Below the pieces are notes generated by a model. It did not search any database and was not told the origin of the DNA. It saw only the letters and a list, made by a program, of their open reading frames with translations. Shown here piece after piece: positions 1-58,795 of a stretch of 58,795 nucleotides of DNA. Position 1 is the first letter of the stretch; each line of letters begins with the position of its first letter. Origin of the DNA: Hyphomonadaceae bacterium (GTDB taxonomy: Bacteria; Pseudomonadota; Alphaproteobacteria; Caulobacterales; Hyphomonadaceae); NCBI GenBank assembly GCA_022844345.1, contig JALHLU010000010.1:120351-179145 (forward strand), written 5' to 3'. A program made the position numbers and the translations under genes.

Positions 1-2718
1 CACGCCGCCCGCGATGGCGTAGGTGATCGGGTTGCTCTCCGCATCCGTCGCCGTCACAGACCCAACCGCCGTCGTGTTCTCCGCGATCGTGTAGCTCTCC
101 GACGTGATCACCGGAGCCGCGTTACTCACCGACGGCGCAAACACCACATCGACGAAGTAGCTGGTTGAATTCCAGGTCTGCGTCGGCATCACGAGGCTGG
201 AGCCGTAGGCAAAGACGCCATTGCCATTGGTCGTAGAGCCAGACGTGACGTTGCTCTGCGGGGCATGGATGATGTTGTAGGCGTCCGAGAACGCGTTGTC
301 GTCTATGCCATCAAAAGCAATCTCGTTCGCAGCTGCGAAGAACCCGCTTCCGGAAATGTAGTTGTCCGCCGTCCTGTATGAGACCGTGTACTGCTGACCA
401 ACCTCGAGACTGATCGGAGACGAGAAAGCCGCCGTCTGCCAGCCGGACTGTCCGACAGTCGATGTGAACGTGACCGTTCCCAGAAGCGCGCCACTCGATG
501 ACCATAGGTGGCCTTGACGAACATCCGTGTCGTTGGAGTCGGCGGAGTGCCTGTAGTACTTCAGTCCCGTGATCATCCCGTCCAGACTGACAGAGAACTT
601 CATCCCAAGCTCGACTTGGGCATTGTCGTTGTAGAGAATGACCCCACTCAGCGCAGCGTTCTCAAATAGCGAGGTGGTAGCCGGAAGCACGGGCTCCGTG
701 ACGGTCACGACATCCTGCGATGGCGTGAAGCTGGAGATGTTGAGGCTGTCGTCGATAGCCCGCGCGAGGATGGAATAGGTTCCTGCCGTCCATGGCGTCC
801 ATGAGTACGACCAGTTTGTCGTTCCCTCCGCAACCCGCCACGTCAGACCACCATCGACCGACACTTCAACGGCCGCGACCTTCCCGTCATCCGACGTTGT
901 CGCCGTGCCGTTTCCATCCGCCGCCGTGCCTGTGATCACTACCGTCTGCCGCGCCGACAGTGTTTCCGGAATATCCGTCATCACGGTCGTCGCTGCGACG
1001 AAATCCGTAGATGCCGTCGCTCGAACCAGACCTTGCGACGCAAGAATCGCGTTCGAGACCATCGGCTGGATACCCATGTCCGCGAACATGTTGATCGTGA
1101 ACTGCTGGATCGCGGTGTTCGCGATATTGGCGCCGTAGGGAGACGAGTCGTGCTGATCGCTGAGGCCCCAGGACCAGAACACTGTGCCAGCGCCAAACAC
1201 CAGCGCCCCGCTCTCGGGATCGCGATACAGTGACAGGTTGTGAGTCGCCGTCCCGGGGTTCGAGGTCATCCCCTGGTCTGTGACGATGCCGCCCCAGTCC
1301 AGAGTCGTCTCGGACAGCCGGATCAGCCCTTCAGGCCGCGTCTCGTCCGTCGGCGAGGTATTCCACTCATAGCCGATGATGCCGGCCGCAATACCGACGG
1401 TTCCGGTCTCGCCGACATCGGTATCACGCCACACCCTCAGGTTCGCAAACGCTTCAGGGATTTTCAGTGCGCCGCCAAACTCGCCGGTGCCATCCGGTCC
1501 GAACAACTGGCCTGTAAGCATTGTTTCGACACAGGCGCACTCGCCGAGCAGACCCGTGAGGCTGCCGGGCGCTGACCCGCCTGCAATATAGTTTCCGTTG
1601 GCGTCCTTCGCATCGACAAAGCGCATGTCGCGCCACGTCCCGGTCCAGATGTTCGTAGGATCAAGGTCGTAATAGTCTTCCGCACCGGCGTTCGGATCAG
1701 CGACCGCCAAGGTTTCCTTGTAGCATACCAGCGTGCGGTATTCGGTTCCGTCAGCCGAAATGCTCGTCTCCCAGCGGGTCTTCCAATAGACTTCGTTGCC
1801 GCTCCAGAACAGCAGGTTGACGCCGGCATCGCGCGCCGCCTCAACGTTCGCGCGCTGCTGCCCTGACCAGTACTCGTCATGGCCGACCGAGATGAAGGCC
1901 TTGTAGTTCTGCAGGTAGTCTGCACCCAGGCGGTCGGTGTCGACCCCCGAAATGTACGAAATGTCGTAGCCCTGCTGTTCCAGCCAGTAGATGGCGGCAT
2001 AATCGGCGCCGAACAGATAGTCCTGCGGACCTGCATAGGTGCCGCCAAAGTCCCGCACGATGAGGGGTCGATTGTAGCTGACCGCATAGCTGCGATTGAC
2101 GGCGTTCGAGCTAGCTCCCGGAATCGGCTCGCGATCGATGAGGCCAGTGGCGTCGCCATAGAGATTTGGCCCGTTATCGGTGCCTTCGCCGCCGAGGCCG
2201 CCATGCCAGCCATTGTAGGCCTGCCAAGTTGTATCCGAAGTCTGCAGGACGATGTCGGCCGCGACGCCGTCATTGCGGACAATGAATGGAATCTGGTTGG
2301 TCTCGCCGGGAATGGGGTTGCCATTGCTGTCGAGACGCTGAAGCCGAGCGATGTAGACGCCGGACACGGCGCTGGCCGGAACGTCCCAGCTATCGGTGAC
2401 CTGCCAGTTGCCGGCATCGACGAGGCCGAGGCTCGCGTCATAGAGCGGCAGAGCCTGGTCCACACCATTGGTGTTGACCCATTCCGCGACTTCGCGCGCG
2501 CCATTGCCGCCATAGTAGCCGAGACGAAAAATCTCAACCTTGTAGTCGCCCCCGGCTTGGCCATCGAGATTGATCTTGAAATCGATACGCGTCCCCGCAT
2601 TGACGCTCATATCGGTGGCGAAGCCCTCGATGGAGTCGCTCCCGGCAGCATCCCAATAGGACTTCTCCGCAACACCATCGGTGCGCGCGTTTTCGACGAG
2701 AATGCGGTTGCTGCTCAT
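1..2718 (-). CDS. Large secreted protein: DMFase-like head, Ig-like, DUF4082 and cadherin modules (partial, runs off left edge)
   Basis: The first 906 codons are open and continue past the window edge, so the C-terminus is missing. Residues about 15-560 resemble the C-terminal domain of the N,N-dimethylformamidase large subunit, with the hallmark stretch HDEYWS near 280 followed by [14 protein letters not shown] near 305. An Ig-like module (about 570-660, '[10 protein letters not shown]') follows, then a DUF4082-type beta domain (about 680-845, '[20 protein letters not shown]') and the beginning of a cadherin-like repeat ('[17 protein letters not shown]'). There is no N-terminal signal peptide; together with a type I secretion pair a few kb upstream this suggests C-terminal, type-I-mediated export (inference; the RTX end would lie outside the window). 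Its ATG overlaps the stop of the CobW gene as ATGA. The substrate is unknown. Confidence 0.85.
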
Positions 2719-4025
2719 GCTTCAGCGCCTGCTTGTGACGAGGATTTCTTGAAGGAGTCGCGCTGCGCAGGGGCGCCACGCATCGAAATGGGAAGCGCGG
2801 CTCGCCGCGGGGGGGACCAGTTGTGAACGAGGCAGTTGTCCAGCGCCGCCGTGATAGCGGCCCGGTCAAGTCCGATCCCGATGAAGACAAGCAACTGTCG
2901 GCGATCGCCATAGACCGGAATCCAGTCCCGGTGAATGCGTTCCAGGATAGCGGGATCCTTCGGCCACGACTGCGTGGGCGTCGCGGCCCACCACACGCCA
3001 TGGGAGTCAAAGGTCGTCATCGCGCCGGCAAGACTGAACTCAAGAGCAAGATTGGGCTGTTCCGACACCCAGAAATGCCCCTTGCCGCGGAGAACACCTG
3101 GCAGATTTCCGGTCAACACCTTGCGCAGACGCAAGGAGTCGAACGGTTTGCGAGCGCGATAGGTGAACGATGTCAGACCGTAGGCGTCGGTCTCAGGCTG
3201 GTGATCTGCGAAATTGTGCATTTCGCGGAACCAACGAGCACTCCTGCGTGCCTTTTCGAAATCGAAAAGACCTGTGCCGAGCACACAGTCCAGCGGCACG
3301 TTTGATCTGTCAGCCTGGACAAGCTTGGCGGCTGGATTCAGCGCGCCGATGATGCGCATCGCACCCGCGACGCGCTCGTCGCCTGCGTCCGTCACCTTGT
3401 TCAGCACGACCACATCGGCGAATTCGATCTGGTCCACAAGCAGCTCGACAAGGCTGCGCGGATCGTTCTCGTCGCGTGCCTCACCCAAGTCGCGAAGATT
3501 GTCACGGCCACCGAACTGGTCGGCAAGCGTCATCGCATCGACGACCGTCACCATGGTGTCCAGCCGCGCCACGTCTCCAAGACAAGAGCCATCTTCGGCG
3601 CGGAAATCAAAGGTCGCCGCCACAGGCAAGGGTTCGGAAATTCCCGTCGACTCGATCACAAGTTCGTCGAAGCGCCCCGACTCCGCCAGGCGGCGGACTT
3701 CGTGGAGCAAGTCATCGCGCAGCGTGCAACAGATGCACCCGTTGGTCATCTCGACCAGGCTCTCGTCCGTCCTGCTGAGTTGTGCTGTCCCGCGGCGGAT
3801 CAGGTCCGCATCAATGTTCACCTCGGACATGTCATTGACGATGACCGCGACCCGCCTTCCTTCGCGGTTATTGAGAATGTTGTTGAGGAGCGTTGTTTTG
3901 CCGGCGCCGAGAAATCCAGACAGCACAGTAACCGGAAGACGCGTATCGACGCGCGCCGCTCCAGCGGCATGGCCCAACCTGCCTTCGGCTTCGGCTTTGC
4001 CCATCTGCTCGAGCTTATTCCCCAT
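2715..4025 (-). CDS. CobW/ZigA-family GTP-binding metallochaperone
   Basis: A 436-residue G3E GTPase. Walker A is GFLGAGKT at 37-44, the metal-binding GCICC motif of the COG0523 group is at 96-100, and an NKVTD guanine-specificity motif lies near 208. The C-terminal half matches the CobW C-terminal domain ([12 protein letters not shown], then '[16 protein letters not shown]', typical of the zinc-regulated ZigA/YciC branch). Members use GTP hydrolysis to deliver or load metals, usually zinc, and are often induced by Zur; I found no convincing Zur palindrome upstream. The stop overlaps the start of the downstream secreted protein by four bases, so the two are likely translated together. A second in-frame ATG seven codons downstream is an alternative start. 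Confidence 0.88.
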
Positions 4026-4346
4026 CCCCAGGCCAACCCTCTGATCCGATCAATGCGTCGAAGGTCGCCAACGGCAACCCGCAGATCGGGCATGCAAGAC
4101 AGGAGCCACCCTAACGGCAAGTCGGCGTCGGTTTGAAGCTTCTTCCCCAAATACACGAGTACTCTGGACCGCTCAAAAACACGCGTTGGATCGCGCCATA
4201 CAAGCGAATCGCCGTCACCGATCGTGTCGAAAATCAACACAAACGATCGCGCCAGAGGAGACTTGCGGTTAGGCGTTCAACTCGCGAACGAATTGTGCTC
4301 CGTGTACCCTCATGTTCTTGCCAGGACACAAATCAGGAGGTGCAGT
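4026..4346. other. Intergenic region between HlyD and CobW genes
   Basis: This 321-bp stretch has no convincing gene; open frames here lack family motifs and good ribosome binding sites. It probably carries the end of the secretion operon and a promoter for the CobW gene. I could not identify a strong -35/-10 pair or terminator hairpin. Confidence 0.4.
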
Positions 4347-5711
4347 CTACTTCTCGCGGAAGCTCTTCCAGAACGCCTGGGTCAGCGGCTCGACGAGATA
4401 TTGAAGCGCGGTACGTTGACGGATTGGAACAACCACCTCAGCCGGGATTCCAGGTCGAACCGAATTGCTACCGGTGACTGCTGAAGGGAACAGGCGGCCT
4501 AGTTCTTCGTCGCTCACGCTGGCTTCGATCCTGTAGTAGGACATGCCTGTGTATTCATCGATCAGCTTGTCAGCGGACACCTTGTCGATAACGCCATGGA
4601 TCACCGGGGCATTGCGCTCGCCGACTCCAATCAGCCTGATCTGCGCAGCTGCCCCGATTGAGATGTCTTCACCGCTTTCTGGCGGCACAGTCGCCTCGAT
4701 TATCAGCGCACGCGCTTTGGGGACGATGTCCATCACGTGCGCCTTGGGTTCAATAATGCCGCCCACGGTAAAGGCTGTAAGCGAGACCACGTGCCCCGAT
4801 GCAGGAGCACGCAGGCGGGTGCGGCCCAACTGGGCCACCACGGCCTCGTAGCGGGGCGCCACTTCTGAAAGCATCGTATCCACTTCACGCAATTCGCCCG
4901 CGCGATCGACCCGGAGCTCAGCCCCGAGCGAGATGATTTCGACTTTTGCCTCGCTGAGCGCCTCAAGGGTGCCGGAAATCTCTGAATCTATGCGTCCGAC
5001 ATTGCCCTGCAGGCTCGCTTGTTCGCGCTCCAGTTCGCGCAGCCGGCCGACAGTGGTCAGGCCCTTCTCGCGAAGGTCTGACAGACGTGTGATTTCTCCG
5101 TCCAGCAAGTTCAGCTGCCTCAGAATCGCATCCTTTTCCTGCGCATAGCCGGGCAGGCGGGCATTCAACTGTTCGATCTTGTGCTGAAGGATCGTGGTCC
5201 GGGCGGACTTCGCGTCGGATCGCGCCAGAAGTTCCCGGCGCTGCCGGTCAAGAATGGCGTCGGCGGCGGCGCGGTCTGCCACGTTGAGCGTGTCCCAACG
5301 GACAGGACCCTTCAGGGCCGATGGACGGTTGTCTTCCGCCAGCAATCGCGCCCGATGCGCTTCGAGTTCGATAAGGCGGCCGAAAAGCGCGCGCTCCTGG
5401 CTCTTGAGGTCGGTGTCATCCAGCTCGAGCAGGACATCTCCTTCCGTCACCTCGGCCCCTTCGCTGACATGGAGCGCACGGACAATGCCGCCGTCGAGAT
5501 GTTGGACGGCTTGCCGGTTACCAGCCGCAATGACAGAGCCCTGCGCCACCACCGCCGCATCAAGCGGCGTCAACGCGGCCCATCCGATAAAACCAACAAA
5601 GAATATCCCGCCGACGACAGCTCCACTAATTGCTTCCGGCCAGGCGCTCGGAAGGCTGTCGTCAAAGCGCCAGAACCGGCGCGCGACCGAGGCGGCAAAA
5701 CCGTTGCTCAT
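4347..5711 (-). CDS. HlyD-family type I secretion membrane fusion protein
   Basis: A 454-residue periplasmic adaptor linking the ABC transporter in the inner membrane to a TolC-type outer-membrane channel. There is one N-terminal membrane segment at about 29-48, then the first half of the lipoyl domain ('GNRQAVQHLDGGIVRALHVSEGA'), a long coiled coil at about 100-285, the second lipoyl half ('RTRLRAPASGHVVSL') and a beta-barrel/C-terminal region ending 'GIPAEVVVPIRQRTALQYLVEPL', all as in PrtE/HlyD. The start lies only two bases after the stop of the ABC gene, so the two form an operon. No TolC gene is present in the window. Confidence 0.93.
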   Translation of the reverse strand: MSNGFAASVARRFWRFDDSLPSAWPEAISGAVVGGIFFVGFIGWAALTPLDAAVVAQGSVIAAGNRQAVQHLDGGIVRALHVSEGAEVTEGDVLLELDDTDLKSQERALFGRLIELEAHRARLLAEDNRPSALKGPVRWDTLNVADRAAADAILDRQRRELLARSDAKSARTTILQHKIEQLNARLPGYAQEKDAILRQLNLLDGEITRLSDLREKGLTTVGRLRELEREQASLQGNVGRIDSEISGTLEALSEAKVEIISLGAELRVDRAGELREVDTMLSEVAPRYEAVVAQLGRTRLRAPASGHVVSLTAFTVGGIIEPKAHVMDIVPKARALIIEATVPPESGEDISIGAAAQIRLIGVGERNAPVIHGVIDKVSADKLIDEYTGMSYYRIEASVSDEELGRLFPSAVTGSNSVRPGIPAEVVVPIRQRTALQYLVEPLTQAFWKSFREK

Positions 5712-5713
5712 GG

Positions 5714-7546
5714 CTAGGCAGCTCCACCGAAGGCGCGCCGCGAACTCACGGAGCGGATTGCAGCTGATTTCAATTCGGACAACACTTCATCCTTGGGACC
5801 AAACTTCTCGGTCTGGCCGTCACGCAGGACGAGCAGCTTGTCTGCAACTTCAAGAATGCCGGCGCGGTGAGTCATGATGACGACACAGGCCCCGCGCGCC
5901 TTTGCCGCTCTTAACGTTGCGACGAGCATGGCGTCGCCTTCAGAATCCAGATGGGCGTTGGGTTCATCCAGGACGATCACTTGCGGGTCGCCGTAAAGCG
6001 CGCGGGCAAGCGCAACACGCTGCTGCTGACCCGCAGACAGGCCTTCGCCACGCGGACCAAGCACTGCATTATAGCCGCTCGGAATACGCTGGATCATTTC
6101 GTGAGCGCCGGCTGCCTGCGCGGCTGGGACGACGCGCGCTGCTGCTTCCGGGTCGGAGCTGAACCTGCAAATGTTCTCTCCAATCGATCCGCCAAACAGC
6201 ACCGAATCCTGGGGCAGGTAGCCGATATAGGCGCCCAGCTTGTCGGACTCCCAATCTGCGATGCTGGAACCGTCGACGCGCACTGTTCCCCCTGAAGGCA
6301 ACTGCGCGCCGACAAGCACGCGGGCGAGTGTGGATTTCCCGGCCCCGGAAGGACCGATGACACCGATGATCTCGCCGGGACCAATGGAAAAGCTGATGCC
6401 AGAGAGAAGCAGTCTGTCCTGCCCACTGGCCTGCAGCGTTATGCCCTCAGCGCTCAGGTTGGCGCGCGGAGCGGGCAAGGGTTGCGGGGCTTTGTCGACA
6501 CTCGCCCCGTCAAGAAAGCCCACAATCGTCTTCCTTGCGGCGCGCGCCAGGCTGATCTGACGCCAGCTGCCGACAATCTGCTCGATTGGCGCGAGCGCCC
6601 TGCCCGTGAGGATCGACGCTGCGATCAAGGCGCCGGGCGATATTTCTTCGCGCACAGCCAGATAGGCTCCTAGCCCCAGGCTCGCCGACTGAAGGACCAT
6701 TCTGAGCAACCGGATAAGCCCCGCATAGCGCCCAGCCAGGAAGTGGTTGCGGGCCTCAGCCTCGTGAAGCCGGTTGCGTTCCCCTATGACCCGGTTCGAC
6801 ATGGCGCCCTTCATGCCCAGCGCACGAATAGTTCCACGGCTCACCTGATTGAGTTCCGCCGCCGCATAGGCTGCTGGCATGCGCGCAGCAGCCTCAGCCA
6901 CGGCCTTGCGTGTCGCGCGTTCCCCCATGATCGCAACAGCGAGGAGCACGGCAGCGCCGACAAGGATAAGCGCCCCGAGCATCGGATGGAATCCGAATGC
7001 GACGAGGACGAACAGCGGCGCGAAGGGGAGATCCAGCAATCCCGTGGCGCCTTGGCCTTGTATGAATTGCCTGAGCGTGTCGAACTCGCGAAGAATCTGC
7101 GTGCTGCGGGCGTCCATGCGGTCGCGCGGATCAAAGCCCGTCATCACCAGGCGGGGCGTTAGTGCGCGGTCGAGGCGGAGAGATGCGCGCGCGAGAAGCC
7201 GCTGCCGGCTCCCCTCAAGATAGGAGTGGGTAATCAGCGCGAACACCACGATCACGCTGAGGAAGACAAGCGTCATAAGTCCGCGCGAGGTCAAGACGCG
7301 ATCATAGACCTGCATCATGTAGATCGACGGCGACAGGTAGAGCACTGCGATCAGCGCCGAGAACCCGAGCGCAACCTTGAAGTGCAGCGAGCACTCCTTC
7401 AGCGCATCGAGAAACTCTGCCTCGCCGCGTGATTTCTGGTCGGACGGCGACGCGCGGGTACCTGAACTCGCCAAACTCACTGGCCGCCCCTCACAAACTT
7501 TGTCCTTGCCAGGCTGCGCCGGCGCCGCCTGAGAAAACCAGGCCAA
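5714..7546 (-). CDS. Type I secretion permease/ATPase (PrtD/AprD family)
   Basis: A 610-residue half-transporter. Membrane segments occupy about 58-110, 172-206 and 284-312; the nucleotide-binding domain has Walker A GPSGAGKST at 398-406, signature LSAGQQQ at 503-509, Walker B VIVLDEP at 523-529 and a switch histidine in MTHRAG near 560. No C39 peptidase domain is present, so substrates should carry an uncleaved C-terminal signal. It heads a leftward operon with the HlyD gene. The probable substrate is the very large multidomain protein at the left edge, by proximity. The ATG at 7546 gives an extended polar N-terminus of about 45 residues; a later start is possible. Confidence 0.93.
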   Translation of the reverse strand: MAWFSQAAPAQPGKDKVCEGRPVSLASSGTRASPSDQKSRGEAEFLDALKECSLHFKVALGFSALIAVLYLSPSIYMMQVYDRVLTSRGLMTLVFLSVIVVFALITHSYLEGSRQRLLARASLRLDRALTPRLVMTGFDPRDRMDARSTQILREFDTLRQFIQGQGATGLLDLPFAPLFVLVAFGFHPMLGALILVGAAVLLAVAIMGERATRKAVAEAAARMPAAYAAAELNQVSRGTIRALGMKGAMSNRVIGERNRLHEAEARNHFLAGRYAGLIRLLRMVLQSASLGLGAYLAVREEISPGALIAASILTGRALAPIEQIVGSWRQISLARAARKTIVGFLDGASVDKAPQPLPAPRANLSAEGITLQASGQDRLLLSGISFSIGPGEIIGVIGPSGAGKSTLARVLVGAQLPSGGTVRVDGSSIADWESDKLGAYIGYLPQDSVLFGGSIGENICRFSSDPEAAARVVPAAQAAGAHEMIQRIPSGYNAVLGPRGEGLSAGQQQRVALARALYGDPQVIVLDEPNAHLDSEGDAMLVATLRAAKARGACVVIMTHRAGILEVADKLLVLRDGQTEKFGPKDEVLSELKSAAIRSVSSRRAFGGAA

Positions 7547-7864
7547 GCCCTAGTTCACCGAACTGTGCCCTCAGCGTGCAAACTTGGCGCCGCCGAATTC
7601 GCCCGCCCCAACTCAAGGCGCCAGCGCTTGGCAACCTGCAGGCGAAATCAGGTAGCGCCCCGGCGCGCCGTCGCGCTCACGCCGTGGCCGGGCTGCCCGC
7701 GTTGGGTAACCAAGAAACACGCCAGAATACCATGATCTCGCTATCGGAGGTTGCGCCTTCGCCTGGCAGGCGAAGCGCAGTCATGACGCGGGCCGGCGCT
7801 GCAATTCAGGTCGCGAGAGGGAAGCCGGTGGGGCCGGGGCGGAGCGGCTGATTAACCAATCCGC
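7547..7864. other. Intergenic region upstream of the type I secretion operon
   Basis: This 318-bp stretch holds no supported gene. It should contain the promoter of the ABC/HlyD operon and the 3' end signal of the KAS III gene. The only striking element is the palindrome at 7757-7775. Confidence 0.4.
7757..7775. repeat. Perfect 9-1-9 palindrome
   Basis: CTTCGCCTG and CAGGCGAAG are separated by a single base. No T-tract follows on either strand, so a simple rho-independent terminator is unlikely. It lies about 210 bases before the ABC transporter start and about 90 bases after the KAS III stop. It may be an operator or just a chance GC-rich palindrome. Confidence 0.45.
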
Positions 7865-8983
7865 TCAGGCTGTCTTCTCGACGAACACCGTTCCGGCCGA
7901 ATAACCGGCGCCGAACGAGCAGATCAGGCCCTTCTCGCCAGCCTTGAAGTCGGACGAATGCTTGTGGAAAGCGATGATCGATCCCGCCGACGACGTATTC
8001 GCATACGTGTCCAGCACGGTCGGGCTTTCATCCTCGCTCGCCTCGTGCCCCAGAACGCGCTCGGCGATCAGGCGGTTCATCCCGGCATTGGCCTGGTGCA
8101 GCCACATCCGCCGCAGCTCGGTCGACTTGATGTTGAGCCGGTCCATCTCGGCGAGGATCATCTGCGAGACCATCGGGACCACTTCCTTGAACACCTTCCG
8201 CCCCTCTTGGACGAACAGCTTGTCGGATTTGCCGGCGCCCTCCGGATCGCCGCGATTGAGGAAGCCGAAATTGTTGCGGATGTTGTTCGAGAACTGCGTC
8301 TTGAGGTGCGTGCCGAGAATGGACCAGCCGGCCTTGGCGCGGTCATCGGACTCGACCAGCACGGCTGTCGCCACATCGCCGAAGATGAAGTGGCTGTCGC
8401 GGTCGGTGAAATTGAGATGTCCCGAGCAGATTTCCGGGTTTACCATAAGCACGGTCTTCGCATGGCCCGCGCGCACGAAGTCCGCCGCCGTCTGGATGCC
8501 GAAGGTTGCCGACGAACACGCCACGTTCATGTCGAAGGCAAAGCCAGGCGCGCCCAGCGCGGCCTGCACCTCGATGGCCATCGCCGGATAGGCCCGCTGC
8601 ATGTTGGACGCAGCACAGATCACCGCGTCGATTTCCTTGCCTTCACGACCCGCCTTCGCCAGCGCCTCCTGCGCCGACTTCACCGCGATCTCGGCCAGGA
8701 TGGAAATCTCCTCGTTCGGCCGCTCGGCGATGTTGGGCGTCATACGCTTCGGATCGAGCACGCCGTCCTTGTCGACCACATAGCGGGACCTGATGCCTGA
8801 AGCCTTCTCGATGAACTCGACGGAGGAGTGCGGTTTGGGCTGGACAGTGCCGGCCGCGATCTCCTCGGCATGTTCGCCATTCCACCTGTCCGCCCAGGCA
8901 TTGAAGCTCGTCACCAGTTCAGCATTGGAAATCGAGTGGGGCGGCGTATAGAGCCCCGTGGCGGAAATCACCGGACGCGACAT
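7865..8983 (-). CDS. Beta-ketoacyl-ACP synthase III-type enzyme
   Basis: A 372-residue thiolase-fold protein of the FabH class. The Cys-His-Asn triad is intact: C156 in NVACSSATFG, H296 in WLHQANAGMN and N329 in TYANTSSAGS. The family condenses an acyl-CoA or acyl-ACP with malonyl-ACP at the start of fatty acid, secondary lipid or alkyl chain synthesis. It is longer than canonical FabH (about 320 residues) because of an N-terminal insertion around 28-55, like the 'FabH2-type' proteins of many proteobacteria, so its substrate may not be acetyl-CoA. It stands alone; no fabD, plsX or acpP lies beside it, which argues against it being the housekeeping FabH. Confidence 0.87.
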   Translation of the reverse strand: MSRPVISATGLYTPPHSISNAELVTSFNAWADRWNGEHAEEIAAGTVQPKPHSSVEFIEKASGIRSRYVVDKDGVLDPKRMTPNIAERPNEEISILAEIAVKSAQEALAKAGREGKEIDAVICAASNMQRAYPAMAIEVQAALGAPGFAFDMNVACSSATFGIQTAADFVRAGHAKTVLMVNPEICSGHLNFTDRDSHFIFGDVATAVLVESDDRAKAGWSILGTHLKTQFSNNIRNNFGFLNRGDPEGAGKSDKLFVQEGRKVFKEVVPMVSQMILAEMDRLNIKSTELRRMWLHQANAGMNRLIAERVLGHEASEDESPTVLDTYANTSSAGSIIAFHKHSSDFKAGEKGLICSFGAGYSAGTVFVEKTA

Positions 8984-9115
8984 GAAAAACCTCGTTCTGA
9001 GCGCGAAGGTTTAGACCTGTCGCCTGATACCGTCGAGTAGGCAGATGTGACGCGGCGGCAACATGGTGCGGCGCTATGGCGCTGCGTCGAGAACGATAGA
9101 AGGAAGGCCGGATCG

Positions 9116-9466
9116 ATGGCGAAGAAATTCCGCTTGAAAGCCGAGGATATAAAGCCTCTGGCCACTGGCCACGGCGGCTGCATCGCATCCGACATGATCA
9201 CCTGCCAGGGCCGCCCGGTCGGTTTCATGTACCGCGAAAAGCCCGACCATGATCTCGACAGCGGTTGGCGCTTCATGGCGGGCCTTGAAGACCAGGACTA
9301 CATGGACGACGCGGACAATCACGGCATCTACGACGTGAACACCATCGCAAACTGCGATCCCACCATCATCCCCTTGCTTGATTCGCCGGAGGGCAGCGTG
9401 TTCGAGCGCACACCGGGCGCGAGGGACTTGAGGCCTGTAACAGACTGGGAGCCGCCGGAAGATTAG
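9116..9466 (+). CDS. DUF2185 (Imm33-like) protein
   Basis: A 116-residue protein matching the DUF2185 family throughout: 'GGCIASDMITCQGRPVGFMYREKPD', 'DSGWRFMAGLEDQDYMDDADN' and 'IYDVNTIANCDPTIIPLLDSPEGSVFER'. The ATG at 9116 was chosen because AGAAGGAAGG lies just upstream; a longer frame from 9047 has no such site. Relatives are found alone and as immunity proteins near polymorphic toxins; no toxin gene is adjacent here, so the role is open. Its stop codon overlaps that of the convergent kinase-like gene. Confidence 0.82.
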   Translation: MAKKFRLKAEDIKPLATGHGGCIASDMITCQGRPVGFMYREKPDHDLDSGWRFMAGLEDQDYMDDADNHGIYDVNTIANCDPTIIPLLDSPEGSVFERTPGARDLRPVTDWEPPED

Positions 9467-10860
9467 GTCGCTCTGGCGCATTCCAGCGCACCGGCATAGC
9501 CGGGCTGGTCGATCATCACCCGCGCAAAGACGCTGTCGCGCAGATAGGCATGCAGGTCCGGCCGCTTCAGGTCGATATCGCCTGCCCGGATCGCGGCGCA
9601 CAGCCTCGCCCTCTGCTGCCCCAACGGCCCGCCGCCGCCGAGCAGGGCCGACAGACCCTGCGCCTCCCAGGCATGGGCGTCTGGCCCGAGGCTCATCTCC
9701 CTCAATACGATATCGGTCGCATTGGCCGCGACGCGTGACAGGAACTGGCTGCGCCCCTGCCGCCCCGCCTGTGCATCCTCGCGCAGGAAATCGCGCACGC
9801 CCGTCAGCAGTTCAGTGCTGGCCGGCAGATCGCCCGCGCCGTCCGTTGCCGCTTCCGGCCGCCGCGCCCAGCCAGGGATCAGCATGTTCACGCAATCGAT
9901 CTGGCATTCCGAACTGCGCCGACCGATGACAGGCCGCTCGACGCTCGGCTCGCTGCCATTTCGGAACGACTGGCCCATCGACAGGGCGCCGACTGCCCAC
10001 CAGAACGAACCGAACACTTCCCAGAAATGCACCGCCTTGCGATCCACCTTGCGGCCAGAAACCTGCTCATATCCCTCGAACAGGTCGTCCGGCTCGCCAA
10101 ATCCGCCCACCGCTTTCTCGCTCGCGCCGAAGCGCCACGAGCGGGTCATCAGCCAGCCAAGGTCGCGCATGGGGTCGCCGACATGCGCCAGTTCCCAATC
10201 CAGCACCGCCGCAACGCCCGCATCCGGATCAACGATCAGATTGCCGTTCCTGAAATCGCCATGCACCAGCGTGTGCGGATGCTCATGCGGGAGGTTTTTC
10301 AACAGCCACATCGCCGTGAAGTCGATCATCGGTTGTGGCGTGTTGAGCTCCAGATACGCTGCATGCGTCTTGCGCACGGCATGTTCCGGCGTGAACGACT
10401 CCAGAGCTTCGTCCAGCCCCGCCGCCTTCACATCGACCGCGTGCAGCCGCGCCAGTATCTGCCCGCACTGCCGCGCCAGCGTACGCCGCGCGCCCTCCAA
10501 CTCAGGCGACTTCACGATACGCCCGCCCAGTGTCTCTCCGCTGATCCAGTCCATCGCAAAGCCCGCGCCCAGCCCATCCTCGGGCTGCAGCACCAGCACC
10601 ACCTCCGGCCCAGGCACACCCGCCGCCTTGGCCGCGCTGAACAGCATTGCCTCGATCGCCAGCCCCGGCCCCGCGCCCATGGCCGACTTGCCCTCGCCCG
10701 CCGCCCGTCGCAGCGCAAGCGTGCGCATTGCGCCGCCAATCACCACGCCCACCCGATACGTCTCCCGGCTCGCCCCGGCCGAAAGACGGTCGCACGACTC
10801 CAGCCGCTCGAACCCCGGCAGGCGGCGCAGGACGCTTTCAAGCGTTGGCAGATCGATCAT
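9463..10860 (-). CDS. APH-type phosphotransferase, probably acyl-CoA metabolism
   Basis: A 465-residue protein with an aminoglycoside-phosphotransferase/choline-kinase fold. The Brenner motif is HGDFRNGN at 200-207 and the metal-binding DWE is at 221-223, so the kinase centre appears intact. It is of the ACAD10/11-associated type, where an APH domain works with an acyl-CoA dehydrogenase, thought to phosphorylate 4-hydroxyacyl-CoAs before dehydration and beta-oxidation. The gene overlaps the upstream acyl-CoA dehydrogenase as ATGA, which supports that pairing. The C-terminal 150 residues are an extension outside the kinase core that I do not recognise. Confidence 0.87.
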   Translation of the reverse strand: MIDLPTLESVLRRLPGFERLESCDRLSAGASRETYRVGVVIGGAMRTLALRRAAGEGKSAMGAGPGLAIEAMLFSAAKAAGVPGPEVVLVLQPEDGLGAGFAMDWISGETLGGRIVKSPELEGARRTLARQCGQILARLHAVDVKAAGLDEALESFTPEHAVRKTHAAYLELNTPQPMIDFTAMWLLKNLPHEHPHTLVHGDFRNGNLIVDPDAGVAAVLDWELAHVGDPMRDLGWLMTRSWRFGASEKAVGGFGEPDDLFEGYEQVSGRKVDRKAVHFWEVFGSFWWAVGALSMGQSFRNGSEPSVERPVIGRRSSECQIDCVNMLIPGWARRPEAATDGAGDLPASTELLTGVRDFLREDAQAGRQGRSQFLSRVAANATDIVLREMSLGPDAHAWEAQGLSALLGGGGPLGQQRARLCAAIRAGDIDLKRPDLHAYLRDSVFARVMIDQPGYAGALECARAT

Positions 10861-12140
10861 TCCATCACGCCCTTCGGCGCGCGCTGGTCCATGAAGCCGA
10901 ACATATAGCCGGCCACGCGTCGCATCTGGATCTCCTCCGCGCCCTCGGTGATGCGATAGCGGCGATGGTGGCGATAGATGTGCTCGAACGGCTTGTGCCG
11001 CGAATAACCCAGCCCGCCATGCACCTGCATCGCGCGATCCGCCGCCTCACAACACAACCGGTTCGCCCAGTAATTGCACATCGAGACTTTGTCCGACGCC
11101 GCGAAATTCCCTGCCGTGTCCATGATCCAAGCCGTTTTGTGGATCAGCGCCCGCACCATCTCGCACTGCGTCTGCAGCTCAACGAGCGGAAACTGGATAC
11201 CCTGGTTGCTCGACAGCTTCTTGCCGAACGGCGCGCGCACATTCGCATACGCCACCGATTCATTGATGCAGTATTGCGCAGCCCCCAGCGAGGACGCCGC
11301 CTGCCTGATCCGGTTCTCGTTGAAGAAATGCTGCACCACCTGCAGCCCCCGCCCCTCGCCACCGAACACCGCGCTATCTGGCACGCGCACGCCCTTCAGC
11401 GTCACATGCGCATGGTCGGACGGCATGTTGAACGTCCAGAGATATTCCTCGATGGTGAAGCCCGGCGACTTGATGGGTACAAGAAACGCCGTGATGCCTC
11501 CGCCATCGCCCGCCTTGCCCGATGTGCGCGCCATGATCATGTCGTGGCTCGCCGTGTGAACGCCCGTGTTCCACGTCTTCTCGCCGTCGATCACCCACAC
11601 GTCGCCATCGCGGACAGCGACGGTTTCCATGTGGGTGGCGTCCGACCCGTGCTTGGGCTCGGTGATGCCAAAAGCAAAGCCGCGCTTGCCGGCGGCAAGG
11701 TCCTCCATCCACTCCGCCTTCTGCGCGTCCGTGCCGTAATTCCACATCAGCAGCGCGCCGACGCTGTTGCCGACGATGGAGTGCTCGTTCTGCAGGTCGT
11801 TGTGCAGGCCCAGCCCCTTGGCCGCCAGATGCTCGCGAATGACCGCCATGGCGAGGTTGGAGCCGCAGCCTACGTCGCGCGCCGAGCCGCCGAGTTCCCT
11901 GGCCAGCGCAAAGCGGAAATGCCCGGCCTTGTCGGCCCGCCGCCGGGCCTCGCGCAGCAGGTCTTCCCATTCATGCCGCGGCAGGCCGCCCGCGTCCCAG
12001 TCCGTGCGGGCATGTTCGCGGCGATGGTCGAAGAAGCGGATATTGTCGTCGGCCTGCTCCAGCGGCCTGATCTCAGCCTCGATGAAGCGATCCAGCTCGG
12101 CGAGGTAGTCGACGAGTCCCTTTGGAAGGTTGAAATCCAC
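10857..12140 (-). CDS. Acyl-CoA dehydrogenase family protein
   Basis: A 427-residue FAD enzyme that would introduce an alpha,beta double bond into an acyl-CoA. Recognisable stretches are 'GFAFGITEPKHGSDATHMET' (flavin/substrate loop), 'VIDGEKTWNTGVHTA', the central domain 'GVRVPDSAVFGGEGRGLQVVQHFFNENRIRQAASSLG' and the C-terminal 'AMQVHGGLGYSRHKPFEHIYRHHRRYRITEGAEEIQ'. This resembles the ACAD11 subgroup. Translationally coupled to the APH-type kinase gene, it suggests a two-gene module for unusual or hydroxylated acyl-CoAs. Confidence 0.92.
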   Translation of the reverse strand: MDFNLPKGLVDYLAELDRFIEAEIRPLEQADDNIRFFDHRREHARTDWDAGGLPRHEWEDLLREARRRADKAGHFRFALARELGGSARDVGCGSNLAMAVIREHLAAKGLGLHNDLQNEHSIVGNSVGALLMWNYGTDAQKAEWMEDLAAGKRGFAFGITEPKHGSDATHMETVAVRDGDVWVIDGEKTWNTGVHTASHDMIMARTSGKAGDGGGITAFLVPIKSPGFTIEEYLWTFNMPSDHAHVTLKGVRVPDSAVFGGEGRGLQVVQHFFNENRIRQAASSLGAAQYCINESVAYANVRAPFGKKLSSNQGIQFPLVELQTQCEMVRALIHKTAWIMDTAGNFAASDKVSMCNYWANRLCCEAADRAMQVHGGLGYSRHKPFEHIYRHHRRYRITEGAEEIQMRRVAGYMFGFMDQRAPKGVME

Positions 12141-12179
12141 GATGCGCTCTCCGGCGTTTCCTCGCCGGACAGTCTTGGA

Positions 12180-15100
12180 CTACTCGGCGGGAACCGCAAC
12201 TGCCTCCGGCCGCGGCTCGCGATCCGGCGCCGGCTTGGGATCCTTCGGCGCCAGCAGCAGATACATGGGCGGCGTCACGATCCGCGCGATCAGCGTGGAA
12301 GTGATGAGACCCCCGATGATCACCATGGCGAGCGGCGAATAGAGCGGCGATTTCTCGAGGACGAGAGGCGTAAGACCGCCAATGGCCGTAAGGGAGGTCA
12401 GCAGAACGGGCAGGAAGCGCACCTCGCCCGCCTTCTCGATGGCCTCGCGCAGAGGCGTTCCCCGCGCCCGCTCCTGGTTCGCAAATTCCACCAGCAGGAT
12501 CGAGTTCTTGATCTCGATGCCGATGAGCGCAATGAACCCGATGATCGAGGTGTAGGAGAGAGACTCGCCGCCGAGATACAGCGCGATCAGCCCTCCCATG
12601 ATGCCGAAGGGAATGACGAACGCCACCACCGCCGCCGTCGCAAACGAGCCAAACTCCAGCAACAGCACAGCCATCACGCCGAACATCGCGATCAGCAAAG
12701 CCGGCCCCATTCCGCCGAAGCTTTCCGACTGCGCTTCCGCCTCGCCCCCCAGGCTGCTCGAATAGCCGGCCGGCAGCGGGATCGCCTTCAGGGCTTCTTC
12801 CATCGCCGACGACACCTCGCCCGCCAGATAGCCAGGCTCGAGGTATCCCGTGATGGTCACGGTGCGTTCGCGCTCATAACGGCTGATGCGCGCCGGGCCA
12901 GAGGCAATGCGGGGCTGGGCGAACTGCGTCAGCGGCGCCGCCGAACCATCGCCCGTCCATATGTAGAGGGCATCAAGGTCCGACATGTTCATGCGTTCGG
13001 CGCGCGGCGCGCGCACGACCACGGGATAGGCATCCCCCACCGGATCCCTGAACGACGCCACGCGCGCCCCGCCGATGGCGATGCGCAACGTCTGGTCGAT
13101 GGCGCCAGCGGGCACGCCGCGCAGCGCCGCTTCCTCGGTGTCGATGCCAAGATCAAGGTCGAGCAGGCGTTCGGACAGCGGGTTGGTGACGTTGCGCACC
13201 CCAGGCACGGACGCAATCACGCGTTCGAACTCGGCTGCGATACCCGACAACACTTCGATGTCGGCGCCCTGTACGCGTACTGCCAGCGGCGCCTCGATCG
13301 GCGGACCGTTCAGGAACCGCTTCACGTTGAAGCGCACACCCGGATAGGTCACCAGCTCGGCGCGCAGGTCTTCCAGAACGGCGTTGCCTTCCTTGGCCTC
13401 CCAGTGGTCGAAGCGTGCATAGATGCCGCCGACATTGCTCGCCTGCTCGCTGGGTATCTCGTTGTAGTAGACCTGCGGATTGCCGCGCCCCGTGTTGGCG
13501 AAACGCCAGGTGATCCCTTCCCGCTTGGCCAGCGCCTGGTCGGCGAACATCACGGCCTTGTCGGTCTCTTCGACGGCAACGCCCTGAGGCAGTTCAACCT
13601 CGACCATGAAATAAGGGCTGTCGTTCTCGGGGAACAGGCTGAAGCCAAGTTGCGGCACCAGTGTAAGTGAAGCCCCAAACAGCGCGAGCGCCGCAACCAC
13701 GGTGATGCGTGGGGCAGCCAGTGCCACTTTGAGGATGGGCCGGTAGATCGCGTGGATCGCTCCCATCATGACATCGAGGAAGACGTTCTTGTGGTCCTTC
13801 TTCGGCAGCATGCGGCTGGCGAGGAACGGGATGATCGTCAGCGCCACGAACAGCGAGGCGGCAATCGTGCAGACGACCGCCATGGGCAGCGAGCGCGTGA
13901 AGTCTCCCGCCGCCTCGGGCAGGTTCAGCAGCGGCAGGAAAGCCAGCAGTAGCGTCGCCGTACACCCCAGCACGGCGATGTTGATCTCGTCGACGCCGGC
14001 GATGGCCGCATCGCGTGGACTGAGGCCATTGCGCTTGTGGCGTGCAATGTTCTCGGTGACGACGATGGAGTCATCCACCAGCAGACCGAGCGCAATCACG
14101 AACCCTGCAATCGAAAGCTGGTTCAGCGAATAGCCCATCAGGTCGAGCGCAATGACGCCGATGGCGAAGGATGCCGGGATCGACACCATTACCACCAGCG
14201 AGGCGCGCAGGCCGAGCGGCAGCAGGGTCAGCAACACCAGGCCGATCGCGATCATGAAATCGCGGCCAAGGGTGGACAGGCGCTTGGCCACCGTCTCGGA
14301 CTGGTCGAAGCCGCGTTCCAGCTTGATCTCTGGCGGCAGGCGCCCCTCGAACTTGTCGACCTGGAAGCGGACATTGTCCATGACGTTGAAGATGGTCGCG
14401 CCCAGTTTTGCCCGCGCCGTAACAAAGAGAGAGCGCTGGCCGTTGTAGCGCGTGCGCACAGACTGTTCGTCATTCGTCCACTCGACGGTCGCGACATCGC
14501 CGACAGTCAGCGCGCCGGTTCCTTCCGAGCGAAGCGTGACGTTGCGGATTTCATCCAGGCTGTCGAACGGTCCCGTTGCTTCCACGTTGAAGCGGCGGCC
14601 GCTGGACTCGACCGCGCCGATGGGAATGTCGGCGCCTTCGCGCTGCAACGCTTCGGTGAGGGCCGTAAGCGGAATGCGATAGGCGGCGAGCTTGTCGAGA
14701 TCGGGGGTCACGCGCACTTCGCTGGGCGGTACGCCCCAGATTTCGGACTGCTGAATGCCGTCTGCGCGCTCAATGGCGTCGCGCAGTTCGCGGGCATAGG
14801 CCTCCATGCGGCGGTAGGAGGCCGTCTCGCTCACCAGCGCCATCTGCACAATGTTGGTCTGCGCCGGGTTCTGCCGGTTCGCTCGCAGCAGCGTTATTCC
14901 TTCCGGAAGGCTGGCGCGGATGACATTCAGTTCGCGCACGACCTCGTCGTACTTCTTCTCAGGGTCGGAGCCGTAGATGAAGCTGACGCCGATGCTGGCG
15001 AGGCCTGCCTGGCTGGTGGACTGGATTTCGTCGACGTCTTCGAGACCGTTCAGCGCCGTCTCGATCGGGATCGCGACGACGCGCTCCATCTGCTCGGCGT

Positions 15101-15266
15101 CCGCGCCCGGCAGGACAACGAACACACCAACGCCGGGGAAGGATACGATCGGGTCTTCCGACTTGGGGATCGACATCACGGACTGGATGCCGAGGCCGAA
15201 CAGCATGACGAACACAATCAGCGTGAACTGCCAGCGATCGACAAAGAAGCGCGTGAACCCCTGCAT
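12180..15266 (-). CDS. RND efflux permease (AcrB/MdtB-like)
   Basis: A 1028-residue inner-membrane proton-driven pump with the usual duplicated 6+6 membrane layout. The first segment is at about 13-32; TM4 carries the proton-relay aspartate pair in GLLVDDSIVV; the second half repeats the pattern ('IIGFIALIGIEIKNSILLVEF'). It exports drugs or other toxic compounds through an outer-membrane channel not encoded here. The adaptor gene ends 14 bases upstream, so both are co-transcribed, and a divergent TetR regulator most likely controls them. Confidence 0.94.
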   Translation of the reverse strand: MQGFTRFFVDRWQFTLIVFVMLFGLGIQSVMSIPKSEDPIVSFPGVGVFVVLPGADAEQMERVVAIPIETALNGLEDVDEIQSTSQAGLASIGVSFIYGSDPEKKYDEVVRELNVIRASLPEGITLLRANRQNPAQTNIVQMALVSETASYRRMEAYARELRDAIERADGIQQSEIWGVPPSEVRVTPDLDKLAAYRIPLTALTEALQREGADIPIGAVESSGRRFNVEATGPFDSLDEIRNVTLRSEGTGALTVGDVATVEWTNDEQSVRTRYNGQRSLFVTARAKLGATIFNVMDNVRFQVDKFEGRLPPEIKLERGFDQSETVAKRLSTLGRDFMIAIGLVLLTLLPLGLRASLVVMVSIPASFAIGVIALDLMGYSLNQLSIAGFVIALGLLVDDSIVVTENIARHKRNGLSPRDAAIAGVDEINIAVLGCTATLLLAFLPLLNLPEAAGDFTRSLPMAVVCTIAASLFVALTIIPFLASRMLPKKDHKNVFLDVMMGAIHAIYRPILKVALAAPRITVVAALALFGASLTLVPQLGFSLFPENDSPYFMVEVELPQGVAVEETDKAVMFADQALAKREGITWRFANTGRGNPQVYYNEIPSEQASNVGGIYARFDHWEAKEGNAVLEDLRAELVTYPGVRFNVKRFLNGPPIEAPLAVRVQGADIEVLSGIAAEFERVIASVPGVRNVTNPLSERLLDLDLGIDTEEAALRGVPAGAIDQTLRIAIGGARVASFRDPVGDAYPVVVRAPRAERMNMSDLDALYIWTGDGSAAPLTQFAQPRIASGPARISRYERERTVTITGYLEPGYLAGEVSSAMEEALKAIPLPAGYSSSLGGEAEAQSESFGGMGPALLIAMFGVMAVLLLEFGSFATAAVVAFVIPFGIMGGLIALYLGGESLSYTSIIGFIALIGIEIKNSILLVEFANQERARGTPLREAIEKAGEVRFLPVLLTSLTAIGGLTPLVLEKSPLYSPLAMVIIGGLITSTLIARIVTPPMYLLLAPKDPKPAPDREPRPEAVAVPAE

Positions 15267-15280
15267 CCCCCGCCGCCCCG

Positions 15281-16321
15281 CTATTCGCCGGCGACGCGCA
15301 CGGCGTCGCCATCGCGCACCATGGAGGCGCCGCGCGTGATAACGCGATCACCGGCCGACAGCCCTTTGAGGATCGAAATGCCCTCGTCGGCGACGCCGCC
15401 GGTTTCCACCGCACGCCGGCGTGCCTTGCCGTCTGCATCAATCACGAAAACGACGCCCTGATCGGCGCGTGCATCGATCAGTGAAATAGCCGGGATGACG
15501 AAGTAGCCCGGGGCCGCGCCTGGCTCGGCGGCGTTTGCCGCGAGGCTGACCTCGGCGACTTCGCCCGCGCGAAGTCCGTCAACACCTGAGAGACCGACCT
15601 CAACCTCGAACGTTCCTGACATCGATCCACGCGGGGCGATTCTAAGGACCGTGCCCGAAACCGGGTCGCGCTTCTCGATAAGCACGCCAGCCGTGTCGCC
15701 TACCTTTATCTGGGCGACCTCTGCAGGCGTCAGCGACGCGCGGACGATAAGTCCGGCCCTGTTTTCGCCGATAGTCACCACCGGCTGGCCGGCGCTGACG
15801 GTCTGGCCCGGTTCAGCCTGGCGGGCGAGCACCGTGCCGCCAGCCGTCGCAACAATGGAAATCCGCTCACGCGTGCGCTCGAGCGCCAGAAGTGCGTTGT
15901 CGAGTTCGGCCTGCGAAGATGCGCCCGCCTCGAAAAGCCGGCTCACGCGGTCGAAATTCTGCTGGGCGGTCTGACGGGCAAGCGCAGCTTCGGCTTGATC
16001 AGCCCCTACCGACGTCTTGCGAAGCGTGGCGAGAACCTGTCCGGCCGCCACCCGGTCGCCGGCGTCCACGCTCAGCGTTTCAATCTGGCCGGGGGCGCCA
16101 AAGCCCAGCGCCGCCTCCCGCTTGTAAGCGACCAGCCCGCTGGCCTTTACGCCTGTTCCGGTCCCGTTCTGGGCAATCTGGAGCGCCTCGACCGCGATGG
16201 CGACAGCCGGCGCGGGTTCAGCAGCCGGGTTTTCCCCGGCTTCACCCTGGCACGCGGCCAGTACGGCAAGTGCCAGAAGGCCGCCGAGGCCGTTTCTGCA
16301 AGCTGACAGAGCCTCTGTCAT
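15281..16321 (-). CDS. RND efflux periplasmic adaptor lipoprotein
   Basis: A 346-residue membrane fusion protein. The N-terminus is a lipoprotein signal with lipobox LAAC (C24). Barrel-sandwich halves flank a short helical hairpin ('RVAAGQVLATL', '...AGGTVLARQAEPGQTVSAGQPVVTIGE'), followed by the beta-barrel 'GVLIEKRDPVSGTVLRIAP' and the membrane-proximal domain. It couples the permease to a TolC-like channel. It is the first gene of the operon, 79 bases from the divergent TetR gene with an inverted repeat between. Confidence 0.92.
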   Translation of the reverse strand: MTEALSACRNGLGGLLALAVLAACQGEAGENPAAEPAPAVAIAVEALQIAQNGTGTGVKASGLVAYKREAALGFGAPGQIETLSVDAGDRVAAGQVLATLRKTSVGADQAEAALARQTAQQNFDRVSRLFEAGASSQAELDNALLALERTRERISIVATAGGTVLARQAEPGQTVSAGQPVVTIGENRAGLIVRASLTPAEVAQIKVGDTAGVLIEKRDPVSGTVLRIAPRGSMSGTFEVEVGLSGVDGLRAGEVAEVSLAANAAEPGAAPGYFVIPAISLIDARADQGVVFVIDADGKARRRAVETGGVADEGISILKGLSAGDRVITRGASMVRDGDAVRVAGE

Positions 16322-16348
16322 GTGCCACCTAGAGTATGGATGGGTTAC

Positions 16349-16384
16349 CTTGACAGTGTCTATTTTTTGTTAGACACCGTCAAG
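16349..16384. promoter_or_regulatory. Probable TetR operator between efflux operon and its regulator
   Basis: CTTGACAGTGTCTA, an 8-base T-rich spacer, then TAGACACCGTCAAG: 14-bp arms with one mismatch, lying in the 79-bp divergent gap. TTGACA/TTGACG hexamers sit inside both arms, so a bound regulator would cover the -35 regions of both directions. This is the typical placement for TetR autoregulation plus control of the pump; regulation itself is inferred. Confidence 0.75.
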
Positions 16385-16400
16385 CAGAATCGGATATGAC

Positions 16401-17009
16401 ATGAACGTGACGAAGTCTGCGGCGCGCGACGACGTTCGCGCAGGAATTCTCGAAGCCAGCATCGCCCTGATGAACGAGGGCGGCCTCGGCGCACTGTCGA
16501 TGCGCGAGGTAGCACGCCGCGCAGGCGTCAGCCACCAGGCCCCGTATCACTATTTCGCGGACCGCGGCGCGATCCTGGCCGAACTGGCGGGCGAAGGCTT
16601 CGAAAAGCTTATCGACTACATGGTGAGCGCCGTTGGACTTGCGCGGGACAGGGCTTCTCGCAGCCGCGCCCTGGGCGAGGCCTATCTCCGGTTCGCGCTG
16701 AACAACCCCGAAGTCTTCCGTCTCATGTTTCGCTGCGAGATGGTCGACCTGACAAATTACCCGGAGGCGAAGGCGAAAGCGGATCGCTGCTTCCAGTATG
16801 TCGCCGACACGCTCGGCGCTGGTCCTGTCTCTGACAACAAGATGAGCGCAGACCTCGTGCCGGTCATCGCCGCCTGGTCCACAGCACACGGCCTTGCGAC
16901 CCTCATGCTGGAGGGCAAGCTTGGGGAGGCGTTCGGCGATACGCTCGATCAGCGCGAGGAAGCCGCAAAGAAGATCCTCGCCTACGTATCCGAAAAGATG
17001 ATGAAGTAG
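16401..17009 (+). CDS. TetR/AcrR-family transcriptional regulator
   Basis: A 202-residue repressor-type protein. The N-terminal helix-turn-helix is at about 14-60 ('LSMREVARRAGVSHQAPYHYFADRGAIL'), and the C-terminal domain resembles the TetR_C 'WHG' type ('ALNNPEVFRLMFR', 'AAWSTAHGLATLMLEGKL'). It is divergent from the RND operon and probably releases the inverted-repeat operator on ligand binding, as AcrR does. The ligand is unknown. The gene ends 12 bases before the stop of the convergent SDR gene. Confidence 0.9.
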   Translation: MNVTKSAARDDVRAGILEASIALMNEGGLGALSMREVARRAGVSHQAPYHYFADRGAILAELAGEGFEKLIDYMVSAVGLARDRASRSRALGEAYLRFALNNPEVFRLMFRCEMVDLTNYPEAKAKADRCFQYVADTLGAGPVSDNKMSADLVPVIAAWSTAHGLATLMLEGKLGEAFGDTLDQREEAAKKILAYVSEKMMK

Positions 17010-17021
17010 CTGGCGTTCGCC

Positions 17022-17726
17022 CTAACACCACGCTCCCGAAATCGGGATCACCTGCCCCGACACGAAGCCGCTGCGGCCCATTACCAGAAGCTCCACCAGT
17101 GCGGCCACTTCCTCGGCCTCTCCCAACCTGCCCATCGGCACACGCGCCAGCAGCTTCGGCCCCTTGACGGGATCCTCGAGCAGGGCCTTGGGATAATAGG
17201 TCTCGGTCTGGATGAAGTTCGGCGCGACTGCGTTCACCGATATCCCGTCCGCCGCCACCTCCAGCGCCAGGGAGCGCACGACGCCGTTCACCGCCGCCCG
17301 CGCCGCGGCATAGGGCGAAAACCCTGGAATCCCGCCAATATGTCCCGACGACGTGCCAAACACGATGCGGCCTGACTTGTGCGGACGCATGGACTTCACG
17401 GCGGCGCCGGCGAACGCGATCGACTCGGCCGCAAGCCGCTGGAAGTAGGGCATCAGGGCTTCAATCGTGAGGTCCTCGGCCTTGAGGCGCGGCGCGGGCA
17501 TGGCCGGCGAAATCACGATCGCATCGAGCCTGCCGCCGAAACGTTCCGTAGCTCTGGCGACCAGGTCGCCAGGCGTGTTCCAGCCGATGACATCTATGCC
17601 CTCGTCCGCGCCATCGCCTCCGATGGCCGGATCGCAGCCGATGACGCGGGCGCCAGCCGCCTGCAGGCGCTTCGCGATGACGGGATTTGCAAAACCCCTG
17701 AGGTCGGTGAGAAGGACATTCGCCAC
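17022..17726 (-). CDS. SDR-fold protein with halohydrin-dehalogenase-like active site
   Basis: A 234-residue SDR protein with two departures from the dehydrogenase pattern. The N-terminus (VLLTDLRGFANPVIAKRL) lacks the TGxxxGxG cofactor loop, and the catalytic motif is YAAAR (Y139, R143) instead of YxxxK. The spacing S126-x12-Y139-x3-R143 is the signature of halohydrin dehalogenases, and T7-x4-F12 matches their first motif except that the final Gly is Asn14. 'NAVAPNFIQTETYYP' also resembles their halide-site region. So it may not use NAD(P)H at all. A non-catalytic or different SDR offshoot is possible. It is convergent with the TetR gene. Confidence 0.75.
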   Translation of the reverse strand: MANVLLTDLRGFANPVIAKRLQAAGARVIGCDPAIGGDGADEGIDVIGWNTPGDLVARATERFGGRLDAIVISPAMPAPRLKAEDLTIEALMPYFQRLAAESIAFAGAAVKSMRPHKSGRIVFGTSSGHIGGIPGFSPYAAARAAVNGVVRSLALEVAADGISVNAVAPNFIQTETYYPKALLEDPVKGPKLLARVPMGRLGEAEEVAALVELLVMGRSGFVSGQVIPISGAWC

Positions 17727-17835
17727 GGCGCCACCTGTCTGCTGCGCCTCATGCTCCCATCGCGCGGGGCCGGCGTCGGCGATAGGTAATGCTGGTCCGG
17801 GGAAATTGGGAAGGGCCCGGCCCCTTGTTGTCGCG

Positions 17836-20139
17836 TCAGGCCGCGCGGTTGCTGGACGACCAGCGCGCCTTCAGCAGGCCGACAAACTTGGTCGCCAGCT
17901 CACGCGCATCGATTGGCTTGGAGACATAATCATCCATGCCCAGCGCCAGATATTTCTCGCGATCTCCGGACATGGCGTCAGCCGTGAGCGCAATGACGGG
18001 AATATCCTGCCAGGGCTGGCCGCTCGCACGGATGCGGCGGATGGTTTCCCTGCCGTCCATCACCGGCATGTGGACATCGAGCAACACGATGTCGAACGGC
18101 TGTTCGGCCAGGCGCTCCAGCGCCTCGACGCCATTGGCCGCCTCCACGATCTTCGGCGCCATCTGCTTCATGAACAGCCTGACGACCTGACGGTTGACGG
18201 CGTTGTCGTCGACCAGAAGCACGCGCGCGCCCATGACCTGGCCAGGCGCCGGCTCAGCTTTCGGCGGCTCGCCTGAATCCGGTGGGGGGACGGTTGCGCG
18301 CGCCGATTTTCCGGCAAGAAAAGAAAGCCGGAAGGTAGAGCCCTCCCCCAGCCGGCTTTCCACCGTGACATCGCCCTCCATCAGGCGCGCAAGCTGCTGC
18401 GTGATCGCAAGGCCAAGCCCGGTTCCGCCAAAGCGGCGTGTGATCGAAGCGTCTGCCTGCGTGAATGCGCCAAACAGACGGCGGACGGTCCCATCGTCCA
18501 TGCCTATACCGGTGTCGGTCACATCGACATGGACACGATGGCTTCCATCAGGCAACGGCTCGGCCCCGAGGCGGATCGCAACCCCGCCCTGCTCGGTGAA
18601 CTTGATCGCATTGGACAGGAGATTGCCGATGCACTGGCGTACGCGCACCGGATCATATCGCATTGTTCGCGGCAGGCCGGGGTCCACGTCCAGCGCGACA
18701 TCCAATCCCGTCTCGTGCGCCTTGGGAAGGAAGAGCTGCCTCACGTGTTCCACGGTGATGGCGAGATCGCCGTCGACCTGCGCGATCTCGAGCTTGCCTG
18801 CTTCGATCTTGGATATATCGAGGACGTCGTTCAGCAGCGCCATGAGCGTCTGGCCGGATTCGGTGATCACCTTAACACGATCGCGCTGATCGTCCGTCAG
18901 CCTGTCTCCGGCCAGCACCTGCGCCATGCCGAGGATGCCGTTGAGCGGCGTACGTATCTCGTGGCTCATCGATGCGAGGAAGTTCGATTTCGCGATCGTG
19001 GCCGCTTCAGCCTGTTGCTTGGCCTCGATCAGGGCGAGCTCTTGCTGCTTGCGCTCGTGGATATCCAGCATCAGGCCAACAGCGCGGACATTCTCTCCAG
19101 CCGAGTTGCGCTGCACGCGCGTAAACAGGCGAACCCACCTGCCCTTGCCATCCGGGGTGTGGATGCGCGTGTCCAGAGACCCGACCTCGTTGGAGGCGAG
19201 ACAATTTTCCCAGCTCTTGCGCACAGCGCCCTGCTGGTCGTCGGTATAAAGGGCGAACGGATTCAGCGCCTGGCGCGCCATGGCTTCAGGTCCGGCCAGC
19301 GCCTTGAACTGCTCGGACGACCAGCGGTCGCCGGTCTTGAGATCAATCTCGTAGACGCCCGCCTTGGCGGCCGCCATCGCCAGTTCGAGCCGGCCCGACA
19401 TGAGGTCGGCATTGTCGCGCGCCTGGGCGAGCTCGGTGACATTCTGGCCCAGACCGAACATCTCGAAAAGTCCGGAGGGAAGCTTGCGGCCCGCGCGATA
19501 GAATACACGCAACGTGTGCCACTGGCCGTCGCTTCCGCGCATGCGCATGTCGGCAACGGCCGATCCGCCCGCCGTCGTGATCCGGTCGCGGATCTCGTCT
19601 TCCTTCGCCATGTCTTCCGGATGCTGCAACTTGCGCAGCAGGTCGAGCGGGACAGGGCCCGTGACATCGCCATAGCCAAGGGAGATCTCGCCCCCAAATG
19701 CGTAAACCTTGCTGTCTGGATCGTACCGCCAGTCGGAGACCTGTGCGTCAGCCATCAACCGGTCGCGCGCCACGCGCGCGGCAATCAGCGTCGTGATCGC
19801 GAGCCACTCCTTGGAGACGTCGACAAGCCGGACCACATCGCGGCCGGGCGAGACGGTCGTGCGATCGACGCGAATCCAGGAATCAACTCCGGCCAGACGA
19901 AAGCAGTTTGCGCCGGTCGAACGGGACTCGTCCACCGACAACCCGCGCAGTAGTTCGAGAAGGTCAACGCCGACGAGAAACTGGGGCGGGCGCTGGAGCC
20001 GCACAGAAAAGGCTTCGTTTGTCTCCACGATCCGGTCGCGGGAATCGACAACGCAGCAGGGGATGGCGGCAAGCACCGCCACCGCCACGTCTGGCGAGGT
20101 CAGCAGGGAGGCAGGCGGCATGAAGCAGGCGACCAGCAA
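17836..20139 (-). CDS. Hybrid sensor histidine kinase/response regulator with PAS domains
   Basis: A 767-residue protein with no membrane segments, so a cytoplasmic sensor. PAS-like domains lie at about 15-115, 135-240 and 255-365 (the last ends 'VRAVGLMLDIHERKQQE'). The dimerisation/phosphoacceptor motif SHEIRTPLNG has H393; the ATPase domain carries 'RQCIGNLLSNAIKFTEQGG', 'VTDTGIGMDDG' and 'RRFGGTGLGLAITQQLARLM'. A receiver domain fills about 645-760 ('VLLVDDNAVNRQ', phosphoacceptor in DIVLLDVHMPVMDG). No cognate regulator is adjacent. A CtrA-like site lies 67 bases upstream of the start. ATG at 20121 (MPPASL) is an alternative start. Confidence 0.93.
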   Translation of the reverse strand: MLVACFMPPASLLTSPDVAVAVLAAIPCCVVDSRDRIVETNEAFSVRLQRPPQFLVGVDLLELLRGLSVDESRSTGANCFRLAGVDSWIRVDRTTVSPGRDVVRLVDVSKEWLAITTLIAARVARDRLMADAQVSDWRYDPDSKVYAFGGEISLGYGDVTGPVPLDLLRKLQHPEDMAKEDEIRDRITTAGGSAVADMRMRGSDGQWHTLRVFYRAGRKLPSGLFEMFGLGQNVTELAQARDNADLMSGRLELAMAAAKAGVYEIDLKTGDRWSSEQFKALAGPEAMARQALNPFALYTDDQQGAVRKSWENCLASNEVGSLDTRIHTPDGKGRWVRLFTRVQRNSAGENVRAVGLMLDIHERKQQELALIEAKQQAEAATIAKSNFLASMSHEIRTPLNGILGMAQVLAGDRLTDDQRDRVKVITESGQTLMALLNDVLDISKIEAGKLEIAQVDGDLAITVEHVRQLFLPKAHETGLDVALDVDPGLPRTMRYDPVRVRQCIGNLLSNAIKFTEQGGVAIRLGAEPLPDGSHRVHVDVTDTGIGMDDGTVRRLFGAFTQADASITRRFGGTGLGLAITQQLARLMEGDVTVESRLGEGSTFRLSFLAGKSARATVPPPDSGEPPKAEPAPGQVMGARVLLVDDNAVNRQVVRLFMKQMAPKIVEAANGVEALERLAEQPFDIVLLDVHMPVMDGRETIRRIRASGQPWQDIPVIALTADAMSGDREKYLALGMDDYVSKPIDARELATKFVGLLKARWSSSNRAA

Positions 20140-20205
20140 GGATTACCAACCGAACCAACGCTAGCCCCAATAGGTTTAGCGACAGTTCAACTGCACTGCT
20201 CCCGT

Positions 20206-20221
20206 GTTTACATTCTGTTAA
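20206..20221 (-). promoter_or_regulatory. Possible CtrA box upstream of the hybrid kinase
   Basis: On the minus strand the site reads TTAA-N7-TAAAC, one base off the CtrA consensus TTAA-N7-TTAAC. It lies about 67 bases before the kinase start and overlaps the stop codon of the preceding gene. CtrA itself is not in the window, so this is a motif match only. Confidence 0.4.
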
Positions 20222-21174
20222 CCGCTGACGCGAAGGCTCTCGGACACGGCGCGCGCGGCCGGCGCGTCCATCGCTCCGGCTTCCCCGAAGCGCCTCAGAG
20301 CCAGTCGCCATAACCACTTTGCATGGCTTTGCCTCCCGGCAGCGGCGGCGTGATCCCCGGCGAGACCCGTCAGTTCAGCAAGCGCGAGGCCCTGCGCAGT
20401 CTCGCGGCCCGCCTCCAGCAGCCGCTCGGCCTCCTCCAACCGGCCCGCCTTGATGGCCTCGCGGATCGGCGCGTGAGCGTCTGCAAGCGCCGGAGTCGCC
20501 GCCGGCGCATTGGCCACGATGGCGGGCGGAGATTCGGAGGCAGCGAGGATTGGGGCCAGCGAAGCCGTAGATGGAAACGTGGTCGAAGGCGGCGGGGCCG
20601 GAGGCGCAACAGGTTGGACAGCAGCAGCCGGGACGGCAACAGCCTGGACAGGAGGGGGCGCCGCCGCTGGCAGAGCCGCAGGCGCCACGGCTTTGACCGG
20701 CTGGGCCTGGGGAGCTGGTGTCGCCGCCGCTGGAGGCGTCGCGGGCGGCGCGGGGGGGACCGGCTGTACCGGAGGCGTCAAATCCACAGCCTGCGGAACG
20801 GGGCCCTGTGGAGCTGGGGACTGTGGAGCTGGGGCTTGCGGAACGACAGGCGGGGTTATGTCGCCGGATCGCCAGTCGCGATCCGCTGCGCGGCCGGCCT
20901 CTGCATAATAGGCCTCGGCTTCGCCAAGCTGGGCCGCGCGCTTTTCGGCGCGCGCCGCCAGTTCGCGGCGGCGGTTCGGACGCGGATGAACGGCGCTCAC
21001 CAGGAAGACTATGCCAGCCGACAGCCCGAGGACGCCCACGACCAGCAGCCAGGGGACCCCGCCCGGCCCTGGCGGAAACACGCCCACAAGACCGTCGCGA
21101 TTCATCCACACGAGATAGCCGCCGCCGCCGCCAAGCAGCGCGCCCAGAAGAGACTGGAGAATTCGCACCAACAT
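20218..21174 (-). CDS. Membrane protein with Pro/Ala-rich linker, function unknown
   Basis: A 318-residue protein I do not recognise. Two membrane segments at the N-terminus (about 5-20 with a Gly-rich run, and 40-62) are followed by a charged helix ('RRELAARAEKRAAQLGEAEAYYAEAGRAADRDW' region), then about 120 residues rich in Pro, Ala and Gln, and a helical C-terminal end ('IREAIKAGRLEEAERLLEAGRE') that looks like one or two TPR-like hairpins. The start at 21174 was chosen for GGAG seven bases upstream; 21177 and 21213 are in-frame alternatives. It may anchor a periplasmic or cytoplasmic helical domain on a flexible tether. Confidence 0.65.
   Translation of the reverse strand: MLVRILQSLLGALLGGGGGYLVWMNRDGLVGVFPPGPGGVPWLLVVGVLGLSAGIVFLVSAVHPRPNRRRELAARAEKRAAQLGEAEAYYAEAGRAADRDWRSGDITPPVVPQAPAPQSPAPQGPVPQAVDLTPPVQPVPPAPPATPPAAATPAPQAQPVKAVAPAALPAAAPPPVQAVAVPAAAVQPVAPPAPPPSTTFPSTASLAPILAASESPPAIVANAPAATPALADAHAPIREAIKAGRLEEAERLLEAGRETAQGLALAELTGLAGDHAAAAGRQSHAKWLWRLALRRFGEAGAMDAPAARAVSESLRVSG
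20806..20835. repeat. Two 15-bp tandem repeats in the Pro-rich linker
   Basis: CTGTGGAGCTGGGG plus one base occurs twice in a row, coding for the S/G-P-A/V-P-Q pattern on the minus strand. The unit is a multiple of three, so copy changes would alter linker length without a frameshift. Confidence 0.6.
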
Positions 21175-21213
21175 CATGCCACTCCAGAGCCGATGAGCCA
21201 GGCCGGGCCGCAA

Positions 21214-21541
21214 GTTGGGCGCGACACGGCAGAAGCTTCACCGCGCGGACCCGCGCGGCGACACCCTTAGCGAAATCCCGGCGATACTCAAACCAAGCTT
21301 CTGCCACGGCGCAAAAACCGCGCTGTACCGCAGGTACAGTTGCGGCAGGTCTGATCTGCGCGGATGCAGAGCCACCGACGGACAAGCGGGACAAGCGTCT
21401 GAATTTGCTGACGAAAAGGTTTCGGCAGCGAGTGCACCATGCGTTTGCTATCGAAACCCCACTGCTCCGCATACATGGACGACACCGGCGCATGAGACGC
21501 CGGAACAGAAGACTCAGAAAAAGAAAAGAAGGGTCCTTCCC
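21214..21541. other. Intergenic region between two divergent membrane-protein genes
   Basis: About 330 bases with no supported gene. It should hold promoters for both directions. The only clear structure is the inverted repeat at 21323-21339. Confidence 0.4.
21323..21339. repeat. Perfect 7-3-7 inverted repeat
   Basis: CTGTACC and GGTACAG are separated by GCA. It lies about 150 bases before the leftward membrane-protein start and about 200 before the rightward small ORF. There is no T-tract, so an operator or a chance repeat is more likely than a terminator. Confidence 0.4.
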
Positions 21542-21787
21542 ATGTCCAACTTCCTCCAACGCCAGATCGCCAACATCGCGCTGGCCATCGAACTGACTGC
21601 GCTTGGCGCAGTCGTGATCGTCATGGCCGGTTTCCGGTTCGGTGCGCCGGCGGCAACACGGGGCGGCTTCCGGGCGACGCCCGAAGCGCTTGCGGCCGAA
21701 CGGCTGGCGCACAAGCCGCAAAGCCCGTGGGCGCAACGGCTGTGGCGCGACGCCGGTCGCAGCGGCATGGCGCAAGCCGCGGAATAA
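21542..21787 (+). CDS. Small single-pass membrane protein, unknown
   Basis: An 81-residue ORF starting at ATG 21542 after a weak GAAGG. One hydrophobic helix covers about 10-30 ('IALAIELTALGAVVIVMAGFRFG') and the tail is basic and amphipathic ('LAHKPQSPWAQRLWRDAG'). The hydrophobic segment followed by a polar tail is more protein-like than the surrounding shadow frames. No family is recognised and nothing nearby explains it. Confidence 0.45.
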   Translation: MSNFLQRQIANIALAIELTALGAVVIVMAGFRFGAPAATRGGFRATPEALAAERLAHKPQSPWAQRLWRDAGRSGMAQAAE

Positions 21788-21906
21788 GGCGAGGCGACGT
21801 CAAGCGGGGCGACAGATCCCGCAGCGCCCGTCGCGGGGGCTGGACAACTGCCGGACGCAGCGGCCCTGCCCAGACCCGCTGCGCCCGGAGATTTTTCCCG
21901 CCCGAT

Positions 21907-24300
21907 TTACTTCGACAGTCTCAGCTTCGAGATCGACGTCGCGATCGACTTGAAGGCGGCCTGCAGTTCGGTCGTGTCAGCCGCCAGGAAGGCATGTTGC
22001 GGGCTGGTCGCGCAGGCCAGAAGGAAGTCGTCGCTGTAAAGCGCTGTGTTGAGCTGCAGGCCCACGGTGTAGATGACGATATCCTGGTTTTTCATCGCCG
22101 TGCAGATGGTTTCAGCCTGTTGGAACGGCGAGTTGTTGTTGCAGCCTGCCGTCGAATTTAGTTCCGACGTCGCTACGCCCCGGCAGGTCGAGTAGTTGAA
22201 CTCACCGTCCGTCATCAGCACGGCGACTTTTGCAAGTTCCGACGTACCGTACGCCAGCGGCTGGTTGGTTGCCTCCTTGTCCCACACCGTCGAGAAGTTC
22301 GGCGACAACATGTACCAAGCCCAGGCGATACCAATCTGGCCAGCCGTCATGCCGCCGGTGGACAACGCGTCTATGGACGCATTGAGCCGCGTCTTGTTTG
22401 CCGTCAGGGGCGTGACGTAGTTGCTGGTCGAGCAGTTGCCGTCGCTCGTATAGAGGATGCCGAGGCCCGCAGTGGCGGGGCCCACATCCGTGGCGGCGTC
22501 GTCGCCATATCGCTCGACCATGCAGTTCGTGGCGCTGTATACGCGCGGATTGTTGCCGCTGTTGACGAACCGCATTTTCTGGCAGCCGTATTTCAGACAC
22601 TGCGCTGAACCGCCAGAAGAGTATGCGCCGGACATGTTTGACAACGCGGGCGAGGTGTCATTGAGCCGGAGCACGTTCGAGGTCTGGGCCGTGACCAGCC
22701 AGGAATTGTTGCCGCTCGTGTTGATGCCGGTTAGGCCGCCAACACCGGAAAGCCAGACATAGTCACCTGTCGCCAGGCCATGGCCGTTCGATGTGACTTC
22801 GACATTGCAGTAGGCATTGGCGCATTCGGCGACGGATCCGCCGGACGTCCACGTCCTGTAGTTGCGCGCATCGCCCGGAAGATAGAAGGTTGAACCCGTC
22901 GCATCATCGACAGTGATGGTCGAGTTCACTGACGTGTTGAGAGATGTTCCGCCGCCGCTCTCGCTGACGCCCCAGAAGAAGAGATAGTCAGAGTCCGAGA
23001 AGCTATGGCTCGCGGTGGTGATCACGCGATACCGGCAATCGGAGACATAACACTCGGACGCCGTGCCGCCTGAGGAGTAGTTGGCGAAGCTCGGGCCGTT
23101 CGTGCCGGGCAGGATGAAGGTGCCAGTTGCGACGCTGCCGATCGTGTAGGTCGTGCCCCACGTGTTGTTGACGCTGGTTCCGCCGCCGCTGGTGTTCACG
23201 CCATTGATGTAGACCAGGTCGCCATTGGCGAAGCCGTGACTGCTGGCGCTGACGCGTATCTCGCAGGTGGTCGTGAAGCAGCGCTGCGACGCGCCGGAAG
23301 TTGCGTTCGTGGTTCCAGCAGGCGGGGTCGTATACGTCGTGGTGCCAATGTTCTGCAGTGTGAAATAGAATGGCGAAGACGCTGTGCGGTTGGCGACCTT
23401 GTACCGGTTGCCGTTCAGGCCGGTATAGCTGCCGTTCGCACCCGTAATGTAGACGGTGTCGCCATTGCTGTAGCCGTGGTTGCCCGAAGTCTGCACGCGG
23501 ATACGGGTATTGCTGTTGGTCTTGGTGATGCCTGAGATCGTGAAGGAGTTGCCGTTCTTCCAGGTTGCATCGGAGATTGTCCTGCCGGTGTTGGTTCGCC
23601 AGCCGGCCGACGAGATCGTCTTGGTGGTCGTCGCCCCGTTGCGCCAGCCCGCGCTGCTGATCGAGGTCGATCCGGTCAGATCGCCGCGAAGCTCGGCCGT
23701 CGCGGTGGCGGGGGCATGGTTGGAGCCAACATAAACGCTCTGCGCCCAGGGAACGACGGAGACCTTCGAGAAGTAGGGCGTCTGGATCGTGCCGACCACT
23801 TCATCGATCAGCAGTTTCGAAGCGTCCTTGAGGCCCTGGATTCGCGTGGCGTTCATCGAGCCGGTGACATCGAGCGCCAGGGCGACTTCGACATTGTTGC
23901 CGCCGCGGCGGACTTCGCTCTCGGCAGCAACCACGACATAGGGTTGGCCGACCAGCGGCATGAAGAAGGTGTTGATCTTGACCGAGCCCTTGAGCGTCAG
24001 GACGTCGTCATCATCGCTTGGGATCAGTTCGAGATCGATCGGCTCGTCGTGGTGGGTCTTGAAATTTATCTCGACGAACCGGCGCGCAACTGCATCGAGG
24101 TCAGCCTCGTCGTCGATCGTGGAGCCAGCGGCGAGGGCTGCGGCGTCGAGGGCGGATGCAAGTTCGTAGTGCGCGAGAAAGGCTCGGCCGCCGTCGATCG
24201 CGAGGCCGGTGCAGACGCACAGCGGCACAGCCATCAGCGCGAACTGCATGGCGAAGGCGCCCTTGCGGTCGCGGGCGAATTTCCTGATCGAACCCGACAT
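21907..24300 (-). CDS. TadG-like von Willebrand pilus-assembly protein with a CX4C repeat insertion
   Basis: A 797-residue protein. The N-terminus is TadG-like ('RDRKGAFAMQFALMAVPLCVCTGLAIDGGRAF'), with a membrane helix at about 16-36. A vWA domain begins with the MIDAS-type DVTGS at 144-148 and resumes with MTDGE at 696-700, ending 'AFKSIATSIS'. Between them about 400 residues are inserted: short repeats ('ISSAGWR', 'ISSAGWR', 'ISDATWK' at 214-247) and then beta-rich units with 'HGxxxGDxVYIxG' and CX4C pairs at 341/346, 417/422, 493/498 and 568/573. ATG 24300 was chosen for the purine-rich GGAAAAGAAG before it; 24312 is possible. Two TadE-type genes lie immediately upstream, so it likely belongs to a Flp/Tad-type envelope system, though the core tad genes are absent here. 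Confidence 0.85.
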   Translation of the reverse strand: MSGSIRKFARDRKGAFAMQFALMAVPLCVCTGLAIDGGRAFLAHYELASALDAAALAAGSTIDDEADLDAVARRFVEINFKTHHDEPIDLELIPSDDDDVLTLKGSVKINTFFMPLVGQPYVVVAAESEVRRGGNNVEVALALDVTGSMNATRIQGLKDASKLLIDEVVGTIQTPYFSKVSVVPWAQSVYVGSNHAPATATAELRGDLTGSTSISSAGWRNGATTTKTISSAGWRTNTGRTISDATWKNGNSFTISGITKTNSNTRIRVQTSGNHGYSNGDTVYITGANGSYTGLNGNRYKVANRTASSPFYFTLQNIGTTTYTTPPAGTTNATSGASQRCFTTTCEIRVSASSHGFANGDLVYINGVNTSGGGTSVNNTWGTTYTIGSVATGTFILPGTNGPSFANYSSGGTASECYVSDCRYRVITTASHSFSDSDYLFFWGVSESGGGTSLNTSVNSTITVDDATGSTFYLPGDARNYRTWTSGGSVAECANAYCNVEVTSNGHGLATGDYVWLSGVGGLTGINTSGNNSWLVTAQTSNVLRLNDTSPALSNMSGAYSSGGSAQCLKYGCQKMRFVNSGNNPRVYSATNCMVERYGDDAATDVGPATAGLGILYTSDGNCSTSNYVTPLTANKTRLNASIDALSTGGMTAGQIGIAWAWYMLSPNFSTVWDKEATNQPLAYGTSELAKVAVLMTDGEFNYSTCRGVATSELNSTAGCNNNSPFQQAETICTAMKNQDIVIYTVGLQLNTALYSDDFLLACATSPQHAFLAADTTELQAAFKSIATSISKLRLSK

Positions 24301-24349
24301 CTTCTTTTCCATTCCAAATGGCGCCGCGCGAGGCGGTCGCCTCCAGCCC

Positions 24350-24925
24350 CTACCCGCCCAGATACGCAATGACGCCGCCGTCGCCGGCCACGCCATCAAG
24401 CCGGACCTTCCGCTCGATGCGCGGACGCGCGTAGGCCGATTTCTCAATCGCCATGAAGCCGCCGCCAAATAGCTCGGACAGCACGCTCTGATAATTGTAA
24501 CGAACGCCAACGCGGATAACGGTCTCGTCCTGAGCGCCCATTCCCTCGGCTTCTTCGACATCGAAGGGGACCGACACGCCGGCCACGCGGCGCCACAGGA
24601 TGGTGGGATCCGCATCCTCGCCGATGAAGCCGACAGAGGAGACATCGAGATCGAGATTCTCCGTGGCGTTGAGCGGCTTCATCATGTGAATCGAGGCGTC
24701 GTAGATCGTCTCGAGCGACGAAGTGGTGAGCGCAGTTTCGCGCGAAACCAGGTCCGCCACCTGGTGAACGTAGCGGGTCGCCTCTTCGGCCGCCCGGAAG
24801 CGGAAAGACATCTCTAGGACGCCCATCACGAGAAAGATCAGCGCCGGCGCGATGAGGGCGAATTCGGCGGCCGCAATGCCGCGGCGATCGGATGCAAGTC
24901 TCCTGAAAGGAAGGAAGCGGCGCAT
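24350..24925 (-). CDS. TadE/TadG-family pilus assembly protein
   Basis: A 191-residue protein with the TadE-type N-terminus: 'RRGIAAAEFALIAPALIFLVMGVLEMSF', meaning a short basic leader, a prepilin-like G/A-A-A-E-F site and one membrane helix at about 14-42. The rest is a periplasmic alpha/beta domain without known motifs. TadE-like pseudopilins support Flp pilus assembly. It starts two bases after the preceding TadE-like gene and runs 50 bases ahead of the vWA gene, so all three are one operon. Confidence 0.85.
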   Translation of the reverse strand: MRRFLPFRRLASDRRGIAAAEFALIAPALIFLVMGVLEMSFRFRAAEEATRYVHQVADLVSRETALTTSSLETIYDASIHMMKPLNATENLDLDVSSVGFIGEDADPTILWRRVAGVSVPFDVEEAEGMGAQDETVIRVGVRYNYQSVLSELFGGGFMAIEKSAYARPRIERKVRLDGVAGDGGVIAYLGG

Positions 24926-24927
24926 GA

Positions 24928-25440
24928 TCAGACCCAGGGCTCGTTCTTGACGACGCAGTAGGAGTTCACGATTGCCGGCATGTCCGGGCCCATCTGGAAC
25001 AGCTTGTCCATGAAGGGCGTGATGAACTCGTGGTGGATCGAGGCGCGCACCACGGAGTACTCGTTCGCCCCGCCCGGCTGGAATACGAAGTTGGAGGGAT
25101 TGCCGTCCTCGTCGAAGGTCGCCGGGGGGTAGGTAATGTCGGCGAGATTTGTGAAGGAGCGAACGTCAAAGACGATCGCTTCGCAATCGATCATCCCGCC
25201 AGCCTTGTCGCAGACTTCCGCCTGAAAGGCCTCGAGCATGTCCTCGGCTGTCTGGACTTCACCGGTCTGGAGGTTGCGCGCGGCCTCGTAGACCACGTGG
25301 TTCAGCGCATAAGTCTTGTACTGGAAGAGCACGAACTCAACCAGACCCATGATCATCATGAAAAACACAGGGGCGAGCAACGCGAACTCAATCATCACGT
25401 TGCCGTCCCGCGCTCTCGACAGGCGCAATTTCGGCGTCAT
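24928..25440 (-). CDS. TadE/TadG-family pilus assembly protein
   Basis: A 170-residue pseudopilin-like protein: 'RARDGNVMIEFALLAPVFFMMIMGLVEFVLFQYKTY' gives the TadE signature with the conserved Glu and one membrane helix at about 15-40. Cysteines near the middle and end (in EVCDKAGGMIDCEA and NSYCVV) may form disulfides in the periplasm. ATG 25440 was preferred because GGAGAGG lies upstream; an in-frame ATG at 25473 adds 11 polar residues. It is the first gene of the three-gene operon. Confidence 0.83.
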   Translation of the reverse strand: MTPKLRLSRARDGNVMIEFALLAPVFFMMIMGLVEFVLFQYKTYALNHVVYEAARNLQTGEVQTAEDMLEAFQAEVCDKAGGMIDCEAIVFDVRSFTNLADITYPPATFDEDGNPSNFVFQPGGANEYSVVRASIHHEFITPFMDKLFQMGPDMPAIVNSYCVVKNEPWV

Positions 25441-25596
25441 GGGTGTCCCCACCTCTCCATCAGACGGGATCATGACGCTTCAGACTTAATTCTACGCTTC
25501 GCCGGGCGAGAAATTTCCGAAGAATTGCGCGCCCGGCGTTTACCAGCGCCCTACTGTCCGCTGGACGCAGCAGTGAAGCAGACGTAAACGCCGTGC

Positions 25597-26370
25597 ATGG
25601 ACAAGATCGTGACGGCCGCCGTGCTTCTCATCGGGGATGAAATCCTCTCCGGTCGCACCCAGGACACCAACCTTCGCTCGATCGCGCAATTCCTGGCGCC
25701 TCTGGGCGTCGAGGTGCGCGAGGCCCGCGTCGTGCCGGATGTGCACGAAACCATCGTCGCCACGCTGAACGACCTGCGCGCGCGGCACGCCTACGTCTTC
25801 ACCACAGGCGGCATCGGGCCGACGCATGACGACATCACGGCCGACGCCGTGGCCGCAGCATTTGGCGTGGGCATTGACGTACGCGCGGATGCGATGGCGA
25901 TCCTGAAACCCTGGTACGACGCGCGCGCGCAGGAACTGAATGAAGGGCGGCTGCGCATGGCGCGCATACCCGATGGCGCAAGCCTGATCCTCAATCCCGT
26001 CTCGGCCGCACCGGGCTTCCAGCTCGGCAATGTGTTTGTGATGGCGGGCGTGCCGTCGGTGATGCGCGGGATGTTGCAGGATGTGGAGCGCCGCATCGAG
26101 GGCGGCGCAATCGTACATTCGCGGACAGTCCGCGCCGCCGGCGCGCGCGAGGGCGACATCTCCGTGCCGCTCGGCGAACTGGCGAAAGCCAATCCCGAAG
26201 CGAGCCTCGGCTCCTACCCGTTCATGCGGCTGGTGAGCGGCCAGACCGAGTTCGGGACGAACCTGGTGGTGCGCAGCCGTGACAAGGTGCTGGTCGATCG
26301 CTGCGTTGACGCGATCATGCATATGGTGAGGTCGCTCGGCGTCATGCCCGAAGCCGACCCGAAAGACTGA
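25597..26370 (+). CDS. CinA N-terminal-type (MoaB/MogA-like) protein
   Basis: A 257-residue protein of the competence/damage-inducible CinA family limited to the molybdopterin-binding-like (COG1058) domain: 'AAVLLIGDEILSGRTQDTN', 'TTGGIGPTHDDITADAVAAAFG' and 'PGFQLGNVFVMAGVPSVMRGML'. The C-terminal PncC amidase domain of full CinA is absent, as is common for stand-alone alphaproteobacterial homologues. COG1058 domains hydrolyse ADP-ribose or nicotinamide nucleotides in tested members; the role here is not settled. It is followed 14 bases later by the enoyl-CoA hydratase-like gene. Confidence 0.9.
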   Translation: MDKIVTAAVLLIGDEILSGRTQDTNLRSIAQFLAPLGVEVREARVVPDVHETIVATLNDLRARHAYVFTTGGIGPTHDDITADAVAAAFGVGIDVRADAMAILKPWYDARAQELNEGRLRMARIPDGASLILNPVSAAPGFQLGNVFVMAGVPSVMRGMLQDVERRIEGGAIVHSRTVRAAGAREGDISVPLGELAKANPEASLGSYPFMRLVSGQTEFGTNLVVRSRDKVLVDRCVDAIMHMVRSLGVMPEADPKD

Positions 26371-26384
26371 GGGGAGACAGGCAG

Positions 26385-27194
26385 ATGAGTGAACAGGACG
26401 AGGCGATCCTGCTGGTCGAACGCGACGGGCCCGTCGCGGTCCTGACGCTCAACCGCCCGAAGCAGCTCAACGCGCTGTCGGTCTCGCTGCGTGTCGATAT
26501 CGTGCGGACGATCCGCGACCTTTCCGCAAGCGATGACGTGCGCGCCATCGTGCTGACCGGGAATGGCCGCGCCTTCTCGGCCGGCGTCGATCTCAAGGAA
26601 GCAGGCCAGAAGGGCTTTTCGCTGGGCGTCGGGGCCCAGAAGGCGGCGGGAGAGGCGATCCCGGACATGGATCTGGCCGCCGCGTTCGCCGCCTGCCCCT
26701 GGCCTGTGATCGGCGCGATCAACGGCTTTGCGATCACGGGCGGGTTCGAACTTGCGCTGATGTGCGATGTCCTGCTGGCGTCGAGCGAGGCGAAGTTCGC
26801 GGATACGCACAGCCGTGTCGGCCTCATGCCCGTCTGGGGGCTGTCGCAGAAACTGCCGCGCATCATCGGCCCTGCCCGCGCCAAGGAACTGTCGCTGACC
26901 GGCAATTATCTGGACGCCGCAACCGCGGAGCGCTGGGGCCTCGTCAACCGCGTGCTGCCGCCCGAGGAATTGTTGGCCGCCGCCAAGAAGCTGGCGCAGG
27001 AGATGGCCAGCGTCGAGGCCGGCCTGCTGAAGCGCATGAAGTCCGTGATAGACGACGGCCTCGCCCTGCCCCTGCCCGAGGCGTTGAAGATGGAGATCGA
27101 GCGCGGCTCGAAGAACAATTCCGCCGTAACGCCCGAAGCCGCCGAAGCCTCGCGCAAGACCGCGATGGAGCGCGGGCGGGAGCAGAAGGGTTGA
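26385..27194 (+). CDS. Enoyl-CoA hydratase/isomerase family protein
   Basis: A 269-residue crotonase-fold protein: 'LTLNRPKQLNALSVSLRVDI', oxyanion-hole segments 'GRAFSAGVDLKE' and 'INGFAITGGFELALMCDVLLAS'. Aligned by eye to rat crotonase, the first catalytic glutamate is present (E122) but the second falls on H142 (FADTHSRVGL). So water addition may be impaired and the true reaction could differ, as in many EchA-type paralogues. GAGGGGAGACAGG upstream is a good ribosome binding site. The stop overlaps the start of the pseudouridine synthase gene. Confidence 0.88.
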   Translation: MSEQDEAILLVERDGPVAVLTLNRPKQLNALSVSLRVDIVRTIRDLSASDDVRAIVLTGNGRAFSAGVDLKEAGQKGFSLGVGAQKAAGEAIPDMDLAAAFAACPWPVIGAINGFAITGGFELALMCDVLLASSEAKFADTHSRVGLMPVWGLSQKLPRIIGPARAKELSLTGNYLDAATAERWGLVNRVLPPEELLAAAKKLAQEMASVEAGLLKRMKSVIDDGLALPLPEALKMEIERGSKNNSAVTPEAAEASRKTAMERGREQKG

Positions 27195-27958
27195 GCTGGA
27201 CGCGGATATACGATGGCCCCGAGCCCGTGCGCGTCAACAAGTGGCTGGCGCAATCGGGCGTATGTTCGCGGCGCGAGGCTGAAGAGCTGATCGAAGCCGG
27301 CGCCGTTATGGTGGATGGCGAGCGCGTAACGGACGTGGGCCGCAAGATTTCGCCGGGGCAGACGCTGGTGCTGAGCGATCGCGCCGAGCTGGGTCTTGGC
27401 GCGCAGGTGTCCGTGGTGATCCACAAGCCGGTGGGCATCGTGTCGGCGCAACCGGAGCACGGACAGACGCCCGCTGCGCGGCTGCTGACGGCGGAGAACC
27501 TGGTCGGCGGCGGCATCGCGCCGTCCTCACGCGCGAGCCTGCCGCCGCTGGGCCGGCTGGACCAGGATTCGCGTGGGCTGCTGCTTTTGTCAGAAGATGG
27601 CGTGCTGGCGAAAGCGATCATCGGGCCCGACAGCGAGATCGACAAGGAATACATCGTCACGGTGAGCGGCAAGGTGGACCGCACCAAGGTGCAGAAGCTG
27701 CGTCACGGGTTGGAGCTGGATGGGCGGCAACTGAAGCCCGCAAAGGTCACGCTGCAGGACACGCAGGTCCTGCGCTTCGTGCTGACCGAGGGCCGCAACC
27801 GGCAAATCCGCCGGATGTGCGAGCTGGTCGAGCTTGAAGTTGTCGATCTGATCCGCGTGAGGATCGGGCCGCTGTCGCTGGGCGATCTGCCCGAAGGCAA
27901 GTGGCGGCACCTGACGGGGCCGGAGCGGGATGCGTTGATCAGGGGCTCAGCTACATAG
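27191..27958 (+). CDS. 23S rRNA pseudouridine synthase (RluF/RsuA family)
   Basis: A 255-residue protein: an S4 RNA-binding domain at about 14-60 ('VRVNKWLAQSGVCSRREAEELIEAGAV') and a PseudoU_synth_2 catalytic domain with D124 in GRLDQDSRGLLLLS, plus 'EGRNRQIRRMCELVELEVVDLIRVRIGP'. The closest subgroup appears to be RluF/RluB-like, which modify 23S rRNA. The start is TTG at 27191, overlapping the preceding stop as TTGA, with AAGGG just before it; no ATG lies between there and the S4 domain. The 3' end overlaps the convergent oxidoreductase gene by eight bases. Confidence 0.87.
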   Translation: MSWTRIYDGPEPVRVNKWLAQSGVCSRREAEELIEAGAVMVDGERVTDVGRKISPGQTLVLSDRAELGLGAQVSVVIHKPVGIVSAQPEHGQTPAARLLTAENLVGGGIAPSSRASLPPLGRLDQDSRGLLLLSEDGVLAKAIIGPDSEIDKEYIVTVSGKVDRTKVQKLRHGLELDGRQLKPAKVTLQDTQVLRFVLTEGRNRQIRRMCELVELEVVDLIRVRIGPLSLGDLPEGKWRHLTGPERDALIRGSAT

Positions 27959-29066
27959 CCGCGCGGCCGGCCATGATGGCGTGGCCATCGATCATGCGCG
28001 TCACTTCGGCGTCGTCCACACGCGTGTTCCAGTTGTCGAAGCCGACCGACCCGCCGAGCACGAGGGCTGACTTGCGCGGGAACATGTAGATCGACCCGCC
28101 GTCGATCGAGGTTGCATAGCCATAGTCGATCTCTGGCTGGGGCAGCAGCATCGACAGCTGACCGCGCGCGGGGATGAGCACAGGATCGTCAAACAGCGTG
28201 CGGGCGCCAAGGCCGGTGCAGTTGACGATGGTGCGCTGCTTCAGGCGTTCGATGTCCTTCACCGAAGCAAAGTCCTGATGCACCAGTTTTCCGCCTGCGG
28301 CGATGAAGTCGTCGATCAGGGCGGGCAGGAAAATGTCCGGGTCGATCATCAGCGTGTAATACGCATCCCAGTGCGCAAATCCGAAAGGCCCGTGGCCTGT
28401 CTGGTTGCGGCGCAGCCCCACGAAGATTTCCTCGCCGCCGGGATAGTGCTCGACCTGGCTGGGCGGGCCTGAACGCAGCACATGGTGGCGTATCCAGAAC
28501 ACGCCATAGCGGGGATTGTTCGCCATGTGCTGGAAGCGGCGGAAGGCGCGCTGCGAGGCGTGGTCCAGCATGCCGTAGAAACTCTCGCCGACCTTGTCGC
28601 GCCGGTAGAGCGTGGTGGGATACCAGGATGCCGCCGCGATGTTGCTGGTCGTGTCTGGCGGGAAGGCTTCCGAATAGATCGTCACCTGCGCGCCGGCGCG
28701 CTGCAGCACCAGCGCCGTGGTGAGGCCGATGACGCCGGCGCCTAGCACAGCGATATCGCTGCGGTTGGTGTCGCGCGCGAGATCGGCCGCCATTTCGGCG
28801 CACCCCCAGGACAATGACACCCCGCCGCCGCCATGGCCGTAATTGTGGACGACATCGAGCCGGCCAACCTTCACACGCTCAAGCCGGAAGCCGGTCTCGC
28901 GGAAGGGCCTCAGCCCGACCACAGAACGGACGATGCGTTCACGGCCGACCTTCACCGGGGCAAACGACGGGCCGGCTTCGCGCACGCCCTGCGCCTGGGC
29001 CCGGGAGCCGAGCGCAAGCAGGGCGGCGCCGGCGGTTGCGCCAGCCAGAACGTCGCGACGCCGCAT
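27951..29066 (-). CDS. Tat-exported FAD oxidoreductase, circularly permuted D-amino-acid-oxidase type
   Basis: A 371-residue protein with a twin-arginine signal (MRRRDVLAGATAGAALLALG, cleavage after about AQA at 25). The order of family motifs is unusual. 'GLRPFRETGFRLE' (51-63) and 'HNYGHGGGGVSLSWGCA' (74-90), which lie at the C-terminus of D-amino-acid oxidases, come before the dinucleotide-binding 'IAVLGAGVIGLTTALVL' (105-121). The substrate domain follows and the protein ends just after 'FPRKSALVLGGSVGFDNWN', where the GLRP segment would normally come. The frame is continuous and motif residues are intact, so it is probably active. It may oxidise D-amino acids or similar amines in the periplasm. 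Confidence 0.85.
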   Translation of the reverse strand: MRRRDVLAGATAGAALLALGSRAQAQGVREAGPSFAPVKVGRERIVRSVVGLRPFRETGFRLERVKVGRLDVVHNYGHGGGGVSLSWGCAEMAADLARDTNRSDIAVLGAGVIGLTTALVLQRAGAQVTIYSEAFPPDTTSNIAAASWYPTTLYRRDKVGESFYGMLDHASQRAFRRFQHMANNPRYGVFWIRHHVLRSGPPSQVEHYPGGEEIFVGLRRNQTGHGPFGFAHWDAYYTLMIDPDIFLPALIDDFIAAGGKLVHQDFASVKDIERLKQRTIVNCTGLGARTLFDDPVLIPARGQLSMLLPQPEIDYGYATSIDGGSIYMFPRKSALVLGGSVGFDNWNTRVDDAEVTRMIDGHAIMAGRAAM

Positions 29067-29132
29067 CGAAAAGTCCCCTTGGCTGATGGATCGGCAGGAT
29101 GGCCGTCATGTCCCTGCGATCAAGCTCTGACG

Positions 29133-29288
29133 ATGGAGCGAGGCCATATTTGGGCGGCTGTGGGGATTCAGTGGGCAGGCGCTCGCATCAGGGCCGGTGA
29201 ATTCACCGCCCGGGAGGCTGTCGTTCTGGCCCATTCGAATGAGTGGAGGGCCGGGGACGCGGAATGGCTCCGCAGGTTTAGTCCGTAG
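29133..29288 (+). CDS. Doubtful 51-residue ORF
   Basis: From ATG 29133 the frame reads MERGHIWAAVGIQ... and ends EWLRRFSP. It is amphipathic and could be a small helical protein or the remnant of a longer gene. The start has no clear ribosome binding site (only GA-rich bases) and no family is recognised. Confidence 0.2.
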   Translation: MERGHIWAAVGIQWAGARIRAGEFTAREAVVLAHSNEWRAGDAEWLRRFSP

Positions 29289-29306
29289 TCTGTAGTTCGT
29301 AGTCCG
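29279..29306. repeat. Four tandem 7-bp repeats
   Basis: TAGTCCG, TAGTCTG, TAGTTCG, TAGTCCG follow one another without gaps. The first unit includes the stop codon of the doubtful 51-codon frame. The array is noncoding as far as I can tell and could vary in copy number. Confidence 0.7.
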
Positions 29307-29548
29307 AGGTGCGGAAGTCCCGCGTCCCCGCAGACAGGATTACTCCCGCCCGCATCGCCTCCGCGCCGGCAGTGATCGGCTGCCCTCCATGCGGATGCGA
29401 TGGGAGCATATTGCGCTCACTCAGGAGGGATGCGGATGAGATTGCGGCTGTCCTACAGCAGATTTTTGGTAGTGCGATGAGAGTGCGAGGGAAGATTCTT
29501 CAGCGGCCACATTTCATTCGGCCGAATCTGCGGCCCGAAGGAGCTGGT

Positions 29549-30061
29549 CTATCGGTCTTGCGCCAGAAGTGCGCGGTACACAGCCAAGGTTGCGGCATCG
29601 AAGCAGCAGAAGAGAACCTGCATGTCGCTGGCGCCCAACGTCTCGCGCACCGTTGCGACGGCGATCCCGGCCGCCGCGTCTTTCGGATAGCCGTAGACGC
29701 CGGTTGAGATCGCGGGAAAGGCGATCGAGCTGCAGGCATGGTCGAAGGCAAGGCTTAGCGCGCTGCGATAGCAGCTGGCCAGCAGCTCCGCCTCGCCTGC
29801 CCCGCCGCCACGCCAGACGGGGCCGACCGTGTGGATGACATTGCGATGGGGAAGATTGTAGGCCCCGGTGATGCGCGCCTCACCCGTGGGGCAGCCGCCG
29901 ATCTCGCGGCATTCGGTCAGCAGGCCCGGCCCCGCCGCACGATGGATCGCGCCATCGACGCCGCCTCCGCCCAGCAGGCTGGCGTTCGCGGCGTTGACGA
30001 TGATGTCGACCCTGGCGCGGGTGATGTCGCAGTGTTCTGCTGTGATGCGTGGCGCGGCCAT
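29549..30061 (-). CDS. Macro domain protein (YmdB-like ADP-ribose hydrolase)
   Basis: A 170-residue single macro domain: '[30 protein letters not shown]', '[15 protein letters not shown]' and '[15 protein letters not shown]' are the ADP-ribose-binding loops of the MacroD/YmdB group. Such enzymes remove O-acetyl-ADP-ribose or mono-ADP-ribose from proteins or nucleic acids. ATG 30061 was chosen by comparison with YmdB; a GTG at 30079 would overlap the PIN gene. It lies five bases after the VapC stop as third gene of a tight operon, which suggests a functional or at least transcriptional link. Confidence 0.9.
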
Positions 30062-30066
30062 GGCGA

Positions 30067-30477
30067 TTAGTCTGACCACGGATCAAGGACGCCAACTTCC
30101 AGACCCTGATAGTCACGCACGTTTCGCGTCACGACCGTCAATCCGTGAGCAAGAGCGGTTGCGGCGATTAGCGCATCAACCGTTGGGAGCGTCCGTGATG
30201 CAGTTGCTGTTAGCTCTCCCCAGAGGAGAGCGACCTTGTTGTCGACCGGCAGGACGCGCGATCCAAACCAGGCAGGCAGGTCTGCGTCGAGCCAGCGTCT
30301 CAGAGTTGTCCGCTTGGCGCCGGGAGCCAGCCGTTCCACACCACGCCGGATTTCTCCGAGGCACAGGCAACTCGTGTAGAGCGAAGCGTTGTCCTGCGCG
30401 GCGAGCCAGTCAACGACGCTCGGCGAGGCTTGCGCCTTGGTCGGCTCGCAGATCGTCATGGTATCCAGCAGCCACAT
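30067..30477 (-). CDS. VapC/FitB-type PIN-domain toxin
   Basis: A 136-residue PIN domain with the acidic set D5, E42 (GEIRRG), D101 ([10 protein letters not shown]) and D122 near the 'VTRNVRDY' motif. VapC toxins are Mg-dependent endoribonucleases that cut tRNA or rRNA and are held inactive by the antitoxin C-terminus. The FitB-like features are 'LGEIRRGVE' and 'FGSRVLPVD'. It follows the antitoxin gene by one base and precedes the macro domain gene by five. All catalytic residues are present, so it should be functional. Confidence 0.92.
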
Positions 30478-30478
30478 G

Positions 30479-30961
30479 TCAGACGGTATCCGGCCGTTCG
30501 TCGGGCACGCGCCGGTCGAGCGCGAGGTCCACGCCAGCGAGCGGCGAGGCGCGCATGAAGGCTGCGAAGCTGATTACATTGCCCGCCTTTGCCGGCGCCT
30601 TCTCGCCGATGAGGGCGTCGATCTCACTCCGGATTGCCGTCAGGCCCTCAACGTCGAAACGGCCACTATCAAGCCGGCCGACCGATCTGCAGAATGTGAC
30701 CTGAGCTGTCTGGGAATTGCGCTCTTCGAATCCGGCATCGAGGAACTTCTGGCGAAGCCTGTCGCATTCTTTCAGTGCTGGCCCAAAAAACTGTACGCCG
30801 AGAAAATCCCGCGATTTCCGGTCGGATGACGAACTCCAATAGCGGACACCCGGCCGAATCTCCGCTGAGCGCCTGTAGCGCCCGCTGGCGGCCATGGTGA
30901 CGGCCACGATTCCGAGAGCATCAAGAACGCCCTCCGCCCGCTGTTCAACAACTTCTGACAT
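30479..30961 (-). CDS. Probable antitoxin with an unusually long N-terminal domain
   Basis: A 160-residue protein directly upstream of the VapC gene. Its last 35 residues ('SFAAFMRASPLAGVDLALDR' then a charged tail) match the toxin-neutralising C-terminus of many VapB/Phd-type antitoxins. The first 115 or so residues are not a recognisable AbrB, ribbon-helix-helix or Phd DNA-binding domain: they carry 'GRYRRSAEIRPGVRYW', 'FLGVQFFGPALKECDRLRQKF' and 'RSVGRLDSGRFDVEGLTAIRSEIDALIG'. The start is firmly placed: GGAG lies seven bases before the ATG and a strong promoter is just upstream. The assignment as antitoxin is by context plus the C-terminal motif. Confidence 0.75.
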   Translation of the reverse strand: MSEVVEQRAEGVLDALGIVAVTMAASGRYRRSAEIRPGVRYWSSSSDRKSRDFLGVQFFGPALKECDRLRQKFLDAGFEERNSQTAQVTFCRSVGRLDSGRFDVEGLTAIRSEIDALIGEKAPAKAGNVISFAAFMRASPLAGVDLALDRRVPDERPDTV

Positions 30962-30985
30962 GGCCCAACTCCATTGATTGGGACT

Positions 30986-31014
30986 TTTATATGAATTTCA
31001 TAAACAAAAGTCAA
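30986..31014 (-). promoter_or_regulatory. Sigma70-type promoter with palindromic operator for the antitoxin operon
   Basis: On the minus strand TTGACT, a 17-base spacer and TATAAA form a near-consensus promoter ending 25 bases before the antitoxin ATG. A 13-base palindrome TATGAATTTCATA (30990-31002) sits inside the spacer and touches the -10, an ideal position for autorepression by an antitoxin-toxin complex. The AT-rich patch stands out from the GC-rich surroundings. Confidence 0.75.
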
Positions 31015-31095
31015 GACCGGATCTGGCAATGAAGTTGGAACGGAGTCCTCATCTCGCACTTCCGACTCATGCGGTTCATCGATATTGCCCCGTGC

Positions 31096-33408
31096 ATGAG
31101 CGAAAAACCCGACCTTTCCCCCCTCCTAGCCCCCCAGACTGCGGCGGACGCCGCATCGCAGGGCATCAAGGCGGATGAGTACGCCATCCTGCTCGACCGG
31201 CTGGGCCGGGCGCCGAACAAAGTGGAGCTCGGCATCTTCTCGGTGATGTGGTCGGAGCATTGCTCGTACAAATCGACGCGGCGGCATCTGGGGAAGTTTC
31301 CGACCAAGGGCCCGCGCGTGATCCAGGGGCCGGGCGAGAATGCGGGCGTGGTCGACATTGGCGATGGGCAGGCGTGCATCTTCAAGATGGAGAGCCACAA
31401 CCATCCCTCCTACATCGAGCCCTATCAGGGCGCAGCGACCGGCGTGGGCGGCATCCTGCGCGATGTGTTCACGATGGGCGCGCGGCCGATCGCGCTGGTG
31501 AACGCGTTGCGCTTTGGCGATCCGTCGCATCCGAAGACGCGCTCGCTGGTGGCGGGCGTGGTTGGCGGCATTGGTGGATACGGAAACTGCGTGGGCGTGC
31601 CGACGGTGGCGGGCGAGACGCAGTTCCACAAGGGATACAACGGCAACATCCTCGTCAACGCGATGGCAGTCGGCCTCGCGGACACGGACAAGATTTTCTA
31701 TTCGCGCGGCGCCGAGCCGGGGAACGCGATCTTCTATGTGGGATCGAAGACCGGGCGCGACGGCATCCACGGCGCGACGATGGCGTCGGCGGAATTCTCC
31801 GAGGGCGATGAAGAGAAACGCCCGACCGTGCAGGTGGGCGATCCGTTCACCGAGAAGCTGCTGATCGAGGCTTGCCTCGAGCTGATGGCGACGGACTGGA
31901 TCCAGTCCATCCAGGACATGGGCGCGGCGGGCCTCACCTCCTCCTCCGTCGAGATCGCGGACAAGGGCGGCGTCGGTGTCGAGATGGACATGGACAAGGT
32001 GCCCCAGCGCGAGACGGGCATGACGGCTTACGAGATCATGCTGTCCGAGTCGCAAGAGCGGATGCTCATGGTGCTGAAGCCCGGTCGCGAGGCGGATGCG
32101 AAGAAGATTTTCGACAAGTGGGACCTTGATGCCGAGGTGATCGGCTACACGACCAACACCGGCCGCCTGGTGCTGAAGCAGCAGGGCATTGTGGTGTGCG
32201 ATATTCCGGTGCCGCCGCTGTCGCAGGACGCGCCGAACTATGACCGGCCGTGGAATCCGCCCAAGCCCGCGCCGGCGCTCGATATCTCGAAGTATCCTGA
32301 GCCTGCGGACTATGGCGAGGTTCTGCTGAAGCTGATGTCCTCGCCCGACATGGCGAGCAAGCGCTGGATCTGGGAGCAGTATGATCGCCACGTGATGGGT
32401 GACACGATTGATAGCTCGCAGTCGGGGGGCGACGCGGCCATCGTGCGTATTCACGGCACAAACAAGGGCCTCGCGATCTGCTCTGACTGCAACCCGCACT
32501 ATGTGGCGGCCGATCCCTATGAGGGCGGCAAGCAGGCGGTGGCGGAGGCGTATCGCAATCTCAGCGCGGTTGGCGCGACGCCGATTGCGATCACCGACAA
32601 CCTCAATTTCGGCAACCCGGAAAAGCCCGACACGATGGGCGTGATCGTGAAAGCCATTGAGGGCATGGCCGAAGCCTGCCGCGTTCTGGAATTCCCGGTC
32701 GTGAGCGGGAACGTGTCCTTGTATAACGAGACGGACGGCGTGGGGATTCCGCCGACGCCTGTCGTGGGCGGAGTCGGGTTGATTGAGAATCTCGACAAGA
32801 TCGCGACACTGAAGGGAGCGCAGGCGGGCGATCGTTTGTTCGTCGTCGGCAAGACCACGGGACACCTTGGCGCTTCTGCGTATGCGCGCGTGATCTTCGG
32901 TCTCGATGGTCTCGAGGCAGGCTCGCCGCCGCCGGTCGATCTCGAACTGGAAAAGCGCAACGCCGCGTTCATTCGCAAGCTGATCGCTGATGGGCTAGTC
33001 CACGCAGTTCACGACGTCAGCGACGGTGGCATCGCTTGCGCTGTCGCCGAAATGGCGCTGGCGAGCGGTCGCGGCTGCTTCCTGGATCTTGATGAGTTCA
33101 TGGACGAAGACGCGTTGAAGCGCTTTGGTGTGTTCGCGGAGGATCAGGCACGGTACCTCGTCGCTGCCCCCCTCGGCTTCGACTTGGGCAAGGCCGCGAC
33201 GGCGGAAGGCGTGGACTGGATGTTTCTCGGCGTCGTCGAGCCTCAGGGCGAAGAATGGTATGCCCGAGTGCAGCAATCGACCGAGCCAGAAATCTTGTTC
33301 AGCCACTCCCAGCACTCCCATCGCAGCTTGATGAGCGTGCCCCTCGCCACCCTCCGCGCAGCGCATGAGGGCTGGTTGCCCGCCTACATGAAGGGCGGGA
33401 ACGCCTGA
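31096..33408 (+). CDS. purL: Phosphoribosylformylglycinamidine synthase subunit PurL
   Basis: The large ATP-dependent subunit of FGAM synthase, the fourth step of purine synthesis; it works with PurS and PurQ, which are not in the window. The 770 residues match the small-type PurL: '[21 protein letters not shown]', '[24 protein letters not shown]', '[21 protein letters not shown]' and '[23 protein letters not shown]'. Start at 31096 (MSEKPDLSP) follows homologue length; ATG 31069 adds nine residues and neither has a strong ribosome binding site. It heads the purL-bolA-grxD neighbourhood typical of Alphaproteobacteria. Confidence 0.96.
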
Positions 33409-33617
33409 TCGCCTCTGTTTGATTGCGAACACAACAACCGCAGCGGAATCGGCCTGCGCAACTTGACGCGCGACAAGGCGTCAGCCCGTATTTAGGGCAG
33501 TACGCTGCGTTCCGCTATTGTGTGGCGGCGAGACCAGACTAAATACAGCAACCGGGACAGACAGCCGGGCGAGCCGCGTGCTCTCAGGCGCGGCCAGACT
33601 GGGGAAGGGACACTGCC

Positions 33618-33851
33618 ATGGCGATGGATCGGGCGACGCTCGAAACCTATCTGCGGGACGCATTCCCCGACGCCGACATAAGTCTACGTGATATGGCAGG
33701 CGACAATGACCATTGGAGCGCCGAAATCGTTTCGGAGCAGTTCCGTGGCAAGTCGCGTGTCGCCCAGCACCAGATGGTCTACGCCGCCCTCAAGGGCCGC
33801 ATGGGCGGACAGCTCCACGCCCTCGCCCTCGTCACCCGCGCTCCCGGCTGA
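33618..33851 (+). CDS. BolA-family protein
   Basis: A 77-residue BolA/IbaG-like protein: 'GDNDHWSAEIVSEQFRGKSRVAQHQMVYAAL' includes the helix-turn-helix-like core and the conserved His51 used to bind a [2Fe-2S] cluster with a monothiol glutaredoxin. GGGGAAGGGA lies at a good distance from the ATG. The glutaredoxin partner gene is less than 1 kb downstream, separated by an aldo/keto reductase gene that starts 17 bases after this stop. Confidence 0.92.
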   Translation: MAMDRATLETYLRDAFPDADISLRDMAGDNDHWSAEIVSEQFRGKSRVAQHQMVYAALKGRMGGQLHALALVTRAPG

Positions 33852-33867
33852 AAGGGCTCTGGCCGAA

Positions 33868-34740
33868 GTGGGTGACAGTCTCCGCGATAACGCCCATGGA
33901 GCGCGCCGCCTCGGTTTCGGGGTGAGCGGGCCGCATGGCTCGCCGCTGATCCGGCCTGAGGCCACCGTGCAGATGATCCAGCACGCCTATGCGCTGGGCG
34001 TGCGCGTGTTCGACACCGGCCCATCCTATGGCCAGGGCGAGGCCGAACGCCGGCTGGGCGAGGCCCTGCTGCGCCTGCCGCCCTACGATCCGATCGTCGC
34101 CACGAAGGTCGGCGTCCAGTCCTACGGCATCAAGGGTCGGCGCCGCGATTTTTCGCCCACCGGCGTCAGGCGTTCGGTGGAGGCCTCGCTCAAACGGCTG
34201 CGCCGGTCGCGGATCGACTGGTTGTTCCTGCATGGCCCGGCGCCGGAGGAGCTTACCGACGCGCTCCTCAAGACGCTGGTCGATCTCAAGTTCAAGGGTG
34301 ACATCGTCTCGCTCGGCATCTGCGGGCGCGGCAAGGAGCTGGATGCGGCGCTGGCTTCGGGACAGTTCACGCACTTCATGGCGCCCGTCCATGCCGGCCT
34401 GTCGAGCCATGAGAAGGAGCGGCTCTATCGCCTGCGTTCGGCCGGGGAACTGGTCGGGATCGAGACGCTTTGGGCGGCCAATCCGCGTTTCCCCGTTCCG
34501 GTCAGCGCCGGGGCGACCTGGCGGCTCGCGCGCTCGCTGATGGGCTGGGCCGCCCCCCGCCCGGCGACGCCGATGACCGTGGAAGAAGCCCTGAACTGGG
34601 CCCTTGGCGAGGGCGGCGCCCACCGGATCATCTCCACCACGTCCCGGCTGGATCACCTCGAATCCAACGTGGCGGCCATCATGACGCCGAACACGGGGCG
34701 CTTGATTGGAGACGTCTCAGGCCTTAGCTCAGAGGCCTGA
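33868..34740 (+). CDS. Aldo/keto reductase family protein
   Basis: A 290-residue (beta/alpha)8 oxidoreductase. The catalytic tetrad is present: D49 and Y54 (VFDTGPSYGQGEAERRLG), K80 (VATKVG) and H122 (LFLHGP). The start is taken as GTG 33868 with AAAGGG eleven bases before it, because an ATG-initiated frame would overlap bolA almost entirely and add a non-homologous Ser-rich stretch. It probably reduces an aldehyde with NADPH. Its place between bolA and the glutaredoxin gene is unusual and suggests co-transcription. Confidence 0.83.
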   Translation: MGDSLRDNAHGARRLGFGVSGPHGSPLIRPEATVQMIQHAYALGVRVFDTGPSYGQGEAERRLGEALLRLPPYDPIVATKVGVQSYGIKGRRRDFSPTGVRRSVEASLKRLRRSRIDWLFLHGPAPEELTDALLKTLVDLKFKGDIVSLGICGRGKELDAALASGQFTHFMAPVHAGLSSHEKERLYRLRSAGELVGIETLWAANPRFPVPVSAGATWRLARSLMGWAAPRPATPMTVEEALNWALGEGGAHRIISTTSRLDHLESNVAAIMTPNTGRLIGDVSGLSSEA

Positions 34741-34777
34741 CACCCATTTCCTGCGGGAAACCGCTGCGGAGGCTCCC

Positions 34778-35107
34778 ATGTCCGACATCAACGCGCGTAT
34801 CCAGGGCCTGGTCGACGCCAGCCCGGTCTTCCTGTTCATGAAGGGCACGCCGACCTTTCCGCAGTGCGGCTTCTCGGCGACCGTGATCTCGATCCTCGAC
34901 CATCTTGGCGTCCGCTATGACAGCGCGAACATCCTCGAGGACGCCGAGCTGCGGCAGGGCATCAAGGATTTCTCCAACTGGCCGACCATCCCCCAGCTCT
35001 ATGTGAAGGGTGAGTTCATCGGCGGCTGCGACATCACGAAAGAGATGTTCCAGTCGGGCGAGCTGAAACAGCTGCTCGAGGAAAAGGGCGTGCTGCAGGC
35101 GGCGTGA
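34778..35107 (+). CDS. grxD: Grx4-family monothiol glutaredoxin
   Basis: A 109-residue monothiol glutaredoxin: CGFS active site at 30-33 within 'FMKGTPTFPQCGFSATV', and the glutathione-binding 'NWPTIPQLYVKGEFIGGCDI'. Such proteins carry a [2Fe-2S] cluster bridged with glutathione and hand it to targets, often in complex with BolA. The ATG at 34778 has GGAGG just upstream. The canonical residue after GTP is D/E (KGTPDFPQC); here it is T, a mild change. Confidence 0.95.
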   Translation: MSDINARIQGLVDASPVFLFMKGTPTFPQCGFSATVISILDHLGVRYDSANILEDAELRQGIKDFSNWPTIPQLYVKGEFIGGCDITKEMFQSGELKQLLEEKGVLQAA

Positions 35108-35125
35108 GCCGGGACCGCCGGGCTC

Positions 35126-36289
35126 CTAGACCAATCCGCCCATTGCCTTTGCCGCCACGCTGTCGCGGAAGATCGCCGTGTCGAGATCGGCTGACGCCCA
35201 GCCGAGCTGGTCGCGCAGCAGGCCCTTGAACACCGAGCGCGCATCGACGGCGGGGCGAAGATCGCGATCCTCGAACAGCGCCGATGATTTAAGGCCCGGC
35301 CAGTCGCCCAGCATGCGGCCGCCCTTGATCGCGCCGCCTGCCAGAATGGCGAGTCCGCCCGTGCCATGATCCGTGCCGCCGCCGCCATTGATGCGGACCG
35401 TGCGGCCGAATTCGGAAATTGCCATCACGGCGGTCTTCTTCCAGATATCGCCCAGCTGCGTCTTCATTGCAGCGATGCCGTTGTCGAGCGCGGCAAAGCG
35501 TTGCTGTAGCGCCTGGTTCTGGCCGATGTGGGTGTCCCAGCCTTCGAGACTGACGACGGCGATCTGCGGCCCCTGTGGCTGGGCGAGGAACTTGCCCGCT
35601 GCTTCAAGCTGCGGGACATATTGCGCAGGCCCGCCGCGTCCGCCCATGCCGTCAGCCTTCATCGAACCCGCGATCATGTCGGCGCCGACGGCTGCACTCA
35701 GCGACGTCTTCAGGACCATGTCATGCTCATAGAGATCGAGCAGGCGTTGCAGCGTGTCCTCACTGGCCTCTGGCAATACCGGCGGCGACCATGACGTGGC
35801 GCTGACCGGCGCGCCGCGGAGGATGAGCGGCTGGGACGGTCCGATCGACACCGCCGCATAGACGCCGGGCGCTTTCAACATCGCGCGGTTGAGCCAGCCA
35901 TCCGCGCTCACCTGGCTGATCTCGCCGCATTCGAGCAGGTCCTGCGCCGCAAAATGCGAGCGCTCGCGATAGGGACCGGCAATGGCGGGCACGAAGGCGG
36001 CCTCGTTGGCGCTGTACATGGCGGCAAGGCCGGGCATCGCGGAATGAAGGGCAAAGCCATCAGACAGTTTGATCGCGCCGGGGTCGACCAGGGCGGCGCG
36101 ATGGCCGCGAATGTCGGCGTCATCGATCTTCGGCAGGGCGGCAAGTCCATCCATCGCCCCGCGCAGGATGATGATCACCAGCTTGCGCCCTTGCGCGCCG
36201 CCCGTGTCGGCCCGTGCGCCGGGCGCGACGGACACAAGCGTTGCAGCGCATCCGGTCAGCAGCAGAGACCGGCGGTTCAGCATCGTCAT
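35126..36289 (-). CDS. DUF1501 family Tat-exported protein
   Basis: A 387-residue protein of the DUF1501 (sulfatase/alkaline-phosphatase-like) family: 'KLVIIILRGAMDGLAALP', 'VVSLEGWDTHIGQNQAL', 'AVMAISEFGRTVRINGGGGTDHGTGGLAILAGGAIKGGRM'. The N-terminus is Tat-like (NRRSLLLTGCAATLVSVAPGARA). ATG 36289 was chosen for GGAGA five bases before it; it lies two bases after the DUF1800 stop. DUF1800-DUF1501 pairs are widespread in Proteobacteria but of unknown function. Confidence 0.9.
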   Translation of the reverse strand: MTMLNRRSLLLTGCAATLVSVAPGARADTGGAQGRKLVIIILRGAMDGLAALPKIDDADIRGHRAALVDPGAIKLSDGFALHSAMPGLAAMYSANEAAFVPAIAGPYRERSHFAAQDLLECGEISQVSADGWLNRAMLKAPGVYAAVSIGPSQPLILRGAPVSATSWSPPVLPEASEDTLQRLLDLYEHDMVLKTSLSAAVGADMIAGSMKADGMGGRGGPAQYVPQLEAAGKFLAQPQGPQIAVVSLEGWDTHIGQNQALQQRFAALDNGIAAMKTQLGDIWKKTAVMAISEFGRTVRINGGGGTDHGTGGLAILAGGAIKGGRMLGDWPGLKSSALFEDRDLRPAVDARSVFKGLLRDQLGWASADLDTAIFRDSVAAKAMGGLV

Positions 36290-36291
36290 GA

Positions 36292-37704
36292 CTATCTCCG
36301 CTGAAATTCGGGCGACATCAGCGCCAGTGTGAAACCCTGCTCGGCGCTTTCGGCGCGGGCGACGGCCTGTCGCGTCCGCTGCCCAGCCATCTCGCCAAGC
36401 GCCTGATCGAGGAAATCTGTCGGCGACAGGCCGCGCACCATGCGCCGCGAAACCGCGTTGGCCCATTCGAGCCGCTTCTTGACCGCATCGGCGCCGGACC
36501 ATGCAGCCGTGTCATCCGCCCAGCCAGCCGGCGAAGGCGCGCTGAACGGCGCCTGCGCGAGCGAGGCATAGACCTGACGCTGTGCGCCGCCGAACGCCGC
36601 CTGTGCGCCGGCCGCGCGGGCGGCTGAGACAAGCAGCTCCTCCGGCGTCTTGAATTTCTGCTGCTCCGGCTGCCAGGCTTCATCGAGATGGATCACGGCG
36701 CGCGCGAGCACGGCAAGATCGCCGCCGGACGACAGGAAGCTCGCCTCCAGTTTGGCGATGGCGGATTCGGGCGGGACATCAGCCACGAAATGCCGCGCGA
36801 GTTTCGTGGCGATAAGGCGCGCCGTGGCCGGATGGACGGCCAGCACGTCGAGTATGCTCGCCGCCTGCAGCTTGCCCTCCCCGCCATGTACCTTGCCGAG
36901 GACGGTTCTCGCCCCCGGCTCGTGCAGGGGTGCGACGAAGAGCACGCGGCCGGGTTCGTTTGCAAGTTCAGGCGCGCGGCCGCCGCGGCCGGCCGCAGCA
37001 AGGCGCGCGGTCTGTGGGCCGCTTACTGTCCAGCCCGTCAGGGCCTTGGCGAACTCGACAATGTCTTCCTGTGTGTAGCCGGAGCCAACGCCAAGCGTGT
37101 GCAGCTCCAGAATCTCACGCGCGAGGTTTTCGTTGAGACCCGCATCGCGCCGCTGCGCCGGGATCGTTGACGGGCCGATGGACCGTGCGGCGTCGAGAAA
37201 GACCAGCATACCCGGGTGAAAGACTGCGTTCCCAAGAAGACCGGAGAAGCGGCCGAACACGTGGGGTCTGATTGCCTCGCGCTCATAGGGGCCGACAAGG
37301 CCGATCATCTGCGCGTTGCGGGCCGCCACGGTGAAGTGGTTCGCCCAGAAGCGCAGCCAGCGTTCGGCGAAAGATGCAGGGGTGGAGGCTGCGTGCCGGG
37401 TGCGCGCCTCGACTTCCTTCTGGAGCCCTTCGCGCGCCTCGCGCTGGATGCGCTGCTGGATGGCGCGCCGCGCCTCCTCGTCTGGTTCGCCAGCCTCGCG
37501 CGGGCCAGCCATTGAGGCATCGGCGATGCGGGCGGCGAAAACTTCCTGCGTCGATAGCAGGCCCTCGCCGGAGACAACCGCGGCGCCGGGGCGGATCTGG
37601 GCTTCGAGCCAGCCGCGCGGATCGCCTGCCGCATCGGAAATCTCGCCGGGGCGGGCGCCCAGCCCGAACCGTGATGTTGCGATCGCTGCTGCAAGCCGGG
37701 ACAT
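36292..37704 (-). CDS. DUF1800 family protein
   Basis: A 470-residue member of DUF1800: 'AIATSRFGLGARPGEI', 'ERWLRFWANHFTVAARN', 'HPGMLVFLDAARSIGPSTI', 'NENLAREILELHTLGVGSGYTQEDIVEFAKALTGWTV' and a C-terminal 'FTLALMSPEFQRR'. The ATG at 37704 follows a very strong GAGGGAGGGGGC; longer frames upstream have no homology. It forms an operon with the DUF1501 gene. No signal peptide is obvious from this start. Function unknown. Confidence 0.9.
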   Translation of the reverse strand: MSRLAAAIATSRFGLGARPGEISDAAGDPRGWLEAQIRPGAAVVSGEGLLSTQEVFAARIADASMAGPREAGEPDEEARRAIQQRIQREAREGLQKEVEARTRHAASTPASFAERWLRFWANHFTVAARNAQMIGLVGPYEREAIRPHVFGRFSGLLGNAVFHPGMLVFLDAARSIGPSTIPAQRRDAGLNENLAREILELHTLGVGSGYTQEDIVEFAKALTGWTVSGPQTARLAAAGRGGRAPELANEPGRVLFVAPLHEPGARTVLGKVHGGEGKLQAASILDVLAVHPATARLIATKLARHFVADVPPESAIAKLEASFLSSGGDLAVLARAVIHLDEAWQPEQQKFKTPEELLVSAARAAGAQAAFGGAQRQVYASLAQAPFSAPSPAGWADDTAAWSGADAVKKRLEWANAVSRRMVRGLSPTDFLDQALGEMAGQRTRQAVARAESAEQGFTLALMSPEFQRR

Positions 37705-37905
37705 CGCCCCCTCCCTCGCCAGGCCCCATGGCCGTTTCTGCCGGGACTTCGCAAACCCTAACGTCTGCGAGCGGTGAAAGTATGCCAGAAGCGCGGATTT
37801 TTGTAACAGGGTTTGCCGGCGGCGGTGTCGTCCGCGCCCATCCAGCAGACGCAGTCGCAAAGCTGCTGAAAAGAGCCTATGAGCCCTGCAGAATGGAATT
37901 CCGGC

Positions 37906-38802
37906 ATGGCTGACGACTCATCACACCCAGAGGATGCTGGCGAACCGGCCGAGGTCTTTTCGCCACTGCACCCTGTGTTCGCGGACGCCCCAGGAAGCGT
38001 CACCTTCCGCAAGCTGCGCAAGCGCCTGGTGCGCGAGACGCAGGAGGCGATCCGCGCCTATGGCATGGTCCCAAGCGGGCGGCGCCCGCGCTGGCTGGTG
38101 TGCCTGTCGGGCGGCAAGGACAGCTACACGCTGCTGGCCGTTCTGCTCGATCTGCAATGGCAGGGGGCGCTGCCGGTCGACCTGCTGGCGTGCAATCTCG
38201 ACCAAGGCCAGCCGGGATTTCCCAAGCACGTGCTGCCGGAATATCTCGCGCGCGTTGGGGTGCCGCACAGGATCATCACGCAGGACACATACTCGGTCGT
38301 GACCGAGAAGGTGCCGGCGTCCAACACGTACTGCTCGTTATGCTCGCGCATGCGGCGCGGCATCCTCTATCGCGTCGCGCGTGAGGAAGGGTGCGAGGCG
38401 GTTGTGCTCGGACACCATCGCGACGACTCGCTCGAAACCTTCATGCTGAATTTCCTCCATGGCGGGCGGCTGGCCGCGATGCCGCCCAAGCTGGTGAACG
38501 ATGCAGGCGATCTGTTCGTGTTGCGGCCGCTGATCGGATGCGCCGAGGAGGATATCCGCAAGTTCGCCGGGCTGATGCAGTTCCCGATCATCCCCTGCAA
38601 TCTCTGCGGATCGCAGGATGGCCTGCAGCGCATGCAGATCAAGTCGATGCTGGATGAGTGGGAGAAGCGCAATCCCGGCAAGCGCCAGGTCATGGCGCGC
38701 GCGCTGGGTCATGTGCGGCCATCGCACCTTGTGGATGGCGAGTTGTTCGATTTTGCCGGGCTCGACCTTGGCGCACCGGGCACGAAGGATGACGGTCTCT
38801 AG
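37906..38802 (+). CDS. ttcA: tRNA 2-thiocytidine(32) synthetase TtcA
   Basis: A 298-residue PP-loop ATPase that thiolates C32 of some tRNAs using an Fe-S cluster. The PP-loop SGGKDS is at 68-73, the first CxxC (CSLC) at 143-146 and the second CxxC in 'IPCNLCGSQ' near 229; '[21 protein letters not shown]' is the TtcA signature. The start may be 37906 (GGA upstream) or 37879. The stop overlaps that of the convergent TPR protein by three bases. Confidence 0.93.
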
Positions 38803-41800
38803 CCCGCAGTCGGAGCCGCTGCCGGGGCCTGCGCCACAGTCTTCTGCGCCTCGAAGCGCTGTTTCATGGCCGCGGCGAAGGCATCGACGCGCGGGGCATC
38901 GGCAAGGCGGCGCACGGCTTCCGACACGCTGGCGCCTGAAACATCGGTCTGCGCAACGATGAGATCAAAGCTCGCCTTGTTCGGGCTGCCTTCCATCGCG
39001 CTTGAATAACCGCGCACCTGGGCGATCAGTGCGGCATCCTTCGCCATGCGGGCCGCTATACCGGCCTTGAAGACAAGGTCGGCGTCTTTCTTCTGCGCCT
39101 GCCCCACCGGCGGCAGCATCGCCACCATGGCGGCGGCGGCCTGCGGCCATTTGCGGTCGCGCCAGTAGGCATCCGCCAACAATGATTTGGCCTCGACGCC
39201 TTCAAGCGGCTCGACCAGTTCGATGACGTGATCATACCGGCCAAGGTCGCGGTAGGCTGCGGCCTCCAGCAGGCGCCGCTCCAGCGCCAGCTCCTTGGGA
39301 AGCTGCGGCTGGCGCGTAGAATTTATGGCTGCGAGCGCCTTGTCCGGCCGCCTGTCCCACAGGTAGATCGTCGCCAGGTCAACGGCGACCGCAGCCTTGC
39401 CCATGCCGCGGATGCGGTTGTCGACCTGGTATTGCAGAAGGGCGCTGGCCGGTTCCAGCAGGTCGAACGCCACCAGCCTCTGCGCCAGCTTGCGGACCAT
39501 CTGGTCGCCGTCGGGACCGATGGGCATGAGCGTATCGTCGAACTCGTAGAACAGCGCCACTGCCTGGATCGGGTCCAGCCTGTCGGCCTCCCCGTCGAGG
39601 AACAGGCGGCGGAAGTATTCGGCCAGCTTGATGCGCAACTCACGCGCGCCCGGCGCATCGGCGTCGCGCCAGGCCGTCGATTGCGCCAGAAGCAGCGCAT
39701 CGCGGAATCGCCCGACACGCATATACTGGTCGGCGAGAATGCCGACCGTCGCCATCTCGACCTCGTCGCCGCGCCAGCGGAAGCGCAGCGATTCCAGCTC
39801 CTGCGCCGCCTCACCGGCCGTCATCTTGCCTGCGGGCACGGCAAGCTCCAGCCGGCGCAGTTCGGCGCGCACAGCGACCGGCTCGCTTGCGGCCTGGGCG
39901 AGGCGTTCAAGTTCGCCATACGCGGCGGCGGGTCCGTCCACGACCGCGCGCAGATTGGCAAGCGCCAGCTGGCCGCGCTCCTTGGTTTCCGGTTCACCGC
40001 CGGAGATGGCGAGATTGGCCTGCCTGCGCGCAGCGTCGAAGTCGTTGGCGCGCAGCGCAGCCTCCGCCCATACAACCGCAAAGTCGGCCGCGCGGGCGGA
40101 CGAATAGAGCTGGGACTGACGATCAGATTCGCGGAACAGCTCCAGCGCCCGCTCCCACTCGCCCCGCCCCGCCGCGACCATCGCGCGCCAGAGCGCAGCT
40201 GACTGGTCGCCCCGGAGGACGCCGCGCGACAGATCTGCTTCGGCTTCCTTGAGGCGGCCGACCATGTAGTTGGCCGCGCCGCGCATGCCGACAACCGTGG
40301 GGTCCTGCTCCAGCTCAGGGCGCTCATTCACGGCGACGCGCAGGATGCCCAGCGCCTCGTGCGGCTGCTGGTGGCCGATATAGAACCGCACGAGGTCAAG
40401 CGCGGCCGAGGCGCCCATCGGCGTCGAGGGGTCGGCCGCGATCGCCGCCGCCTGCAGCTTCTTGAGGTGTTCGTAGTATTGCTCGCCGCGCGAGGCGCCC
40501 CAGGCGGCGAAGTCGATGAAAGCCGGGTTGTTCGCCGCTGCGCCGAAGCCCAGATCGGCCATTGCGGTGTCTGTGGCCGACTGGGCGCTGGCGGCCATCG
40601 AGACGGCGACACGCTCGCCCTCCAGCGTAACCACAACGCTGTCCGATTTCGGCGCGATGGCGAGGCCATGTGCGGTTGCGGGCAGCGACGCCTCGACGAA
40701 GTCGCGGGGCGATGGCGAGGAAGAGGACGGGCCATAGGCGACGGCGACGGCGATCTGGTCGCCAATGATCGGATCCTCGAACCAGACAAGGCCCGTCGTG
40801 CCGATCATCATTGTCTCAATGCGCGCGCGCCCGCTGTCGTCAGGCTTGCGTTCGGGCTTGAGGAAGCGCTGAGGACGGTTTGCGGTGGGCGCGATCCGGA
40901 TCGACCATGTGGCCTCCTCCATCTCAGCGGAGACGGAAAGCCCCTTGGGAACCTCAACACGCAGGATGGCCGCATCTTTCTGGCGCATGACGCGCGCCCG
41001 ATAGCCGGCGGGGAACTGGGTCTGATCCAGCTTGAGATCGGCATTGGCGGCGAACACCGCCCAGACGACGTTTCCGCGCGCGAACACCGCTGCAGCTGCA
41101 GGCTCCGCAAACGGTACGGTGATATCGACCCCGCCGGTGATCGGAGCCGCCTTGACGAAGACGATGCCGTTTGGCGGCGATGGATCCGTCCATTTCGGAG
41201 ACATGACTGTCGCGCGTTCGGGGCCGCCAATCGCGGTCGAGGAGACGGGGGCCAGCGCGACGGCGGGCGCGTTGCCCGGAAGCTTGGGCGGGGTGAGCAG
41301 GATTGGCGCGCTGGCAGGGGGTGCAGGCGCGGGCCTTGCTGCGGCCGGCTGTTGCGGCGTGGAGCCCGCGGGCGCTGCGGCGGCCGCAGGCGGGGCGGGC
41401 TTCGAGATGTCCACCACGAGAACATCGCCCTCAAGGTAGTGCTTGATGGGCATCTTGTCCTTCGAGGTGATCGTGACAATGTAACCGCGATCAGAGTTCT
41501 CGGCCTTGAAGTCGGCAAGGTTCGGCGGCGGCGTGATGCGCAGATAGGCAAGGTCCGGCTTGGCGCGCCTGGCGAATTGCAGCGTCAGCGTGCCCTCGGC
41601 CTGGCTCACGACCTTGTAGCTGGTTTTCGAGTTCCAGTAGAAGGCGATGCGCGAGCTGTCGCCTGAATGGCTGCCGCGCACTTCCAGCGGCTCGATCGCC
41701 ACCGGCGCGGGGACGGCTTCAACCCGTCGCGCTTCGGCCTCCGCCGCACGCTTTGCGACGAGTGGCGAGACGATCTTGGGCGGGGTCTGCGTCACAGATT

Positions 41801-42191
41801 CCGGGATCAGATCCAGGGCGACGAGATCAATCGAGGTCGAGATCGCAAGGCGCGGCGTCTGCTTGAGGCCGATGCGGGCCGTCATGCCGTCAGGATCCAT
41901 GAAGGTAACGGCGGCCCAGTTGGGCAGGCCTTCCTTCAGCTTGTTGAAGTCGATCGTGACCTTCTGGTCGAAGGTGAGGATCAGAACCTGGTTCGAGACC
42001 TGCGCGCTGATCTTGGGAGCGTTGTCATCGCCATCGGCCCATTTTGCCGTGATGCGGGCGTAGGATGGATTTTCCTTGAAGGTGAGCTGAAGGGGACGAT
42101 CCGCCACGGCTGGCGACACAATGCCGAGCGCCGCCGCTCCGATGAAGGAGAGGCGTAGAGCCCAGCCAGCCGTGGGGAACAGACCGCTCAT
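38799..42191 (-). CDS. Large periplasmic TPR-type protein of the flagellar operon
   Basis: An 1130-residue protein with a signal peptide (cleavage near SPAVA-DR at about 31). Residues 32-120 and 165-275 look like two AMIN-type beta domains ('[18 protein letters not shown]', 'VLVVDISKP'), followed by a Pro/Ala-rich linker (276-310), a further beta region and, from about 570, helical repeats of TPR type ('[26 protein letters not shown]'). It is coupled by ATGA overlap to a MotE-like gene and sits at the end of a fliL-fliM operon, so a role in motility or motor assembly is likely. In Rhizobium a MotE chaperone serves the periplasmic MotC; this could be an analogous client, which is inference. 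Confidence 0.82.
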
Positions 42192-42889
42192 GCAGGCGGC
42201 TTGGCCGCAAGGCCAGCTTCGAGAGGCGACTTCGACAGATCCGCCAGCATACGGGTCAGCGCCTCGGCGCGCTTGGGTGTCATGGAGGACATGATGGCGG
42301 CGAGCGTTGCAGGCTTCATCGCCTTGGCGATATCGAGGAGGACCTGATCATCCATGCCGTTGAAGATCGTGGCCGCATCCTTAGCCTTCATCGCCTCATA
42401 CGTCTTCACCAGCGAGGCCATACGCTCGTCGCGCTTGGCTTCCATCTGGGTCAGCAGGCCCTGCACCCGTGTCTCGACCGCCTTGAGTTCGGTGATCTGT
42501 TCCTGCAGGCGCCCCTCGGCGGCAGCTGTGGCGCCTTCGCGCGTGGCGATGCCGGCTTCGCGTTCATCCAGCGCCTCGCGCCGCGCCTGCAGGCTGCGCA
42601 GCACGATGATCTCGTTCGAGGAAAGGCCGGCCTCCTCGGCGGCGGCGTCGAGCGCAGAAAGGCACTGTTCCGGCGTCGGCGGGGCAGCGGCGCCGGCGGC
42701 GACAGGCGGGGCTTCTTCCTCGGGCGCAATCTCTTCGGCGCCGGCGGTGAGCTCATTGCCCATCGAAGGGCCAGATGCGGTCTCGTCGGCCTGCTGGGCG
42801 AAGGCCTGCGCGATGTCGACGCCCTTGAACGCCAGCGCTCCGATGCTGACGGCGATCACGGCGGAGAAGACTCCAACCCTTGGCGTCAT
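42188..42889 (-). CDS. MotE-like motility protein
   Basis: A 233-residue protein: one N-terminal membrane segment (about 7-24), a Pro/Ala/Glu-rich stretch, a long coiled coil (about 105-170, 'EREAGIATREGATAAAEGRL') and a C-terminal MgtE_N/FliG-like helical domain ('YEAMKAKDAATIFNGMDDQVLLDIAKAMKPATLAAIMSSM'). This is the architecture of MotE and FliG-like periplasmic or membrane-linked chaperones. The gene lies 12 bases after the DUF6468 stop and overlaps the large TPR protein downstream. Confidence 0.82.
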   Translation of the reverse strand: MTPRVGVFSAVIAVSIGALAFKGVDIAQAFAQQADETASGPSMGNELTAGAEEIAPEEEAPPVAAGAAAPPTPEQCLSALDAAAEEAGLSSNEIIVLRSLQARREALDEREAGIATREGATAAAEGRLQEQITELKAVETRVQGLLTQMEAKRDERMASLVKTYEAMKAKDAATIFNGMDDQVLLDIAKAMKPATLAAIMSSMTPKRAEALTRMLADLSKSPLEAGLAAKPPA

Positions 42890-42901
42890 GGTGAGAACTC
42901 C

Positions 42902-43279
42902 CTAGAGGACGCTGCGGCGGCGCAGGGCGAAATCGACAGGCTGGCGGACATTGTCGCGATCACGGTCACGATCGCGGGGGCCATCAATCATTATCTCGCG
43001 CGGCGCCTCGCGGACGAGCGGCGCGTTCGCCATGGCGCGGGCCTCGTCTATCTTCGACTGAAGCTCTCGGCCGGCGGCATCGGCCGAACGGCGCAGCGCC
43101 GTGACAGCATTCTCGGCATGCTGCACGGAGCTCTGCAGCTCGCGAGCCGCTTCGAGCATGCGCGTGTTGCCGGTCCGCAGCGCCTTGAGTTTTCCATCAA
43201 GCCGCATGCAGTAGAGGATCGCGATCAGCAGGAGGACTGCGAGGAATCCCTCGAAAGCGAGGACATAAATATTGCTCAT
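42902..43279 (-). CDS. DUF6468-type flagellar operon protein
   Basis: A 125-residue protein starting MSNIYVLAFEGFLAVLLL: one N-terminal membrane helix (about 4-24), a coiled coil (about 30-80, 'KALRTGNTRMLEAARELQSSVQHAENAVTALRRSAD') and an Arg/Asp-rich C-terminal tail containing an 'RDRDRDRDN' run. The ATG overlaps the fliM stop (ATGA), with GGAGG upstream. Small proteins of this kind sit next to fliM in Alphaproteobacteria; their role is not established. Confidence 0.78.
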   Translation of the reverse strand: MSNIYVLAFEGFLAVLLLIAILYCMRLDGKLKALRTGNTRMLEAARELQSSVQHAENAVTALRRSADAAGRELQSKIDEARAMANAPLVREAPREIMIDGPRDRDRDRDNVRQPVDFALRRRSVL

Positions 43280-44418
43280 CGTGCCTCCATGACCCTTTTC
43301 TTTGCGGCCTGCGTGATCGGCGCTTCGACCCGCATGGCGACCTTCTGGCCGATCCGGCCGACCTGGCCGTGCGTGAGGTGAATATCGCCGCACATCAGCT
43401 GCGCTTTGGAATCAGGCGTTGCATTCATCACCAAGGTGTCGCCGACCTGCAGGTTCATCATCTTGCCAAGTGGCGCCTGGAATTCGTCGAGCACGACGCG
43501 CAGTGTTGCCGGCGCCGACCACAGCTCGGTCGCAAGGTGACCTTCCCAGATGTTGTCGCGCCCGAACTTCTCGCCCATGAAGTTCTGCAGCAGCATCTTC
43601 CGGATCGGCTCCAGCGTTGCGTAGGGCAGCAGCAGTTCGCAGCGGCCGCCGCGGTCTTCCATGTCGATGCGCAGCTTGACCAGGATGGCAGCGTTGGCAG
43701 GCTGGGCGATGGCGGCGAAGCGCGGGTTGGTCTCGATCCGGTCCAGTTCGAACTCGACGGTGGTGAGCGGATCGAACGCCTTCTTGGCGTCGTGCAGGAT
43801 CACCTCGACGAGGCGGGTCACCAGCACGCGCTCGATGGTGGTGTAGGGACGGCCCTCGACCCGCATGGCGATCGTGCCACGGCGCCCGCCGAGCAGCACG
43901 TCGACGATCGAATAGATCAGGTTCGAATCAACCGTGAGCAGGCCATAATTGTCCAGCTGCTTGGCCTTGAACACGGCGAGGATGGCCGGCAGCGGGATCG
44001 AGTTGAGATAATCGCCAAATCGCATCGACTGGATCGCATCCAGCGACACTTCGACGTTGTCGGATGTGAAGTTGCGCAGGCTGGTGGTCATCAGGCGCAC
44101 CAGCCTGTCGAACACCACTTCGAGCATCGGCAGTCGCTCGTAGGACACGAGCGCGGAGTTGATCAGCGCGCGGACGCCGCCGCGCTTTGCGCCGTTCTCT
44201 TCCTCGAGCGAAAAGCCGAGCAGCGAGTCGATTTCGTCCTGGTTGAGAATGCGTTCGGAGCCGACTGCCGCCTGGGCGATCGATTGCTCCGCGTCAGAAG
44301 CGCGCGGACCGCCCGGAGACGTTTCAGCATTCCACACGTCGTCAGCATCGCCCTTGCCGGACGATACGCTGGCTTCCCAGCCCGCTGCGAGTTCCTCGTC
44401 TGTGGTGTCTGCCGCCAC
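43276..44418 (-). CDS. fliM: Flagellar motor switch protein FliM
   Basis: A 380-residue C-ring protein. The N-terminus carries the CheY-P-binding motif ILNQDEIDSLLGF at about 58-70, preceded by an extended acidic leader of some 55 residues not found in enteric FliM. The CheC-like middle domain ('ALVSYERLPMLEVVFDRLVRL', 'LLGGRRG') and the C-terminal SpoA domain ('LRVVLDEFQAPLGKMMNLQVGDTLVMNA') are complete. It lies 13 bases after fliL and overlaps the DUF6468 gene. Confidence 0.96.
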   Translation of the reverse strand: MAADTTDEELAAGWEASVSSGKGDADDVWNAETSPGGPRASDAEQSIAQAAVGSERILNQDEIDSLLGFSLEEENGAKRGGVRALINSALVSYERLPMLEVVFDRLVRLMTTSLRNFTSDNVEVSLDAIQSMRFGDYLNSIPLPAILAVFKAKQLDNYGLLTVDSNLIYSIVDVLLGGRRGTIAMRVEGRPYTTIERVLVTRLVEVILHDAKKAFDPLTTVEFELDRIETNPRFAAIAQPANAAILVKLRIDMEDRGGRCELLLPYATLEPIRKMLLQNFMGEKFGRDNIWEGHLATELWSAPATLRVVLDEFQAPLGKMMNLQVGDTLVMNATPDSKAQLMCGDIHLTHGQVGRIGQKVAMRVEAPITQAAKKRVMEAR

Positions 44419-44431
44419 GCGCCTGACTTCC

Positions 44432-45115
44432 CTACTGGATAAGCATGCCTTCGATGAGGACCGCGTCGATCTTCTTCGGGTCCAGCACGAGGTTGAATCG
44501 CTTGAGCAGTTCGCGGCGCAGCGTGAACGTTCCCGCTGAACCGTTGAGATCCTCCACGCGCAACTCGCGCAGGAAGGAATTGAGCTGGTCCTTGAGCCGG
44601 GGCATCAGTTCCGGGATACGGTTGAAGGTGGAGCCGTTGGCCGCCTCAAGGGAGAGTTCGATCTCCATGTAGGGAGAGCGCTGGCCCTCGGTGCCGGCAA
44701 GGTTCACGACCAGTTTCGGCAAGGCGTAGTAGCAGGGATTGCCGCTCTCGCAGGGCAGCATGTGGCCGACCTCGGTCTCGCCTTCCGGCAGGCCGGCGGC
44801 CGGGGCGTGATCGCCGCCGCCTTCGCCACCATGATCTCCCCCGCCGCCATGGTCGTCCGCAGACGCTTCAGCATGGCCGTCTTCCGGCGCGGGGTGTTCG
44901 CCGGCTTCGGCATCCGCTTCGGTGGCGGCAGCCCCGCCGCCGCCCATGAGCATCATCGCAGCTGCGCCGCCGCCGCCCAGGACGAGCACGGCGGGCAGAA
45001 TGATGAAGAGCACCAGCGTCTTGCCGGCCATCTTCTTCTTGGAGCCGGCCTCGCCTTCGGCCGGGGCGTCGGCCGCCGGCGCTTCAGGCTTCTTCGGCTT
45101 TTCCTTCTTCGCCAT
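44432..45115 (-). CDS. fliL: Flagellar basal body-associated protein FliL
   Basis: A 227-residue FliL: a basic N-terminus, one membrane helix at about 30-55 ('KTLVLFIILPAVLVLGGGG'), a long Ala/Glu/His/Gly-rich periplasmic linker (about 60-115) and the FliL domain ('YYALPKLVVNLAGTEGQRSPYMEIELSLEA' to 'LDPKKIDAVLIEGMLIQ'). FliL supports stator function around the motor. It is the first gene of the leftward flagellar operon, with a possible CtrA site about 80 bases upstream. Confidence 0.93.
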   Translation of the reverse strand: MAKKEKPKKPEAPAADAPAEGEAGSKKKMAGKTLVLFIILPAVLVLGGGGAAAMMLMGGGGAAATEADAEAGEHPAPEDGHAEASADDHGGGGDHGGEGGGDHAPAAGLPEGETEVGHMLPCESGNPCYYALPKLVVNLAGTEGQRSPYMEIELSLEAANGSTFNRIPELMPRLKDQLNSFLRELRVEDLNGSAGTFTLRRELLKRFNLVLDPKKIDAVLIEGMLIQ

Positions 45116-45195
45116 TGGCGGGCAACCCCTGGAAGATACGCGCGGGAATCATCTTGGCCCGGGACATCCGGGTCACCCGGCAAAATCGTCCACCG

Positions 45196-45214
45196 ATGGT
45201 TAAGGATTGGTTCC
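45196..45214 (-). promoter_or_regulatory. Possible CtrA site upstream of fliL
   Basis: On the minus strand GGAA-N7-TTAACCAT, with a full right half site and a half-matching left one. In Caulobacter the fliLM promoter is CtrA-dependent, so position and motif agree, but the match is degenerate. A second TTAACC half site lies at 45284-45289 towards flgF. Confidence 0.4.
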
Positions 45215-45396
45215 GATGGGCAAATCCTGCCGGGTAATCCCTGCATTCAAGGCTCTCGCGGGAGGCTGGCTCGAAACATCTCGTTAACCGCCCGGGGCCA
45301 TTGTGGGCCAATCAGACGTCCGCAGCAGAAAACGCGGACCAAGCCCAGCCTGGCCCCGCCGCCGCCGAAGCGCGCTGCAGGGACGAATGGCGGCCA

Positions 45397-46125
45397 ATGG
45401 ACAATTCCTTCATGGTCGGCCTGTCCGCGCAGCAGGTTCTGCGTCAGCGGATGGACTCGACCGCGAACAACCTCGCGAACATGACCACCGCCGGCTTCAA
45501 GGTCGAGCATGTGGTATCGCGCGAGCTTTCGGAGAAGCCCGCTTCGGCCTCCGACCTGCCCGGCGACATCGCCTTCACCGATGCCTGGATGTTGCAGCGC
45601 GACTTTTCGCCCGGACCGCTGGAACGGACCGGCAACCCGCTGGACTTCGCACTTGAGGGCGAGGGATTCTTCGTGGTCGAGACGCCTGGTGGTGAGGCCT
45701 TCACGCGCGACGGTCGCTTCGGCCTCGACGATCAGGGCCGCGTGGTAACCCGCAATGGCGATCCGGTGCTCGGCGATGGCGGACCGATCACGCTGAATCC
45801 CGACGGCGGCCCGATCAGCGTCTCGCGCGAGGGATCGATCAGCCAGGATGGCGTCGTGGTCGGCACGCTGCGGGTTTCCACCTTCAACACGCCGGGCGCG
45901 CTCGAGAAGATCGGCGCCAACATGTGGCGGGCCACCGACGAGGCGCCCCGCACCGCCGAAGGTCGCATCGCGGCGGGATTCGTCGAAGGATCGAACGTCA
46001 ACGCCATCCAGGAGTTGACCAACATGATCGAGATCAGCCGTGCCTACACATCGGTCGCAAAGATGCTGTCGCAGTCGGATGAACTGCGCGGAACGTCGAT
46101 CGATAAACTTGCCAGGGTCGGCTAG
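45397..46125 (+). CDS. flgF: Flagellar proximal rod protein FlgF
   Basis: A 242-residue axial protein: N-terminal 'SAQQVLRQRMDSTANNLANMTTAGFKVE' (rod signature NxANxxTxGF), middle 'EGEGFFVVETPGGEAFTRDGRFGLDDQGRVVT', and C-terminal 'GFVEGSNVNAIQELTNMIEISRAYTSVAKML'. ATG 45397 (MDNSFMVG) matches homologues; upstream codons in frame are non-homologous. It is exported by the flagellar type III system and starts the flgFGAH operon, divergent from fliL. Confidence 0.94.
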   Translation: MDNSFMVGLSAQQVLRQRMDSTANNLANMTTAGFKVEHVVSRELSEKPASASDLPGDIAFTDAWMLQRDFSPGPLERTGNPLDFALEGEGFFVVETPGGEAFTRDGRFGLDDQGRVVTRNGDPVLGDGGPITLNPDGGPISVSREGSISQDGVVVGTLRVSTFNTPGALEKIGANMWRATDEAPRTAEGRIAAGFVEGSNVNAIQELTNMIEISRAYTSVAKMLSQSDELRGTSIDKLARVG

Positions 46126-46145
46126 GACCTGAGGGAGAGACAACC

Positions 46146-46931
46146 ATGCGCGCTCTGAACACCGCCGCAACAGGCATGCAGGCCCAGCAGCTCAACGTCG
46201 AGGTGATCGCGAACAACATCGCGAACATGAACACGACGGGCTTCAAGCGCCAGCGCGCCGAATTCCAGGACCTGCTCTACCAGAACGTGGAGCGCATGGG
46301 CGTGCAGTCCTCTGACGCAGGCACCATCATCCCGACGGGCGTTCAGGTCGGCGTGGGCGTCAAGGCCGGCTCGGTCTACCGCGTCACCGAACAGGGTTCG
46401 GTCACGCAGACGCAGAATCCCTATGACATGGCCATCCAGGGCGAAGGCTATTTCATCATTCAGCTGCCCGACGGCCGTGATGCCTATTCGCGCGCGGGCA
46501 ACTTCTCGCTGTCGCCGGACGGACAGATCGTGACCGAGGAAGGCTATGTCGTGGCCCCCGGCGTGTCTGTGCCGCAGGACGCCATCGCGATCTCGGTAAA
46601 CCGCCAGGGCGTGGTGCAGGCCATCATGGCCGATGGCAGCGACCCGCAGGATGTCGGCGCACTGGAGCTGGCGCGCTTCATCAATCCGGCCGGCCTTGAG
46701 GCCATGGGCGACAACACTTTCCTGGAGACGCCGGCTTCGGGCGCCGCCAATCGCGGGCTTGCAGGCTCGATCGGCTTTGGCACGCTGCAGCAGGGCTTTC
46801 TTGAAACCTCGAACGTGAACGCCGTCACGGAGATATCCGCGCTGATCACCGCCCAGCGGGCCTATGAGATGAATTCCAAAGTCATCACCACGACGGACGA
46901 GATGCTGCGTTCGGCCAGCAACCTGCGTTGA
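46146..46931 (+). CDS. flgG: Flagellar distal rod protein FlgG
   Basis: A 261-residue rod protein: 'MRALNTAATGMQAQQLNVEVIANNIANMNTTGFKRQR' at the N-terminus, 'MAIQGEGYFIIQLPDGRDAYSRAGNFSLSPDGQIVT' in the middle and the terminal 'SNVNAVTEISALITAQRAYEMNSKVITTTDEML'. Length and motifs match FlgG exactly. GGGAGAG precedes the ATG. Its stop lies a few bases before the flgA start. Confidence 0.97.
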   Translation: MRALNTAATGMQAQQLNVEVIANNIANMNTTGFKRQRAEFQDLLYQNVERMGVQSSDAGTIIPTGVQVGVGVKAGSVYRVTEQGSVTQTQNPYDMAIQGEGYFIIQLPDGRDAYSRAGNFSLSPDGQIVTEEGYVVAPGVSVPQDAIAISVNRQGVVQAIMADGSDPQDVGALELARFINPAGLEAMGDNTFLETPASGAANRGLAGSIGFGTLQQGFLETSNVNAVTEISALITAQRAYEMNSKVITTTDEMLRSASNLR

Positions 46932-46936
46932 TACAG

Positions 46937-47683
46937 ATGTTCCGCTTCGCCCTTGCCGCACTTGCCCTTCTTGCCGCCGCGCCGGTCGCGCAGGCGCAGA
47001 AGGCGATCAGCGGCGAGTGGATCATGCTGGGCGATGTGGCCCCGGTCACGGGCGAGGCGGCGGGCCTGCTGCTCGGCCCCGCCCCGCCGCCGGGACAGAC
47101 GCTGGCGCTCGATCCTGCTTTCATCATCGCAACGGCCAAAGGCGCGGGCGTTCTGCTGGCCATCCCCCTCGACAAGCCGATCCTGGTGACCCGCGCGACG
47201 GGCGCCGCCACCCCGGCGCAGGTCGCGCGGACCGCCAACCCCGCCAACCCCGCCAATCCGGCGCGGCAGATCGCGCCCTCATCCACGAGCGAAGGCCAGG
47301 TCCTGATCCTGGTGCGCGACGTTGCGCGCGGCGCTGTCATCGTTGCAGCCGATATTGAATGGGCGGACGCCACATCAGCGCGGGCGCGCGGACTTTCGGA
47401 CTGGGACGCCGCCGTCGGCATGGAGGCGCGGCGCGCCTTGAAGGCGGGGACGCCGGTGCAAGCCAACGACCTCAAGACCCCGGCGGTGATCCGCAAGGGC
47501 GATCCGGTAAAGCTGATCTATGCGACCGGCGGGGTGCACCTCAGCGTCGATGGCGTAGCGCAGAACGAGGCCGCGCTGGGTGAACCGGTTCGTGTGCTCA
47601 ACACCTATTCCAGGCGGACAGTTGAAGCCGTGGCCGCAGGCCATGGCGAGGCGCGCATCCATTCCATGGGGCAATCACGATGA
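46937..47683 (+). CDS. flgA: Flagellar P-ring chaperone FlgA
   Basis: A 248-residue periplasmic protein needed for P-ring (FlgI) assembly. A signal peptide spans about 1-20 (FRFALAALALLAAAPVAQA). The SAF-type C-terminal domain is recognisable: 'VLVRDVARGAVIVAADIEW'-like segment, 'ARRALKAGTPVQANDLKTPAVIRKGDPVKLIYATGGVHLSVDGVA', 'LNTYSRRTVEAVAAG'. The start could also be TTG 46928 overlapping the flgG stop; no clear ribosome binding site decides. An Ala-Asn-Pro triplet repeat lies in the linker. Confidence 0.88.
   Translation: MFRFALAALALLAAAPVAQAQKAISGEWIMLGDVAPVTGEAAGLLLGPAPPPGQTLALDPAFIIATAKGAGVLLAIPLDKPILVTRATGAATPAQVARTANPANPANPARQIAPSSTSEGQVLILVRDVARGAVIVAADIEWADATSARARGLSDWDAAVGMEARRALKAGTPVQANDLKTPAVIRKGDPVKLIYATGGVHLSVDGVAQNEAALGEPVRVLNTYSRRTVEAVAAGHGEARIHSMGQSR
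47234..47260 (+). repeat. Three 9-bp tandem repeats inside flgA
   Basis: GCCAACCCC twice and a variant GCCAATCCG, coding for Ala-Asn-Pro three times in the linker between the two halves of FlgA. The unit keeps frame, so it is a simple length-variable linker. Confidence 0.7.
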
Positions 47684-48414
47684 AGAAGACGCTCACCTTC
47701 GGAGCTGGGCTTGCTGTGCTGACGCTGGGCGGATGTGCGGGGCTCGACGCAGCGATCGCCTCGCCGCAGCTGACGCCCATCAGCAATCCTGCGACGGTCG
47801 CGGGCTCGCAGCGCGTGTCGATGCCGCTGCCGGCCCCGGAGATGGAAACGCAGGCGTCCAACGCGTTGTGGCGCACGGGCGCGCGCTCCTTCTTCAATGA
47901 CCAGCGCGCCGCCAAGATCGGCGATATTCTCACGGTGAACATCTCGATTCAGGATTCGGCGCAGGTGAACAATTCAACGGCGCGCAGCCGCACGAGTTCA
48001 ACCGAAGACGGCATCTCGGCGCTGCTTGGCCTTGAGGGCGTGATCCAGAACGCCCTGCCCGGCACGCCATCGCTCGACCCGGCGATTGGCTTCGATTCGA
48101 GCTCGGCTTCCAATGGCCAGGGGTCGGTGAACCGGCAGGAGACGGTGAACCTCACAATCGCGGCCGTGATCACGGACCGGCTGCCGAACGGCAACCTGGT
48201 GATCGGCGGCAGCCAGGAAGTGAAGATCAACAACGAGCTTCGCGAGTTGTTGATTTCGGGCGTGATCCGTCCGGAGGACGTGGCCTCGGACAACACGATT
48301 GCGCACACCAAGATCGCCGAGGCGCGGATTTCATATGGTGGCCGCGGCGATATCTCCAACGTGCAGCGCGACCGCTATGGCAAGCTGGTCTACGACCAGA
48401 TCGCGCCGTTCTAA
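47680..48414 (+). CDS. flgH: Flagellar L-ring protein FlgH
   Basis: A 244-residue outer-membrane lipoprotein with lipobox LGGC (C19 of MKKTLTFGAGLAVLTLGGC). Typical stretches are 'LWRTGARSFFNDQRAAKIGDILTVNISIQDSAQVNNST', 'VTDRLPNGNLVIGGSQEVKINNELRELLISGVIRPEDV' and the terminal 'GRGDISNVQRDRYGKLVYDQIAPF'. It forms the L ring around the rod. The ATG overlaps the flgA stop (ATGA), ending the operon. Confidence 0.95.
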   Translation: MKKTLTFGAGLAVLTLGGCAGLDAAIASPQLTPISNPATVAGSQRVSMPLPAPEMETQASNALWRTGARSFFNDQRAAKIGDILTVNISIQDSAQVNNSTARSRTSSTEDGISALLGLEGVIQNALPGTPSLDPAIGFDSSSASNGQGSVNRQETVNLTIAAVITDRLPNGNLVIGGSQEVKINNELRELLISGVIRPEDVASDNTIAHTKIAEARISYGGRGDISNVQRDRYGKLVYDQIAPF

Positions 48415-48500
48415 GCGCTCACAAGACAGCCCGCGACCACGCCGGTAGCGCTGTGATCGGCGGCTGATAAGAGCCTGATTCTGACGGGCCTGGCGGCTCC

Positions 48501-48815
48501 TCAGAACGGGTCCTTGAGGATATCTTGCCATTCGGGTTGCTTGCGGAGGGTGGCGTTGGTGAAGGGACAGAGGGGGATGATCTTCAAGCCCCGCGCCCGA
48601 ACATCATGCACCATGTACTCGACCAGCGCCCTGCCGACGCCCAGGCCGCCGAGTGCGTCCGGAACGCTGGTATGATCGATGATCAGGATCTTTTCGCCCG
48701 CCTTCGAGAAGGTCATCTCAGCATCGGGCTTGCCCGCGATGCGGGCGACATAGCGGCCGCCTGACGGCAGATCCTCGCGCGTGATGGCGATCTCGATCCT
48801 TGGCGTGTCGACCAT
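48501..48815 (-). CDS. Small GNAT-type N-acetyltransferase (YjdJ-like)
   Basis: A 104-residue compact GNAT protein: 'MTFSKAGEKILIIDHTSVPDALGGLGVGRALVEYMVHDVRARGLKIIPLCPFTNATLRKQPEWQDIL'. The acetyl-CoA loop is GLGVGRA and the terminal 'IIPLCPF...PEW' is the signature of the YjdJ/GTLF3B-like group. The substrate is unknown. It stands alone, convergent with flgH. Confidence 0.88.
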   Translation of the reverse strand: MVDTPRIEIAITREDLPSGGRYVARIAGKPDAEMTFSKAGEKILIIDHTSVPDALGGLGVGRALVEYMVHDVRARGLKIIPLCPFTNATLRKQPEWQDILKDPF

Positions 48816-49227
48816 ATCTCGCGTCTTTCAGTTCCCTGCACGCCGGAATTCAAAAGGCCGGCTGACCCTCTCCCGCAAGGTTGCGAACCATCGACGCCTG
48901 GCGCCAACCAATTTGGGCTACGGTCGGACACCGACAACTCACGCCGCCAACGCGTATCAGCCAACATGACTCAGGTTTAGCTGCAGATCACACCGGAGCG
49001 TTCGCGCCCGCAGCAAGCAAACCTTGAATGATCACTACGGCGTGAACCGTGCAAGTCCTGAGGAAATGAGTTGCCGCGGGCGTCAGATAACGTAGCGGCG
49101 CTTTTTGTCTGCCCCATTGAACAGCGAAATCTGGCGGCGTTACGCTGAAGCGCCTGAGATGGTTGGGACCGCAGGCACAGCAGAAGCAGCTCCGACAAAG
49201 AGAGCCGCTCACAGGGGAGAGAAACCA
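48816..49227. other. Promoter region of the TonB-dependent receptor
   Basis: About 410 bases between the GNAT gene and the receptor without a supported gene. It should hold divergent promoters and the 5' leader of the receptor mRNA. I found no clear inverted repeat or Fur-type box. Confidence 0.4.
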
Positions 49228-52200
49228 ATGACCGTAAGAACCCTTCGCGGGGTATCCGCGCTTGCGCTTTTGATTGGCGCGCCAGGCCTCCAGCTTGCAC
49301 AGGCCCAGCAGACCACCACGCCAGCCTCGCCGCAGACCGTGACGACAACGGCGGCTGCGGATCAGCCGGCCGGATCGGCAGGTGTTGACCGTACGACAGA
49401 GCAACCAGACGCCAGCCGAGACCGCGTCGTTATTACCGGCTCGCTGATCGCGACCGCGCCGGAAGATGCGCCAAAGCCCGTCGAAGTCTACACCGCTGAA
49501 GACATCCAGCAGCAGGGCTCGCCAACCGTAACGGAATTCATCCGGTCACTGACCACGTCTTATGGCGATGACCTCGGCTTTGGTCAGGCCTCGCCCGACG
49601 TTCCGCAAGGCACAGGCTTCGGCAACGCCAACCTTCGCGGCCTCGGCTCGAACGGCACGCTTGTGCTGATGAACGGCAAGAACCTCGCGCCGTGGAACGG
49701 CTCCTACGGCGCGGACGTCAACACGGTGCCGATGGGCGCTCTTGCGGCAGTCGAAGTTCTGAAGGACGGCGCCTCGGCGACTTACGGCGCGGGCGCGGTG
49801 GGCGGCGTCATCAACTTCACGACCCGGCGCGACATAGATGCACCCCAGATCACTGTGCAAAAGCAGTTCTATGACGGATCGGACGGCTACTACAAAGTCG
49901 ACTTCCTGACGGGTTGGGTTGGCGATTCATCGAACCTCCTGTTCTCGGCCGCGGTCACCCACGAAGACGCGATGCTGCAGACGGCGCGCGATTTCTCGAG
50001 CCAGCCCTTTAACGTCAATCCGGCGGGCTACTCTCTGACAGGCGCAAACCCGGGCACGTTCCAGCCGACGCTGTCAGATTTCTACACCGGCGCAACGATC
50101 ACGATGAACCCGTTGACCTCTTTCCCGGGGATCAATGACCTGCCGGGCAGCACGGGCGCAGCGGCGCAGGCGGCGTGCGAGGCGGTGGGCGGCTTCATCG
50201 CCAACACCATACAGGGCAACTCGGTGCAGGGAGCGGCGGCCAACCGGGCCTGCGCCTTCCCGCAAGCGCCCTTCCAGAATCTGGTCAACGAGAATGATCA
50301 GTACCAAGCCTATCTTGAGTACAATGGCGACATCAGCGAGAACATGGAGTTCCACTTTGATGTGAACTTCAGCAAGTCGAAGACGCTGCAACAACAGATA
50401 CCAATTGGCCCCGCCAGCGCGACGGCGATCGACCGGACCTTCAGCGCCCTGTGCGCAAGCAGCTGCAACTACGTCATTCCGGTGCAGGTGCAGACTTTCA
50501 ACAGCCTCGGCGCCGGGACGGGCACGTTCGTACAGAACCCGTTCATCGCGGACTTCCGGACGCGTACGGGTGCGAGCCTGGCGGCCCTGCCCGCCAACGC
50601 CGCGCTTTATGCGGGCCTCAACTGGCGGCCATACATGTTCGGCGGAAATCCGCTGGAGGATGGCGGACTAAAGGTCGACACCTTCGAGCGTGACAGTTTC
50701 ATCATCAACGCGGGCTTAAAGGGCGAGTTCACGGAGGATACCTGGATCGGGCCGTTCCTGAACGGGATCAGCTATGATTTATCGGCGCAGTACAACCAGT
50801 ACCTGAACACCTACCATCAGCCTGACATTTTCGCGTCCCGCCTGCAGAACGCCCTGCTCGGCTATGGCGGCCCCAGCTGCAACGCGGTCGACCGGGTGCC
50901 GACAGACTACTCCTCTGCGGCGGCCTATAACCGGACGGTTGGCGTTCAGTCGGACATCGCGCCGGGCACGGCGGGCTGTCAGTGGTTCAACCCGTTCGCC
51001 AGCGCGTTCGCGACCAGCGTCGCCAATGGCGCCTCCAACCCGCAATTCAACCCAGGGACAATCGCAGGCCGGCCGTCAGGCTACGCCAACCCGAACGACC
51101 TGATCGACTGGATGATGGGCAGCCGCGTGGCCGAGTACAAACTCGAGTCGGTCACGATCAACGGGCTGCTGAGCGGCACGATCCCACCTACGACGTTCCA
51201 GCTTCCGGGCGGCGAAATCGGCTGGGCGGTCGGCATGCAATCCCGTCAGGTCGAAGGGCGCGCATCGACGCGTGATGATATCGAGGTCGAGGAGAACATG
51301 GCGACGCAACCCTGCGTCTGGCCCGACCGCGCCGTGGTCAACAGCCCGGCCCAGGTCGAACCAGGTGTCGGCACGCGCGGATGCCCTGCCATCCAGGGCG
51401 CGTTCTTCGGCAACGGCCGCGTCAACATCGTCACCCAGATCCCGCCCTACTATTACGACACGCAGACATGGGCGACCTTTGCGGAGCTTCAGCTGCCCGT
51501 TCTGGAGAATGTGAACATCTCAGCGTCGATCCGCCATGAAGAATACAATGGCGGCGACCTGATCGGCGACATCTATTCCCTCGCCGGCAAGTGGGATGTG
51601 ACGGACAATATATACGTCCGCTCGTCCTTCGGCACGAACTATCGCGCCGATGGCGCGCTGGAACTCGATCCAGGATCAGTGGAATTTGCAACGGCGGGAT
51701 ATGGCCGTTTCGGAACCGGCTTCCAGCGGCAGCGCAGCACGACGGTCGCCACAGGAATCGGCCCGGAGGACGACAAGACGTTCAACTTCGGGGTCGGCTG
51801 GGAATCGGACCTCGGCGAAGGCCGCATTCGCGCGAGCGTGGACTTCTTCGAAATCCAGATCGACGGACAGATCGCAACCACAAGCGACACCACGATCCTG
51901 AACGACATCTTCGGCCTCAACACCTCGGCCGCCCAGTCGAACCGCGGTGTTACCGGCATACCGAACACGGCCACCAACAACTCCCCCGGCCAGTTCGCAA
52001 ACTGCAACGCCAGCCTGATCAGCTTCGTGGCCTTCGCGTCGCCCTGCCAGCAGGGTGTGACGACAGGCGCGGACCTGGTTGAGGTGCTGCGCTACCAGGT
52101 GAACGGCCCCGGCTTCCTCACCAACGGCGTCGACTACTCGATCGATTTTGCATACCCGCTGTTCGACGGGACGTTCACCGCGCAGCTCACGGCCACCAAC

Positions 52201-52686
52201 AACCTCGCTTACGAGGCCAAGGGCTATTCGGTGAACAACATCCTGTTCGACCCCGGTGGCAACCGCCTCGGCACCGCAAACTATACGCGGACAGGCAACG
52301 AATCGCGGCGCTGGAGAGCGAATGCGGTCGTCCGGTGGGCTGATGAAACGCACAATGTCAGCCTGCGCGCCAACTACTCCTCAGGCACCTACAACGAGGC
52401 CTATCAAGTCGGCGGCCTGACGCCGATCGTCGCCAACATCGCGTCGACGACGACGATCGACGAGACGCTCTATTCGACCTATGGGATCTTCCCGGAGAAG
52501 TATCTCGATTTCGACCTGAACTACATCTACACGGCGCCGTTCTGGGAAGAACTCGAACTGCGCGCGACCATCCTCAACATCTTTGACGAGGATCCCTCCG
52601 CCGCCCAGGGCCGCTCGGGCTACTACACCGCTACGGGCAATCCCCGGGGCCGGATCTTCGAGGTCGGCCTGACCAAGAAGTTCTAG
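49228..52686 (+). CDS. TonB-dependent outer-membrane receptor
   Basis: A 1152-residue receptor. A signal peptide covers about 1-27 (to LAQAQ), then a low-complexity T/A stretch, the plug ('RVVITGSLIATAPEDAPKPVEVYTAEDIQQQGSPTVTEFI', 'NLRGLGSNGTLVLMNGKNL', 'VEVLKDGASATYGAGAVGGVINF') and a 22-strand barrel ending in the usual terminal Phe (EVGLTKKF). It resembles the large Caulobacterales/Sphingomonadales receptors for oligosaccharides or peptides. ATG 49228 has GGGGAGAG upstream. No transport partner is adjacent, and the substrate is unknown. A strong terminator follows. Confidence 0.94.
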   Translation: MTVRTLRGVSALALLIGAPGLQLAQAQQTTTPASPQTVTTTAAADQPAGSAGVDRTTEQPDASRDRVVITGSLIATAPEDAPKPVEVYTAEDIQQQGSPTVTEFIRSLTTSYGDDLGFGQASPDVPQGTGFGNANLRGLGSNGTLVLMNGKNLAPWNGSYGADVNTVPMGALAAVEVLKDGASATYGAGAVGGVINFTTRRDIDAPQITVQKQFYDGSDGYYKVDFLTGWVGDSSNLLFSAAVTHEDAMLQTARDFSSQPFNVNPAGYSLTGANPGTFQPTLSDFYTGATITMNPLTSFPGINDLPGSTGAAAQAACEAVGGFIANTIQGNSVQGAAANRACAFPQAPFQNLVNENDQYQAYLEYNGDISENMEFHFDVNFSKSKTLQQQIPIGPASATAIDRTFSALCASSCNYVIPVQVQTFNSLGAGTGTFVQNPFIADFRTRTGASLAALPANAALYAGLNWRPYMFGGNPLEDGGLKVDTFERDSFIINAGLKGEFTEDTWIGPFLNGISYDLSAQYNQYLNTYHQPDIFASRLQNALLGYGGPSCNAVDRVPTDYSSAAAYNRTVGVQSDIAPGTAGCQWFNPFASAFATSVANGASNPQFNPGTIAGRPSGYANPNDLIDWMMGSRVAEYKLESVTINGLLSGTIPPTTFQLPGGEIGWAVGMQSRQVEGRASTRDDIEVEENMATQPCVWPDRAVVNSPAQVEPGVGTRGCPAIQGAFFGNGRVNIVTQIPPYYYDTQTWATFAELQLPVLENVNISASIRHEEYNGGDLIGDIYSLAGKWDVTDNIYVRSSFGTNYRADGALELDPGSVEFATAGYGRFGTGFQRQRSTTVATGIGPEDDKTFNFGVGWESDLGEGRIRASVDFFEIQIDGQIATTSDTTILNDIFGLNTSAAQSNRGVTGIPNTATNNSPGQFANCNASLISFVAFASPCQQGVTTGADLVEVLRYQVNGPGFLTNGVDYSIDFAYPLFDGTFTAQLTATNNLAYEAKGYSVNNILFDPGGNRLGTANYTRTGNESRRWRANAVVRWADETHNVSLRANYSSGTYNEAYQVGGLTPIVANIASTTTIDETLYSTYGIFPEKYLDFDLNYIYTAPFWEELELRATILNIFDEDPSAAQGRSGYYTATGNPRGRIFEVGLTKKF

Positions 52687-52693
52687 AATCATG

Positions 52694-52710
52694 GCGGGGG
52701 CTTCCCCCGC
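52694..52710 (+). repeat. GC hairpin just after the receptor gene
   Basis: GCGGGGG and CCCCCGC separated by CTT, seven bases after the receptor stop. No T-tract follows; it may protect the 3' end or act together with the downstream terminator. Confidence 0.45.
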
Positions 52711-52747
52711 TGTGGTCCACATCGACTAAGGATCCTTCCCATTTCTT

Positions 52748-52782
52748 GGCCCCGGACCCTCAAGGTCCGGGGCCTTTGTTTT
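52748..52782 (+). terminator. Rho-independent terminator of the receptor gene
   Basis: GGCCCCGGACC, loop CTCAA, GGTCCGGGGCC, then TTTGTTTT: an 11-bp perfect stem with a T-tract, 61 bases after the receptor stop codon. It is the clearest terminator in the window. The rest of the roughly 300-base gap to the next gene (52783-52992) shows no gene. Confidence 0.93.
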
Positions 52783-52992
52783 AGGCGGAAGGCTCGCAAG
52801 CGCGTCGCTACATCGTTGTAATGTTGCAGATAACCTCCGGCCGGATAGGCGGCGGGGTTCATGTTGGCAGACAGAGCCTGGCCAGGCCGCGTGCGGGGAC
52901 ATCACCGACACGTCCGTTCCCGGCGCAAAATCCCGCAAGACCCTGCGCGGGGAGGATTTACGCCGGCTTGATCGCTCGCGTAGTGAGGAGCC

Positions 52993-53634
52993 ATGCGCGA
53001 TATCCTCTTCTTCCCGCTTGCAGCCGCCCTTGCCGGCGCCTTCGTGTTCATGGCGCTGGACCCTTATGGCGAGCGCCTGCCAAGCGGACCGGTAAGCGGC
53101 GGCGGCCGCAATGCCGAGGACGTGTTGATCACGGGGCCAGAACTCAACCGATTCGTCGTAGGCGAAGGCGGTGGCGTGGCAATTGACATCGGCAAGGCGG
53201 CCGACGGCGAGGATATCATCCTGCACATCGACCGCGAGGCGAGCGCGACTTATGAGGACCCGAGGCTGGGCCCACATCTCATGCTGGCGGAGGATGTGGA
53301 GTACGCGCTGGAATCGCGACCGATCGAAGTGATCATCGAGGCGCGTTCGGCCGGTGAATTCCCCGCGAGCCGGTTCGAGGCGAACTACTTCTCCAAGACA
53401 GAGGGAGAGAGCGGATGGCAGGGCTTCGACCTGACGCCTGAGTTCCAACCCTATACCCTCACCTTCCACACGCCGAAGCGAGGCGGGGATATGGGCTATG
53501 ACTTCGTCGGCATCCGCCCGGTAACGCCGGACAAACACCGCGAGATGGATGTGCGATCAGTCCGTATTCGTGCGGCGGGCCCGAAGGCGACGCCGCCCGA
53601 GAACGAGAAGCCCGCGCAGGGGATTCTGCCTTAA
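52993..53634 (+). CDS. Conserved-looking membrane-anchored protein, unknown
   Basis: A 213-residue protein with a good GAGGAG ribosome binding site. One N-terminal hydrophobic segment (about 4-22, 'ILFFPLAAALAGAFVFMAL') acts as anchor or signal. The rest is predicted beta-rich: 'GVAIDIGKAADGEDIILHIDREAS', 'IEVIIEARSAGEFPASRFEANYFSKTEGESGWQGFDLTPEFQPYTLTFHTPKRGGDMGYDFVGIRPV', which looks like a carbohydrate-binding or jelly-roll domain. No enzyme motif is visible. It is monocistronic between two intergenic gaps. Confidence 0.72.
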   Translation: MRDILFFPLAAALAGAFVFMALDPYGERLPSGPVSGGGRNAEDVLITGPELNRFVVGEGGGVAIDIGKAADGEDIILHIDREASATYEDPRLGPHLMLAEDVEYALESRPIEVIIEARSAGEFPASRFEANYFSKTEGESGWQGFDLTPEFQPYTLTFHTPKRGGDMGYDFVGIRPVTPDKHREMDVRSVRIRAAGPKATPPENEKPAQGILP

Positions 53635-53969
53635 GAACACGAGAACCACGCCAAGCTGCGCGCGCTTGGCAATGGCTGCCGCGACTCAATCTTCAAGCTG
53701 CTAGGTTTGTGCCAAAACCGTCACGAACCGTGTCTCGAAAACCATCATCGGTAGAAAAAATGTAGTCCAGACCCCCCCAACTTCCCTGCAGACGGGACAC
53801 GGGCTACAGTTAATAGGCGTCCGAAAATGCTCGGGGGGGCCAATGCACAAGCTAGACAACATCTACACGTGGACTCTGGTCGTCTTTACCGTGGTCATGG
53901 TGGTCTCATGCGTGGGCTAAGCAGGGTTCCGCCCCGCAGGTCTTAGGCCCGAATCCGGCAGTCTAAGTG
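53635..53969. other. Intergenic region with a small ORF
   Basis: About 335 bases with no long gene. The only coding candidate is the 25-residue ORF at 53843-53920. Confidence 0.4.
53843..53920 (+). CDS. Candidate 25-residue membrane peptide or mini-lipoprotein
   Basis: From ATG 53843 the frame codes for a short polar N-terminus (MHKLDNIYTW) followed by one hydrophobic helix (TLVVFTVVMVVSCVG) and a stop. A run of seven G residues six bases upstream could serve as ribosome binding site. VVSC near the end resembles a lipobox, but the mature part would be only three residues. It is too short for standard gene calling; support is composition, ribosome binding site and the otherwise empty gap. Confidence 0.4.
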   Translation: MHKLDNIYTWTLVVFTVVMVVSCVG

Positions 53970-55124
53970 CTAGCCGTTGAAGCTGCGCACCGCATCGATC
54001 ACGGCTTGCTGGTCGGCTTCTGACAGGTAGGGGTGCATCGGCAGCGACATCACGCGGCGGCGGATGTCTTCGGTCACAGGCAAGCCGCCCGGCGCGGCTG
54101 GATAGACCGAATAGACGTCCTGCATGTGGATCGGTATCGGATAGTAGATCGCGGTGGGCACGCCCTTCGATTTGAGGTGGGCTAAGAGACCATCGCGATT
54201 GTCGTGCTCGATCGTGTATTGCGCCCAATTCGAGAAGCCTCCGGCGATGACGGTGGGCACGCGGCGAACGTGGGGGGCGAGGCCCGCATTATAGCGCTGG
54301 GCGATGGCATCGCGCTTCAGGAGTTCATCCGGATAGATTTTCAGTTTCTCGGAGAGGATAGCCGCCTGCATGGCGTCGAGGCGTGAGTTTACGCCCACGC
54401 GCATGTTGAGATAGCGCGGATCGTTATCGTATTTCTTCGCGGCCATGTCCTCAACGCTGGCTTTGCCGTGGATGCGGATTGAGTCCACGAGGCCGGCGAG
54501 CGAGGCATCGTTGGTAAGCACCGCGCCGCCATCGCCGTAGCAGCCGAGGGGCTTCGCCGGAAAGAAGGAGGCGGTGGCGACATCGGCCCATTCGAGCGGC
54601 TGGCGGCCGTTGAGCGTGCAGCCGAAGCCCTGCGCCTGGTCTGCGATGAGCTTGAGGCCATGCTTCTTCGCGATGGCCGAGATGGCGGGGTAATCGGCGG
54701 GCTGGCCAAAGAGGTCGACGGCGATGATCGCGCGGGGCTTGAGCTTGCCCTGCTTCTTCACGGACTCGATGGCGGCTTCGAGGCTGGCGGGATCCATGTT
54801 GTAGGTGTCGGGCAGGACATCGACGAAGACGGGGCTGGCGCCGACGAGGGGCGCAACTTCGGCGGAGGCGACGAAGGTGAAAGAGGGCACAAAAACAGCG
54901 TCGCCCGGCCCGATGTTCCAGGCACGCAGGGGGATCAGCAACGCATCGGTGCCGTTGGCGCAGGCGAGCGCGTGCTTGGCGCCGGCGAAGGAAGCGAGCG
55001 CATTCTCGAAGTTGGTGACCTCGGGGCCCATGATGAAGCCGCAGGTGGAAAGGACACGGGCGATCGCGGCGTCAATCTGCGGGCGGATCTGGTCGCGCTG
55101 GGCGGCGAGGTCGATGAAGTTCAT
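53970..55124 (-). CDS. DegT/DnrJ/EryC1/StrS-family sugar aminotransferase (WbpE-like)
   Basis: A 384-residue PLP enzyme. K191 in SFFPAKPLGCYGDGG is the PLP lysine; 'GPGDAVFVPSFTFVASAEVAPLVGASPVFVD', 'IADQAQGFGC' and 'RVGVNSRLDAMQAAILSEKL' are typical. The overall order closely resembles WbpE, which makes UDP-2-acetamido-3-amino-glucuronate for O-antigen. ATG 55124 was chosen by homology; GTG 55136 is an alternative. No sugar dehydrogenase, acetyltransferase or glycosyltransferase genes are beside it, so its pathway partners lie elsewhere. Confidence 0.92.
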   Translation of the reverse strand: MNFIDLAAQRDQIRPQIDAAIARVLSTCGFIMGPEVTNFENALASFAGAKHALACANGTDALLIPLRAWNIGPGDAVFVPSFTFVASAEVAPLVGASPVFVDVLPDTYNMDPASLEAAIESVKKQGKLKPRAIIAVDLFGQPADYPAISAIAKKHGLKLIADQAQGFGCTLNGRQPLEWADVATASFFPAKPLGCYGDGGAVLTNDASLAGLVDSIRIHGKASVEDMAAKKYDNDPRYLNMRVGVNSRLDAMQAAILSEKLKIYPDELLKRDAIAQRYNAGLAPHVRRVPTVIAGGFSNWAQYTIEHDNRDGLLAHLKSKGVPTAIYYPIPIHMQDVYSVYPAAPGGLPVTEDIRRRVMSLPMHPYLSEADQQAVIDAVRSFNG

Positions 55125-55395
55125 GGGAGGTAGCACTCACGCTCGGGTTAGCACGCTAGTTAACGAGGCGGCAGGAATGCCTAAGGGGTGACTCCGGGGC
55201 AAATCACCTTGCGCTGCAAACTGTAACGTTGGGGGCACTCTCGCGCGCGACGGGGCGTCGCAGGATGCCAGGGTCAAGCCGTCGGCGCCCCACAGCTGCG
55301 GGGACTTGCGCCGGGCACAAAATCAGCCCTGAGGTAGGCGCGGTTGGGGACATAGCGAATTGCTGCGGCAAGGAGCCCTCCCTTTGGAGACGGTT

Positions 55396-57204
55396 GTGAC
55401 CAGGCGGCCAGCGGATGCGGATCAGGCCGCGCCTGCCCCCGCTCCGTACGATGGCATGATCCGGAGTGGTCGACAGTCCGATGACACCATGTGGATGCGA
55501 ATCCCGGTCTCGATCGTGGTCTCGGGCTTCTTGTTCGTTTTTATGGGGCCCGTCGTTGGGCTGGGCTGGCTAGCGGCCGTGCTGGCGGCCGAGGGAGTGT
55601 CCTTCCTGGTGTTGGCCCGGCTGATCAGGTCGGGCGGCACGTGGCGGCTCGTCAACCTGATCTCGGTATGGGCGATCTCGTTGTGCTGGATCGTCTTCTC
55701 GATCATGCTGTGGTCGACCGGCGAGGAAATCGCCCGGATCGCCACGATCGTCACGCTGCTGACAGCGGCGGTCTATGGCGTCACCGGCTCCTATATGAGC
55801 CGAAGCCTGTTGCTGGCGCTGATCGGGCCCCAGCTCTTGACCCTGGCGATCATCCTGATCACAAACGCCTGGTCGACGCAGGATCCGGCTGCGGCCCTAG
55901 TGACGACAGCGGCGACGCTGGGCGCGTGTGGGGTTGTTGCGCTGAATGGCGTGACGCTGCACCTGACCGACAAGCGACTGATGCAAACGAATGCCGATCT
56001 TGTTGCGATGAACGCACGGATCAGCGAACTTGCACGCCAGGCCGAGGCGAAAAGTGAGGCGCGCACCGACCTGCTGGCCAATGTGAGCCACGAACTTCGC
56101 ACACCGCTGAATGGTATGATCGGAAGCGCAGAACAGCTGGCGAAGACGCAGTTGTCGCCGGAGCAGCGACGGCTGTTGCAGATCATGCGGTCATCAGGAG
56201 AGATGCTCGACCGTCTGGCGGGCGATCTGCTGGATCTGTCCGCCATCGAGGCGGGCCAGTCGAGCCTGAAGGCGTCCGCCGTAGACCTGGGACACCTCAT
56301 CGAGAGGATCACAGACCAGCATCGCAACGCCATCGAGACCCGCGGCCTTGGCCTGAAGGTCCAGATCGACGCCTTGCCCGCCAGGCATGTGATGACCGAC
56401 GCTGTGCGTCTCCAGCAGGTGCTGGGAAACCTGCTCGCGAACGCGATTAAGTATACGGCAAACGGAATGATCACCGTGAGCCTCCGGACCGTTGTGCGGA
56501 CCGGGCCGCAGGCCGTGGCGGGACATGGCTGGGCCGAGATCACCGTGGAGGATACGGGATCAGGTCTGGGAACGTCGGACACCGAAGCGCTGTTCGCACG
56601 CTACCATCGCGGTGGTAATGGTAACCCGATGCCGCCCGGACTGGGGCTTGGCCTCACAATCGCGCGCGAGCTGACAGAAGCGCTGGGTGGTTCGCTGCAT
56701 GCCGAAGCGCGGCCTGTGGGCTGCGCGTTTGTTGTCACCCTGCCGCTGATCCCGGCATCGGAGCCGTCGACCGGAACGGCGGCTGAGGTGACTCCCGACA
56801 CGGCCCCCGGGATCACGGCGGGACTGAGAGTACTGGTAGCTGACGATCACGACGTGAACCGTCAGATGTTGACCGTCGTTCTTGAGTCCTTCGGGGCCAG
56901 CGTGGAGACCGTGTCCGACGGCGCAACGGCTGTACGAGGGTTTTCGATCGAGCCGTTTGATCTTGTGATTCTGGACTTGATGATGCCGGGCCTCGATGGT
57001 CTCGCGGCCGCGCGCGAGATGCGCATGGTCGAGGACGCGGCGCGCTCGCGCCGAACGCCGATCATACTGCTGACAGCGCTGCACTCCGCGGAGATCGATG
57101 TCGCATGCGCTGCGGCTGGCTGTGATGTGTTGCTGACCAAGCCCATTGTCCCAGCCAAACTTGCTGAAGCGATTACGCGGCTGGCGCTGGCATCGTCGGC
57201 GTGA
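55396..57204 (+). CDS. Membrane hybrid histidine kinase/response regulator
   Basis: A 602-residue sensor. About six membrane segments occupy 36-190 with no large periplasmic domain, so it may sense the membrane or a small hydrophobic signal. Then come a short coiled coil, the phosphoacceptor SHELRTPLNG (H232), the ATPase domain ('QQVLGNLLANAIKYTANGM', 'VEDTGSGLG', 'GLGLGLTIARELTEALGG') and a receiver at about 480-595 ('VLVADDHDVNRQ', DLVILDLMMPGLDG). Start is uncertain: GTG 55396 has GGAG six bases before, TTG 55384 has AAGGAG eight bases before. It precedes a histidine phosphatase convergently. Confidence 0.88.
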   Translation: MTRRPADADQAAPAPAPYDGMIRSGRQSDDTMWMRIPVSIVVSGFLFVFMGPVVGLGWLAAVLAAEGVSFLVLARLIRSGGTWRLVNLISVWAISLCWIVFSIMLWSTGEEIARIATIVTLLTAAVYGVTGSYMSRSLLLALIGPQLLTLAIILITNAWSTQDPAAALVTTAATLGACGVVALNGVTLHLTDKRLMQTNADLVAMNARISELARQAEAKSEARTDLLANVSHELRTPLNGMIGSAEQLAKTQLSPEQRRLLQIMRSSGEMLDRLAGDLLDLSAIEAGQSSLKASAVDLGHLIERITDQHRNAIETRGLGLKVQIDALPARHVMTDAVRLQQVLGNLLANAIKYTANGMITVSLRTVVRTGPQAVAGHGWAEITVEDTGSGLGTSDTEALFARYHRGGNGNPMPPGLGLGLTIARELTEALGGSLHAEARPVGCAFVVTLPLIPASEPSTGTAAEVTPDTAPGITAGLRVLVADDHDVNRQMLTVVLESFGASVETVSDGATAVRGFSIEPFDLVILDLMMPGLDGLAAAREMRMVEDAARSRRTPIILLTALHSAEIDVACAAAGCDVLLTKPIVPAKLAEAITRLALASSA

Positions 57205-57216
57205 GGCCGGTAGGGC

Positions 57217-57810
57217 CTATGGCCGCCGATTCCATTCCAGTACATGCACGGCCTCGCCTTCGAGTACGATAACGCCCCAAGCGCCTGTGGCGAGCTTGCC
57301 GTCGTGTCCCGCGGCATTGGCGGCGGTGAGTGCGAAGCGAGCAATGCCATTGGAGGTGACGACAAGGTGGTTGCCGGGCTGGTCGCGGAGTTCGTGGAAG
57401 GTCTCCTGCCAGTTGCCGACGAGAGCGGCGGGATCGACGCGCCAGCCGGGGGGCGGGATGAAGTCGCGCTCCCAAGCTTCGAGCGCCGCCTTGCCGATGC
57501 GGGCGATGACCTCCTCCTCCGGCCGGTTTTCGTCCGGGCCGTAGTCGATTTCGCGCAGGAAGAGATCGGTGGTGAGTTCGGGCGGATTGGCGTGGGAAGC
57601 GAGGACGGCGCTTGCGGTCTCGCGCGTACGTTTCAGGGGCCCCGAACGGGCGGTGGCGAAAGCAGTGGCCGCGAAGTGGCGGGCGAGGGCTTCGGCCTGC
57701 GAGCGGCCGGAGGAGGAAAGCGGCAGGTCCGTGCGGCCGCCAACGCGGGTGACGACATCGCCCTTGTCGAACGTGTTGCCATGCCGGACGACGATAATAC
57801 GCGAGGCCAT
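57217..57810 (-). CDS. Histidine phosphatase family protein
   Basis: A 197-residue phosphoglycerate-mutase-like enzyme: the phosphohistidine motif is RHGNT in 'IIVVRHGNTFDKGDVVTRVGGRTDLPLSSSGRSQAEAL', followed by 'SGPLKRTRETASAVL' and a C-terminal 'HLVVTSNGIARFAL'. In most members the second conserved His lies in 'VSHG'; here the equivalent is TSNG, so that residue is Asn and activity may be altered. ATG 57810 matches the family start. It is divergent from purU with an 82-bp gap. Confidence 0.85.
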   Translation of the reverse strand: MASRIIVVRHGNTFDKGDVVTRVGGRTDLPLSSSGRSQAEALARHFAATAFATARSGPLKRTRETASAVLASHANPPELTTDLFLREIDYGPDENRPEEEVIARIGKAALEAWERDFIPPPGWRVDPAALVGNWQETFHELRDQPGNHLVVTSNGIARFALTAANAAGHDGKLATGAWGVIVLEGEAVHVLEWNRRP

Positions 57811-57892
57811 GGGGACCGTGTTCCGGTGCTGATGGCAGCGATACTTGCCACAGCCGGCCATTCGGGCAAGAAGCGGCCCTCGGAAATCGCTC

Positions 57893-58759
57893 ATGACCAT
57901 CGACACGCAAGAACGCTTCATTCTCCGCGCCTCGTGTCGGGACGAGATCGGCATCATTGCCGATGTTGCGACGTTCCTTGCGGCGCGGCGACTGTTCATC
58001 GTCGAGACCGCTAATTTTGGCGATCCGGCGACGGACCTGTTCTTCATGCGGCTGGTGTTCGCGCCTGAAGCGCCAGGCTTTACCATCGCGAGGTTCACCG
58101 CCGAGTTTGAGCCTATTGCGAAAAAGTGGAGCATGACGTGGGAGGTGCGGGATGCACGCGCCAAGCCCAACGTGCTGGTTCTCGTCTCGCAATCGGACCA
58201 CTGCCTCAACGATCTGCTCTATCGCCAGCGCATCGGTGCGCTGCACATGAATGTGCCGGCCATTGTCTCGAACCACCTGACCTGCGCCTGGCTGGCTGAG
58301 CGGCATGGCGTGCCCTACTACCACTTGCCGACGCAGCGCGATGGCAAGGAGGCGACTGAGGCGCGCATCCTTGAGCTCGCCGATACGCTGAAGGCCGATC
58401 TCGTCATCCTCGCGCGCTACATGCAGATCCTGTCGGAGGACATGAGCCGGGCGCTGGAAGGCCGCTGTATCAACATCCACCACTCCTTCCTGCCAGGCTT
58501 CAAGGGCGCCAGGCCCTACACGCAGGCATTCAATCGCGGCGTAAAACTGATCGGGGCGACAGCGCACTATGTGACCCGCGATCTCGATGAGGGGCCGATC
58601 ATCGTGCAGGCGGTCGAGCCCTCCGATCATCGCGATACGCCTGAGATCATGACGGCGAAGGGTCGCGACACCGAGGCCCGTGTTCTCGCGCGCGCGGTGC
58701 AGCTACACACCGAGGGTCGCATCTTCCTGAACGGCGCGCGGACCGTGGTGTTCGACTAG
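57893..58759 (+). CDS. purU: Formyltetrahydrofolate deformylase PurU
   Basis: A 288-residue enzyme that hydrolyses 10-formyl-THF to THF and formate, balancing one-carbon units for purine synthesis. An ACT domain spans about 8-82 ('ILRASCRDEIGIIADVATFLA'), then the formyl transferase-like domain with N194 and H196 (CINIHHSFLPGFKGA) and D232 (TRDLDEGPII), the usual Asn-His-Asp triad. ATG 57893 starts the ACT domain at the right distance. The gene ends 36 bases before the window edge. Confidence 0.95.
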   Translation: MTIDTQERFILRASCRDEIGIIADVATFLAARRLFIVETANFGDPATDLFFMRLVFAPEAPGFTIARFTAEFEPIAKKWSMTWEVRDARAKPNVLVLVSQSDHCLNDLLYRQRIGALHMNVPAIVSNHLTCAWLAERHGVPYYHLPTQRDGKEATEARILELADTLKADLVILARYMQILSEDMSRALEGRCINIHHSFLPGFKGARPYTQAFNRGVKLIGATAHYVTRDLDEGPIIVQAVEPSDHRDTPEIMTAKGRDTEARVLARAVQLHTEGRIFLNGARTVVFD

Positions 58760-58795
58760 GTGTGGACTCTCAACAGGTTGTGCTCGGTCTTACCC

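Follow-up and report, generated by a model that had tools for sequence, protein, structure and literature searches.

The window, a 58,795 nucleotide stretch of Hyphomonadaceae DNA, carries a gene for a flavoprotein in which the two parts of a D-amino-acid oxidase (DAAO) have changed places. Characterised DAAOs run from the GxGxxG motif through the catalytic part to the GxRPxR...HNYGHGG segment; the window protein has both parts, but with GLRPFR (residues 51-56) and HNYGHGGGG (74-82) ahead of GAGVIGL (109-115) in one open frame. Judged by its rotated order, its one joint and its place on one side of the tree, it belongs to a proposed sister group of DAAO that is permuted, widespread and for the most part exported. 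The best overall explanation, which we hold to be likely, is that this is a natural permutant of DAAO which is exported by the Tat system and oxidises D-amino acids in the periplasm, that the permutation arose once, and that the gene was gained by the window genome. The features of the gene are as follows.

27951..29066, (-): permuted DAAO-like flavoprotein gene, 371 aa, ATG start, one open frame
29074..29079, (-): Shine-Dalgarno-like AGGGGA, seven bases 5' of the ATG
28992..29066, (-): Tat-like signal peptide, residues 1-25 (MRRRDVLAG...AQA, followed by QG), without lipobox Cys; from sequence reading, regex class, pLDDT below 50 at residues 1-29 and TatC in the genome
28779..28940, (-): former DAAO C-terminal part, residues 43-96 (GLRPFR strand, HNYGHGG, most of helix 79-98); human DAAO 272-329 aligns with residues 42-96, and ordinary-DAAO profile 236-311 with the part
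28908..28910, (-): Arg53, equivalent of human DAAO Arg283; Arg in 106/106 permuted and 16/16 ordinary sequences
28821..28847, (-): HNYGHGGGG motif, residues 74-82; from sequence and alignments
28755..28778, (-): joint, residues 97-104, from former C-terminal helix to former first strand; Trp-to-GxG distance 22 residues in 110/124 permuted sequences
27987..28754, (-): former DAAO N-terminal and middle part, residues 105-360; Pfam DAO profile 1-290 at residues 104-359, ordinary-DAAO profile 1-243
28725..28742, (-): GAGVIG dinucleotide-binding motif, residues 109-114; from sequence and alignments
28086..28088, (-): Tyr327, at the position of Tyr228 in human DAAO; of 90 main permuted sequences, 76 have Tyr and 12 have His here

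The order of the two parts

The swap is seen against Pfam DAO and against PDB chains. Pfam DAO positions 1-290 fall on residues 104-359 of the window protein (E 6e-34), and phmmer against the PDB chains aligned residues 103-359 with 13-263 of 6rkf_A, and residues 46-98 with 280-335 of the same chain. Over the PDB-chain matches to D-aspartate and D-amino-acid oxidases, residues 103-359 correspond to the first three quarters of the chain and residues 42-98 to its C-terminal end; human DAAO gives the same swap by phmmer, with matching stretches 3-249 and 272-329. In the window's own genome, the permuted gene follows Pfam DAO from 255 to 353 first and then from 1 to 290, and the four strongest other DAO proteins follow it from about 1 to 350 in the normal order.

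A profile of ordinary DAAOs was built from 16 DAAO-type sequences of ordinary order, 14 bacterial and 2 human. The native window protein gave two separate matches to it: residues 105-360 fitted profile 1-243 with 161.7 bits, and residues 23-99 fitted profile 236-311 with 70.4 bits. When the leaderless chain was rotated in three-residue steps and scored against this profile, the optimum was an opening at residue 102, which gave a single collinear match over profile 1-311 with 235.2 bits. The rotated order outscored the native one in 120 of the 124 permuted sequences and tied with it in the other four (L092, L133, L146, L156), and the natural order won in all 14 ordinary sequences, which are themselves members of the profile. 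Because of the two piece scores, the rotation scan and the homologues with the same order, chance can be excluded.

The earlier note had placed GLRPFR and HNYGHGG ahead of GAGVIG and denied that a frameshift lay behind it. Both statements hold: the motifs are at residues 51-56, 74-80 and 109-114, the frame is open throughout, and the same order is found in 116 distinct sequences from many assemblies, isolates included. We found nothing that speaks for an artefact, the homologues refute it, and we regard its probability as negligible. The order of the two parts is genuinely swapped relative to DAAO.

Extent of the permuted family

In total, 124 sequences with the permuted order were parsed, of which 116 are distinct, the window included. 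During parsing 17 loci were set aside (15 copies of included loci, the masked L089 and the broken L168), and L087, L138, L145, L149 and the weak-match loci L020-L032 and L122 are without a parsed sequence. The 124 include the window and repeats; removal of 18 copies or close relatives before the tree left 106, from which 42 were picked for smaller trees. L168, on a Mesorhizobium plasmid and annotated as two adjacent pieces, was considered as a split enzyme, i.e. a fission intermediate, and was rejected, as the annotation comes from a frame break inside GxGxxG.

Some match was present in 32 of the 61 near genomes, the window's own included, many of them weak and around the FAD motif. Apart from that of the window, 16 permuted homologues were parsed among these genomes. 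Twelve belong to the window's family f1, one belongs to f5, and the three in f2 are divergent; 14 of the 16 entered alignment A1. Closest to the window protein, at about 53-57% identity, are the proteins of Henriciella, Hyphomonas, Hirschia and Ponticaulis. Among named genomes, a scan gave at least 588 relatives, of which the best 80 by likeness to the permuted query were taken, so the frequency of the ordinary order is not measurable in that set. Of these 80, 77 are permuted by motif, with L084 and L101 added later; L087 was missed by the motif pattern, yet matches the permuted query in one stretch (residues 35-367). By record title, the hosts among these best 80 of at least 588 are Hyphomonadaceae, Caulobacteraceae, sphingomonads, Gammaproteobacteria, Acidobacteriota, Gemmatimonadota, Verrucomicrobiota, Bacteroidota (Ekhidna) and others. 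Many of the host genomes are metagenome bins, and isolates with the gene include Hyphomonas jannaschiana, Edaphobacter modestus, Pseudoalteromonas luteoviolacea, Ekhidna lutea and Dokdonella fugitiva. A bin of Thalassovita (L109) has two tandem permuted frames, at 2497 and 3826, and genome G109 has four matches.

In a sample of the window's class, with at most six candidates scored per genome, 15 of 289 genomes match, 13 of them, counting that of the window, across the greater part of the profile. In its phylum, with at most five candidates per genome, 20 of 398 match, again counting the own genome, and each match to the permuted profile is a single stretch. A third sample, from the phylum of genome G061 (likely Acidobacteriota by its sequences), has matches in 24 of 199 genomes: 15 are permuted by motif (13 at first, then L126 and L134 with longer joints), one (G247) is permuted by the order of its pieces, seven are of ordinary order and one is unclear. 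This sample holds permuted as well as ordinary genes, and the two orders thus coexist there.

The joint and the origin of the permutation

Across the joint, a conserved Trp (human 320) and the opening Gly of GxGxxG lie 22 residues apart in 110 of the 124 permuted sequences and from 20 to 58 apart in the remaining 14; L126 (36 residues), L134 (58) and L059 (29) have longer joints. The chain is cut just before the strand that bears the carboxylate-binding Arg, and such a near-constant joint together with this cut points to one event. The ends of a DAAO chain would have been joined by a short linker and the chain reopened just before that strand, so that the DAAO core now begins with what used to be its final ~55 residues. 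The permutation would be the derived state, because the Pfam DAO family has the ordinary order.

In an outgroup-free tree with the parts put in one order, one branch splits 42 permuted from 16 ordinary sequences with support 100/99, and the split is present in 200 of 200 bootstrap trees. The two parts were also analysed one by one, with 42 permuted and 14 ordinary sequences. The N-part alone gives the same split (99*), and so does the C-part (87, not starred), which has only 67 columns. These half-trees bear on another way of reaching the order, namely a fusion of a leader protein with a DAAO-like C-terminal piece to a separate FAD-binding oxidoreductase that lacks its own end. Such a fusion would look alike by order alone, but both half-trees put permuted and ordinary DAAOs on two sides, the halves add up to a single DAAO and overlap only slightly (profile 236-243), neither part occurs twice in the window protein, the joint length is near-constant, and the halves fall in one DAAO-type family. 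A fusion of unrelated halves is ruled out by the half-trees, and we consider the fusion explanation as a whole very improbable compared with a true permutation.

The root is not firmly placed. In a larger quick tree with four far DAO proteins as outgroup, the ordinary DAAOs were nested inside the permuted ones, with starred branches that force two changes of order. In a reduced set of sequences, keeping the permuted ones together improved the tree by 11.7 log units (AU p 0.723). One origin is hence what we favour from the trees, and the family would afterwards have spread over several phyla. The earlier note had proposed a circular permutation of DAAO and a check of whether its carriers form a clade. 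The permutation is supported by the rotation scan, the homologues across phyla, the near-constant joint, both half-trees, a confident structural model and best PDB matches of DAAO type. As to the clade, the carriers do lie on one side of the outgroup-free branch (100/99), but the first rooted tree nested the ordinary DAAOs among them.

Predicted fold and active site

An AlphaFold model of the window protein (mf9ad4f1ef868), computed with 78 permuted sequences, has a pLDDT of 91.4 and a pTM of 0.88, and the pLDDT is below 50 only at residues 1-29. In a Foldseek search of the PDB, the 33 best rows are DAAO or D-aspartate oxidase (best E 6e-18; for four of these rows, 4qfd and 4qfc, the enzyme name is the one we take them to have). 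Their alignments are sequential and cover 268-301 columns, and the TM relative to the query is 0.57-0.62. The moved segment would occupy its DAAO position in the fold.

In DAAO, Arg283 (human numbering) binds the substrate carboxylate and Tyr228 likewise has an active-site role. The window protein keeps both, as Arg53 and Tyr327. Across the family, all 106 sequences have Arg at the position of Arg283, and the HxYGHGG segment is nearly as constant, which argues against a loss or change of catalysis with the fold and the FAD retained, for instance towards glycine, imino acids or D-residues in peptides. What could speak for such a change is that the residue at human position 53, a Tyr in the window protein, varies widely, and that the Tyr228 equivalent is His in 12 of the 90 main sequences. 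In a divergent subfamily of 14 (L017, L018, L019, L135, L136, L153, L156-L159, L161-L163 and L173) it is Tyr in only two, with the Arg present in all 14; the three members in alignment A1 have an RSARATG-type segment in place of TTSN-x-AG. We think that lost or altered catalysis is quite unlikely, and prefer a D-amino-acid-oxidising enzyme.

Export and the electron acceptor

A Tat-like leader, with a twin arginine and then a hydrophobic stretch, was found by regex in 101 of the 106 permuted sequences, and 81 of these 101 also have a lipobox-like Cys by the same means. In five sequences the regex caught an upstream RK first, and the RR is visible in the sequence. Of the five without a leader, L105 and L163 lie at contig ends, whereas the other three, L016 and the two rhizobial proteins L169 and L172, are complete. 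Scored in the same way, the 14 ordinary bacterial DAAOs all fall short of the cut. The leader of the window protein, MRRRDVLAG...AQA, is without a lipobox by reading and by regex, and TatC is encoded in the same genome (G000:C11). The Tat leader that the earlier note claimed is thus borne out by reading, by regex, by its presence across the family and by TatC. From their leaders, a soluble periplasmic protein is expected for the window copy, and most of its permuted relatives are probably lipid-anchored. The same note had suggested that the permutation was how the enzyme gained its export, which is plausible but hypothetical only; with what seems to be a single permutation event the idea does not lend itself to counting, complete permuted proteins without a leader exist, and the leader could have preceded, accompanied or followed the permutation.

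We propose that the protein folds with its FAD in the cytoplasm and is then exported folded by Tat, and that it would oxidise D-amino acids in the periplasm, where they may be released from cell walls or peptides, for example; the products would be 2-oxo acids and ammonia. The electrons would most likely be passed to oxygen. Activity, substrate and electron acceptor are here drawn from the family and the leader. The closest characterised relatives of the permuted DAAO are oxidases, and this counts against its being a D-amino-acid dehydrogenase that feeds the respiratory chain through cytochrome c or quinone instead of using oxygen. A periplasmic location would suit such a partner, and there are candidates for it: in Kozakia (L173) the gene is directly followed by a cytochrome c gene (Pfam Cytochrome_CBB3), and in eight of 78 neighbourhoods, all of one proteobacterial clade (L051, L058, L062, L063, L064, L070, L072, L075), a CxxCH protein of 449-504 aa is encoded on the same strand, its gene starting 1.6-3.4 kb past the start of the DAAO-like frame. 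However, the CxxCH gene is missing from the other 70 neighbourhoods. In subfamily B, where 10 of 14 loci are readable (two from one genome), a CxxCH frame stands beside the gene only in Kozakia, and the one other CxxCH pattern is 2.3 kb off on the opposite strand. The clade's CxxCH protein and the Kozakia cytochrome c keep the dehydrogenase in play, as an alternative that we judge to be on the unlikely side but still to be taken seriously; an oxidase is the reading we prefer.

Neighbouring genes and place in the genome

The neighbourhoods give no general partner. When 818 neighbour ORFs from 78 loci were clustered, no neighbour was common to more than nine loci, and the most widely shared one occurs in nine, all of them bins of one proteobacterial clade; no neighbour thus links the family with a D-amino-acid pathway. 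Some loci have surroundings of their own. On plasmids of Rhizobium (L169 1491-5717), Bradyrhizobium (L172 2363-6690) and Mesorhizobium (L168 1126-3329), the permuted DAAO-like gene comes before that of a thiamine-pyrophosphate enzyme. On the first two the permuted gene, here signal-less, also comes after a gene for an FAD-binding oxidoreductase, berberine-like by Pfam in Rhizobium. These rhizobial loci are possibly a biosynthetic cluster. On the Kozakia baliensis plasmid (L173 708-4520), a prolyl-oligopeptidase-like gene stands before the permuted gene and its cytochrome c neighbour.

In the window, the permuted gene is situated between the genes of an RNA pseudouridine synthase and a macro-domain protein. 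None of 14 other genomes of the genus, some of which are incomplete, has a full-length match. The synthase gene is present in ten of ten congeners searched; in five it is followed by the macro-domain gene within about half a kilobase and in two by purL, and in three neither stands in the flank. No DAAO match was found at the synthase site in these ten, and the seven with a readable site lack the gene there. Since the gene stands between synthase and macro-domain genes in the window and is absent at the congener sites, the simplest reading is that it was probably gained in the window lineage. The base composition gives no sign of import, with a GC of 0.635-0.685 over the gene and 0.575-0.682 in the other segments over 24-33 kb. 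Just beyond the gene, the macro-domain frame (29549-30079, (-)) and a PIN-domain frame (30067-30477, (-)) overlap by a few bases, and the macro-domain gene has the same place in five congeners.

Relation to known enzymes and significance

DAAO (EC 1.4.3.3) and D-aspartate oxidase of eukaryotes and actinobacteria share with the permuted family a homologous core, the motifs GxGxxG, GxRPxR and YGHGGxG, the Arg283 equivalent and mostly Tyr228, and they are its best PDB matches in sequence and fold. The permuted family differs in its swapped parts, its export leader and its side of the tree, and the window copy has Tyr at human position 53, where human DAAO has Gln. Other oxidases of the DAO superfamily, such as ThiO, MnmC and sarcosine oxidase, have in common with it Pfam DAO (PF01266) and the FAD motif, but are of ordinary order and far less similar. 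ThiO is the best NCBIfam match of the window protein (E 4.9e-11), with 42.3 bits against a cut-off of 250.8. Natural circular permutants are known among RAS-like GTPases and NlpC/P60-like enzymes, and in the passages that describe them these are likewise families in which the parts of one fold are rotated; the folds are unrelated to DAAO and none of those named there is a D-amino-acid oxidase.

We recognised no description of a permuted DAAO among the matches listed in the open-access literature searched, and one may exist elsewhere. According to passages of a 2022 paper on the discovery of DAAOs (PMC9844085), the bacterial DAAO genes identified number just over ten, all from one group (printed as 'Acinetobacteria'), many DAAO genes remain unannotated, and GxRPxR and YGHGGxG are conserved in the bacterial enzymes; in its main text, the string 'permut' is absent.

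A bolder hypothesis, which we put forward tentatively and think will rather fail than hold, is that one old permutation gave rise to a family of Gram-negative bacteria, for the most part exported by Tat and lipid-anchored, which in several phyla is the principal DAAO, with the new N-terminus enabling the enzyme to leave the cytoplasm, and that a periplasmic oxidation of D-amino acids has gone unnoticed. A textbook flavoenzyme appears here as a natural circular permutant that occurs in several phyla and almost invariably has an export leader, in a family that is easily missed by whole-length alignment. If its members are active, they point to D-amino-acid oxidation outside the cytoplasm, and would be a natural experiment on how a rotation of the chain bears on folding, export and activity.
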